From contig CASEYP010000014.1 in assembly GCA_949292185.1 (NCBI GenBank), positions 1 through 45,149 on the forward strand: DNA of 45,149 bases. The letters are read 5' to 3'. Positions within the stretch are counted from its first letter, which is position 1. Every line of letters begins with the position of its first letter. The translations under genes were made by a program, and so were the position numbers. The notes beneath the pieces are model-generated. The model did no database searches. It had not been told where the DNA came from and saw only the letters and a list, made by a program, of their open reading frames with translations. This DNA is from an uncultured bacterium. Lineage in GTDB: Bacteria > Cyanobacteriota > Vampirovibrionia > Gastranaerophilales > Gastranaerophilaceae. This document shows positions 1 to 45,149 of this stretch, one piece after another.

Positions 1-72
1 AACAAGTAATATTTATTTACAAAATCCAAAAATTATGCGCAAATTTTACCAGCAAAAGGTTTTTATAAATAT

Positions 73-387
73 ATGGTAGTAGAACAAATAGACAATCCTG
101 CAAATAAACAAATGTCTTATGGGAAAGATAGAAAGCCAGTAGGTGTAATACCTTTGCCTCAAACACTACCCAAAAAGACAATATACTCAGGCGCCGAAGC
201 CAAGAAACAAAATAATGAATTACAAAGAGATCTTTATATGAGTGAAAAGGCCGCAAAGAAAAAGCCTATTCATAAATTCCCGACAATTATGAAAATTTTG
301 CTTGGTTTTGCGGGCATATCCGGGCTAATAATTTTTAGGAAAAATATTAGCAAAATGATTCGCAATTTATTTAGAAGAAAAAATTAA
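73..387 (+). CDS. Hypothetical small protein with C-terminal membrane segment
   Basis: Not recognised. This is a 104-residue basic protein. Residues about 1-75 are polar and Lys-rich. One hydrophobic stretch near residues 83-97 (MKILLGFAGISGLIIF) is followed by an Arg/Lys-rich tail, which suggests a single membrane anchor with a cytoplasmic basic end. The ATG at 73 follows an AAAAGG-like site at 54-59. The same frame is open back to a stop at 7-9 but has no earlier ATG, GTG or TTG. The stop overlaps the stop of the convergent phosphoesterase gene by 4 bases. No function is assigned. Confidence 0.6.
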   Translation: MVVEQIDNPANKQMSYGKDRKPVGVIPLPQTLPKKTIYSGAEAKKQNNELQRDLYMSEKAAKKKPIHKFPTIMKILLGFAGISGLIIFRKNISKMIRNLFRRKN

Positions 388-1220
388 TTTGAATCCTTTA
401 CTTGGAATTCTCTTAATTGAGTATAAATTATTGGAGAAAACTCTTTTGTTGTAACAATATCAATAATTTTGTAAGCGTTAGGCAAACCCAATAGCGATGG
501 GGATGAAATATGATAAACACCATCTTTCATATTTTCAGAATTTACGTGAAAATGTCCTGAAATAACTGCCAAAACATTATGATGTTTTGACAATAATGCT
601 TGATATTCCTCAACCTTATAGGTTCTATGAGTTCTCAACCTATTATCTGAACCTTCAGGATATTCAACAGGAAAATGCTGCAAGATTACCACATCTTTTT
701 TAGCGTTTTTTGTAAGTTCCTTTTCTAGCCATGCAAGTGTATCTTCTCTATAATACCCGACTGAGCCCGGAATAACTTCTTTAGCTCCGTCTACTACCAA
801 AAATACAAAACCATTTTTGGTAAATTTATAATTAGGTTTGCGCTGAGGATATAATAAATTTCTTTCTCTTAAAATCTCATAATATCTTACTTTTGACAAA
901 CCATTTGATTTATAAACATCATGATTGCCTAATACTACATAATATGGGACATTCAATTTACTAACGATAGATACAAATTCTCTTAAATTTTCTTCTTTAG
1001 GGTTGTTTATATTATCTCCGGTAAATACTACAAAAGAAATTCCTGACTGTTTGTTTATATCATCAACTGCACTTTTTAAAACATTCATAGAATATTCAGA
1101 ACCAACAGTCAAATGAGCATCCGCAACTTGCACAAATCGAATATTTTCAGCAAAAACTTTAGAATTCGTGAATACAAAAAGTACTAAGACACTAAATAGA
1201 AATAATATAAACTTTTTCAT
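384..1220 (-). CDS. Exported calcineurin-like metallophosphoesterase
   Basis: A 278-residue protein of the calcineurin-like metallophosphoesterase superfamily. It carries the full set of metal-ligand blocks: D34-x-H36, GDN 68-70, GNHD 98-101, H182 and GHFH 222-225. These enzymes hydrolyse phosphomono- or diesters at a dinuclear metal site; the substrate here cannot be read from sequence. Residues 1-24 form a classic signal peptide (Lys-Lys, a long hydrophobic core, then VFA before Glu25), so the enzyme probably acts outside the cytoplasmic membrane. An AGGGAGA ribosome site precedes the ATG. A TATAAT-like -10 lies at 1246-1251 in the gap shared with the divergent S4 gene. Confidence 0.88.
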   Translation of the reverse strand: MKKFILFLFSVLVLFVFTNSKVFAENIRFVQVADAHLTVGSEYSMNVLKSAVDDINKQSGISFVVFTGDNINNPKEENLREFVSIVSKLNVPYYVVLGNHDVYKSNGLSKVRYYEILRERNLLYPQRKPNYKFTKNGFVFLVVDGAKEVIPGSVGYYREDTLAWLEKELTKNAKKDVVILQHFPVEYPEGSDNRLRTHRTYKVEEYQALLSKHHNVLAVISGHFHVNSENMKDGVYHISSPSLLGLPNAYKIIDIVTTKEFSPIIYTQLREFQVKDSN

Positions 1221-1298
1221 ATAATAAAAATTCTCCCTGAATAGTATTATATCATGAAAGTAAAAGATATGATATTATAGTTAAGAAAAGGACAGCTT

Positions 1299-1544
1299 AT
1301 GAGATTAGATAAATTTTTAAAAGTATCAAGATTAATAAAAAGAAGAACTGTTGCGAATGAAGTTTCTGATATGGGACGAGTTTTAATAAACAACATCCCT
1401 GCAAAACCGGCAAAACAAGTTAAAGAAAACGACATAATTACTATAGAATACGCAAATAGAACTGTTAAAGCTAAAATTTTGCAGGTTCCAACAGGGAACG
1501 TTACAGTTCAACAGGCTCCTTCTTTATATGAATTAATTGATTAA
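1299..1544 (+). CDS. rqcP: RqcP/YabO-like S4-domain RNA-binding protein
   Basis: An 81-residue protein that is essentially one S4 RNA-binding domain. The N-terminus MRLDKFLKVSRLIKRR is characteristic of the YabO/RqcP branch, which is close to Hsp15. In Bacillus, RqcP works with RqcH on stalled 50S subunits to add C-terminal Ala tails to incomplete chains. That role is known for the family and is inferred here. Length is close to that of B. subtilis RqcP. The ribosome site AAAAGGA lies about 9 bases before the ATG, and a TATTAT -10 lies at 1273-1278. The gene stands alone, divergent from the phosphoesterase. Confidence 0.85.
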   Translation: MRLDKFLKVSRLIKRRTVANEVSDMGRVLINNIPAKPAKQVKENDIITIEYANRTVKAKILQVPTGNVTVQQAPSLYELID

Positions 1545-1631
1545 GATTTGTAACAAATTAAAACCATTCTGAAATAATGACTTTCCAAAATACTTTATTA
1601 AGATATAGATAAGTAATAATGGAGAGCAGAT

Positions 1632-1925
1632 ATGACACGCATAGAAGGACCAAACAATATTAACAACAATCCAACTATTGGATTAAATAAAGTTGGAGAA
1701 ACTTCAACGGCTAAAATTAACAGTACATTCGGAGATGGTTTTGGAAGTTCTAAAACAGAAGGTTTCGGACACATTGAAAGATCAATTGAAGGTCTGGACT
1801 TTTTAACAGCAAAATTTAACTTTGATGTACCAAAATACGACAAAAATATAGCTCAATTGACAATAGCTGACAAAGACTATATTCCAGACAGACCCTTTGA
1901 AGAAGAAGCACTATGCGAAGTATAA
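1632..1925 (+). CDS. Hypothetical 97-aa acidic protein
   Basis: Not recognised. A 97-residue, soluble, acidic protein. Its first 45 residues are Asn/Gly/Thr-rich and look disordered (NNINNNPTIGLNKVGET, then GDGFGSS). The C-terminal half is more regular. No signal peptide, membrane segment or Cys pair is present. A GGAGAG ribosome site sits 7 bases before the ATG. The gene is monocistronic and followed at once by a strong bidirectional terminator shared with rpmA. The N-terminal style resembles other lineage-specific proteins in this window. Confidence 0.65.
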   Translation: MTRIEGPNNINNNPTIGLNKVGETSTAKINSTFGDGFGSSKTEGFGHIERSIEGLDFLTAKFNFDVPKYDKNIAQLTIADKDYIPDRPFEEEALCEV

Positions 1926-1936
1926 AAAGATTATAA

Positions 1937-1971
1937 AAAAAGAGCCGGACTTAATAAGTCCGGCTCTTTTT
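1937..1971. terminator. Bidirectional intrinsic terminator
   Basis: A perfect 16-bp stem with a 3-base loop (AAT, 1953-1955). The core AGAGCCGGACTT is matched by AAGTCCGGCTCT, with A-runs on the left and T-runs on the right, so it can end both the upstream 97-aa gene and the convergent rplU-rpmA transcript. Confidence 0.93.
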
Positions 1972-1983
1972 AAATTTGACTGA

Positions 1984-2238
1984 CTACACAGAATAAACAC
2001 TAACTTGTTTTCTAGTACGTCTGTGTGGTTCGAATTTTACAACACCGTCAATCAATGCAAATAGTGTATCATCAGAACCGATACCTACATTGTTACCTGG
2101 GTGAATTTTTGTTCCTCTTTGACGAACAAGGATATTACCAGCTTTAACAGCTTCTCCGCCGAACTTTTTAACGCCTAAACGTTTAGCTTCGGAGTCACGG
2201 CCGTTACGGGTAGATCCCATACCTTTCTTATGTGCCAT
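1984..2238 (-). CDS. rpmA: 50S ribosomal protein L27
   Basis: An 84-residue L27 that begins [20 protein letters not shown]. The N-terminal tail reaches toward the peptidyl-transferase centre in the 50S subunit. There is no N-terminal propeptide of the kind removed by Prp protease in Firmicutes and Fusobacteria, so the mature N-terminus is encoded directly. The gene lies 48 bases after rplU in the same direction, with an AGGAGA ribosome site, and shares the rplU promoter. It ends at the bidirectional terminator. Confidence 0.97.
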
Positions 2239-2286
2239 TTTTATTTCTCCTTTTTACTTTTTCTACTTATAACGATTTTAGACTGC

Positions 2287-2637
2287 TTATTCGGCAGCTG
2301 TTTCTTCGGCTGCAGACTTCTTAGCAGAAGTTCTGATTTTTGAAATCATTACTCTTGTAAAGTTTTGTCTGTGACCTTGTTTTTTTCTATAACCTTTTTT
2401 AGGTCTTTGCTTAAATACGATAATTTTCTTTGCTTTACCGTTTAAAACAATTTTACCTTCAGCAGAAGCACCTGATACATAAGGTTGACCTACTTTTGAC
2501 TTTTTACCGTTAACTACCATAACGACTTTGTCAAAAACTACTTTTGAATCTTTTTCGCCTTCTAATAATTCGATATCAACGTAGCGGCCTTCTTCTACTT
2601 GATATTGTTTTCCGCCTGTTTCGACTATTGCGTACAT
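2287..2637 (-). CDS. rplU: 50S ribosomal protein L21
   Basis: A 116-residue L21. It starts MYAIVETGGKQYQVEEG and contains the conserved basic region around residues 75-105 (FKQRPKKGYRKKQGHRQ, then TRVMI), which binds 23S rRNA. A short Ala/Glu/Lys-rich C-terminal tail extends beyond the family core. It is the first gene of the rplU-rpmA operon. The promoter and a leader hairpin lie just upstream. Confidence 0.97.
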   Translation of the reverse strand: MYAIVETGGKQYQVEEGRYVDIELLEGEKDSKVVFDKVVMVVNGKKSKVGQPYVSGASAEGKIVLNGKAKKIIVFKQRPKKGYRKKQGHRQNFTRVMISKIRTSAKKSAAEETAAE

Positions 2638-2665
2638 CTTCTTTTCCTTTCATTTTGGGTTTCGT

Positions 2666-2681
2666 AACCTTATTTAAGGTT
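2666..2681 (-). promoter_or_regulatory. Hairpin in the rplU 5' leader
   Basis: In the transcript of the minus strand, AACCTT and AAGGTT pair across a 4-base loop, between the predicted start (near 2709) and the rplU ribosome site. The leader is about 70 nt. Ribosomal-protein leaders that bind L21 are known in other bacteria; no match to a named family is claimed here. Confidence 0.4.
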
Positions 2682-2716
2682 TTATCAACGATTGACCCGA
2701 GTACTCACGTATAGTA

Positions 2717-2745
2717 ATTATCTACCAGAGGTATTTCTATGTCAA
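2717..2745 (-). promoter_or_regulatory. Sigma-70-type promoter of rplU-rpmA
   Basis: On the minus strand a consensus -35 TTGACA (2740-2745) is followed after 17 bases by the -10 GATAAT (2717-2722). Both boxes and the spacing are near ideal, as expected for a ribosomal-protein operon. Confidence 0.85.
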
Positions 2746-2794
2746 GTAGTTTTAATATTTATTAACTTTAGTGTTTTTCATTTATTGTTTGAAG

Positions 2795-2800
2795 TATCAT
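2795..2800 (+). promoter_or_regulatory. -10-like hexamer of a probable leaderless murF mRNA
   Basis: TATCAT is followed by exactly six bases and then ATG at 2807. No Shine-Dalgarno is present. A transcript starting 7 bases after the hexamer would begin on the A of the start codon. The same layout occurs before three other genes in the window. Confidence 0.5.
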
Positions 2801-2806
2801 AATTAT

Positions 2807-4147
2807 ATGATGTTTAAGTGGGAAGATTTACAAGAAGCTACTGGAGCTTCTTTATTAAAAAACAATATTGAAAAAGATATAAGTTTTAGTATCTCTACTG
2901 ATACTAGAACTATTAAGTCCGGTGACATATATTTGCCATTAAAAGGAGCATCTTTTGATGGGGAAAATTTTATTGATAAAGCTTTAGAAAATGGCGCAAT
3001 AGGGTATTTTACAACTGGCGACAAAGTTTTTGAAAATGCACAAATTGTATTTCAAGTTCCAAATACTACTGAAGCTTATCTGAATATCGCTAAATTTTAC
3101 AGAGAAAAAATAAATCCAAAAACAGTTGCAATAACAGGAAGTTCAGGAAAAACCACAACTAAAGAGATTGTTTATTCTGTTCTTAGTCAAAAATTTAAGA
3201 CACAAAAGACTTTTTCAAACCACAATAACGAAATTGGATTTTGCCAAACTGTTCTTGGAATGGATTCTGATACAGAAGCACTTATTGTTGAAATGGGCAT
3301 GAGAGGTCTTGGTGAAATCGAACTTATTTCAACTCATTTAGAACCTGATTTTGCAATTATAACTAACGTTGGTACTGCGCACATCGGAAGATTAGGCAGC
3401 CAAGATAATATTGCGATTGCAAAATGTGAAATTGCTTCAGGCTTAAAACAAAATGGAACTTTTATTGCTCACAATCAAGATATTATAAAAAAACACATAA
3501 AATTTGATGGTGAAAAAATTTATTTTTCAATTAATGACGTTGAAATTTTACAAAAAGCTCCATCATATTCAAAATTCAAATATAAAAACAATATTTATGA
3601 ACTAAATGTTGAAGGTGATTATAATATTGAAAATTCACTTGCAGCAATAGAACTTGGAATAAAACTAGGATTAAGCTATGACGAAATAAAAAAAGGTTTA
3701 GCTTCATATAAACCAATAGAAAAAAGATGGGAAGTCGAAGAAATAAACGGACTTAAATTCATAAATGACAGCTACAATGCTAATCCTGAATCAATGAAAG
3801 CTTCAGTTAAAACATTTATTGAATTGTATGATAATCCTGTAGTAATTCTTGGCGATATGGGTGAATTAGGCGAAAATGAAAAACTTTACCACAAACAAGT
3901 TGGAGAATACTTAGGAAAACTTCCGAAAAAGGTTAAGTATATTATTGTTGGAAACCTTGCAAAAGAAATTGGTAAAGAGCTTGAAATATCAGGGAATTCT
4001 GTACATTACTGTTCTTCTAACGAAGACGCATCTTGTTACATTCTTGATAATTTAAATAACGGTTATACAATATTTTTAAAAGCCTCAAGGGCTATGAAAT
4101 TTGAAGAGATTTTAGAAAATATAAAAAGAGGGATATGTAAATTATGA
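2807..4147 (+). CDS. murF: UDP-MurNAc-tripeptide--D-Ala-D-Ala ligase MurF
   Basis: MurF adds D-Ala-D-Ala to UDP-MurNAc-tripeptide in the cytoplasm using ATP. The 446-residue chain has the MurF N-terminal domain (about 25-85), the P-loop GSSGKTTT at 111-118, a Mur central domain (VEMGMRGLGE, then TNVGTAHIGRLGS) and the C-terminal ligase domain with NDSYNANPESM. A GTG at 2771 would add 12 residues. The ATG at 2807 is preferred because of the -10-like hexamer placed exactly 7 bases upstream and because the extension is not Mur-like. First gene of a tightly packed operon; its TGA overlaps the mraY ATG. Confidence 0.95.
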   Translation: MMFKWEDLQEATGASLLKNNIEKDISFSISTDTRTIKSGDIYLPLKGASFDGENFIDKALENGAIGYFTTGDKVFENAQIVFQVPNTTEAYLNIAKFYREKINPKTVAITGSSGKTTTKEIVYSVLSQKFKTQKTFSNHNNEIGFCQTVLGMDSDTEALIVEMGMRGLGEIELISTHLEPDFAIITNVGTAHIGRLGSQDNIAIAKCEIASGLKQNGTFIAHNQDIIKKHIKFDGEKIYFSINDVEILQKAPSYSKFKYKNNIYELNVEGDYNIENSLAAIELGIKLGLSYDEIKKGLASYKPIEKRWEVEEINGLKFINDSYNANPESMKASVKTFIELYDNPVVILGDMGELGENEKLYHKQVGEYLGKLPKKVKYIIVGNLAKEIGKELEISGNSVHYCSSNEDASCYILDNLNNGYTIFLKASRAMKFEEILENIKRGICKL

Positions 4148-5124
4148 TAATGGTAACAATAGCATTTTTACTTGGCATGATACTATGTATGCTTTTTGGA
4201 GTACCTTATATAGACTTGTTAAAAAAGAAAATGATAGGACAATATATTAAAGACGTTGCACCTGAAACACACGCACAAAAGCAAGGAACACCAACAACCG
4301 GCGGTGTATTTATTATTGTTGCAATAATAATTGCATCTATTATAGCTTTGTTATTAGCCCAAAAATTAACAGCAATAGCTTTTATCACAATAATTACACT
4401 TGCTTTTTATACATTTGCAGGGTTTCAAGATGACTATATTAAAATCAAAGGAAAAGGAAATGACGGTTTAACTCCACGTGGAAAACTATTTAGACAAATT
4501 GCAATAGCTCTTCTTCCTACATTATTTTTGATAACTACAAACCCTAGTGCGTGCGAGTTTGCTATCGGAAATTTTGTACTGGATTTAAAATGGTTTTACC
4601 CATTCTTTGCAGTATTCATAATCACAGGCGCTTCTAATGCGTATAATTTAACTGACGGTTTAGACGGTCTTGCTGCAGGATGCGGAGTTCCGGCATTTAT
4701 TGCTAGTGCTTTAATTTCTCTTTCAATGGGTGAAAATGAACTTGCTATTATCTCAGCTGCCGTAGCAGGTGCTTTATTAGGATTTTTAAAATTCAACAAA
4801 CCTAAAGCCGAAGTATTTATGGGTGATACAGGTTCACTTGCAATTGGTGGATTACTTGGAACACTGGCTGTTCTTGGCAAATTTGAATTTCTTTTAATCT
4901 TTATTGGTGGCGTTTTTGTTATGGAAACATTATCTGTAATTTTACAGGTTACAAGTTTCAAAACTACGGGTAAAAGAATTTTTAAAATGGCTCCTATCCA
5001 CCACCACTTTGAACTTCTAGGATGGAATGAGAAAAAAATAGTTATAGTATTTTCTACAGTTTCTCTAATATTATCAGCTATCGCAGTTGGTTTATTTGAA
5101 CTGTTTAGCAAAGGGGTATTATAA
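4144..5124 (+). CDS. mraY: Phospho-MurNAc-pentapeptide transferase MraY
   Basis: MraY transfers phospho-MurNAc-pentapeptide from UDP to undecaprenyl phosphate, giving lipid I, in the cytoplasmic membrane. The 326 residues carry about ten membrane segments and the hallmark blocks: TPTTGG near 49-54, DDYIK at 96-100, NAYNLTDGLDGLA, MGDTGSLAIGG and the His-rich loop APIHHHFELLGW. The Asp residues of these blocks form the Mg/active site in the family. The start overlaps murF by 4 bases (ATGA). The chain is near the short end of the family but complete. Confidence 0.97.
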   Translation: MIMVTIAFLLGMILCMLFGVPYIDLLKKKMIGQYIKDVAPETHAQKQGTPTTGGVFIIVAIIIASIIALLLAQKLTAIAFITIITLAFYTFAGFQDDYIKIKGKGNDGLTPRGKLFRQIAIALLPTLFLITTNPSACEFAIGNFVLDLKWFYPFFAVFIITGASNAYNLTDGLDGLAAGCGVPAFIASALISLSMGENELAIISAAVAGALLGFLKFNKPKAEVFMGDTGSLAIGGLLGTLAVLGKFEFLLIFIGGVFVMETLSVILQVTSFKTTGKRIFKMAPIHHHFELLGWNEKKIVIVFSTVSLILSAIAVGLFELFSKGVL

Positions 5125-5125
5125 A

Positions 5126-6469
5126 ATGAATCTAAGAAATGAAAAAGTCCTTGTTCTTGGACTTTCTAAAAGCGGAATTGCAGCAGCTAAGCTTGCAAAA
5201 AAAAGAGGTGCTGAGGTTTTTCTTAGCGAAGGTAAAGACATTGCAGATGATAAACTTGAACAAATAAAAGAACTTAACGAACTTGGAATTCATACTCAAT
5301 ATGGCGGACACACTGATGAGTTTATTCAAAATTCAAAATTAGCAATCACAAGTCCCGGAATTCCACCTCATAGCGAAATTATTAAAAAACTTAGAGCAGA
5401 GAATATTCCAGTTATTTCAGAACTTGAATTTGCGTATACCCAATCAAAAACTCCATTTATTATAATCACTGGAACTAACGGAAAAACAACTACTACCGCT
5501 CTAACTCAACATATTTTGAGCAAAAAATTAAAAACTAAAGCTTGTGGTAACATTGGATTTCCTCCTTGCGATATGGCTGATGATGATTTAGATTATTTTG
5601 TCTGCGAAGCTAGTTCTTTTCAACTAAACTTTACACAAAATCTAAAACCATATATTTCAGTATGGACAAACTTTACACCAGATCATGTTGATTGGCACCA
5701 AGGTTTAGAAAACTATTTCAAAGCTAAAGCTAAAGTTTTTCTATCTCCTCAAGCTCCAAAATTTAGTGTTTTAAACGCTAAAGATCCAAAATTATTGGAA
5801 TTTGCATCAAAAGCTGAAGGTGAAGTATTTATGTTTGCCGGAAATATCGGTGCTAATTGTTGTTATGAAGAAAATGGTCATATAATCTTTAAAAGAAATA
5901 ATATTGAAGAAGATATTATAAGACTTGATGAATGCCAACTTATTGGTGAACATAATTACCAAAACATTATGTGTGCAATAATTTGTGCAAAATTAACCGG
6001 AATAGATAACAAAACATTAAAAGATGCAATAATGGAGTTTAAAGCACCAGAACACAGATTAGAAAAAGTTGCACAAAAAGATGGTATAACTTTCTATAAT
6101 GATTCAAAAGCAACAAATCCTGAAGCAGCTATCGTTGCCATAAATTCATTTAACAACACAGATGTTGTACTTATTGCAGGCGGCAGAGATAAAAATACTG
6201 ACCTTACAGAATTTTGTAAATCTATCAATGAACATATAAAAACAGTTATCTTAATTGGTGAAGCTACTGACAGATTTGAAGAAAACCTTAAAAATAACGG
6301 ATTTACTAATATTATTAGAGAAAAAACTATGGAATCTGCTATTGATAAAGGTATAGAACTTCATCCTGATGTTGTTTTATTATCACCGGCTTGTGCAAGT
6401 TTTGATATGTTCAAAAGCTATGAAAACAGAGGAGAAGTATTTAAAGATTATGTCTTATCGAGAATATAA
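5126..6469 (+). CDS. murD: UDP-MurNAc-L-Ala--D-Glu ligase MurD
   Basis: MurD adds D-Glu to UDP-MurNAc-L-Ala. The 447-residue protein has the N-terminal Rossmann-like domain (VLVLGLSKSGIAAA), the P-loop GTNGKTTTTAL from 116, the central-domain block NFTPDHVDWH, and the C-terminal ligase domain (EHRLEKV, NDSKATNPEA, LIAGGRDKN, then LLSPACASFDMF). An upstream in-frame GTG at 5087 lies inside mraY. The ATG at 5126 is one base after the mraY stop and has an AAAGGGG ribosome site, so it is chosen. Confidence 0.96.
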   Translation: MNLRNEKVLVLGLSKSGIAAAKLAKKRGAEVFLSEGKDIADDKLEQIKELNELGIHTQYGGHTDEFIQNSKLAITSPGIPPHSEIIKKLRAENIPVISELEFAYTQSKTPFIIITGTNGKTTTTALTQHILSKKLKTKACGNIGFPPCDMADDDLDYFVCEASSFQLNFTQNLKPYISVWTNFTPDHVDWHQGLENYFKAKAKVFLSPQAPKFSVLNAKDPKLLEFASKAEGEVFMFAGNIGANCCYEENGHIIFKRNNIEEDIIRLDECQLIGEHNYQNIMCAIICAKLTGIDNKTLKDAIMEFKAPEHRLEKVAQKDGITFYNDSKATNPEAAIVAINSFNNTDVVLIAGGRDKNTDLTEFCKSINEHIKTVILIGEATDRFEENLKNNGFTNIIREKTMESAIDKGIELHPDVVLLSPACASFDMFKSYENRGEVFKDYVLSRI

Positions 6470-7652
6470 ATCACCACAAAGACAAGAAAGAGAACGTAAA
6501 GAAATAAGACGAAGAAAGAAAAAAGATTCTGATACTATAATTTCTCCGCCAGATAAGTCTTTATTGGTTATTGTTATATTTTTGGTAGTAATCGGGTTTT
6601 TAGCAATATTTTCAGCCACCGCTCCAAAATGTATGAGTGAAGGTGTTAATATCGCATCTTTTCTTCTTAAGCAAATGGTTTATGCAGTTGTTGGATTTTT
6701 TGCAATGGGCTGTTTGGCTAATATCGATTATAAAAAACTCGAAAAATATAATACTCCGTTTATGTGGTTAGTTATAATACTTCTTTTAGTTTTACAATTT
6801 ACCCCATTAGGTGTTTCAATAAACGGCGCAAAAAGATGGATAAATCTTGGTGTAATACAATTGCAACCTTCTGAACTTGCTAAACCTTTATTTTGTATGT
6901 TATTAGCAACTAATTTCAAAAATAAAGTTGATTTACTTAATCCAAAAAATTGGACTGATGTATATATACCAATGCTTGTAATATTATTATTAATATTCAA
7001 ACAGCCAAACTTAAGTATGGCAATTATTTTAACCCTTACAACATTAAGCTTGTACATAGCAGCGCATGGTCCTTGGATTGTTCTAGGAACTATGGGCGGA
7101 ATGATGGGTTTTGCAGGACTATTGATGGCTCCAAAACTTTTACACGGGTATCAAATGGATAGAATTAACACTTGGCTTAATCCGCAAAGTGATGCTTTAG
7201 GAAAAGGTTATAACATTATTCAATCACTAATTGCTTTCGCATCAGGCGGTTTAACAGGAACTGGATACGGAGGATCTATTCAAAAACTTGCATATTTACC
7301 TGAATGTCATACTGACTTTATATTTGCAATTATCGCAGAAGAATTTGGATTTTTCGGATGTTTATTTATTGCAGGGTTATTTGTTGCTCTTGTCCATAGA
7401 GGACTTAGAATATCAAAACGATGCCCTGATATGTACGGAAAACTTCTTGCGATAGGTATAACCTTTATATTTGGATTTCAGGCATTTTTGAATATGTCTG
7501 TTGCAAGTTCACTATTACCTGTAACAGGTGTAACGCTACCATTTATTAGTTATGGTGGTACTTCAATCATTGTATCTTTAGCAATGATTGGAATTTTACT
7601 AAATATTTCAAAACAAAGAATTAAAAGAATAAGGACTGAAGTAAATGAATAA
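6450..7652 (+). CDS. ftsW: Cell-division lipid II polymerase FtsW (SEDS family)
   Basis: A SEDS-family integral membrane protein of 400 residues. These proteins polymerise lipid II during septation with a partner penicillin-binding protein. A basic cytoplasmic N-terminus (RQERERKEIRRRKKK) precedes ten hydrophobic segments. Signature blocks include INLGVIQLQPSELAKP, YQMDRINTWLNP, the HTDFIFAIIAEEFGF block and VTGVTLPFISYGGTSI. The start at ATG 6450 has an AGAGGAGAAG ribosome site and overlaps murD by 20 bases; a longer reading from 6369 lies inside murD. FtsW rather than RodA is inferred from its position between murD and murG. Confidence 0.94.
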   Translation: MSYREYKSPQRQERERKEIRRRKKKDSDTIISPPDKSLLVIVIFLVVIGFLAIFSATAPKCMSEGVNIASFLLKQMVYAVVGFFAMGCLANIDYKKLEKYNTPFMWLVIILLLVLQFTPLGVSINGAKRWINLGVIQLQPSELAKPLFCMLLATNFKNKVDLLNPKNWTDVYIPMLVILLLIFKQPNLSMAIILTLTTLSLYIAAHGPWIVLGTMGGMMGFAGLLMAPKLLHGYQMDRINTWLNPQSDALGKGYNIIQSLIAFASGGLTGTGYGGSIQKLAYLPECHTDFIFAIIAEEFGFFGCLFIAGLFVALVHRGLRISKRCPDMYGKLLAIGITFIFGFQAFLNMSVASSLLPVTGVTLPFISYGGTSIIVSLAMIGILLNISKQRIKRIRTEVNE

Positions 7653-8760
7653 AAAAACTTATTTTATAACAGGCGGAGGCACAGGAGGTCATATTTATCC
7701 TGCAATTGCAGTTGCTGATAGACTTTTGGAAGAAGATTCAACTGATAAAATATTTTACGTGGGAAATCCTAATAACTTAGAAGCAGAAATTGTTTCTAAA
7801 AAAAATTATGAATTTTTGCCTGTCATATCTTCAGGAATGCCAAGAAAAATAAGTTTTCAATTTATCATTTGGACATGCCGGATGTTACACGCTTGGTGGG
7901 AATGTTTAAAATATATAAAAAAATATAAGCCTGATGCTATATTTGGAACAGGTGGATATGTTTCAGCACCTGTACTTATGGCGGCAATCACGATGAAAGT
8001 GCCTTTTGTAATGCACGATTGCGATGCAAACCCAGGACTTGTTACTCGTAAACTTTCGCCATACGCAAATAGCGTTTCTATTGCATTTGAGGATGCTAAA
8101 AACAAGTTAAATAACAAAAATTGCCACCTTAACGGAAATCCTATCCGAGCAAAATTTAAAACTTTAACAAAACAACAAGCAAGAAAAGATCTAAATTTAG
8201 AAGATAAATTAACCCTTTGTATTATGGGTGGATCTCAAGGGGCAAGAGCAATTAATGAAGCTGCAGTAAAAGATTTGGAAAAATTATCAAAAGATTATAA
8301 TATTCAAATAATATTTCAAACAGGGAAAAAGAATTTTGATACTGTAGTTAGTGAATTGGGAAAAATTTACCCTGAATACAAAAATGATAAAAATTTAATA
8401 ATAAAGCCATACTTTGAAGATATGGTAACCGTTTTAAAGGCTTGTGATATCGCAGTATCAAGAGCGGGTTCATTAAGTATTTCAGAATTATGCGCAAGTG
8501 GAGTTGCGCCAATATTTATACCATATCCATACGCCGCAGCCGACCACCAAAGAAAAAATGCAAAATGTATGGTTGAAAAAGGCGCAGGATTATATCTTGA
8601 AAACGATGACACTAACGATAAATCCCTTATGGAATTAATTGTTTCATTGGTAGAAAATCCTGAAATGCTTCAAGATATTCAAAAGAAAGCGCAAAAATTA
8701 GCAAAATATGACGGCACAGAACAAATAGTTAAGCAACTTGAGAATTGTTGTTCTGATTAG
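7645..8760 (+). CDS. murG: Lipid II synthase MurG (GlcNAc transferase)
   Basis: MurG adds GlcNAc from UDP-GlcNAc to lipid I, forming lipid II on the inner face of the membrane. The 371-residue GT-B enzyme begins with the glycine-rich loop GGGTGGH at 10-16. Other family blocks are FGTGGYVSAPV, HDCDANPGL, IMGGSQGARA in the linker to the C-terminal domain, and SRAGSLSISELCA, which binds the UDP-sugar. The start overlaps ftsW by 8 bases. The last 32 bases overlap the 3' end of the convergent M16 peptidase gene. Last gene of the murein operon. Confidence 0.96.
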   Translation: MNKKTYFITGGGTGGHIYPAIAVADRLLEEDSTDKIFYVGNPNNLEAEIVSKKNYEFLPVISSGMPRKISFQFIIWTCRMLHAWWECLKYIKKYKPDAIFGTGGYVSAPVLMAAITMKVPFVMHDCDANPGLVTRKLSPYANSVSIAFEDAKNKLNNKNCHLNGNPIRAKFKTLTKQQARKDLNLEDKLTLCIMGGSQGARAINEAAVKDLEKLSKDYNIQIIFQTGKKNFDTVVSELGKIYPEYKNDKNLIIKPYFEDMVTVLKACDIAVSRAGSLSISELCASGVAPIFIPYPYAAADHQRKNAKCMVEKGAGLYLENDDTNDKSLMELIVSLVENPEMLQDIQKKAQKLAKYDGTEQIVKQLENCCSD

Positions 8761-11593
8761 TTTTTTCTAAACCTTCAAGGAAATCTTTATTTGCATCTAA
8801 TGAAGCTTTTGTTGCTACTATAGAATATACAGGTTTTTCTTTGAAGATATATCTTGCCGTATTATATATATCATCTGCTGTAATTTGATCTATCATTTCA
8901 AACTTACGATTTATATAATCAACACCATATAATGAATTATCTCCAGCAGAGATTCCAGCAGTTTTACCTATATTTGTCTCTAAATCTGATAGAATATAAG
9001 ATTTTAATGTTTTCTTTGCATTTTCTAACTCTTCTGGGGTAACTTTCTCTGTAGTAATTTTTTGAATATTTTCATTAAATCCGGTTATAGCCTTTTGGAT
9101 ATTATCATAAGTCATTTTACCGGTTTCTTGATTTTCGGTAGTCGTTCCAATATGTAATACCATTACTCCTATATCATCAGCATAATCACAATCTGATGCT
9201 ACAGAATAAGCCAAGTGACGAGTTTCTCTAAGATCTTTAAATAATCTTGAAGATGGAGAGCCTCCTAAGATTTCATTTAACAAATCTACGCAAACTTTAT
9301 CTTTTAAGTTGCCTGTTTGTTTGAATTTGAAACCTTCCAGTATTTTGGCTTCATTTTTATTGCTTACATCTGTATAAACCTGAGGTTTATCTATAGGGGT
9401 ATATATTTTAGATAAACTTACATCCCTTGGTTGGACTTTTTGATATTCGCCAAGAGAATTAAATATTTCTTGCTTTAACTCAGGATGTTTTGAAAATGGA
9501 GCAGATACAACAACCTGACCTTGCCCTTTTGTAAAAATGTCATTATAAAAAGATTTTACATCATCTAAAGTTATTGAATCTAAACTTGCTAATTTTTCTT
9601 GAGGTGTAAACTCCATCGGAGTGCCCTTATATATAGCCTTATTATACTTATCATATGGAGATGGTTCACGATTTGAATACTCATCACGAAGTAATTCTAT
9701 TGCTTTGTCAAAACTTTCTTGAGTTAGATTTTGATTCTTAATTATATCATTTATTATATTTAATGATTCTTTTGCATTATCTGCAGTAAAATCGGCATTT
9801 AAACCCATACCATATTGAGTTATACTAAGATACGGATCAAGTGCTAATTTATCAGTTTGTTTAGACAACTCCTCTATTGAATATGTTTTAGTTCCACAAT
9901 TTGATAACATATTTGATAATACACTTGATACGGCAGCTTTTTTAGGAGTCCAATTCTTCTCTTCTAATATGAAATTGTAATATACATTATCAGTATTTAT
10001 ATCATTCAAAATAACTTCAAAATTGTTATGCATTTTATATTTTTCAATCTTATTTACATCTATAGGTGTTTTTTTATTTGCACCTGTAAATGAAACACTT
10101 GACATCAATTTATAATCTTTTTCAATAGAATCTTTAGTTGCATTCTTAGGATGAACAACTGTTAATGCTGCTTTATTTAAATCCAAATACTTTTTAGCTG
10201 CATTTGATATATCTTCTGCTGTAAGACTATCAACAAGAGTATTAAAATCTTTAATACTACTTATATTATCATTTAACATTGCAGATCCAATGATAAAATT
10301 TAAAGAACCAGAACTTTCATAACATTCATTTCTATTTTTTTTCATTCGATTTTTTATTGCAGTTAATTCTTCTTCTGTTGGTGGATTGTTTGCTAAATCT
10401 GCAACTTTAGAATATATATCTTTCAATAACAATTCAACCTTCTCATCAGGAACTTTTGAAGTTACCATAATCAATGATTTTTCCTCAGGTCTTGAACCTA
10501 ATCGTTCTGGTGAGATATCTACATAAGTACCATATTCACGCTCGATATTTGCTATTCTTGAATTGTCTAAACCTGCAAATAAATAGCTCAATGCCTGCAT
10601 AGAAATTTTATCCTTTGTATTGTTGTTTTCAGGACCTGCAAATCCTAAAAAGATTGAAGCTTCACCTTGTGATTTTGAGGATATAAAATCTTCCCTTACG
10701 GCATTTTGAATTGGTACCATTTTTTCAAATTTGCGTTCTGTTGTTGGATTGTTTTTAGCATTAAAATACTTTGAAACAATTTTCATAGTTTTATCAGGAT
10801 CAACATCTCCTGTAATTACAGTTATCATATTTGCAGGGTAATAATTACTCTTGAAATAATTTACAACATCATCTCTTGTTAAAGAATCTATATTATCTGT
10901 TGTTCCTGCAACTAAATCAATAGATGCTGACTTTATACCAAATAAATTCTTGATTGTTCTTGAATAACCCAATGATGAATCTTCTGACATATACATATTT
11001 ATCTCAGAATCAACAATTTTCTTTTCTTTATCCAATTTATCTGCTAAAAATTTAGGCTGCTGAACTTGAGCGGCTTGAAGTTTTATTGTATTTTCTAAAT
11101 CTCCGTCTTCTAATAAATTTGATGAAATAAAATAGTCAGTAACTGAAAATGAGGTAGAAGCATTAGTTTCTGCACCCATCTTATTAACTTCATCAAAGAA
11201 AACTTTATCGCCTAATGATTCAGATCCATTAAATAAATTGTGTTCAATATAATGACTTATTCCACGCAAATTATCAGGCTCATTAAATGATCCCGTATTA
11301 ACATACGTCTTTACAACAGTAGAACCTTCCTTTGGCACAATAACAACCTTTTGTCCATTTGCCAATTTATAACACTTTGCCGTTAAATTATTGTCTATTT
11401 TTATATCTTCAATGTGATTATAAGCAATTGGAACATTAACGCTATAATCAGGTGCTACATTCGGTAAAGTTACTCTACCCTTTCCATCTTGCTTCACTTG
11501 ATTATCATCGTTATTTACTGCCGTAAATGATTGACTTGATAAAGGCATAGCCTTTCTTGCATTTTCTGTATAATAATTTGGAATAATCTTCAT
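8729..11593 (-). CDS. Double-length M16 (pitrilysin/insulinase-like) zinc peptidase
   Basis: A 954-residue protein with two M16 halves. The N-terminal half has the inverted zinc motif H114-Y-I-E117-H118 and a downstream Glu in EKKIVDSEI (E197), the expected third ligand. The second half (from about residue 510) has the M16 fold pattern, including LNEILGGSPSSRLFKDLRE, but no HxxEH, as usual for the structural half. M16 enzymes degrade peptides in a closed chamber. No signal peptide is seen. The first 30 residues are polar and contain SFTAV, similar to a motif in other proteins here. It overlaps murG on the opposite strand by 32 bases. A TATAAT lies at 11617-11622. Confidence 0.9.
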   Translation of the reverse strand: MKIIPNYYTENARKAMPLSSQSFTAVNNDDNQVKQDGKGRVTLPNVAPDYSVNVPIAYNHIEDIKIDNNLTAKCYKLANGQKVVIVPKEGSTVVKTYVNTGSFNEPDNLRGISHYIEHNLFNGSESLGDKVFFDEVNKMGAETNASTSFSVTDYFISSNLLEDGDLENTIKLQAAQVQQPKFLADKLDKEKKIVDSEINMYMSEDSSLGYSRTIKNLFGIKSASIDLVAGTTDNIDSLTRDDVVNYFKSNYYPANMITVITGDVDPDKTMKIVSKYFNAKNNPTTERKFEKMVPIQNAVREDFISSKSQGEASIFLGFAGPENNNTKDKISMQALSYLFAGLDNSRIANIEREYGTYVDISPERLGSRPEEKSLIMVTSKVPDEKVELLLKDIYSKVADLANNPPTEEELTAIKNRMKKNRNECYESSGSLNFIIGSAMLNDNISSIKDFNTLVDSLTAEDISNAAKKYLDLNKAALTVVHPKNATKDSIEKDYKLMSSVSFTGANKKTPIDVNKIEKYKMHNNFEVILNDINTDNVYYNFILEEKNWTPKKAAVSSVLSNMLSNCGTKTYSIEELSKQTDKLALDPYLSITQYGMGLNADFTADNAKESLNIINDIIKNQNLTQESFDKAIELLRDEYSNREPSPYDKYNKAIYKGTPMEFTPQEKLASLDSITLDDVKSFYNDIFTKGQGQVVVSAPFSKHPELKQEIFNSLGEYQKVQPRDVSLSKIYTPIDKPQVYTDVSNKNEAKILEGFKFKQTGNLKDKVCVDLLNEILGGSPSSRLFKDLRETRHLAYSVASDCDYADDIGVMVLHIGTTTENQETGKMTYDNIQKAITGFNENIQKITTEKVTPEELENAKKTLKSYILSDLETNIGKTAGISAGDNSLYGVDYINRKFEMIDQITADDIYNTARYIFKEKPVYSIVATKASLDANKDFLEGLEKTNQNNNSQVA

Positions 11594-11666
11594 ATAATTC
11601 TACCTATTACCTATATATTATAGAAAACACACAAATTTTAAATTTTGCCTTTTCGTTTAAGAAATA

Positions 11667-12950
11667 TTAACTACGGAAAATTGTCTGCTCTCTATCAGGT
11701 CCCACTGAAACTATAGATATTGGAGTTTCTAAGATTTTTTCTAAGCTTTCTAAATAGCTACGACAATTTTGTGGCAAATCCTCGTACTTTCTTATGCCTG
11801 AAATATCTTCTCCCCAACCCTTAAATGTTTCATATACAGGTTCTAGATATTTGTGAATATAAACATCTGTTGGATAAGATTTATAAATTTTACCGTTTCT
11901 TGTATCTTTATAAGCTGTACAAACTTTAATTTCATCAAAAGTATCAAATACATCAATTTTAGTTAATGCAATAGATGTTAAACCGCCTACAAGACAAGAA
12001 TATTTCATTGTTACAGCGTCAAACCAACCGCAACGTCTTGGTCTTCCTGTTGTAACACCAAATTCATGTCCGATATCTTGAATTTTCTTACCAACTTCAT
12101 CTGTAAGTTCAGTTACAAAAGGACCTTCTCCAACTCTTGTGCAATATGCCTTTGATACACCTATTACTTCATCAATTACGGTTGGACCATAACCAGAACC
12201 AGTTGATGCTCCACCACCTATCGGGTTTGAACTTGTTACAAACGGATATGTACCAAAATCAACATCAAGCATTACGCCTTGAGCACCTTCAAATAAAATA
12301 GTCTTACCTTCTTTTTTGAATTTTTGAAGCATTTCTTGCCAATCAAAACATACATAAGGTCTAAATATTTCTGCATATTTTTTGCATAATGCTAAAACTT
12401 CATCTTTTGTATATGTTTTTAAACCGTAAACTTCTTTTAATTGTTTATTTTTTATAGGTAATATAACATCTAACTTTTCTTCTAAAGCCTCAGGTGAATA
12501 TAAATCCTCAATTTTTAAACCAATTCTTTGCATTTTATCGGTATAAGTTGGTCCGATACCTTTTTTAGTTGTCCCAATTTTACCTTTTGATGCATTATCT
12601 TCAGAATAACCGTCAACTTCAGTATGCCAAGGCATAGTTATTGAAGCTAATGGGCTAATTTTCAGGCCTGAAACATCAATATTTTCAGCCTTTAAACCAT
12701 TCAATTCCTTTTCAAAATATTCAGGTAAAATTACTGTTCCATTACCAATCAAACAAGTTTTACCTTTATATAAAATACCTGATGGGATTAAATGAAATTT
12801 GAAAGTTTTATTATCAACAACTACAGTATGCCCAGCATTACAACCACCTTGGTATCTGATAATTAAATCAGCATTCTGTGCTAGTAAATCTGTAATTTTT
12901 GCCTTACCTTCATCGCCCCATTGAGCGCCTACAACTACTTTATTTGACAT
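11667..12950 (-). CDS. purA: Adenylosuccinate synthetase
   Basis: PurA converts IMP, GTP and Asp to adenylosuccinate, the first committed step to AMP. The 427-residue protein has the GTP loop region WGDEGKAKITDLL (from residue 11), GGCNAGHT, the IMP block IGTTKKGIGPTYTDK, and the C-terminal TTGRPRRCGWFDAV and LTKIDVFD blocks. The usual GDEGKGK reads GDEGKAK, a Gly-to-Ala change. The start at 12950 has a GGGGAT ribosome site and matches the family N-terminus; a reading from 13025 would add 25 atypical residues. It follows etfA by 78 bases. Confidence 0.95.
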   Translation of the reverse strand: MSNKVVVGAQWGDEGKAKITDLLAQNADLIIRYQGGCNAGHTVVVDNKTFKFHLIPSGILYKGKTCLIGNGTVILPEYFEKELNGLKAENIDVSGLKISPLASITMPWHTEVDGYSEDNASKGKIGTTKKGIGPTYTDKMQRIGLKIEDLYSPEALEEKLDVILPIKNKQLKEVYGLKTYTKDEVLALCKKYAEIFRPYVCFDWQEMLQKFKKEGKTILFEGAQGVMLDVDFGTYPFVTSSNPIGGGASTGSGYGPTVIDEVIGVSKAYCTRVGEGPFVTELTDEVGKKIQDIGHEFGVTTGRPRRCGWFDAVTMKYSCLVGGLTSIALTKIDVFDTFDEIKVCTAYKDTRNGKIYKSYPTDVYIHKYLEPVYETFKGWGEDISGIRKYEDLPQNCRSYLESLEKILETPISIVSVGPDREQTIFRS

Positions 12951-13028
12951 TTTTATATCCCCTTTTATTAAGTTTTCCGCATCTATTATTTTAGCATAAA
13001 AAGGGTCAAATAAAAAATTATTCAAATA

Positions 13029-14024
13029 TTATTTTTTGATAAAATGTGGCAAAATTTCAAAAACATCACCTACAATACCGCAATCTGCAATTTCAAAAAT
13101 TGGCGCATTTTCATCACTATTTATCGCAATAATATAATCAGAACCTTCCATCCCAACAGTATGCTGAATTGCACCAGATACCCCACATGCAATATAAACT
13201 TTTGGATGTACAGTTTTTCCAGTCTGACCAACTTGAATACAAGAAGGTGCTAAGCCCATTTCTACAGCCCCTCTTGTTGCTCCAACTGTTGCTCCGATTG
13301 AATTTGCAAAGCGTCTTAATAGTTCAAAACCCTGCTCATTTTTTAAACCTTTTCCACCTGTTACTATAACTTCAGCGGAATCTAAATCATTGATTACAGA
13401 ATCTACAGTTTTCTTAAATTCAAGAAGTTCAACATGCTTTTTCATTCCCTCAATATTCACCGGACAAGAAATAAATTCTGTTTCATAAAAATTACCACTC
13501 TGATCTATTTTAAAAACATTAGGTCTAACTGTTGCCATCTGCGGATAAGTCTTACATAAAATTGTTGCCATTAACTGTCCGCCAAAGGTTGGTCTTGTTG
13601 CAGCAAGTTGCCCTTTTTCATTTATATCAAGACCTGTACAATCAGCAGTTAACCCTGTATGCAACGCGCTGGAAACTCTTGGAGCTAAATCTCGGCCCTG
13701 ATTTGTTGCTCCAATCAATAAAATTTCAGGTTTTATTACTCCGACCAAATCCACCATTAATTTTGAATAATATTCTGTTGAATAATCCTTTAATCTTTCA
13801 TCTTCAAAATAATAAACCTTATTGACACCTTTATTTTTAAAAGATTCTTTATATTCATCAATTAAACCGGGAGTTGTAAATATTACCGCACAAACATCTA
13901 CCCCGCCTAATTTTTTTGCTAATTCCTTAGCCTTATCAAGCAACTCGTAAAATACAGTATGAATATATTTTTCTCTGGTTAATTGTGCATATATTAAAAT
14001 TCCGGAATTTTCTGCATTAGGCAT
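13029..14024 (-). CDS. etfA: Electron transfer flavoprotein, alpha subunit
   Basis: EtfA forms a heterodimer with EtfB and binds FAD. The 331-residue protein has the N-terminal ETF domain (about 1-190) and the C-terminal FAD-binding domain with VIVTGGKGLKNEQGF, GATRGAVEMGLAP, VGQTGKTVHPKVYIACG and SGAIQHTVGM. The last blocks are the standard FAD contacts of the family. Its start overlaps etfB by 8 bases. No acyl-CoA dehydrogenase or ETF-quinone reductase is nearby, so the electron partner is unknown; the NfnA-like protein upstream is a candidate. Confidence 0.95.
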   Translation of the reverse strand: MPNAENSGILIYAQLTREKYIHTVFYELLDKAKELAKKLGGVDVCAVIFTTPGLIDEYKESFKNKGVNKVYYFEDERLKDYSTEYYSKLMVDLVGVIKPEILLIGATNQGRDLAPRVSSALHTGLTADCTGLDINEKGQLAATRPTFGGQLMATILCKTYPQMATVRPNVFKIDQSGNFYETEFISCPVNIEGMKKHVELLEFKKTVDSVINDLDSAEVIVTGGKGLKNEQGFELLRRFANSIGATVGATRGAVEMGLAPSCIQVGQTGKTVHPKVYIACGVSGAIQHTVGMEGSDYIIAINSDENAPIFEIADCGIVGDVFEILPHFIKK

Positions 14025-14814
14025 CTTTCAAAACTCCTAAAGTTTCTAATTTTTCTTTTAATAATTTTACACTATCATCTGTACTCAAATTAAACTTTTC
14101 AGCATTATGATGTGATACATTTCTAAAAGCCTTACTTACATATGTCGGAGAGCCTTTTATCCCGGTTTTTTCAGGAGTTAAGGCAAGATCTGAAATACAA
14201 CATTTTTTTATTTCTTTTTTAGCTGCATTCATAACCCCACCAATTGTTGCTCTATGTGGCTCAATATCCTTTTGCAAAACACAAACCAATGCCGGCAATG
14301 TAACCTTTACCCTCTCTAACCCATCTTCAACTTCACGAGTTAAATATAATTCATTACCTTTTAATTCTTCAAAAGTTTTAACATAAGTAACTTGTGGGAT
14401 ATCAAGAAAATTTGCGATATTAGGACCGGTTTGTGCGGTATCACCATCTACTGCAAATTGACCACATATAATCAAGTCAAAATCAGGCAATTCTGTTCGA
14501 ATTGCTCTTGAAATAGTTAAACCTGTAGCATAAGTATCTGAGCCTGAAAACTTTTTATCAGATATCAAAACTGCGTCATCACAACCTAAAGCTAAAACTT
14601 TGCGCAACATATTTTCTGCCTGCAATGGACCCATTGTGAAGACAGTAATATGAACATTACTTATTTCAGATTTTATATCCAAAGCCAATTCCGTAGCATA
14701 GACATCATAAGGATTAATAATACTTTCAACACCTTCTCTTTGAATAGTATTATTCTCAGTCCATCTGATATCTGTAGTATCAGGAACTTGCTTTATACAC
14801 AATGCTATTTTCAT
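14017..14814 (-). CDS. etfB: Electron transfer flavoprotein, beta subunit
   Basis: The 265-residue EtfB starts MKIALCIKQVPDTTDIRW and contains NPYDVYATELAL, VFTMGPLQAENMLRKVLALG and CGQFAVDGDTAQTGPNIA. These match the ETF-beta family, including the DGDTAQTGP loop that binds AMP in classical ETF or a second FAD in bifurcating ETF. The anaerobe-like context favours the bifurcating type, but this cannot be decided from motifs alone. It is the third gene of the operon, 19 bases after the 4-Cys mini-protein. Confidence 0.95.
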   Translation of the reverse strand: MKIALCIKQVPDTTDIRWTENNTIQREGVESIINPYDVYATELALDIKSEISNVHITVFTMGPLQAENMLRKVLALGCDDAVLISDKKFSGSDTYATGLTISRAIRTELPDFDLIICGQFAVDGDTAQTGPNIANFLDIPQVTYVKTFEELKGNELYLTREVEDGLERVKVTLPALVCVLQKDIEPHRATIGGVMNAAKKEIKKCCISDLALTPEKTGIKGSPTYVSKAFRNVSHHNAEKFNLSTDDSVKLLKEKLETLGVLKDA

Positions 14815-14833
14815 AACAGATTACTATTAGTTG

Positions 14834-15025
14834 TTATTGATGCTGCTGTTGTTGTCTTGCTTTTTGTTTTTGATTAGCTTCTAACAAAGCATTATATGCT
14901 AATAAATACATAGCACATTTTTGAACACTAGGAACATACCAAGCACATTTTACTTGGCTACATACCATATCGATACCTGAACCTATACTAACCAAAGGAC
15001 ATACCGGAATATCATTTTTACCCAT
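14834..15025 (-). CDS. Four-cysteine mini-protein in the ETF operon
   Basis: A 63-residue protein, not assigned to a named family. Four cysteines lie at 9, 22, 27 and 37 in the pattern C-x12-C-x4-C-x9-C (VCPLVS, MVCSQVKCAWY, KCAMYLL), followed by an Ala/Leu helix and a Gln/Lys-rich tail. The spacing could bind a metal or Fe-S centre, but this is inference. It sits 13 bases after the NfnA-like gene and 19 before etfB, with an AGGAGA-like ribosome site, so it is almost certainly translated with the electron-transfer genes. A small redox or assembly partner is possible. Confidence 0.75.
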   Translation of the reverse strand: MGKNDIPVCPLVSIGSGIDMVCSQVKCAWYVPSVQKCAMYLLAYNALLEANQKQKARQQQQHQ

Positions 15026-15038
15026 GTTAAACTTTCTC

Positions 15039-15881
15039 CTATACTTTTTGTGCTTGTTTTAGCAAATTACAATTTTCACTTCGTTTACGTTCTTGATCTT
15101 TATAAATTCTAGTTCTATTAATTACTTCATCAAAATCAATTTTGTGAGCATCAAAATCTGGTCCATCAACACAAGCAAACTTAGTTTCACCACCAACAGT
15201 AACACGACATGCTCCGCACATGCCAGTACCATCAACCATAATTGGGTTCATACTTGCTTCTGTATAAATACCTTTATCTCTTGTTAAATCTGCAACAGCT
15301 CTCATCATTGGCATTGGACCAACTGCTATTACATAATCAACTTTTTCTCTATCAATAATATCTTTCAATACTGTTGTACCGAAACCTTTTATACCATAAG
15401 AACCATCATCTGTTGTTAAATATAGTTCAGTACAAGCTTCTTTCATTTTATCTTCCCAGAATAATAAGTCTTTTGTTCTTGCACCTGCAATCATATAAAC
15501 CTTATTACCTGCTTCTTTTAAAGCTTTTGATATTAAATAACATGGAGCTGCACCATAACCACCGGCTACACAAACTGCTGTTCCATATTTTTCAATATGA
15601 GTTGGTTTTCCCAATGGTCCTACTAAGTCAACTAATTCATCTCCAACTTCTAATGTCGCAAGTTTTTTAGTTGAATAACCAACTGCCATGAATACTAAAG
15701 TCAATAAACCTTTTTCTTTATCCACATCAGCTATTGTTAATGGAACTCTTTCTCCATCTTCTTCTACTCTGAATATAATAAATTGTCCTGCTTTTGCATT
15801 TCTTACTACATAAGGTGCTTCGATTGTTATTTCATATTGATTAGGACAAATTTCCTTTTTTGATAAAATTTTATATCCCAT
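15039..15881 (-). CDS. NfnA/SudB-like ferredoxin-NAD(P) reductase subunit ([2Fe-2S], FAD)
   Basis: A 280-residue member of the dihydroorotate dehydrogenase B electron-transfer / NfnA family. It has the FAD motif ERVPLTI at 44-50, a nucleotide-binding GGYGAAP at 107-113, VGPMPMM near 188-194, and the C-terminal [2Fe-2S] site with D217, C222, C225 and C237. This Asp-plus-three-Cys arrangement is known for NfnA. NfnA normally pairs with a large NfnB subunit, which is absent from the window; instead a 4-Cys protein and EtfBA follow. The start at 15881 has an AGGAGA site; a longer reading from 15971 is not family-like. Confidence 0.9.
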   Translation of the reverse strand: MGYKILSKKEICPNQYEITIEAPYVVRNAKAGQFIIFRVEEDGERVPLTIADVDKEKGLLTLVFMAVGYSTKKLATLEVGDELVDLVGPLGKPTHIEKYGTAVCVAGGYGAAPCYLISKALKEAGNKVYMIAGARTKDLLFWEDKMKEACTELYLTTDDGSYGIKGFGTTVLKDIIDREKVDYVIAVGPMPMMRAVADLTRDKGIYTEASMNPIMVDGTGMCGACRVTVGGETKFACVDGPDFDAHKIDFDEVINRTRIYKDQERKRSENCNLLKQAQKV

Positions 15882-15912
15882 TGGGTCTCTCCTTTTAATA
15901 CGTCTTAACAGA

Positions 15913-15918
15913 ATTATA
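15913..15918 (-). promoter_or_regulatory. -10 box of the NfnA-like/ETF operon
   Basis: A consensus TATAAT on the minus strand lies about 32 bases before the NfnA-like start codon, in the 86-base gap after the MurF-like gene. The -35 match is poor, so the call rests on the -10 and its position. Confidence 0.45.
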
Positions 15919-15967
15919 CAACAAATAGCAAAAATTTGCATAATGTGTGACAATCTATTAATATATA

Positions 15968-17419
15968 TCACTTAAGTATGCGTCTTAAAACATCCTTAAC
16001 ATCACCGTAGCCTATCGTACCATCTTTTCTTTGACCTTTTAATAATGTTGCTTGAGGGAAATTCATCGTATTTATTAAATATGATACAAATTTATCATTT
16101 TCATTTATAGTAGTTGGTTTTTCAAAATACATAGTTTTGATATTTGAATGACTTTTTACATATTCATAGATAGATGTTATTTCAGAACCTACACAAACCA
16201 ATTCCTCTATAGGTAAAGTAGAAATATATTTTGCTATTTTTAAATATGTTTGTTGTTCATACACGCCTAATGCTTTTATTCTTGTTATAACCAGTCGTTT
16301 ATATGGCGCATCTTTATACAATTCCAGAAAACTTTTTATATTCGCGATCAATGTATCATAACTTGGATTATTTGGACAATCAGTTATTAATATTGCATCA
16401 TTTTTAAATTTATCTACTACCCAACGATTTCCAACAGGTTCATACGCCAACAGACCACTTCTAATATCATCTGTACTAAACCCTAAAGCCATAGCTGCTT
16501 CTATAACCTTTATTGCATTATTAATTTGATGAAGTCCTGTTACAGGAATAAAATATTTTTCATCATCATAGATAAATTCAGAACCTTCTTTATCTGACTT
16601 TATCAATGTATAATCACCATCATCTATATAAACTTTTTTACATATATAATCTTTGGTTGCTTCTCTTAATAGATTATCGCCATTTATTATTGCTGCAGTA
16701 TCTTCACTCATCGCAGTAAGAAGTGTACTTTTTTCATTTGCCAAATTTTTTAAGGTTAAATATTCTCCCAAATTTTCATTTGATATTTTTGTAATAACAG
16801 CAATATCCGGCATTATAAGTTCAGAAAAATACTTTAAATATCCTCTGCCTTGCCCACTACATTCAAATAAAAAATAATCAATATTTGGCTCAACTTCCAA
16901 AAATTTATGAGCAATTCGAAATTTTACATTTGCTCCGGCTTCTCCTCGATATACACTATTATGCTGTTTTAAAATTCCATACAACATTTCTGTTGTTGAA
17001 GTTTTACCTATAGATCCGGTTATTGCTATATATTTTGTTTTCTTTGAAATCTTATTTATTCTGGTATAATTTGCCATATCACATACAGCCTTAACCGTAT
17101 CAGGAACCATTATCACCAAATCAATATTTGCTCTATTTCTATTTATCAAATCTATTAAACTATCATTTTCCAAAAAATGATTTTCATCAAACATAAAGGC
17201 CCTAACACCTGATTTTATATACCTTTCAAGAACCAAAAATGTATCTACAGGGGCGGCATTTATAACAAGATATATTGGTATAAAAATTGTATCGTCTAAA
17301 TTCGTTAATTGTTTTGACACAGCACACAATTCATATAACTTATTTTGATCAAATTTTGGATTCTGATAAAATATATATCCCGAAGTATTATCAAGAATTT
17401 CACTAACCGAATATTTCAT
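15968..17419 (-). CDS. MurF-like Mur ligase family protein (active-looking P-loop)
   Basis: A 483-residue Mur-ligase family protein that most resembles MurF. It has a MurF-like N-terminal region, the P-loop GSIGKTS at 135-141, LFECSGQGRG in place of the MurF VEMGMRGLG block, YEPVGNRW (MurF: YKPIEKRW) and DCPNNPSYDTL in the ligase domain (MurF: NDSYNANPESM). The central TNVGTAH block reads TKISNEN, so the usual His is lost. A true murF is present at 2.8 kb, so this is a divergent paralog with a different acceptor or donor. Amide-bond formation by ATP is inferred. It overlaps the preceding gene by 17 bases. Confidence 0.8.
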   Translation of the reverse strand: MKYSVSEILDNTSGYIFYQNPKFDQNKLYELCAVSKQLTNLDDTIFIPIYLVINAAPVDTFLVLERYIKSGVRAFMFDENHFLENDSLIDLINRNRANIDLVIMVPDTVKAVCDMANYTRINKISKKTKYIAITGSIGKTSTTEMLYGILKQHNSVYRGEAGANVKFRIAHKFLEVEPNIDYFLFECSGQGRGYLKYFSELIMPDIAVITKISNENLGEYLTLKNLANEKSTLLTAMSEDTAAIINGDNLLREATKDYICKKVYIDDGDYTLIKSDKEGSEFIYDDEKYFIPVTGLHQINNAIKVIEAAMALGFSTDDIRSGLLAYEPVGNRWVVDKFKNDAILITDCPNNPSYDTLIANIKSFLELYKDAPYKRLVITRIKALGVYEQQTYLKIAKYISTLPIEELVCVGSEITSIYEYVKSHSNIKTMYFEKPTTINENDKFVSYLINTMNFPQATLLKGQRKDGTIGYGDVKDVLRRILK

Positions 17420-18764
17420 TATCTTCCTCCACCAATAATTTTAAAGTATTCTCATTCAATCTAAAATATATTGCTGCATCAGTTTCTTTGTCTATTGCAT
17501 TTAATAAAACTTTTAATTGATCAATGGATTCAGGATTATCTACACTATATTTAACATTGAGCAAATACGTTGTTTTATTTAATCTCCTAAATAAATGATT
17601 GTAATTATTTATATTAACTAAAATCATTTCCGTTGGATTTATTTTTGCTAATTTTGAAAAAATTTCTTCATATACTGACTCTTTAAATTCGCCTAAACTC
17701 TTTATATATTCAAAAATAACTATTTTCTTTTTATCTGAATACATATGACTAAATTCATCTAAGGACTTTAATACTGAATTAACACTAACTTTCTGTGAAT
17801 TCATAACAAAATAATCATTATGATTTTTCTTATATATATCAAACAAATTTGTACTTGGAATAAAGCCGTCCAAATCAAATTGCTCATTTTGAAATTGATT
17901 ATTTAAAAAAGTAATGACTAAATTTTTGTATGGAACTAAATAATCAAAAACTTCTTCATTTTCACATTCAGAACATTTAGAAATTTCACTTGTCAAATGA
18001 ACTTTGTCGGATAAATAATATGGAAGATAATCTAATACTAAACTATTATCTTCACTTATTGTAATTGAATTTACAAATGAAGGATTGTCTATAGATTTCA
18101 ACAATTCATCAGATAAACTCTTCAAATCCTCATACAAATTCATATTATAAATTGAAGACTTAGTAAAAATAATATTATTATTTGGAAAATTTTGAGCAAT
18201 TGCAACAAGTCCTAATTTTTCAGGAATTGCTTCAGCAATTATACAATCAGTATTTTCTTCAGCTGATAAAATAGGTTCAAAAAGTTTTTGCCAACAATTC
18301 CAACCTGATTTTGCAGCTGATATTTTATATTTCTCGCCTAAGGCGTACTCCAACATTTCAACCACATCAGAAGTACCCTCTGTCCCAACAACGGTAATAA
18401 TCTTGCCGTTATAATACATAAGAGTCTCCAAAATAGTTGATAATGCTAAATTATAAATATTAGGAACAAATGCTAAAAATTCTACCTGAGTTCCAAATAT
18501 TTTCATAAATGAATTTAACCAAATTTTATACTTATCACTAGCGAGCAATTTATTATTAAAAACTACACCTTTACAGTGCGGATTTTTAAAAACCTTATTC
18601 AAAACACTCTCAAAATCCTGCGAACTAACTAATGGTATAAATATAAAATCGTATTCTTTTTTTACAGCATTTTCTAAGGAACAAGAAAATCCGTAATCCT
18701 TACCCTCATATACAAATTTATAAGGCTGCAATTTAAATTTATTTACAAAAGTATTTATATCCAT
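17403..18764 (-). CDS. Degenerate Mur-ligase-like protein (P-loop lost)
   Basis: A 453-residue protein that looks like a decayed or repurposed MurF-type paralog. Around residues 121-140 it reads KIITVVGTEGTSDVVEMLEY, which lines up with KYIAITGSIGKTSTTEMLYG of the neighbouring ligase. The Lys-Thr of the P-loop is replaced (GTEGTSD, 127-133), so ATP use is unlikely. The preceding FVPNIYNLALSTI also parallels the neighbour. The rest is weakly conserved, with a C-S-E-C pair in the middle. It starts directly after the CapA-like stop, with no gap, and runs into the active-looking ligase. A structural partner role is inferred. Confidence 0.65.
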   Translation of the reverse strand: MDINTFVNKFKLQPYKFVYEGKDYGFSCSLENAVKKEYDFIFIPLVSSQDFESVLNKVFKNPHCKGVVFNNKLLASDKYKIWLNSFMKIFGTQVEFLAFVPNIYNLALSTILETLMYYNGKIITVVGTEGTSDVVEMLEYALGEKYKISAAKSGWNCWQKLFEPILSAEENTDCIIAEAIPEKLGLVAIAQNFPNNNIIFTKSSIYNMNLYEDLKSLSDELLKSIDNPSFVNSITISEDNSLVLDYLPYYLSDKVHLTSEISKCSECENEEVFDYLVPYKNLVITFLNNQFQNEQFDLDGFIPSTNLFDIYKKNHNDYFVMNSQKVSVNSVLKSLDEFSHMYSDKKKIVIFEYIKSLGEFKESVYEEIFSKLAKINPTEMILVNINNYNHLFRRLNKTTYLLNVKYSVDNPESIDQLKVLLNAIDKETDAAIYFRLNENTLKLLVEEDNEIFG

Positions 18765-19820
18765 CTACGCAATCCTAATACTTATTACACCATTGTCATT
18801 ATTCACAACCGCACTATTTTGCAAATCTTGAGAATCTTCAAATAGCAAATCCATAAAATCAGAAAGTTCAGATTCAAAAATCGGTCTTGTTTGTGGCATA
18901 TAAGATTGATTATCCATATATGTAGGATAAACGGTTACGCCAGTTGAAATTCCACCATTACTTTCTTCTTTAAGGGTCAATAACGCTCCCATATTATATG
19001 AAAATACTTTTGCGCCAAAGTTAGCAGGAAATATAAAATTACCTAAACCATATAAAATAAGTTTTCCGTTATACATTTCAACAGAATTCATCATATGTGG
19101 TCCGTGACCAAACACAAAATCAGCTCCTGCATCTACAAAACTATGAGCATAATCAATTTGTAACTGAGTTTTCTTCATTAAATCAAAACCAAAATGTGGG
19201 AAAACTACAATTAAGGCATTTTTATCAGAAGTTTTTATTGCTCGAATTGATTGATTTAAAGTTTCAGGAGTTAACAGATAAACACCTTCTTTATTTGCGC
19301 CAGCGTAAAATTTAAAATCTTCATCATAATCTTTTCTATACTTATACCCGCCAAAAACATACAAGTTAACCTTTGAATTTCCAACAATAATTTGTTTTAT
19401 AAAAGGTAATCCTGCATTATGAAGATTTAATCCTGCACCAAAATAACAAATATTTTCGCCTGATAATATATTTATTGTATCTTCCAATCCTTGCTTATCA
19501 TAATCCATAGAATGATTATTTCCAAGTGAAACAGCCTGAATATTGTTTTTCTTCATCAATGGAATAATTTTTGAAGCGTCCGCCCAATGCAATATTGTTT
19601 TTTTATGCGTTAAAGATGAATTAGTTCTTGCTGTTAGTGTAGTTTCTAAATTCACAATATTAAAATCAAAACTATTTAATATACCTGAAACTTTTTCCAA
19701 TAAATAATCGTAACCATATTGTCTCAAAACACTTATATGTTCTGTCAAATCATACTTAGCTTGATAATTTTCACCTGTTGTAAAATCACCCCAGAAACCA
19801 ATTTTATAAACATTACTCAT
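18765..19820 (-). CDS. CapA/PgsA-like metallophosphatase-fold protein
   Basis: A 351-residue member of the PGA_cap (CapA) family, which has a calcineurin-like fold. Family blocks are visible: GD at 11-12, NLE at 57-59, GNNH at 100-103 followed by D106, PHFG at 208-211 (usually PHWG) and GHGPHMM from 238. CapA proteins are known from poly-gamma-glutamate capsule loci, where a Mur-ligase-like CapB makes the polymer. Here no signal peptide or membrane anchor is present and no CapC-like gene follows, so capsule synthesis is not established. First gene of a tight three-gene cassette with the two MurF-like proteins. Confidence 0.82.
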   Translation of the reverse strand: MSNVYKIGFWGDFTTGENYQAKYDLTEHISVLRQYGYDYLLEKVSGILNSFDFNIVNLETTLTARTNSSLTHKKTILHWADASKIIPLMKKNNIQAVSLGNNHSMDYDKQGLEDTINILSGENICYFGAGLNLHNAGLPFIKQIIVGNSKVNLYVFGGYKYRKDYDEDFKFYAGANKEGVYLLTPETLNQSIRAIKTSDKNALIVVFPHFGFDLMKKTQLQIDYAHSFVDAGADFVFGHGPHMMNSVEMYNGKLILYGLGNFIFPANFGAKVFSYNMGALLTLKEESNGGISTGVTVYPTYMDNQSYMPQTRPIFESELSDFMDLLFEDSQDLQNSAVVNNDNGVISIRIA

Positions 19821-19853
19821 AATATTCTAAAACCTATAAACTATAACAAATCT

Positions 19854-19881
19854 ATTGTATCAATTATATAAATAAAATCAA
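19854..19881 (-). promoter_or_regulatory. Possible promoter of the CapA/MurF-like cassette
   Basis: On the minus strand TTGATT (19876-19881) and TACAAT (19854-19859) are separated by 16 bases. They lie just downstream of the flotillin terminator and 34 bases before the CapA-like ATG. The match is moderate in an AT-rich stretch. Confidence 0.35.
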
Positions 19882-19887
19882 CATAAA

Positions 19888-19920
19888 AAAGATTGAATTT
19901 TATAATAAAATTCAATCTTT
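19888..19920 (-). terminator. Intrinsic terminator of the rel-nfeD-flotillin operon
   Basis: A 15-bp perfect stem, AAAGATTGAATTTTA against TAAAATTCAATCTTT with a 3-base loop. On the minus strand it runs into a T-tract (the A-run at 19885-19890). It lies 30 bases past the flotillin stop. Confidence 0.88.
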
Positions 19921-19949
19921 TTCTTATTATAGAAATTTTAAAATTAAAC

Positions 19950-21395
19950 TTATTTTTCAGAAGCTTTTTGAGTTGATTCTTTAACTTCATTGACAATTTC
20001 AGATGCAACATCAGAAGGTTTATCAAATCCATTATCAACCTTGCCTAGAATTTGTGGAAGTTCAATTCCTGCTTGATTTGCCAAATCATGCATTGCAGGT
20101 AGAGCTTTTATTAAATCTTTCATAAAATTAGCTGTTGTAGAACCGTTAGCTGAGCCTGAACCGCCATCCCAAACTGTAATTTTATCAAATTTAATATTCT
20201 TAATAGCTTCAACTTGTTTTTCAACGATTTTTTCAATTTTTTCAATCATCAAGAAACTTGTAGCAATTTCAGGTCTGTTTTGAGAAATTTTAACAAGATC
20301 ATCATAACCTTTTGCCTTAGCTTCTAATACTGCTTTCACACCTTCTGCTTCTGCAAAATATTTTGCCTTAATTGCATCTGCTTGACCTAGTGCTACTCTT
20401 CTTATTCTTTCAGCTTCCGCATCAGCTTCTACTTGAATTTTTAATTTTTCAACTTCTTGACGAGCAAGTTCTTCTTTCTTTAATTTTGCTTCTTCTTGCT
20501 CTTTTTGTGCCATTAAAACATCTCTTTGAGCATTTGCTTTTGCAACTTCACCTTCTCTATATGCATCAGCCTGTTTTACTGATAATGTTGCATTGTATTC
20601 AGCAATATTTGCTTTCGCAATATTTTCACCTTCTACTGCTTGTGCTTCAAGTTCTGCTGTTTTAATACGTTGTTCTTTATCTGCATTTGTTTTACCAATT
20701 TCAGTTTGAGCAGTTTGTTCTGCAACTTGAACTTCTTTTTCTTTGTTTGCTGAAGCTTCACCAACTGCACCAAGTTTTTCTTGTTGTGCAACTTCTACTT
20801 TTGCTTTGTTGATTGCTTCTGCTGCTGCTTTTTTACCTATCGCATCAATATAACCTGATTCATCTGTTATATCTTTTATGTTTACGTTGATTATTTCAAG
20901 CCCAATTTTATTCAACTCTGTATTAACATTTGCGTTAATTTGTTCTAAGAATTTTTCTCTATCTTGGTTAATTTCTTCAATAGTTAATGTTGCAATTGCT
21001 AAACGTAATTGACCCAAAATTATATCACTTGCTTGAGTGATAACATCTTGTTTTGATAAACCTAACAAACGTTCCGCAGCATTTATCATTATTGTAGGAT
21101 TTGTTGAAATACCAAATGTGAATGTTGAAGGTACTGCAACACGAATATTTCCTTTTGATAAAGCTCCCTTTAGATCAATATCTGTTGTCATTGGTTCTAA
21201 TGATAAAACTCCATAATCTTGAATTAATGGGATTATAAAAGTTCCACCACCGTGAACACATTTTGCTGTTTTTTCTCCGCCTGTTTTACCATAAACTACG
21301 ATAATTTTGTTTGAAGGACATCTTTTGTATTGATTTGCGATAAATACAAACACGGAAATCAACACTAACGCGCCTGCAATAATTAAACCGAACAT
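19950..21395 (-). CDS. floT: Flotillin-family SPFH membrane scaffold protein
   Basis: A 481-residue flotillin (YuaG/FloT type). One N-terminal membrane segment (about 2-20) is followed by the SPFH domain (about 25-190: KIIVVYGKTGGEKTAKCVHGG at its start, then NINQDREKF-like helices). A long Ala/Glu/Lys coiled coil spans about 190-370, rich in EA and KA repeats. The tail is short and Gly/Ser-containing. Flotillins organise membrane microdomains and protein complexes. The gene follows an NfeD/YuaF-like protein, the classic flotillin partner, with an AAGGAGA ribosome site. A strong terminator follows. Confidence 0.93.
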   Translation of the reverse strand: MFGLIIAGALVLISVFVFIANQYKRCPSNKIIVVYGKTGGEKTAKCVHGGGTFIIPLIQDYGVLSLEPMTTDIDLKGALSKGNIRVAVPSTFTFGISTNPTIMINAAERLLGLSKQDVITQASDIILGQLRLAIATLTIEEINQDREKFLEQINANVNTELNKIGLEIINVNIKDITDESGYIDAIGKKAAAEAINKAKVEVAQQEKLGAVGEASANKEKEVQVAEQTAQTEIGKTNADKEQRIKTAELEAQAVEGENIAKANIAEYNATLSVKQADAYREGEVAKANAQRDVLMAQKEQEEAKLKKEELARQEVEKLKIQVEADAEAERIRRVALGQADAIKAKYFAEAEGVKAVLEAKAKGYDDLVKISQNRPEIATSFLMIEKIEKIVEKQVEAIKNIKFDKITVWDGGSGSANGSTTANFMKDLIKALPAMHDLANQAGIELPQILGKVDNGFDKPSDVASEIVNEVKESTQKASEK

Positions 21396-21430
21396 CTCTT
21401 TTCTCCTTGTTTTATAACTACTACCTATAA

Positions 21431-21997
21431 TTATTTTTTAAATTTTTCGATATATAATAATTCATCTTCAACTTTTACAACTTTAACCATATCAAATGAA
21501 TTTATTTTTTCGTCTGATTGATTAACTGCATTAACAACTGAAAGCTGACCACTAATTTCAATTTCTACTTGACCTTTTGCTTTAGGTTCAAAAGAAGTAT
21601 AAGCTTTACCAACTTTATTTAATGCGGTTGAGTAATCCTTTTTAACATTTTTTTCAAGCTTCTTTGCCAAAAACATCAAATATGCAGTTACAAACATAAA
21701 AATAAAACCGACAACTAAAGCCAGAACCAAATTTAAAATTTGTCCAAATTCAAACTGGTGCAGACCTGCATACCCCATCCAGCCAAAGCCCATAAAAAAG
21801 GCAATTACAGTCTGAATTGATATAAAGCTAAAAGACGGATCAGTATCAGTTTCAGTATTAAAATCTGCACTAACTTCACTATCACCACCAACAATCATAA
21901 ACAATAACATCTTTAAAACAAATACGACTGTTGAAAATAACGCAACATAAAAATAAATTTTCCAGATATTATCTAACGTAATAATTGGTACTGCCAT
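21431..21997 (-). CDS. NfeD/YuaF-like membrane protein, flotillin partner
   Basis: A 188-residue protein with membrane segments near 12-36, 58-78 and 85-110, an extramembrane linker after GGDSE (37-41), and a beta-rich C-terminal domain (about 125-188) consistent with the OB fold of the NfeD family. The GGD loop and the FMGFGWMGYAGL segment are typical of the YuaF/NfeD1b group, which is encoded next to flotillins. Only 12 bases separate it from rel, and 35 from floT, so all three are probably co-transcribed. Function in membrane organisation is inferred from the family. Confidence 0.85.
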   Translation of the reverse strand: MAVPIITLDNIWKIYFYVALFSTVVFVLKMLLFMIVGGDSEVSADFNTETDTDPSFSFISIQTVIAFFMGFGWMGYAGLHQFEFGQILNLVLALVVGFIFMFVTAYLMFLAKKLEKNVKKDYSTALNKVGKAYTSFEPKAKGQVEIEISGQLSVVNAVNQSDEKINSFDMVKVVKVEDELLYIEKFKK

Positions 21998-22009
21998 AAG
22001 TTTTAACTC

Positions 22010-24235
22010 CTATTTTTTATTTTTATCACTATGTTTTTCAGGCTTCTTGCCTTTATAATTTTTTTGATTTTTGGATACAGAAGATTTTTTCAACATACTT
22101 GATGAAGTTTGAATACGTTTTACACTATAAACATCAGGTAATGACTGAATACAAGCAATAACTTTTCTCAAGGTATCAATATTATCAAGCTCTAAACCGA
22201 TTTCAATAATACCTACGTGATTTTTAGTTTTAATATTTGCATTTACAATATTTGCGTTGTTATCTGAAACAGCTGAAATAACATCTTTCAATAGACCCAT
22301 TTTTTCAGCAGTTTCAATACGAATAGTTGTATTATATGTTTTATTTGTATTTATACCCGCCCATTTTATATGCATCAAACGTTCCTGAGGAATTGTTTCT
22401 AAGGTTTTACAATCAACCCTATGCACAGAAACTCCCTTTGATCGAGTAACAACACCGACAATAGGTTCACCTGGGATTGGGGAACAACACATTGCAAACG
22501 AGTACATCAAACCTTCTAAACCTTCAATATCCTTATCAGAACTTTTCCTGTTTGATGTATGGAATGCATCTTCAGGTTTCTTTTCTTGAGGTTTTTTAAG
22601 TTTATTTATGACTTTACTTAATGTCGTTTCACCATAACCTAATGCTGCAAATAAGTCTTCTGCAGATTGGTAATTCATTATTTTTGCAACTTTATCAAAC
22701 TCACCTTGTTTTACATAATCATCAAACACGGCTTTTGTTAATTCGTGTTCAAGGTTTGCTTTTCCAAGTTTGACGTGCTCTTCTCTATTATTCTTCTTAA
22801 ACCATTGTCTAATTTTTTGTGCAGCTTGTTTTGTCACAACAAAAGTCAACCAATCTAAACGCGGAGCCGGTGTTTTTGATGTTAAAATTTCAACAATATC
22901 TCCATTTTTTATCTTTGTATTTAATGGAACGATACGACCGTTTATTAAAGCACCAACAGTTTTATGCCCTACATCTGAGTGAATTCTATATGAAAAGTCA
23001 ACAGGTGTAGCATTTTTTGGTAAATCCAAGACATCGCCATTTGGAGTAAATGCAAAAACTTGATCTGAAAATAAATCTAATTTTACACTTTTTACATAAT
23101 CTTCAGCATTTTTCATTTCCTTGTCATATTCAACAAGTTTATGCATCCAAGAAAACTTCAAATCAGAAGCTTTATCAGCTTTTTGAGAGCCTTTTTCTTT
23201 ATATCTCCAGTGAGCTGCAATACCATATTCTGCAACTTGGTGCATTTGCCAAGTTCTAATTTGAACTTCCAAAGGTTTTGATCTTGGACCAATTACAGAC
23301 GTGTGCAAAGATTGATACATATTACCTTTTGGCATAGCAATATAATCTTTAAATCTTCCCGGAATAGGCTTAAATTGGGAATGAATTAATCCCAACACTT
23401 CATAACACTCTCTAACAGTATCAACAATAACCCTTACAGCTGTAATATCATACAAATCATCAAATGCAATATTTTGACGCTTCATTTTTGCATAAATACT
23501 GTAATAATGTTTTGCACGACCTGTAATCTGAGCATTTATACCACTTTTTTTAACATCCTGAGAAATCTTATCAATCAGCATATTAACAGTCAATTCTCTA
23601 TCTGCCTTTGTTTGAGCTACCAATTGAACAATTTCATAATATTTATCAGGATCTAAATATTTTAAAGCTAAATCTTCTAACTCGGCTTTAATTTTATAAA
23701 TACCAAGACGATTTGCTAAAGGTGCAAATATATCTAAAGTTTCTTGAGCAATTTTCTTTTGCTTAGATTCTTCCATAAAATTTAGAGTTCTCATATTGTG
23801 AAGCCTATCTGCAAGCTTCAAAAATATAACTCTAACATCATTAGCCATTGCAATAAATAAGCGTCTAAAATTTTCAGCCTGACGTTCTTCTTTTGACTTA
23901 AATTTTAACTTACTAAGCTTTGTAACACCCTGAACTAAACTTAAAACATCTGAACCAAACATTTGTTCAATAACTTCAGGCTTAGTGTCAGTATCTTCTA
24001 AAACATCATGCAAAAATGCGGCAATCAAAGTATGCGTATCAACTTCTAAATTTGCAAGAATCTTTGCAACTTCGCAAGGATGAATAATATAAGGTTCTCC
24101 CGACACTCTAAATTGACCATCATGGAGTTTTTTAGCAAACTTATACGCCTTTTCGATTAAATCTATATCTTCTTGCGAATGCTTTTGCGCAATTAATAAT
24201 TCTTTTATTTCTTTAAATGTTTCTATGTCTGACAT
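22010..24235 (-). CDS. rel: Bifunctional (p)ppGpp synthetase/hydrolase Rel
   Basis: A long RelA/SpoT homolog of 741 residues that makes and breaks (p)ppGpp. The HD hydrolase domain has H76-D77 in FLHDVLEDTD and LKLADRLHNMRTL. The synthetase has HYYSIYAKMKRQ, YDITAVRVIV and GRFKDYIAMPKGNMYQSLHT. The RFKD motif is the RxKD type of bifunctional Rel/SpoT rather than the ExDD type of E. coli RelA. A TGS domain (about 385-445), a conserved Cys-Cys block (FAMCCSPIPGE) and a C-terminal ACT domain follow. No Shine-Dalgarno is seen; TATCAT lies nine bases before the ATG, so the leader must be very short. Confidence 0.96.
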   Translation of the reverse strand: MSDIETFKEIKELLIAQKHSQEDIDLIEKAYKFAKKLHDGQFRVSGEPYIIHPCEVAKILANLEVDTHTLIAAFLHDVLEDTDTKPEVIEQMFGSDVLSLVQGVTKLSKLKFKSKEERQAENFRRLFIAMANDVRVIFLKLADRLHNMRTLNFMEESKQKKIAQETLDIFAPLANRLGIYKIKAELEDLALKYLDPDKYYEIVQLVAQTKADRELTVNMLIDKISQDVKKSGINAQITGRAKHYYSIYAKMKRQNIAFDDLYDITAVRVIVDTVRECYEVLGLIHSQFKPIPGRFKDYIAMPKGNMYQSLHTSVIGPRSKPLEVQIRTWQMHQVAEYGIAAHWRYKEKGSQKADKASDLKFSWMHKLVEYDKEMKNAEDYVKSVKLDLFSDQVFAFTPNGDVLDLPKNATPVDFSYRIHSDVGHKTVGALINGRIVPLNTKIKNGDIVEILTSKTPAPRLDWLTFVVTKQAAQKIRQWFKKNNREEHVKLGKANLEHELTKAVFDDYVKQGEFDKVAKIMNYQSAEDLFAALGYGETTLSKVINKLKKPQEKKPEDAFHTSNRKSSDKDIEGLEGLMYSFAMCCSPIPGEPIVGVVTRSKGVSVHRVDCKTLETIPQERLMHIKWAGINTNKTYNTTIRIETAEKMGLLKDVISAVSDNNANIVNANIKTKNHVGIIEIGLELDNIDTLRKVIACIQSLPDVYSVKRIQTSSSMLKKSSVSKNQKNYKGKKPEKHSDKNKK

Positions 24236-24322
24236 AATAGATTTATGATATAAATTATATTTATTATTTTCAAGAAAAATTAAAAAATTTCATCTAAAGA
24301 TATTAGAAACTTTTATTTATGA

Positions 24323-24328
24323 TAAAAT
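24323..24328 (+). promoter_or_regulatory. -10-like hexamer of a probable leaderless mRNA
   Basis: TAAAAT, preceded by TGA, stands exactly six bases before the ATG at 24335. No ribosome site is present. The layout is identical to those before murF, tsaD and ribD. Confidence 0.5.
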
Positions 24329-24334
24329 TTACAT

Positions 24335-24619
24335 ATGATAAAAGAAACGTCCGATGGTGTAATAATTAATATTAAGATTTCTCCAAATTCATCTAAAAAT
24401 GAAATACTTAATGATGGAGAAATTCACAAAATAAAAATAACTTCACCTCCTATTGATGGAAAAGCAAACAAAGCTTTAATTGAATATTTATCAAAGAGCT
24501 TTAAAATACCAAAAACATCAATAAAAATATTAAAAGGAGAAACATCAAAAGAAAAAACAATTTTATTCGAAACGTCAAACCAAGAAAAAAGAGATTTACT
24601 AAAAAATACATTTAAATAA
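24335..24619 (+). CDS. YggU/UPF0235 (DUF167) family protein
   Basis: A 94-residue single-domain protein of the DUF167/YggU family. The conserved core ISPNSSKNEI, KIKITSPPIDGKANKALIEYL and IKILKGETSKEKTI is clear and full length. The family has a compact alpha/beta fold; its molecular function is not established. It is the first gene after the divergent rel promoter region, and the only start is the ATG at 24335 with a -10-like box just upstream. Confidence 0.88.
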   Translation: MIKETSDGVIINIKISPNSSKNEILNDGEIHKIKITSPPIDGKANKALIEYLSKSFKIPKTSIKILKGETSKEKTILFETSNQEKRDLLKNTFK

Positions 24620-24673
24620 CTAGCAAAAAATAAAATTAGGAGTTTTAAAACAAAAAAGGGGTAAAATTAGAAA

Positions 24674-25021
24674 ATGAATATCAGCAAAATAAATCCGCTA
24701 GGTTACGAAACTAAAACAGAAAAAGGAAACACCTATAAAAGTTCAAACGCAGGGAAATATTGTACTGTCGCTGCTTTTGCCGCAATGGACGCCAGTCCTT
24801 ATATATTTAAAAAGAGCCAAACTGCAAAATTTATTTCTGGAGGAGATTGGATAATGAGCCTTGCTTCAATGTGCAAAATTAAAGTTCCTGAAAAATATAA
24901 AGGTATTTTAACAGGACTAGGCATTGCCATAGACTTAGCAATAGCCTATGGTTGCGGGAAAATGATTGATGATTCTATTAATAGAAAAAGAATTGCTAAA
25001 GCTGATTCTATAAAAAAATAG
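24674..25021 (+). CDS. Lineage-specific small membrane protein
   Basis: Not recognised. A 115-residue protein with a polar N-terminus (MNISKINPLGYETKTEKG), a moderately hydrophobic segment at about 30-47, and a stronger one near 80-97 (GILTGLGIAIDLAIAYGCG) followed by a basic tail. One or two membrane passes are likely. The gene follows the YggU gene by 54 bases, with a GGGG-containing site upstream of its ATG. It is followed by the promoter of the His leader region, so it probably is not co-transcribed with the large membrane protein downstream. Confidence 0.6.
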   Translation: MNISKINPLGYETKTEKGNTYKSSNAGKYCTVAAFAAMDASPYIFKKSQTAKFISGGDWIMSLASMCKIKVPEKYKGILTGLGIAIDLAIAYGCGKMIDDSINRKRIAKADSIKK

Positions 25022-25023
25022 AC

Positions 25024-25051
25024 TTTACAATTCAATTATTTTCGATATAAT
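25024..25051 (+). promoter_or_regulatory. Promoter of the His-leader attenuator transcript
   Basis: TTTACA (25024-25029) and a consensus TATAAT (25046-25051) are separated by 16 bases. They begin immediately after the stop of the preceding gene. The predicted start near 25058 leaves about 23 nt before the leader-peptide ATG. Confidence 0.75.
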
Positions 25052-25080
25052 AAATAATAAAAAAGGAAATTAATAATAAA

Positions 25081-25140
25081 ATGACAAAATATATTTTACA
25101 ACAACATCATAATCATCATATCAACCTGAAGAGGTTGTAG
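25081..25140 (+). CDS. Histidine leader peptide (19 aa)
   Basis: A short ORF encoding MTKYILQQHHNHHINLKRL, ending in TAG at 25138-25140. Four of five consecutive codons (25105-25119) are His CAT. An AAGGA-type site at 25063-25067 lies upstream, at the long spacing also seen for other genes here. The His codons precede three mutually exclusive RNA helices, exactly as in his-operon leader peptides (E. coli HisL has seven consecutive His). The peptide itself would have no function; its translation would report charged His-tRNA levels. Confidence 0.78.
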   Translation: MTKYILQQHHNHHINLKRL

Positions 25141-25234
25141 GATTGATGATGCGCTTGTAAAATAAAAAATTTCAATTCTTATAACAACTTCTTCAGGATA
25201 ACTAAGCGAGAAGTTGTTTTTTAGTAAAGAATTG
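25094..25234 (+). promoter_or_regulatory. Transcription attenuator with histidine leader
   Basis: Helix 1:2 pairs CAACCT (25122-25127) with AGGTTG (25132-25137) around a GAAG loop, inside a larger hairpin closed by TTTTACAA (25094-25101) and TTGTAAAA (25155-25162). The antiterminator 2:3 pairs GAAGAGGTTGT (25128-25138) with ACAACTTCTTC (25184-25194): 11 pairs, one a G-U. The terminator 3:4 pairs AACAACTTCT (25183-25192) with AGAAGTTGTT (25209-25218), followed by T25219-25222. A flanking CAATTCTT/AAGAATTG pair (25173-25180/25227-25234) ends at the next ribosome site. A ribosome stalled at the His codons would mask strand 1 and favour read-through. Confidence 0.8.
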
Positions 25235-25247
25235 AGGTTAAAATATT

Positions 25248-26579
25248 ATGATTATAACAAGAATAATTTCGGCAGTCGGAAACAATAGCAGCATTTACCC
25301 ATTAATGGCAAGAGACTTATGTATTGAAGCCCCTTCCAAAATTCTTATTGCAAGAAAAGAAAATTTAAAAGAATCTAAAGAATTGGCAAATGATGCAACA
25401 AGAGAAAAAACTATTGATGAATATGCAACATCAGCTTGCTGGTTAGGTGGAATACCTTTAACTGAATCTATTTTTGGCGCTTATATGAAGAAAAAAGGCT
25501 ACAATCCTATTGTAAATTTAAAATTGTATAAAGAAGAAAACAACCTAAAAAATTCATCAAAAGAAATTTATCAAGGACTAGAATATAACATTAAAAAATT
25601 TGGCAAAAACGCAACAAAAGAAGTTCAAGATGCAGTAGCAGATTTGATTAAAATTAGAGATAACAGAGCTGTTTATGAAAGTTTACTAACGAAGAAATTT
25701 ATTGCAGCGACAGTTATTCCAACCGCATTTATGGGATTTGTATTACCAAAATTAAACTTCGCATTAACAAAAAAAATAAGAGAAAAAAGAGCTCAACAAA
25801 CTCAAAACCAAAACACTTTAAATTCAATTCAAAAAAACTCTACATCATTTACATCTTTTGATAAAAAAGTTTTTGCAGAATTTACAAATAACAAAAAATC
25901 ACAAAACTTAAACTTTACAGGAAATATAACATCAACAATAGCAAATCTCAGAACAGTTGATAAAATGGCAATATCAGACGGTGGTTTAACTATAGGCAGA
26001 GTGTCAACTTCAAGAAACAAAGAAGAGGGTTATATGAACGCATTTAGAATGATTGGTTCTATGATTTTAAACTTTGTTACACCTGTTTATATAGCAAAAG
26101 GATTAGATAAACTGGCAAATAAATTATTTAAAGTAAATGTCAACCTTGACCCGCTAATTTTAGAAAACGAAGAATTTATTGAGGCTATAAAAAATAATAA
26201 AATTGAATTACCGAAATCAAATTCTGAAAAAGATTTGCTAGAATTTTTAGACTCAAAACCAAAATCATTATTTGCACAATTTGCACAAAAAGCAGGTGAA
26301 GTTTCTTACTTAGAATGTGATGTGAGAGATCCTAGAAAATATGTTGATATAAAAAGTCTTACAAAATTCAAAAATGAATTTGAAAACTTTATTAAATCTG
26401 CACAAAATTCTAAAAATATTGAAAAATTTGCAAAAAAAGCTAAATATATAAAATGTGGAAATATTTTGGCAAATGTAGGAATATCAAGTTTCTTATTAGC
26501 CGGAGTTTTACCTGTTTTAACATACAAATTTGTAAAACTTACAACAGGTTCATATTCAGATCCGGGCTTAAAAAAATAA
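25248..26579 (+). CDS. Lineage-specific membrane protein under His attenuator control
   Basis: Not recognised. A 443-residue basic protein with hydrophobic segments near 152-172 (FIAATVIPTAFMGFVLPKLNF), 265-280 (MIGSMILNFVTPVYIA) and 412-430 (ILANVGISSFLLAGVLPVLTY). Between them are long polar helices and a Gln/Asn/Ser-rich linker at about 183-225 that contains FTSF and LNFTGN, a motif seen in other proteins here. There is no similarity to His biosynthesis, transport or tRNA-charging enzymes that I can see. A GAGG ribosome site at 25234-25237 abuts the attenuator. This makes its histidine-type leader the main puzzle. Confidence 0.7.
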   Translation: MIITRIISAVGNNSSIYPLMARDLCIEAPSKILIARKENLKESKELANDATREKTIDEYATSACWLGGIPLTESIFGAYMKKKGYNPIVNLKLYKEENNLKNSSKEIYQGLEYNIKKFGKNATKEVQDAVADLIKIRDNRAVYESLLTKKFIAATVIPTAFMGFVLPKLNFALTKKIREKRAQQTQNQNTLNSIQKNSTSFTSFDKKVFAEFTNNKKSQNLNFTGNITSTIANLRTVDKMAISDGGLTIGRVSTSRNKEEGYMNAFRMIGSMILNFVTPVYIAKGLDKLANKLFKVNVNLDPLILENEEFIEAIKNNKIELPKSNSEKDLLEFLDSKPKSLFAQFAQKAGEVSYLECDVRDPRKYVDIKSLTKFKNEFENFIKSAQNSKNIEKFAKKAKYIKCGNILANVGISSFLLAGVLPVLTYKFVKLTTGSYSDPGLKK

Positions 26580-26703
26580 CATGCTTATTTTAAAATTTTC
26601 AAAAAGTTTTAATAATATTTCAAGACTAAACCTAAGAAATATAAAAATTTTAAGAATTATCTAATATTAAAATCAAAACTTTCCCTCTATGCAAAAATTG
26701 ATT

Positions 26704-26719
26704 TATATGATATCATATA
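26704..26719 (+). promoter_or_regulatory. Perfect 16-bp palindrome upstream of rny
   Basis: TATATGATATCATATA is an exact inverted repeat in the 282-base gap before rny. It includes a TATCAT that could be a -10 box, so it could be an operator over a promoter. AT-rich composition makes chance palindromes more likely. Confidence 0.35.
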
Positions 26720-26788
26720 GGCAGATGTAGTAGGAAACATTTTTTGAAATATATGCAATGAAATTTATTTAAACTAAAAACTAAATAA

Positions 26789-26823
26789 ACGCTCGGGTAG
26801 GATATATGTACCCGACATTGCGT
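26789..26823 (+). promoter_or_regulatory. Stem-loop in the rny 5' leader
   Basis: CGGGTA (26794-26799) pairs with TACCCG (26809-26814) across a 9-base loop. An outer ACGC/GCGT pair (26789-26792/26820-26823) closes it with an asymmetric internal loop. It stands out as GC-rich in an AT-rich leader, 39 bases before the rny ATG, and has no following T-tract, so it is not a terminator. Confidence 0.45.
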
Positions 26824-26861
26824 GTATTATAAAAAAATAGAAAAGGATAAGGTATTACTTT

Positions 26862-28388
26862 ATGGCAACAACCTTGTTATTAGTTATTGCGGCTATTGCG
26901 GTAATAGTCTTAGTTGCAATGCTAATTATTCAAAAAAACAAAGTCAAAAGTGCTATCGATTCTGTTGAAAAAGATAGAAAAGCACTGGAAGAAAAAGAAA
27001 AAATTCTCTACAAAGAAGCAAAAATTAAAGCAGTAGAAGAATTACAAGAAGACAGAGAGCAATTAAACGAAGAAGAAAGAGAAAGAAGACAAGAACTTGC
27101 AAGACAAGAACAAAAATTAGCAAAAAGAGAGGATATGCTTGAAGATAAAATTCAAGAATATACCGAAAAAGATATCCAAGTTCAAAGAAAAATGGATCAA
27201 CTTTTAGAAAAAGAAGATTATCTTGCAGAACTTGTTCAAAAACAAACTGAAGAACTTGAAAGAATTTCAGGAATGTCTTGTGAAGATGCAAAAAGAACGT
27301 TGTTAGAACAATTAAAAAATGATCTTGCACAAGAACAAATGCAATTAGTAAGAGAAAATGAAGCAAAAATAAAAGAAATTTCACTTGAAAAATCAAAAGA
27401 AATTTTATCAACAACAATGCAACGTTGCATGATAGAACAAGTTGTAGAAACAACTGTATCAGTTGTCGGACTTCCAAACGACGAGATGAAAGGTCGTATT
27501 ATAGGAAGAGAAGGTAGAAATATCAGAGCTCTTGAAACTTTAACTGGTGTAGATTTAATTATTGATGATACACCTGAAGCTGTAGTATTATCAAGCTTTG
27601 ATCCAGTAAGAAGAGAAATTGCAAAACTTGCATTGGAAAAACTTATAGTTGATGGTCGTATCCACCCTGTAAGAATTGAAGAAATGGTTGAAAAAGCCAG
27701 AGAAGAAATCGATAAAAAGATTTGGACAGAAGGTGAAAATGCCGCTTTAGAAATGGGTGTTATGGGTTTAAACAAAGAACTTATCAAAACCCTTGGCCGT
27801 TTATATTACAGAACAAGTTATGGTCAAAATGTTCTAAAACATTCATTAGAAGTTGGTCATATAGCAGGAATGTTAGCAGCAGAATTAGGTGCTAATGAAA
27901 AAATTGCAAAACGTGCAGGCTTACTTCACGATATAGGAAAAGCCGTTGACCAAACTCAAGAAGGTACACATATTCAATTAGGTGTAGAACTTGCAGCAAG
28001 ATATGGCGAAAAGCCTGAAGTTATTCACGCAATAGAAGCACACCACGATGATGTTGTTGCAAATACCATAGAAGCAGTACTTGTAAAAGTTGCAGATGCA
28101 ATTTCAGCCGGCAGACCTGGCGCAAGACGTGATACTTTAGAAATTTATATCAAACGTTTACAAAAAATCGAAGAAATTGTTAACAGCTATGAAGGTATCA
28201 AACAATCTTTCGCCGTACAAGCAGGAAGAGAAGTTAGAATTATTGTTCAAGCTGAAATGTTTGATGATTTAGCATCAGGCAAACTTGCAAGAGATGTTGC
28301 TAAAAGAATCGAAAATGAATTAGATTATCCTGGTCAAATAAGAGTTACAGTAGTTAGAGAATTCAGAGCTACTGAAATCGCTAAATAA
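26862..28388 (+). CDS. rny: Ribonuclease Y
   Basis: RNase Y is a membrane-anchored endoribonuclease that starts mRNA decay in many bacteria lacking RNase E. The 508 residues show the full architecture: an N-terminal membrane segment (about 4-24), a long Glu/Lys/Arg coiled coil (about 28-190), a KH domain with [17 protein letters not shown], and an HD domain with [21 protein letters not shown] and EAHHDDV. The end [12 protein letters not shown] is typical. The ATG has an AAAAGGATAAGG site. It heads a run with ymdB and a PHP phosphoesterase. Confidence 0.97.
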
Positions 28389-28401
28389 ATTATATATAAT
28401 G

Positions 28402-28438
28402 TTGAGCAAGGAAGTTAATAATAAAACTTCCTGCTCAA
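28402..28438 (+). terminator. Hairpin between rny and ymdB
   Basis: TTGAGCA-A-GGAAGTT pairs with AACTTCCTGCTCAA: 14 pairs with one bulged A. No clean T-tract follows (TTTATATAAAC), so this may be a weak terminator or a 3'-end stabilising/processing hairpin that tunes ymdB relative to rny. Confidence 0.5.
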
Positions 28439-28464
28439 TTTATATAAACTAAGAGAAGTAATTT

Positions 28465-29298
28465 ATGACAAAAGAAATAATAAAAATTATATTTTTCGGA
28501 GATATAGTAGGCAAACCTGGAAGATATGCCGTAAGGGATTTTTTGGCCGAAAAAAACAGCTGCGAAAAATATGATTTTGTTATTGCAAATGTCGAAAATG
28601 CATCTCACGGATTTGGTTTAACCGAAAAAAATTACAACGAATTTAAAGAATACGGTATAAACTGTATGACTTGCGGAAACCATATATGGGATAAAAAGGA
28701 TGTTTATAACTACATAGACAATTCAGATTGCTTAATTAGACCGATAAATTATCCAAAAGGTACAAGAGGGGTCGGAAGCAGAATTTTTGATATGGGTGAT
28801 TTTAAAATAGGTGTTATAAACGTTCTTGGCAGAGTTTTTATGAATCTTGTAGATTCTCAATGGGAAATGGTTGCGGATGAAATAAAAAGAATAAAAGAAA
28901 TTACACCAATTATCGCTTTGGATTTTCACGCAGAAGCAACCGCAGAAAAGATTTGTTTTGGAAGGTATTGTTCAGAATTTGGATTAAGTGCATTTTTTGG
29001 CACACATACACACGTACAAACCGCAGATGATTGCATAATAAATAATATGGCATATATTACAGATGCTGGGTTTTGTGGTGCATCAGACGGAGTTATAGGA
29101 ATGGAATATTCCACATCACTTTCAAGATTCTTGACTGGAATACCTGAACGTTATGAAGTTGCTAAAGGCAATAGCATTCAAATTAATGCTGTCGAAGTTG
29201 ACATTAATAGTTCAACAGGTAATGCCGTAGCAATTAGAAGAGTTTTTTGTAGTAGAAATAATGTAGAAAAGGAAAGTGAAAGTGAAAAAGAAGGCTGA
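28465..29298 (+). CDS. ymdB: YmdB-family metallophosphoesterase (2',3'-cyclic nucleotide type)
   Basis: A 277-residue member of the YmdB/TIGR00282 family. Signature blocks are FFGDIVGKPGR, ANVENASHGFGLTEKNY, TCGNHIWDKKDV, DFHAEATAEK, GTHTHVQTADD and TDAGFCGASDGVIGM. In B. subtilis YmdB is a phosphodiesterase affecting biofilm and motility genes, and is encoded directly after rny; the same order is kept here. The ribosome site AGAGAAG precedes the ATG. Its end overlaps the next gene. Confidence 0.94.
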   Translation: MTKEIIKIIFFGDIVGKPGRYAVRDFLAEKNSCEKYDFVIANVENASHGFGLTEKNYNEFKEYGINCMTCGNHIWDKKDVYNYIDNSDCLIRPINYPKGTRGVGSRIFDMGDFKIGVINVLGRVFMNLVDSQWEMVADEIKRIKEITPIIALDFHAEATAEKICFGRYCSEFGLSAFFGTHTHVQTADDCIINNMAYITDAGFCGASDGVIGMEYSTSLSRFLTGIPERYEVAKGNSIQINAVEVDINSSTGNAVAIRRVFCSRNNVEKESESEKEG

Positions 29299-30148
29299 TT
29301 TACATATTCACACCTACTATTCTGACGGAGTATTTTCGCCCGAAAGAATTGTAGATACCGCTGTGGATGTTGGGCTTGAAGCTATAGCTATTACAGATCA
29401 CGATAACATTTTAGCCTATGACGTCGCCCAAAAACACATTAAAGAAAATCATCTTGAAGATAAAATTGAAGTTATTAGAGGTATTGAAGTAAATACTCTA
29501 TATAAAAATAATGAAGTACATATTCTAGGGTACTTAATGAATACTAAAGATAAGAATTTTCTTGATTTAATAAAAACTCAACAGCAGGCAAGAATTAAAC
29601 AAACAAAAGAAATTATTGCACTTCTTGCAAAAAAAGAAGGTATCAAAATAAAATTTGAAGATATCAAAAAACTTGTTGCAGAAGGTGGAAGTATTGGACG
29701 TCCACATATTGCAAAAGCTATTACAAATGCAGGCGGAACAAACAATATAATGGATGCCTATGCAAAATATATCCATGACGATTCACCTGTTTATGTTCAA
29801 AGAAAAACAGTATCGCCACACGATGCAGTTGAAATAATTTATGATGCAGGCGGAATTCCGGTTATTGCACACCCACACGATTTAGATATTGCAGAACCTT
29901 TAATTAAAGATTTGATGAATTACGGACTTCGCGGAATTGAAGCATACCATAGAAAACATTCACCTGCTTGTGTTGAATATTTTTCATCAATGGCAGAAGA
30001 ACTTGGTTTGATTGTAACAGGAGGTTCTGATTTTCATACTCCAAACATTATGAACGGACAAATTATTTTAGGTAAAAACTTTGTTCCTGAATGGGTATAC
30101 GAAAAACTTATCGCAGAAAAGAAAAGAATTGATATGGCACAAACTTAG
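29282..30148 (+). CDS. PHP-domain phosphoesterase (YciV/RNase AM-like)
   Basis: A 288-residue PHP-domain protein with the metal-ligand series HIHTYYSDG, ITDHDN, the Glu of RGIEVNT, GRPHIAKA, IAHPHD and GGSDFHTP. This is the single-domain YciV/TrpH type, whose members hydrolyse 3',5'-nucleoside bisphosphates or act as 5'-3' exonucleases on short RNAs and rRNA ends. The exact substrate is not shown by sequence. GTG at 29282 is preferred because AAAAGGA lies 8 bases upstream; another GTG at 29276 is too close to it. It overlaps ymdB by 17 bases, placing it in the RNA-turnover run. Confidence 0.87.
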   Translation: MKKKADLHIHTYYSDGVFSPERIVDTAVDVGLEAIAITDHDNILAYDVAQKHIKENHLEDKIEVIRGIEVNTLYKNNEVHILGYLMNTKDKNFLDLIKTQQQARIKQTKEIIALLAKKEGIKIKFEDIKKLVAEGGSIGRPHIAKAITNAGGTNNIMDAYAKYIHDDSPVYVQRKTVSPHDAVEIIYDAGGIPVIAHPHDLDIAEPLIKDLMNYGLRGIEAYHRKHSPACVEYFSSMAEELGLIVTGGSDFHTPNIMNGQIILGKNFVPEWVYEKLIAEKKRIDMAQT

Positions 30149-30159
30149 AGTAAATAATT

Positions 30160-30798
30160 ATGAGAAAACGTTTTTGGAAAATTGAATATTCAATAACAAT
30201 ATTTATAATATTTGCAATAGTATTATTGCTTATTCCTTCAAACTTTATCGCATCAAAAGAAGCAAACTATATTTCAAAATGGAATGAAACATTTAACAAA
30301 ATGGATTATATATTTACAGCAATGAACGCTCAAGCTGATGCAGATATTGTAAAGAGTTTCAAATACGCTAAAACAAATGATCAACGCGAAGAGCTAATGA
30401 TTGAACTTGTAAAACCTTATATGCGAATAAGTGAACAAGACGAATTAACAAAAAAATATACACCGCACTATATGAACGGAAACAAAGTAAACCCAAAAGA
30501 TGAATATTATTTTGATAAAGTTTATTTATCCGAAAACAATATCATAGTAGGAATAAAAGATATAAAAGATAGTGATATATATCATCCTGGGTTTATTATG
30601 ATGTTTGATATGAACGGAATAAAAGCCCCAAACATCTGGGGGAAAGATATATATGGAATAAACATATTTGCAGACGGGAAAATTACCCCAATTGGATCAG
30701 GCTGGGATATTGATAAATTGAAAAGTGATTGTTCTCCAAATGGCACTGGGATTTCCTGCTCGCATTATTATAGAATTGGCGGAGAATTTAATGAATAA
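30160..30798 (+). CDS. Membrane-anchored pilin-like protein without a prepilin motif
   Basis: A 212-residue protein with one N-terminal membrane segment (about 11-28) after a basic start (MRKRFWKIEY). The C-terminal part, MFDMNGIKAPNIWGKDIYGI followed by a glycine and two cysteines (SDC, ISC), resembles the D-x-NG-x-x-x-PN-x-x-G-x-D segment of bacterial type IV pilin-like proteins, with a likely C-terminal disulfide. The usual prepilin peptidase site (Gly before Phe-x-x-x-Glu) is absent. An anchored minor-pilin relative or a pseudopilin-derived protein is possible. It is 11 bases after the PHP gene and overlaps the LOG gene by 8 bases. Confidence 0.6.
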   Translation: MRKRFWKIEYSITIFIIFAIVLLLIPSNFIASKEANYISKWNETFNKMDYIFTAMNAQADADIVKSFKYAKTNDQREELMIELVKPYMRISEQDELTKKYTPHYMNGNKVNPKDEYYFDKVYLSENNIIVGIKDIKDSDIYHPGFIMMFDMNGIKAPNIWGKDIYGINIFADGKITPIGSGWDIDKLKSDCSPNGTGISCSHYYRIGGEFNE

Positions 30799-31384
30799 AA
30801 TAAAAAATATATGCGTCTTTGCATCTTCTTCAAATTACCTTGAAGATGTATATTATAAAGATGCAAAAGCACTTGGACAACTTATTGGACAAAACGGATA
30901 TAATATCGTTTATGGCGGTAGCACATTAGGATTGATGTGGACTTGCGCATCAGAAGTACAAAACAACGGTGGCAAAGTTATAGGAGTCATGCCTCAAAGA
31001 CTTGCCGATATGGGGTGTAAAACAGATAATTGTGATGAATTTTTCATGGCAGTTGGCATGAGAGATAGAAAAGACAAAATGGATAAAATTTCTGAAGCAG
31101 TTATCGCATTAGCTGGGGGACTTGGTACACTTGAAGAACTTAGCGAAATGATTGTTCAAAAACAATTAGGATATAACAAAAAGCCAATAGTAATACTTAA
31201 TACTAATGGATTTTATAATAAATTATTAGAATTTTTTGACAGAATTATAGAAGAAAAATTTGCAAATAAAATGACAAGAAATTTATACTATGTAGCCAAA
31301 GCCCCACAAGATGCAATAGATTATATAAAAAACTATCAAGAACCTGATAGAATTCCATCAAAACACGAAATTTATTCAAGATAA
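30791..31384 (+). CDS. LOG-family (lysine decarboxylase-like) nucleotide phosphoribohydrolase
   Basis: A 197-residue LOG-family protein. Members cleave nucleoside 5'-monophosphates to base and ribose 5-phosphate, best known for cytokinin activation; the natural bacterial substrate is often unknown. Family blocks are CVFASSSNYLE, IVYGGSTLGLMW, GVMPQRL, GMRDRK at 89-94 and AGGLGTLEEL from 108. The usual PGGxGTxxE begins with Ala here instead of Pro. The ATG at 30791 has a GGAGA ribosome site; a longer reading from 30725 lies inside the preceding gene. A strong terminator follows. Confidence 0.9.
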   Translation: MNKIKNICVFASSSNYLEDVYYKDAKALGQLIGQNGYNIVYGGSTLGLMWTCASEVQNNGGKVIGVMPQRLADMGCKTDNCDEFFMAVGMRDRKDKMDKISEAVIALAGGLGTLEELSEMIVQKQLGYNKKPIVILNTNGFYNKLLEFFDRIIEEKFANKMTRNLYYVAKAPQDAIDYIKNYQEPDRIPSKHEIYSR

Positions 31385-31397
31385 CAAAATAAAAAAA

Positions 31398-31433
31398 AAA
31401 ATGCGGGCGGATTTGTTAATCCGCCCGCATTTT
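31398..31433. terminator. Bidirectional GC-rich intrinsic terminator
   Basis: A 16-bp perfect stem with core ATGCGGGCGGATT against AATCCGCCCGCAT and a TGTT loop, with an A-run before and T-rich bases after. It serves both the LOG gene and the convergent 206-aa gene. Confidence 0.94.
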
Positions 31434-31449
31434 ATTTCTAAAGTTATTT

Positions 31450-32070
31450 TTATTTTCCGCTATCTATAAGATCTTCGATTGATTTTTGCAAACTTGAAGT
31501 ATCATACTCTAATTTTGATTTATCGGCTTTTGCTCTAGCTACCTTTTTTGCGGCTTTAATATCTTTTTGCAATTTTTCTTGCAAAACTTTTTCAATATTT
31601 TCATCAGCTGACTGGAGATGAGAATCTAATAAGCCTCCTCTATAACCCTTTCCAACTTTTCTTTCAGGAGATATTGCTTCTACTAAATTTGCAGTACTTG
31701 TTTCAATACTGCGAGCTAAAGGATAATCTCTTCCCCATGCATGAATTGTAACTTGATCACTACTACTTCCTGTTAGTTTTTCAAAAAACTTTCTAAACTT
31801 TGATTTAGAAATATTATCAAAGAAAATATGAACAGAACTTTGTACCGCATCTTGCATCTGTTTTGCTGCATAAAATACAATATCTACATCATATTTTTTA
31901 CAAAAAGCCATAGCTTTTGGGTTATTTTTTAAAGTCTCTACCAAATTATTGGCAAGCTCAGGATATTTTTTATATAAACCTTCACATCTTACACTTCGTA
32001 TTGACGTAAAATTTGGATTAGAATTTTTAGAATAATTATTTTGAGATAAACCTACATTTTGCACTAACAT
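31450..32070 (-). CDS. Lineage-specific protein with N-terminal NFTSI motif
   Basis: Not recognised. A 206-residue basic, mostly helical soluble protein. Residues 1-20 are Asn/Ser-rich, and FTSI at 21-24 parallels FTAA, FTGR and FTAV near the N-termini of other unrelated proteins in the window. The C-terminal 60 residues are Lys/Ala/Glu-rich and probably a coiled coil. No signal peptide or membrane segment is seen. AGGAGA precedes the ATG. The gene stands alone, divergent from gatB. Confidence 0.65.
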   Translation of the reverse strand: MLVQNVGLSQNNYSKNSNPNFTSIRSVRCEGLYKKYPELANNLVETLKNNPKAMAFCKKYDVDIVFYAAKQMQDAVQSSVHIFFDNISKSKFRKFFEKLTGSSSDQVTIHAWGRDYPLARSIETSTANLVEAISPERKVGKGYRGGLLDSHLQSADENIEKVLQEKLQKDIKAAKKVARAKADKSKLEYDTSSLQKSIEDLIDSGK

Positions 32071-32224
32071 TAATATTTCTCCTATATTACACTTTATTTT
32101 TAGAAAAAACCGTAAAAATAAAATTTGCTAGTTTTTCATGCAAAATATAAGGTATCAATCTAAAATTATTAGCAATATTTAAGCCTTTGTGATAAAATAA
32201 GCTTAAATAAGGAGATATAAATAA

Positions 32225-33673
32225 ATGGTAGACCAAGAATTAAGAGACAAATACGAAGTAGTTATAGGACTAGAAGTTCACGCACAATTAAAAACAAAAT
32301 CAAAAATATTTGCACCGGATAAAAACGAATTCGGACAAGAACCAAATACCCTAACAAGCCCAATTACATTAGGAATGCCGGGGGTTTTACCGGTATTAAA
32401 TAAAGAAGCTGTAAATATGGGTATCTTAACAGGACTTGCTCTAAATTGCGAAATTCCTGCCCGTTGCAAATTCGATAGAAAACAATATTTTTATCCTGAC
32501 CTACCAAAAGGTTATCAAATTTCACAATACGATGAACCTATCTGTGTAAACGGTCATATAGAAATCAATGGAAAAAGAATTGGTATTACAAGAGCACACT
32601 TGGAAGAAGATGCAGGCAAATTAGTTCACGCAGGAGCAGATGGACTTGCTGGTTCAAGTTATTCTCTAGTAGACCTTAACAGAGCAGGAACTCCATTATT
32701 AGAAATCGTATCAGAACCTGATATGAGAAGTTCTGAAGAAGCTCGTAACTATATGGAAGAATTAAGAAATATAGTTAGATATATCGGCGTTTGCGACGGA
32801 AACTTAGAAGAAGGTTCTATGAGATGTGATGCAAATATCTCAATTATGCCAAAGGGTTCTAAAGAATTTGGAACTCGTGCTGAAATTAAAAACGTAAACT
32901 CATTTTCTGCTCTACAAAGAGCTATTGAATACGAAATCGACAGACAAATTGAAATTGTAGAAGAAGGCGGCCAAGTTGTTCAAGAAACAAGACTTTGGGA
33001 TGATAACGCAAGAGAAACAAAATCAATGAGAGGTAAAGAAGATGCTCATGATTACAGATACTTCCCGGAACCTGATTTGATGCCTTTAGAAATTTCAAGA
33101 GAATGGGTTCAAAGAATTAAAGATTCAATGCCGGAATTACCAAGCCAAAAACGTGAAAGATATAAAAGTTTAGGCTTAAGCGAATATGACGCTAATGTAA
33201 TTGTTGAACAAATGGGACTTGCATTGTTCTTTGATAAAGTTCTTGAACTTGGTGCAACTCCTAAGATTGCAGTAAACTTTATTATGGGTGAAATTGCAGC
33301 TTACTTAAAAGAAGATCATATCGAAATTACAGATACTAAATTGACACCAGAAAACCTAGCTGAATTAATTAGCTTAATTGAAAAAGGTACAATTTCTAAT
33401 AACATCGGTAAACAAATTATTATTGAAATGTTAAAAGATGGTACAAAAGCTTCTGTAATCGTAGAGAAAAAAGGATTAAGCCAAATCACCGATGAAGGTG
33501 CAATTAAAGAACTTGTTCAAAAAGTTGTTGATGCTCACCCTTCAGAAGTTGAAGCTTACAAAAACGGAAAAACTAACTTGCTAGGATTCTTCGTTGGTCA
33601 AGTTATGAAAGAAACTAAAGGTAGAGCTAATCCAAAAACTGTTAATCAGTTATTAAAAGAAATTATCGGATAA
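32225..33673 (+). CDS. gatB: Asp-tRNA(Asn)/Glu-tRNA(Gln) amidotransferase subunit B
   Basis: GatB is the kinase/amidotransferase subunit that converts Glu-tRNA(Gln) and Asp-tRNA(Asn) to their amides with GatA and GatC. The 482-residue protein has the family start YEVVIGLEVHAQLKTKSKIF, the metal-binding block around FDRKQYFYPDLPKGYQISQY, ITRAHLEEDAGK, DLNRAGTPLLEIVSEPD and EIKNVNSF, plus the C-terminal YqeY-like tail domain ending GRANPKTVNQLLKE. AAGGAGA precedes the ATG, with a TGATAAAAT -10-like box upstream. A hairpin terminator follows; gatA and gatC are not in the window. Confidence 0.97.
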   Translation: MVDQELRDKYEVVIGLEVHAQLKTKSKIFAPDKNEFGQEPNTLTSPITLGMPGVLPVLNKEAVNMGILTGLALNCEIPARCKFDRKQYFYPDLPKGYQISQYDEPICVNGHIEINGKRIGITRAHLEEDAGKLVHAGADGLAGSSYSLVDLNRAGTPLLEIVSEPDMRSSEEARNYMEELRNIVRYIGVCDGNLEEGSMRCDANISIMPKGSKEFGTRAEIKNVNSFSALQRAIEYEIDRQIEIVEEGGQVVQETRLWDDNARETKSMRGKEDAHDYRYFPEPDLMPLEISREWVQRIKDSMPELPSQKRERYKSLGLSEYDANVIVEQMGLALFFDKVLELGATPKIAVNFIMGEIAAYLKEDHIEITDTKLTPENLAELISLIEKGTISNNIGKQIIIEMLKDGTKASVIVEKKGLSQITDEGAIKELVQKVVDAHPSEVEAYKNGKTNLLGFFVGQVMKETKGRANPKTVNQLLKEIIG

Positions 33674-33685
33674 ATTTACAAAAAC

Positions 33686-33718
33686 GGTCATAGTATAACA
33701 ATGCTATGACCATTTTTT
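33686..33718 (+). terminator. Intrinsic terminator after gatB
   Basis: GGTCATAG pairs with CTATGACC (8 bp) around a 10-base loop and is followed by six T (33713-33718). Confidence 0.88.
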
Positions 33719-33742
33719 GAATAAATATATAAGGGAGATTCT

Positions 33743-34816
33743 ATGCTTTTTGATTTATTTAACAAAAAAAGAAAAAAATCATGTATGGAAAAAGAAATAT
33801 TTGAGCAAGATAAAATCGCTCAAATTATATTAGATTCTTATATTGAAAAAGATGGAAATATAAATATACAAATTCCAGAAAATATCACTAGAATAATTTT
33901 AGTCGCAAGCGGATCCTCTTATCACTGCGCAAGATATGCGGCTGAACTATTTGGGTCAATAGCAAAAATAGAAGCTCGTGCGGTATATTCAAGCGAATTT
34001 TTACTTGAAGAAACTATTGCGCATAACGATAACATCTTATATATTTTCATCACACAATCCGGCGAAACTACAGACACAAACAGCGCATTGGAAAAAGCGA
34101 AAAATTTTGGAGTAAAAACTCTATGTATTACAAATAAAGAGGATTCAACAATATGGAATTCTTCTGATTATAAAATAGCTTGCCACGCTGGTGAAGAAAA
34201 AAGTATTGCAGCAACAAAATCTTTTACATCTCAACTTTTATGCTCCACCCTGTTAGTGCTAAAATTTGCGCAAGATAAAGGTATTGAAATATATGACTAT
34301 CTGCTTGATTTAAAATCAATACCGTCTTTTATAAAACAAACTTATGAACTACAACCAAAAATAAAACAAATGGCAAGATTTCTTTCAAAATACAAAAATA
34401 TTGTTGTTACAGCAGACGGTCAATCTTATGCCCTTGCAAAAGAAGCTTCCTTAAAAATTAAGGAAACCTCTTATATTCAAACAACATCTTCTATACTGGG
34501 AGAATTTATGCACGGACATGTTGCCGTTTTAAATAATAAACATTCATTACTTATTTATGTTTTGAATGATAATTTGACCTATACAGCAATAAAAAATCTT
34601 AATACGATTAAAGAAAATTACAATCCACCTATATTTATTATTGGTAATAGAACTAATCAAGTAAAATCTACTTATAATATAAATACTGACTGCGATAAAC
34701 CAATTGTAAAAACATTTTGTATAGCTGTAATTATCCAATTATTAGCACTTGAAACTGCACTAAAAATGCATAGAAATGTTGATAAACCTCACGGTTTAAA
34801 CAAAGTAGTAAAATAA
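33743..34816 (+). CDS. GlmS-like SIS-domain protein lacking the glutaminase domain
   Basis: A 357-residue protein with two SIS sugar-isomerase domains, like the C-terminal isomerase half of GlmS. The first domain has ASGSSYHCARYAAE and TQSGETTDTNSALEKAK; the second has KEASLKIKETSYIQ and LGEFMHGHVAVL. The end VDKPHGLNKVVK matches the GlmS tail (DVDKPRNLAKSV-type). The N-terminal glutamine amidotransferase domain is missing and replaced by about 25 polar residues. Related stand-alone proteins act as aminosugar-phosphate deaminases/isomerases or fructosamine deglycases; which one applies is undecided. It is a single gene with an AAGGGAGA ribosome site. Confidence 0.82.
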   Translation: MLFDLFNKKRKKSCMEKEIFEQDKIAQIILDSYIEKDGNINIQIPENITRIILVASGSSYHCARYAAELFGSIAKIEARAVYSSEFLLEETIAHNDNILYIFITQSGETTDTNSALEKAKNFGVKTLCITNKEDSTIWNSSDYKIACHAGEEKSIAATKSFTSQLLCSTLLVLKFAQDKGIEIYDYLLDLKSIPSFIKQTYELQPKIKQMARFLSKYKNIVVTADGQSYALAKEASLKIKETSYIQTTSSILGEFMHGHVAVLNNKHSLLIYVLNDNLTYTAIKNLNTIKENYNPPIFIIGNRTNQVKSTYNINTDCDKPIVKTFCIAVIIQLLALETALKMHRNVDKPHGLNKVVK

Positions 34817-34833
34817 GTTTTTCATAACATTTT

Positions 34834-35463
34834 CTATGAAAAATCTGGAGATGAATAAATTTCAGGTACGAAATTTAGTGAAGGTTCATTATCAGCAATT
34901 TTTTGCATTTCTTTAACAATCTTAGCTTTGTCATTTTCTTGTTGCAGTTTTACTGATTCAAGTTTTTTCTGAGCATTTTGCGCTAAAACTTTATATCTGT
35001 TGCCCATAACAGTTTTACCGGCTTCAAAACAATTTTCTGCAACACTTTCGTTTTTTGCCTTCGTAAATTCCAAATGTTCAATTGTTTTATTAGCATTATT
35101 TACGCAAACATCAAAAGCTTCACGTTTTTTCAACATTTTAAAATAATTAATTAAAGTTTTAACAATTTGATTATCTGTCATTCTTTCCATCATATTGTCT
35201 AACGGTTCAAATAAATGTGCATATTTATAATCTTCATATTGCATTTCGTTTATTGTTGTTGTAACAACAGGCATCTCATCAAAAGATGGATCCATACTTT
35301 TTGTTAAAGTTAAAGTATCATTAGCATAATGCTGAGTTTTTTTAGCAAATAAATCTTGAATATTTGCAAGTCTTTTCAAATTTTTAACAGGCATATCTGT
35401 TTTAAAAGCCGCAGTGAATGCTGGTTTCTGAGTTTGAGTTGTGCAATTGTTATTTATTATCAT
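34834..35463 (-). CDS. Lineage-specific protein with N-terminal FTAAF motif
   Basis: Not recognised. A 209-residue, helix-rich, Lys/Glu-rich soluble protein. The N-terminus MIINNNCTTQTQKPAFTAAF is disordered-looking and carries F-T-A at 16-18, the motif shared by other lineage proteins here. Later segments (KKREAFDVCVNNANKTIEHL, then AQNAQKKLESVKLQQEND) suggest coiled coils. The start at 35463 has a perfect AGGAGG site; a reading from 35511 would add 16 unlikely residues. The gene is isolated between convergent and tandem transcription units. Confidence 0.65.
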   Translation of the reverse strand: MIINNNCTTQTQKPAFTAAFKTDMPVKNLKRLANIQDLFAKKTQHYANDTLTLTKSMDPSFDEMPVVTTTINEMQYEDYKYAHLFEPLDNMMERMTDNQIVKTLINYFKMLKKREAFDVCVNNANKTIEHLEFTKAKNESVAENCFEAGKTVMGNRYKVLAQNAQKKLESVKLQQENDKAKIVKEMQKIADNEPSLNFVPEIYSSPDFS

Positions 35464-35529
35464 AAATACCTCCTGCAAATACAAAACCTCTGAAAAAAAA
35501 TTTGCTAACAAATTAATTTATACACAAAA

Positions 35530-35564
35530 AAGAGGGAAAATCCATTTCTTAGATTTTCCCTCTT
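35530..35564 (-). terminator. Intrinsic terminator after gap
   Basis: On the minus strand AAGAGGGAAAATC and GATTTTCCCTCTT form a 13-bp stem with a 9-base loop, followed by a T-tract (the A-run at 35526-35531). Confidence 0.9.
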
Positions 35565-35584
35565 CAATATTAGTTATCTTAAAA

Positions 35585-36604
<1,020 letters not shown>

Positions 36605-36622
36605 TTATGTGTAACATTTACT

Positions 36623-36650
36623 ACTATAACATGTGGAATATTATCATCAA
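36623..36650 (-). promoter_or_regulatory. Promoter of gap
   Basis: On the minus strand TTGATG (36645-36650) and TATAGT (36623-36628) are separated by 16 bases. The remaining 253-base gap up to the next gene is AT-rich without further clear structure. Confidence 0.55.
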
Positions 36651-36842
36651 CAAAAAAACTAATCAAGTGGATATATTCAAAACATAATGGCTGAAAAACA
36701 AGTATTAAATAGCTTTCGATTAAATAATTAAGAAATAATTAAGATTTGTAAAATAAGTAAAAAAATATATCAATAAAATTTATTCACTAACATTATAGAA
36801 AGCAAAGTTTAATTATATAAAATAAGAAAGAAGGTAATACTT

Positions 36843-37418
36843 ATGCAATTAAACATCGGAAAATTAACAGGAACAACACCTGGTGGCTCAAAAATTTTCC
36901 AAAAAGTTGAAAATGGAATTAGAGAAATTACATCAATTAAGGATGGAGACATTGCACAAAAAATTAGAATCAAACAACATACAGGTAGCCTTAAAGGATA
37001 TTCTGTAGAAGTTGAAGATGTTAAAAAAGGTGTTAGTAACATTTTCTCAGATATAACAGATTATGGTTTTGAAGAAAATTATAGAACTGTAAGCAAAGGC
37101 GAAAGAGATAAAACCGGAGCAACAAAAAGAATTGCTATAACAAGAAGTAAAGACGGAGATAGCGTTGAAATAACAAAATCGCAAACAAGACCAAACGGTG
37201 AAGAATTCTATTTAACTAGAAATATTCAAAATGATGCAGATGGCATACAAACTATAGAAAATGAATTTGAAACATCAAGCTTTGGTTGGACAAAACCTGA
37301 TGGAAGTAATATAAATGGTTTTCATCAATCATTTGAAATAAATAAAGATGGTAAAACAATCAATATTCAAAGATTTGGAGACATTGATACTTTACCAAAA
37401 TTAAACGAACTAGCTTAA
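36843..37418 (+). CDS. Hypothetical 191-aa beta-rich protein
   Basis: Not recognised. A 191-residue soluble protein of alternating polar and hydrophobic strands (ATKRIAITRSKDGDSVEITK and GKTINIQRFGDIDTLP), suggesting an all-beta fold of repeated strand pairs. No signal peptide, membrane segment or catalytic motif is apparent. The N-terminus MQLNIGKLTGTTPGGSKIF is Gly/Thr-rich. GAAGGT precedes the ATG. It is monocistronic and is followed by a long GC-rich terminator. Confidence 0.65.
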   Translation: MQLNIGKLTGTTPGGSKIFQKVENGIREITSIKDGDIAQKIRIKQHTGSLKGYSVEVEDVKKGVSNIFSDITDYGFEENYRTVSKGERDKTGATKRIAITRSKDGDSVEITKSQTRPNGEEFYLTRNIQNDADGIQTIENEFETSSFGWTKPDGSNINGFHQSFEINKDGKTINIQRFGDIDTLPKLNELA

Positions 37419-37436
37419 ATTTTATAAGTTGTAGGG

Positions 37437-37467
37437 AAGGCGGCAGCGAAAATTTCGCTGCCGCCTT
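37437..37467 (+). terminator. Intrinsic terminator with long GC-rich stem
   Basis: AAGGCGGCAGCGAAA pairs perfectly with TTTCGCTGCCGCCTT (15 bp, one-base centre), followed by a T-rich but interrupted tract to 37480. Confidence 0.85.
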
Positions 37468-37484
37468 CGTTCTTATTTTTACGC

Positions 37485-37640
37485 AAAAAAAAACCCTTTC
37501 TTTTGGAAAGAGTTTGGAATCTTTTTCAATTCCTCGTGTGTAGAAGGTTAGTGTGTAGTAGGTAGTGTATAATTTATGTCTCGTGTTTATTTAATCTGAT
37601 TTATTGTTTGCTTATCGCTTACATATTAATAAAGTATTTT
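37485..37640 (-). ncRNA. Candidate small RNA ending in its own terminator
   Basis: The 336-base gap between the 191-aa gene and tsaD has no ORF of note. On the minus strand it ends in an intrinsic terminator: AACTCTTTC pairs with GAAAGGGTT (37492-37514, one G-U, loop 37501-37505), followed by seven T (37485-37491). Just upstream is a small GGAAT/ATTCC hairpin (37516-37533). Before that is a G-poor tract of CUAC and CACAC repeats, including ACCUUCU, the complement of the AGAAGGU-type ribosome sites used here. No gene feeds this terminator. The 5' end is not defined; 37640 is a guess. Confidence 0.45.
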
Positions 37641-37742
37641 TAAAGTATATAATTGCTATATCAGTTTAATATATTTACAAAACTTAACAATTATTTCGTA
37701 TAGTATTTTTTATTTTGATTAGTAATATTTCAGACTTTGTAG

Positions 37743-37748
37743 TATCAT
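37743..37748 (+). promoter_or_regulatory. -10-like hexamer of a probable leaderless tsaD mRNA
   Basis: TATCAT stands exactly six bases before the ATG at 37755, preceded by GTAG, nearly identical to the murF site (GAAG-TATCAT). No ribosome site is present. Confidence 0.5.
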
Positions 37749-37754
37749 TAGGAT

Positions 37755-38789
37755 ATGGAAAGAGAAACATTATTTAGCGGGAAAAAAGTATTAGTTGGCC
37801 CAGATAGCGGGTATGACAATTATATTATGGCAATTGAATCAAGTTGTGATGAAACGGCTTGTGCCATTGTAAAAAACGGAAGAGAAGTTATTGCAAATAT
37901 TGTAGCTTCTCAAATTAAGACACACGAAAAATTCGGAGGGGTTATTCCTGAAATTGCGGCAAGGGAACATTTAGATTCTATAAATATCGTTGTTCAAGAA
38001 GCATTTGATCAATCAGGATTAAAACCTGAACAGATAACAGCCTTTGCAGGAACAGTTGGCCCTGGTCTTGTAGGTTGCTTGCTTGTTGGTCTTAACGCTA
38101 CAAAAACATTGGCTCTTGTCCATGACAAACCTTTTATTGGCGTAAATCACTTAAATGCACACTTATGTGCTAATTATATTGATACAGATTTGAAACCTCC
38201 ATTTATTGCTCTTTTAGTAAGTGGCGGACATACTCAAATTATTGATGTTGAATCTTATTCAAAACAAACTATATTAGGTGAAACCATTGATGATGCTGTT
38301 GGTGAAGCTTATGATAAAGTTGCAAGATTAATTGGATTGCCTTACCCTGGAGGTCCTAGACTTGATAAGTTAGCTCAAGAAGGTAATCCTCACGCATTTG
38401 AACTTCCTGAAGGCAAAGTTGATGGATATAATTTTAGTTTCAGCGGATTAAAAACAGCAGTCCTTAGACTTGTTAAATCATTTGACGGCAAAGAGTTACC
38501 TGTTAATGATATTTGTGCAAGTTTTCAAGAATGTGTTTCAAGCACGCTTGTTAAAAAATTGAAAAAAGCAGTAGAAGAAAGAGGATACAAACAAGTTGTA
38601 ATTGCCGGTGGTGTTGCTGCTAATTCAGAAATTCGTAAAAAAGTTTTCAATTTAGAAAAAGACGGATATAGAGTTAATGCGCCTGCGATGAAGTATTGTA
38701 CTGATAATGCTTCTATGGTTGCATCTTGTGCATATTTTAACACTAATACATTTGATGATATTGATGTTGAAGTATTCTCTAGAGCCTAA
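37755..38789 (+). CDS. tsaD: tRNA N6-threonylcarbamoyladenosine transferase TsaD
   Basis: TsaD transfers the threonylcarbamoyl group to A37 of ANN-decoding tRNAs with TsaB and TsaE. The 344-residue protein has MAIESSCDETACAIV, FGGVIPEIAAREH, the metal ligands H132 and H136 in NHLNAH, LLVSGGHTQ, GEAYDKVARLIGLPYPGGP, SFSGLKTAV and CTDNASM with its Asp. About 24 residues precede the usual start. The ATG at 37827 would give the standard N-terminus, but the -10-like hexamer fits the start at 37755, so an N-terminal extension is accepted with caution. Confidence 0.95.
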   Translation: MERETLFSGKKVLVGPDSGYDNYIMAIESSCDETACAIVKNGREVIANIVASQIKTHEKFGGVIPEIAAREHLDSINIVVQEAFDQSGLKPEQITAFAGTVGPGLVGCLLVGLNATKTLALVHDKPFIGVNHLNAHLCANYIDTDLKPPFIALLVSGGHTQIIDVESYSKQTILGETIDDAVGEAYDKVARLIGLPYPGGPRLDKLAQEGNPHAFELPEGKVDGYNFSFSGLKTAVLRLVKSFDGKELPVNDICASFQECVSSTLVKKLKKAVEERGYKQVVIAGGVAANSEIRKKVFNLEKDGYRVNAPAMKYCTDNASMVASCAYFNTNTFDDIDVEVFSRA

Positions 38790-39719
38790 TTAAAATAATT
38801 GATTTATAAGAGATTTTATAACTTTTAATTTTCCATTTAATTGAATGGAAACATCTTGTCCACGTAGTTCTTGCCCTTTTAATCTTTGAATATCCGTAAA
38901 AATATTTCTCATAAGGGTATAGTAAGTATTATTTTCTATTAAAGAATCTTGTTTTAATTTATATAACAAATTTGAAAAATCAAATTCCCAAACAGGTAGA
39001 CATAAGTCTGAAGGTTTTGAAATTTCTTTTATTCCGGCATTCAAAATTTTATTAGCACAACTACGTTTATAATCGGCATCATCAATAACCGTCGTTAAAG
39101 CTGAATAAATTGAGCTCAATGGTCTGACTACTTCGGGTTCATAAGGAGAATTTTTATAAAAATCAATAGCTGTTATATCTTTAGTCTTCGGATTTATAAT
39201 AACATTTGCTCCACAACAATCAAAAATCATATCTTTTTCTTTTGCGTGGGCAATTTGAGCTAGTAATTTTTGAAAAGATTCTATTGGAACAGCTTTTATC
39301 AAACTCTTAAGTTTTTGTTGTTTGATAGGTTTAATATCAGGTGCAAATGCATCAATCCCATAAAAGTATTTAATAATAGACGAAGAATTACCAATATGCG
39401 CGACAACATGATTTATTTTATCCTCTTCTGATAGGCTAAAATTTAAAATTGCCCTACGACTAATATGTTCATTATCGCATAACCTAACACAATAATTAGT
39501 ATCTTCAATACGATAAACTTTTGCCTCTTTTCCTTCTCCTAATAAATTTTTATCATTAATAGATTTTTCTATTTTTTCATAAATTTGATCTTTTGGCAAA
39601 GTTAAAAAATCCCGCCCAGTAAACGCTACATTTTTACTTGCTGTTCTAGGACAAGAGTTATAAGCGTAATTATTATAGCCTGGATAAATGTAAATATTAG
39701 AATTTAAACCATTAAGCAT
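38790..39719 (-). CDS. Lineage-specific kinase-fold protein with N-terminal FTGR motif
   Basis: A 309-residue protein with protein-kinase-like signatures: a Gly-rich loop LGEGKEAKVYRI (60-71), a short strand YCVRL where Arg79 occupies the place of the usual lysine, a catalytic-loop-like FDCCGANVII with N172, and AIDF with D186-F187 in the DFG position. The catalytic His-Arg-Asp is not obvious, so it may be a divergent small-molecule/effector-type kinase or a pseudokinase. The N-terminal 35 residues are Tyr/Asn-rich and end with AFTGR. Its stop codon directly abuts that of tsaD. Assignment is inference from motifs. Confidence 0.65.
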   Translation of the reverse strand: MLNGLNSNIYIYPGYNNYAYNSCPRTASKNVAFTGRDFLTLPKDQIYEKIEKSINDKNLLGEGKEAKVYRIEDTNYCVRLCDNEHISRRAILNFSLSEEDKINHVVAHIGNSSSIIKYFYGIDAFAPDIKPIKQQKLKSLIKAVPIESFQKLLAQIAHAKEKDMIFDCCGANVIINPKTKDITAIDFYKNSPYEPEVVRPLSSIYSALTTVIDDADYKRSCANKILNAGIKEISKPSDLCLPVWEFDFSNLLYKLKQDSLIENNTYYTLMRNIFTDIQRLKGQELRGQDVSIQLNGKLKVIKSLINQLF

Positions 39720-39732
39720 ACTTTTTTAAAGC

Positions 39733-40722
39733 CTAAACAGACAAAAGTTTGCTATTAATATTATCAAAATATTCAGAAGTTTTATTCACAATATAATCTG
39801 CAACCGTATTTTCTAAATTGCAGCCAAAATGAGCATTAATTTCTCTTATAAAGTAGCAAGGACTTGTAATATTTACTTCTATAATTTGACCGTCAATAAC
39901 GTCTAACCCTGCCATATATAAGCCCATTGAATTTAACTTTTTAGCCACTTGTTTAAAGTTTTCATACTCAATATCTGATAACACAGCTTTTTTAATATTC
40001 TTATCATTATGTTCACAGAATTTAAAATCATTAGCACTAGCAACTTTTTGGACACAATATTCTAAAACATCATCCCCTAAAATTAGAACCCTCTTATCTC
40101 CATAAATAGCTTTACTAATATACTTTTGAACCATTATTAATTTCTTACCGCCATCAGTCATAGAATTTATAATAACAGCAGTATTTTTATCACCTTTTTT
40201 CAAATACATAACTCCACCACCAAAGCATTGATTTAGCGGTTTCAAAATAATTTCTTCATTTTCATCTAAAAATTGTAAAATATCTTGTTTTGATGAAGTT
40301 ACAATATTCTTTGGCATAAATTCTTTAAAATATAGGGCATGCAATTTTTCATTAAAATTTCTAATTGCAGTTGTATCGTTCATTACAAAAGTTTTAGCTC
40401 TATCAACAAAATCAAATATATAAGTAGCACTAATATATTCCAAATCAACAGGAGGATCCGGTCTAAATAATACTAACTTAAAATCTTCAATTTTAGATTC
40501 GTGAAAAGAATCCTTATCATAAAAGATATCATTATTTTTTACGTAAGTGTCATAGCAATCGGCATATGCAATAGACGATTTGAGCTTAAGCATATCGATC
40601 GTAGTTATACAAACCTGATGACCTCGTTCTAAAAGACTTTTTATCATCCAAAAGTTTGTTACTAAATCATTAAATTCAAAATACTTTAACTCTAATCTGT
40701 CTATTACAAATAAAACTTTCAT
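39733..40722 (-). CDS. gshB: Glutathione-synthetase-like ATP-grasp ligase (GshB family)
   Basis: A 329-residue ATP-grasp enzyme that aligns along its length with prokaryotic GshB: RPDPPVDLEYISATYI (from 87), NDTTAIRNFNEKL, IILKPLNQCFGGGVM (158-172), VQKYISK, GDKRVLIL (from 208), AGLDVIDGQIIEVNITSP (271-288) and REINAHF. The ATP and Mg residues are kept. The mobile loop that in E. coli reads ARIPQGGETRGNLAAGG is replaced by QKVASANDFKFCEHND (225-240), losing the RGN-x-x-x-GG signature that clamps the substrate. No gshA is nearby. A changed acceptor is possible. Confidence 0.8.
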   Translation of the reverse strand: MKVLFVIDRLELKYFEFNDLVTNFWMIKSLLERGHQVCITTIDMLKLKSSIAYADCYDTYVKNNDIFYDKDSFHESKIEDFKLVLFRPDPPVDLEYISATYIFDFVDRAKTFVMNDTTAIRNFNEKLHALYFKEFMPKNIVTSSKQDILQFLDENEEIILKPLNQCFGGGVMYLKKGDKNTAVIINSMTDGGKKLIMVQKYISKAIYGDKRVLILGDDVLEYCVQKVASANDFKFCEHNDKNIKKAVLSDIEYENFKQVAKKLNSMGLYMAGLDVIDGQIIEVNITSPCYFIREINAHFGCNLENTVADYIVNKTSEYFDNINSKLLSV

Positions 40723-40747
40723 AATGCCTCTATTTTTATAAATTTAA

Positions 40748-41413
40748 CTATTTAATTTCTTCAGGATTTAAAATTTGACAAGCTGTGTTACTAAATGCAA
40801 TAAGCTTTGCAAATTTTTCTAAATCAGCAGTAATTTCAGGGAATGTTCCATAATGCATAGGAATAACTGTTCTTACTCCTAACCATTTAGCAGCTAATGC
40901 TGCATGTTCAACATCCATTGTATAATTTCCGCCAATAGGAAGTAATGCGATTTGTGGTGAATATAACTCTCGAACTGTCTTCATCTCTGAAGTTAAACAA
41001 GTATCACCTGCATGATAGATTCTAACACCATCAACATCAAATAAAATGCTTGCAGCACAACCGCCATATCTGCCATCAGGTAATGAACTTGAATGATATG
41101 CAGGTAAATAAACGGCTCTACCCCAAGAATAATTCAACCATCCGCCTAAATTAATAGATTTAACTTTTGCACCTTGCTCTTTACAATACCCTGCAAGTTC
41201 AGCCACTGCAGTAATTGTAGCATCTTTTTCTTTTGCAATTTCAATAGCTTGACCCAAATGATCACCATGTGCATGTGTTAACAAAATATCAACAATAGGT
41301 GCTTCGTGCCAGTTATACTTTTCATTTACTGAAACTAACGGATCAACCAATACGGCCTTATCATCTTTTCTGATTTCAAATGCGCTATGGCCAATATATT
41401 TTAAATCTACCAT
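40748..41413 (-). CDS. UPF0173 metal-dependent hydrolase (metallo-beta-lactamase fold)
   Basis: A 221-residue member of the UPF0173 family (YtkL-like). It starts MVDLKYIGHSAFEI and has the zinc motif THAHGDHLG, PAYHSSS, YHAGDTCLTSEM and MHYGTFPEI, so all metal-ligand blocks are present. The physiological substrate of the family is unknown. The start at 41413 has a GAAGGGGAG site; a reading from 41443 adds ten non-family residues. It lies 25 bases before the GshB-like gene in the same direction and is probably co-transcribed with it. Confidence 0.92.
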   Translation of the reverse strand: MVDLKYIGHSAFEIRKDDKAVLVDPLVSVNEKYNWHEAPIVDILLTHAHGDHLGQAIEIAKEKDATITAVAELAGYCKEQGAKVKSINLGGWLNYSWGRAVYLPAYHSSSLPDGRYGGCAASILFDVDGVRIYHAGDTCLTSEMKTVRELYSPQIALLPIGGNYTMDVEHAALAAKWLGVRTVIPMHYGTFPEITADLEKFAKLIAFSNTACQILNPEEIK

Positions 41414-41469
41414 ATTTACTCCCCTTCTTTTCACTATTTTCAACTATTTTAATTTATCATAATTTATTA

Positions 41470-41475
41470 TAAAAT
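41470..41475 (+). promoter_or_regulatory. -10-like hexamer of a probable leaderless ribD mRNA
   Basis: TAAAAT stands exactly six bases before the ATG at 41482, as at 24323. No ribosome site is present. The 68-base gap is shared with the divergent hydrolase gene. Confidence 0.5.
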
Positions 41476-41481
41476 ACAAAT

Positions 41482-42525
41482 ATGAAACAATATATTACAC
41501 TAATGCATAAATGTATAGAATTAGCAAAACAAGCGCAAGGTCAAACTTCACCTAACCCTATGGTTGGTTGTGTAATTTTAAACCCGCAAGGTGAAATTAT
41601 TTCTACAGGCTACCACAAAAAATGCGGTCAAAACCATGCTGAAAGAGATGCACTACTAAAACTTGATAATGCTAAAGACTGCACGCTAATCGTAAATCTT
41701 GAGCCCTGCTCTCATTATGGAAAAACTCCACCTTGTGCGGATTTAATTATTGAAAAAGGTGTAAAAAAAGTTGTTTACGGTATGCAAGACGTAAATCCAA
41801 TTGTTGCAGGTAATGGTTTAAAAAAACTGAAAGATGCAGGAATTGAAGTTGTTGGTCCAGTACTAGAAGATGAATGTCGCAAACTGAATGAAATTTTTAT
41901 CAAAAACCAAACAGAACACAAAACCTTTATAGCCCTAAAAACGGCAACTACAATAGATGGGAAAATTGCAACCTACACAGGTGATTCAAAATGGATTACA
42001 TCAGATTTAGCAAGACTAGAAGCTAGAAAACTACGAACTTTCTATGATGCAATCCTAACTTCATCATCTACAGTATTAGCAGATAATCCTACCATGGAAC
42101 ATAAAAAGAAAATAATTTTAGATAGAAAATTAAAAACAGATTTTCAGAATGCTACAATCTACAAACAAGGTGAAATTTATGTTTTCTATGACGAAAAACT
42201 AAATTCTCCAAATATTGAAAATATAAACTTTATCCCAACTCCTGTAAAAAATAATAAACTCGATATTAAATATATCCTAAATTCTTTATACGAATTGAAA
42301 ATAATGAGTGTATTCATAGAAGCAGGAGGAGAAATAAACTCTAGCTTTCTACCATATATTGATAAATTCTATCACTTTATTGCTCCTAAAATTCTTGGAG
42401 ATAATAATGGGAAATCATGTTTCTACGGTCTTAATATCGATAAAATCTCAAACTGCACTAATCTAAAATTTGAATCTGTAAAAACATTTGACCCGGATAT
42501 TTTAATTACATATTCTAAAAAATAA
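41482..42525 (+). CDS. ribD: Bifunctional riboflavin deaminase/reductase RibD
   Basis: RibD carries out the deamination and the sugar reduction steps after GTP cyclohydrolase II in riboflavin synthesis. The 347-residue protein has the N-terminal zinc deaminase domain (SPNPMVGCVI, HAERDALL and PCSHYGKTPPCADLI, about 22-85) and the C-terminal NADPH reductase domain (KTATTIDGKIA, SKWITSDLARLEARKLR, TVLADNPTM and VFIEAGGEINSSFL). Both halves look intact. It is a single gene here; ribB/A, ribE and ribH are not in the window. A long-stem terminator follows. Confidence 0.95.
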   Translation: MKQYITLMHKCIELAKQAQGQTSPNPMVGCVILNPQGEIISTGYHKKCGQNHAERDALLKLDNAKDCTLIVNLEPCSHYGKTPPCADLIIEKGVKKVVYGMQDVNPIVAGNGLKKLKDAGIEVVGPVLEDECRKLNEIFIKNQTEHKTFIALKTATTIDGKIATYTGDSKWITSDLARLEARKLRTFYDAILTSSSTVLADNPTMEHKKKIILDRKLKTDFQNATIYKQGEIYVFYDEKLNSPNIENINFIPTPVKNNKLDIKYILNSLYELKIMSVFIEAGGEINSSFLPYIDKFYHFIAPKILGDNNGKSCFYGLNIDKISNCTNLKFESVKTFDPDILITYSKK

Positions 42526-42558
42526 ATCTTAAAATTAAAGAAAAGTTTTACAAAGAAG

Positions 42559-42590
42559 AAGGCGCCAGCAAATAAATTTGCTGGCGCCTT
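42559..42590. terminator. Bidirectional GC-rich intrinsic terminator
   Basis: AAGGCGCCAGCAAAT pairs with ATTTGCTGGCGCCTT (15 bp, 2-base centre). ACTTTTT follows on the plus side and a T-rich tract on the minus side, so it separates ribD from convergent tsf. Confidence 0.92.
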
Positions 42591-42620
42591 ACTTTTTACA
42601 CTAAATATGTTTACTGAAAA

Positions 42621-43484
42621 TTAACCTTTGATTTGGTTCATAACTTCTTCAGCAAAGTTATCTTGACGTTTTTCAAGACCTTCACCTAATTCATATCTTG
42701 TGAAAGCTTTAACTGTCAATTTACCTTCAATCAATTGAGCAATTGTTTGGTTAGGATCTTTAACAAATGGTTGTTCTAATAAGCATTTTTCAGCCATTAA
42801 TTTATTTACACGACCTTCAACAATTTTAGCTCTGATATTTTCAGGTTTTTTCAATAAATCTTCTTTACCCATTTCAACTTCAGTTTCATGGTCAATTACA
42901 GATTGAGGAATTTCTGCTCTTGAAATGAATTCTGGAGCGCTTGATGCGATATGTAAGCAAAGATCATTCATCAATTCTTCATCTTTATTATCTGTTTGTA
43001 ATAAAACACCAATTTTTCCATTGTGGATATATGATGCTACATTACCTTCATATCTTACAAATCTTCTTACTGTAATTTTTTCACCGATAGATGCGATTTT
43101 TTCTTTTAATGCATCTTCGATAACTTTATCACATTTAGCACATTTTGAAGCTAATAAAGCGTCTACATCTGCAGGTTTTAATACTTCAACATTTTCAGCT
43201 AAACCTTTAGCTAAAGTTTTGAATTCATCATTTCTAGCAACGAAGTCTGTTTCACAGTTAACTTCGATCATTGCACCACCGTTAGCATCGATGAAAGATT
43301 CAACTCTACCTTCAGCTGCAATTCTGCCCATTTTCTTATCAGCAGAAGCAATACCTTTTTGACGTAAAACTTCAGCTGCTTTTTCCATATCGCCATCAAC
43401 TTCAACTAATGCTTTTTTAGCATCCATCATACCAGCACCAGTTTTATCACGAAGTTCTTTTACCATTTGAGCTGTAATATTCAT
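42621..43484 (-). CDS. tsf: Elongation factor Ts
   Basis: EF-Ts recycles EF-Tu-GDP. The 287-residue protein begins MNITAQMVKELRDKTGAGMM with DAKKALVEVDGD (UBA-like N-terminal domain) and contains VNCETDFVARNDEF, the Phe-containing EF-Tu contact block, then IHNGKIGVLLQ and HIASSAPEFISR. A CAKC pair occurs in the core near residues 114-117. The chain is full length for bacterial EF-Ts. It follows rpsB by 120 bases, a gap that holds a strong stem structure, and has a GGAGAA ribosome site. Confidence 0.97.
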   Translation of the reverse strand: MNITAQMVKELRDKTGAGMMDAKKALVEVDGDMEKAAEVLRQKGIASADKKMGRIAAEGRVESFIDANGGAMIEVNCETDFVARNDEFKTLAKGLAENVEVLKPADVDALLASKCAKCDKVIEDALKEKIASIGEKITVRRFVRYEGNVASYIHNGKIGVLLQTDNKDEELMNDLCLHIASSAPEFISRAEIPQSVIDHETEVEMGKEDLLKKPENIRAKIVEGRVNKLMAEKCLLEQPFVKDPNQTIAQLIEGKLTVKAFTRYELGEGLEKRQDNFAEEVMNQIKG

Positions 43485-43506
43485 TTGTTCTCCTTTATCT
43501 TCTTAC

Positions 43507-43592
43507 GTGATATTTGAAAAGGTGAGTCATAAACACTAGTTCTAACTATTCATAGCTGTACTAATCTTTTACAATTCACCTTTTCTTATCAC
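43507..43592 (-). promoter_or_regulatory. Long-range stem in the rpsB-tsf spacer
   Basis: In the minus-strand transcript GAAAAGGTGA and TCACCTTTTC form a perfect 10-bp stem (43576-43585 with 43516-43525), extended by GTGATA/TATCAC (43587-43592 with 43507-43512). The 50-base apical loop can form smaller hairpins. There is no T-tract, so it is not an ordinary terminator. It could be a processing or translational-coupling element. Confidence 0.55.
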
Positions 43593-43604
43593 AAAACTAA
43601 ATTA

Positions 43605-44378
43605 TTATTCTGCTTTTTCTTCTGCTGCTTCTGAAACTCCAGCATCTGCTGCTGTAATTTTTTCGATTTTCTTAGTTTCATTAGCTTTGTTTTCTCTTAA
43701 TTGTTTTCCTTCAATAACTGCATCAGCTAATTTTGAAGTGATTAATTTGATAGATCTGATAGCATCGTCGTTACCAGGAATGATATAGTTAATACCATCT
43801 GGGTTAGCGTTTGTATCAGCTAAACAAATTACAGGAATACCTAATTTATTAGCTTCTTTAATAGCAATTTCTTCTTTAGCTTGGTCAACGATAAAGATTA
43901 CGTCAGGTAATCCTCTCATATCTTTGATACCGCCTAAAGTTTTAGATAATTTTGCAATTTGTCTGTTTATTTGAGCAACTTCTTTTTTAGGAAGCTTATC
44001 AACATAACCGTTATTAACAAATTCTTCTAATTCTTTTAATTTGTTAACTCTGCCTCTGATAGTTTCGAAGTTGGTAAGCATACCGCCTAACCATCTTCTG
44101 TTGATATAATAAGCACCTGAACGTACAGCTTCTTCAGCTACAACTTCAGCAGCTTGTTTTTTTGTACCAACAAAAAGAACATTTTTTCCTTTTGCTGCGT
44201 AATCTCTTACTAAATTGTAAGCTTCATCTAACAAATCAGTTGTTTTTCTTAAATCGATAACGTAAATCCCGTTTCTAGCACCATAAATATATGGTTTCAT
44301 TTTAGGGTTCCATCTTTGAGTTTGGTGACCGAAATGTACACCTGCTTCTAAAAGTTCAATCATAGATGCTGTTGGCAT
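43605..44378 (-). CDS. rpsB: 30S ribosomal protein S2
   Basis: A 257-residue S2 with the family start [64 protein letters not shown] and [19 protein letters not shown], followed by [11 protein letters not shown]. The C-terminal 30 residues are Lys/Glu/Ala-rich, a common extension. It is first in the rpsB-tsf operon, with an AAGGAGA ribosome site and a roughly 90-nt leader that may hold an S2-binding structure. Confidence 0.97.
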
Positions 44379-44490
44379 CGTTTTTCTCCTTATCTTTTAT
44401 GTATTGTACTACGGGCTATACCGTCCCATCTGAAGACTATTTACAAAGCTTTAGACTAGGGCAAAACCTATCGGACTGGTGTAACCGATT
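44379..44490 (-). promoter_or_regulatory. rpsB leader region
   Basis: On the minus strand a TATAAT lies just before ATCGG-(10)-CCGAT, a 5-bp hairpin, and further on ACGG-TATAGC-CCGT forms another. The leader runs about 90 nt to the ribosome site. S2 is known to repress rpsB-tsf through its leader in other bacteria; whether this leader does so is inference. No good -35 box is apparent. Confidence 0.4.
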
Positions 44491-44569
44491 ATATTTTATT
44501 ATAAACATACTAATATGCAAACATTTTAGCAATAAAACTTAAAAAACATTGAATTTAATTGAAATTTAG

Positions 44570-44597
44570 TTGCAAAATTATTTTTATTTGGTATTAA
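44570..44597 (+). promoter_or_regulatory. Promoter of rpsT
   Basis: TTGCAA (44570-44575) and TATTAA (44592-44597) are separated by 16 bases. The leader then contains a GTGCAA/TTGCAC hairpin (44626-44631/44641-44646) before the AAAGGAAAGG ribosome site. Confidence 0.5.
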
Positions 44598-44674
44598 TAA
44601 AGTTACTCACATCCTCAACGAGTACGTGCAAAGTCATTAATTGCACAAAGTTAAAAGGAAAGGTAAATTCAATT

Positions 44675-44947
44675 ATGGCAAATATTAAATCTGCTAAAAA
44701 AAGAGTACTTATAGCTGAAGCAAACAGACAAAGAAACGTAGCTTTTAAATCTTCTATCAAAACAGCTGTTAAAAGAGCATTAGAATTAGCATCTGGTGAA
44801 GATAAAGAAGCTTTAAATTCAGCAGTTTCAAAAGTTTATCAATTATGTGATAAAGCTGTTGTAAAAGGTATTTTACATAAAAATACTGCAGCTAGAAAAA
44901 AATCAAGATTAACTCTTGCTGTTAAGAAATTATCAGCTAATGCTTAA
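44675..44947 (+). CDS. rpsT: 30S ribosomal protein S20
   Basis: A 90-residue S20: MANIKSAKKRVLIAEANRQR at the start, then Lys/Ala-rich helices (SSIKTAVKRALELAS and KGILHKNTAARKKSRLT), the standard three-helix 16S rRNA binder. The ATG at 44675 has an AAAGGAAAGG site; a reading from 44570 begins inside the promoter and is rejected. It is monocistronic, with its own promoter and terminator, and divergent from rpsB. Confidence 0.96.
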   Translation: MANIKSAKKRVLIAEANRQRNVAFKSSIKTAVKRALELASGEDKEALNSAVSKVYQLCDKAVVKGILHKNTAARKKSRLTLAVKKLSANA

Positions 44948-44977
44948 TTGAAAAAATTTAGTTAAACTAAAAGAAAG

Positions 44978-45008
44978 CTCGGATTATTTAAAATAATCCG
45001 AGTTTTTT
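44978..45008 (+). terminator. Intrinsic terminator after rpsT
   Basis: CTCGGATTATT pairs with AATAATCCGAG (44978-44988 with 44992-45002) around a 3-base loop, followed by six T (45003-45008). Confidence 0.92.
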
Positions 45009-45035
45009 AATAAAACAAGTATGATAGTGTAAGTC

Positions 45036-45149
45036 TTATAATTCTTTTAATATACCTGTAGAAGTTGTTCTTGTTGTATTTTGTGGTTTTGCTCCTAATG
45101 CGGTTTTTTGTGCTTGAGTTAATTGTTTGATTATTTTTCTATCGCCATT
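45036..45149 (-). CDS. C-terminal end of an unidentified protein (truncated by window)
   Basis: One minus-strand frame is open from the window edge to a TAA at 45036-45038, giving 37 residues that begin NGDRKIIKQLTQAQKTALGA and end TSTGILKEL. The composition (Lys/Gln/Thr-rich, with no stop in this AT-rich context) looks coding, like the tail of a lineage-specific soluble protein. The start lies outside the window. It converges on rpsT and could use the rpsT terminator region. No function can be given. Confidence 0.55.
   Translation of the reverse strand, partial: NGDRKIIKQLTQAQKTALGAKPQNTTRTTSTGILKEL

Follow-up and report, generated by a model that had tools for sequence, protein, structure and literature searches.

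How a gene that belongs to no recognised family comes to lie behind a leader rich in histidine codons, and what its product may do for the cell, is the question raised by positions 25024 to 26579 of the 45,149-nucleotide stretch of DNA analysed here (the window), which is part of a 1.89-Mb genome of Candidatus Gastranaerophilales (G000, contig C14). Ribosome-mediated attenuation by amino acids is an established functional class. His leaders precede his operons in Proteobacteria and some Firmicutes (PMC9413887), and in bacilli His leader peptides are found upstream of hisZ/hisS* (PMC2965389); according to the latter paper, evidence for leader-peptide systems had until then been confined to Proteobacteria and Actinobacteria. 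To our knowledge, i.e. in the literature searched and from what is generally known, no such attenuator has been described in the lineage of the window. A prediction made from sequence alone (the original prediction) had proposed a histidine-type attenuator in front of a membrane protein of unknown function, possibly a histidine-linked transporter, sensor or surface protein. Based on our analysis, the element is very likely a ribosome-mediated attenuator that responds specifically to His and switches on a membrane protein free of His when a His auxotroph starves.

Architecture of the leader

All leader elements lie on the plus strand and were identified computationally. A sigma-70-type promoter (TTTACA and TATAAT, 16 nt apart) is located at 25024-25051, scoring 11/12 and ranking top of 56 within 8 kb, and hexamers resembling it recur at the corresponding position before most leaders of the genus. 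The leader peptide ORF, MTKYILQQHHNHHINLKRL, comprises 19 codons plus TAG (25081-25140), with His codons at 25105, 25108, 25114, and 25117; its own Shine-Dalgarno (SD) sequence is rather distant from the start (13 nt), which speaks against our interpretation. Strand A (25092-25114), which lies over the first His codons, folds onto strand B (25141-25164) to give an outer anti-antiterminator helix, and a short helix 1:2 is formed by 25122-25127 and 25132-25137. Strand 2 (25125-25146) is the 5' arm of the antiterminator and pairs in two continuous sections, 25125-25138 with 25184-25197 and 25139-25146 with 25172-25179, amounting to about 21-22 pairs. The intrinsic terminator 3:4 (25183-25222) has arms at 25183-25192 and 25209-25218 (10/10 pairs) and a T6 tract at 25217-25222; a terminator scan missed it solely because that scan accepts no loop longer than 8 nt.

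Two further pairings complete the architecture. Strand 3a (UCAAUUCUU, 25172-25180) is complementary to strand 2 (AGGAUUGA; 25139-25146) as well as to the SD region of the controlled gene (AAGAAUUGAGG, 25227-25237), so that it has alternative partners and may sequester the SD region (25227-25235, 9/9 pairs). Between strands 2 and 3, the motif CGCUUG of strand B (25152-25157) complements the loop of the terminator (25203-25208), making it a pseudoknot candidate. Compared with dinucleotide shuffles the leader fold has z=-4.5 and its antiterminator part z=-5.1, none of 200 shuffles being equally stable, and hence the fold is not a product of chance. The promoter, the 19-codon His ORF and the helices of the original prediction are all present; helix 1:2 and the terminator with its T-tract held as stated, whereas the antiterminator, given there as 11 pairs, is in fact a longer helix. 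The A:B helix, the SD-sequestering pairing and the contact between strand B and the terminator loop had not been proposed.

Upstream of the leader the window contains a 115-aa ORF (24674-25021) without a Pfam or NCBIfam match. A sequence like its C-terminal part precedes the leader in locus L002, whereas most of the other relatives have a different sequence there.

Conservation and covariation

An ortholog of the controlled gene with 62-83% identity is present in most genomes of the genus, and a leader ORF of the type LQKHHHNHHINLKRL, followed by a stop codon and containing 3-5 His codons, is found at 29/29 same-genus loci for which upstream sequence exists. In these 29 leaders 95% of the cells are paired and 9 pairs show two-sided changes, a level reached by 0/500 shuffles, and sliding the partners abolishes the signal. 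The covariance model R1, built from the same-genus leaders, matches in 151 of the 383 genomes of the order, once per genome and only in family f1 (f1, like the genus labels g1 etc., is a rank taken from the genome search). The genome of the window itself holds a single copy, as found with both the leader DNA and the model. We read 20 of the matches from other genera; a His-codon ORF and the same set of alternative strands are present in every one, and the ortholog follows downstream.

A ribosome-mediated His attenuator is expected to have several His codons at a fixed distance from strand 2, a structure that keeps strand 2 occupied when the leader is not being translated, and a mutually exclusive antiterminator and terminator, the latter with a T-tract. 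As to the codons, all 49 leaders (29 same-genus and 20 other-genus) contain 3-7 His codons, the last of which ends 5-6 nt before strand 2 in every case, and the stop codon lies most commonly at +13, inside strand 2 (33/49). This part of the expectation is thus met, with the reservation that translation of the ORF itself is not shown. Given this spacing, a ribosome stalled at the His codons would leave strand 2 free, and a ribosome at the stop codon would mask it. The blocking structure is likewise present: helices A:B and 1:2 covary in the genus and more weakly across the family, with helix 1:2 being paired in 94% of the cells in the genus and in 78% across the family, and the outer A:B helix being well supported within the genus only. 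Finally, in 33 leaders from many genera, two-sided changes occur in 15/21 pairs of antiterminator 2:3 (92% of cells paired, 0/500 shuffles as high) and compensatory changes in 8/10 pairs of terminator 3:4, i.e. both helices covary while sharing strand 3, and the mutually exclusive pair with its T-tract is established.

Conservation of His codons and helices among homologs, the absence of which would have refuted the original prediction, has thus been checked and confirmed; with codons, geometry and both alternative helices conserved, and covariation extending over many genera, the assignment as a histidine-type attenuator is supported. No T-box was matched in the window at the Rfam gathering threshold, nor at the leader up to E=10, and no Rfam family at all matched the window at the gathering threshold.

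Leader counts made by covariance model, including that of model R2 given below, are lower bounds, as a leader in G061 was missed. There, upstream of position 1501 of locus L111, an ortholog is preceded by a leader ORF MFTPSVKRHHHNHHHCH (plus stop codon) and a long AAGGTTATAATGTG/CACATTATAACCT pairing without a clear terminator, which might represent a purely translational variant of the switch.

Predicted SD sequestration and terminator-loop contact

The pairing between strand 3a and the SD region is stronger within leaders than between them. In 33 leaders own partners give -8.84 kcal/mol versus -7.46+/-0.21 kcal/mol for permuted partners (0/20000) and -3.57 for shuffled ones, and for strand B and the terminator loop the values are -6.65 versus -4.73+/-0.31 kcal/mol (0/20000). 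The permutation test does not remove relatedness; taken alone, the 20 other-genus leaders, mostly one or two per genus, still give 1/20000 for the SD and 0/20000 for the loop pairing. Compensatory changes are frequent in the CGCUUG:loop pairing and are seen in the genus alone, too. From this comparison of sequences we infer that pairing of the strand 3 extension with the SD region acts as a translational lock on the controlled gene.

Complementarity between strand B and the terminator loop is lacking in the leaders of L088, L090, and L097. In L023 the loop is too short for this pairing, and CAAGCG, which is complementary to CGCUUG, is found just past the terminator. We also considered a pseudoknot of strand B and the loop on top of the complete 2:3 helix, and regard it as sterically unlikely: a linker of a few nucleotides presumably cannot span about 21 bp, and the contact more probably works together with the terminator or as an intermediate.

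The controlled protein

The controlled gene (25248-26579, plus strand) encodes a predicted membrane protein of 443 aa that is predicted to be all-helical and contains no histidine. Its named relatives come from metagenome assemblies of Candidatus Gastranaerophilales or Candidatus Melainabacteria. The lack of His is a property of the group, as shown by counting: 53 ortholog sequences (genome G220 being included twice) contain 9 His among 22,812 residues (0.04%), with 1.33% in same-genus paralogs, 1.12% in homologs from other families and 1.78% in 13 neighbouring proteins of the window. The genes behind His leaders form a single clade separate from the paralogs (support 100/100).

The AF2 model is all-alpha (pLDDT 83.8), and of the hydrophobic stretches at residues ~151-177, 268-286, and 403-421 two are strong and one is weak; invariant charged residues are numerous among the orthologs. 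Neither Pfam at its cut-offs nor NCBIfam nor PDB profiles assign a family to the protein, known amino-acid transporter families included, and a Foldseek search with the predicted model yields nothing at E<=0.001. The best VIA structural match (Z 5.8, rmsd 5.9 over 109 residues) is at chance level for helical models. Two candidate assignments were discarded, namely Pfam EMC4, which at 16.6 bits stays under its cut-off of 25, and the helices of ABC transporters, whose Z of about 5 is often obtained with a long-helix model.

Link to histidine auxotrophy

Histidinol dehydrogenase (HisD, PF00815) is found in 0/23 genomes of the genus, but in 13/13 genomes that belong to the order's other families. 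In family f1 (288 genomes) HisD is present in 81, IGPD, whose distribution is almost identical, in 74, and the leader, detected with model R2, in 152. Leader and HisD largely exclude each other: 147 genomes have the leader only, 76 HisD only, 5 both and 60 neither (Fisher p=1.5e-25). Fisher's test disregards relatedness, but g29, g33, and g36 each show the contrast within the genus, and these within-genus comparisons remain. Absence of His genes was judged by two markers, HisD and IGPD, and the genomes compared are mostly metagenome assemblies. In those HisD-positive genomes without a leader that we inspected, there are only paralogs of ~25-31% identity and no ortholog. The controlled gene is no recognised His gene, yet its product is His-free and linked to His auxotrophy, and the 'histidine-linked' gene of the original prediction is independently supported by the purged protein and by the concentration of the unit in genomes without His biosynthesis.

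The roughly 60 HisD-negative f1 genomes without a detected leader count against our interpretation, as do the five genomes that combine the leader with His genes. Three HisD-negative genomes of the same genus (G020, G034, and G023), which have no ortholog either, are auxotrophs that lost or never had the leader-gene unit and may be used as natural controls. Leader and HisD coexist only in G106, G281, G302, G220, and G186. On contig C10 of G186 (L107) HisD and IGPD lie ~1 kb apart and score far above those of all relatives; in this leader-bearing genome they were likely acquired later or stem from contamination. Our literature search for Gastranaerophilales or Melainabacteria together with histidine biosynthesis or auxotrophy returned nothing relevant.

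Proposed mechanism

We propose that the ribosome controls attenuation of transcription in a His-specific manner and that a further lock acts on translation. When His-tRNA is ample, the ribosome would pass the His codons, reach the stop codon inside strand 2 and mask this strand, so that terminator 3:4 would form and transcription would end near 25222, and in any RNA that is read through the SD would be paired with strand 3a. A leader without a ribosome would adopt the same off state by means of helix A:B. When His is short, the ribosome would stall at the His codons, a position immediately before strand 2 and over strand A, and strand 2 would pair with strands 3a and 3, which would prevent the terminator and free the SD simultaneously. 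Stalling, termination, induction, and a rise of read-through upon His starvation in vivo are all inferred, there being no expression data.

As the membrane protein is His-free, it can be made in the absence of histidine. Since the unit is almost confined to Gastranaerophilales that lack His biosynthesis, it most likely serves either to acquire histidine or to cope with its absence. In a bolder reading the gene would represent a so far undescribed class of membrane system by which auxotrophic gut Gastranaerophilales acquire or spare histidine, its His-sensing RNA couples termination, SD sequestration and a terminator-loop pseudoknot, and paralogs behind RR/WGL leaders (see below) use the same device for other signals; as a joint claim this is slightly less likely than not.

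Alternative explanations

Two roles of the protein are compatible with the attenuator. It may take part in the acquisition of histidine or histidine-containing peptides, i.e. bring His, or help to bring it, into a starved auxotroph. The link to the absence of HisD and IGPD, the His-starvation leader and the His-free protein are in favour of this role, as are the two clearly hydrophobic helices and the numerous invariant charged residues. On the other hand, neither sequence nor fold gives a significant match to any transporter, there are only two strong and one weak hydrophobic stretches, a transporter gene was not found adjoining the controlled gene in the window, and ~60 genomes that lack HisD get by with no unit detected in them, so that we lean slightly against it. 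Alternatively, the protein could be a His-sparing isoform that replaces a His-containing paralog from the same family, controlled by another leader system, when His is scarce. Paralogs with 5-8 His (1.3%) and another leader arrangement are indeed kept in the same genomes of the genus; however, with an identity of only ~26-31% functional replacement is doubtful, and sparing alone does not explain why the unit is missing from nearly all prototrophs; we regard this role as possible but rather unlikely.

Other explanations dispute the attenuator itself. The His codons might be a by-product of CAUCAU:AUGAUG pairing in the RNA, with the leader sensing a general slowing of translation, and CAUCAU does lie within helix A:B, which is 92-94% paired in the genus, with CAT making up 208/220 His codons. 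This is very unlikely, as His codons are also kept outside the paired stretch, CAC is used in some cases, and the His frame is open in 49/49 leaders, its distance to strand 2 being fixed; moreover, the product of the controlled gene is purged of His, and occurrence of the unit follows the loss of His synthesis. In an AT-rich genome, where short ORFs are frequent, one could also invoke a constitutive 5' UTR in which the terminator is leaky and the His-rich ORF has arisen by chance, but conservation and covariation over many genera contradict this and all but rule it out. A His-specific attenuator thus remains the preferred reading.

Relation to known systems

The leader resembles the enterobacterial his leader (Rfam RF00514, His_leader) in its clustered His codons, the stop codon in strand 2 and the exclusive antiterminator and terminator. 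RF00514 aligns over its full model length and on the correct strand with 18.5 bits (E=0.58), below the gathering score of 49, and thus the leader is not a member. In contrast to RF00514, it controls no known his gene, its His run is interrupted and mostly comprises 4-5 codons, it occurs in Gastranaerophilales, and it adds the SD-sequestering and loop pairings. With the His leaders of Firmicutes (PMC9413887, PMC2965389) it shares a short His-codon ORF before a terminator/antiterminator outside Proteobacteria; their targets, however, are genes for His biosynthesis, transport and tRNA charging, whereas here an uncharacterised His-free membrane protein is controlled and the pathway is absent. The RBS-sequestering attenuators mentioned in PMC9413887 likewise conceal the SD of their target by means of an RNA switch, but here SD lock and transcription terminator are coupled through a single strand (3a/3). 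T-box riboswitches before His genes also sense amino-acid shortage and prevent termination, with the difference that sensing is done by a leader peptide here.

Amino-acid biosynthetic enzymes are poor in their cognate amino acid (PMC4209129), and the controlled protein fits this scheme in that proteins needed in amino-acid starvation hold little of that residue. In contrast to those enzymes, its purge is near total (9/22,812) and it is a protein of auxotrophs and no known biosynthetic enzyme. What is new here is thus the lineage, the target, the auxotroph setting, the near-total His purge, the coupled SD lock, and the loop contact.

The literature found covers amino-acid leader peptides of Proteobacteria, Actinobacteria, and Firmicutes, and histidine leader-peptide attenuation is hereby extended to Gastranaerophilales. 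The setting is unusual, as the switch operates in organisms unable to make histidine and its target is not among the known histidine genes. Taken together, the His-sensing switch, the His-purged protein and the lost pathway provide a concrete, testable function for an unknown family in amino-acid-dependent gut bacteria and point to a so far undescribed response to histidine shortage. A general approach to searching is suggested, too, namely to screen for proteins that are purged of the very amino acid in which their leader is rich.

Leaders of the paralogs

The distant paralogs of the controlled gene are often preceded by a further upstream short ORF with RR codons (CGACG), followed by terminator/antiterminator-like sequence. 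A purge of Arg from the paralogs behind RR leaders is unsupported, Arg amounting to 2.9% in same-genus paralogs versus 3.4% in neighbouring genes. Directly upstream of the paralogs a second short ORF, M..nRRnt..kaNAPivklMNLiWGL plus stop codon, is conserved. It is found in the genome of the window (L039, upstream of C7:100826, minus strand) and at L032-L038, L041-L047, and L114-L138. Possibly the paralogs are under tandem leader-peptide control by another signal, be it arginine codons or an arrest peptide. The pattern of the last seven codons plus the stop of the WGL-type ORF occurs once per genome in 13/21 genomes.
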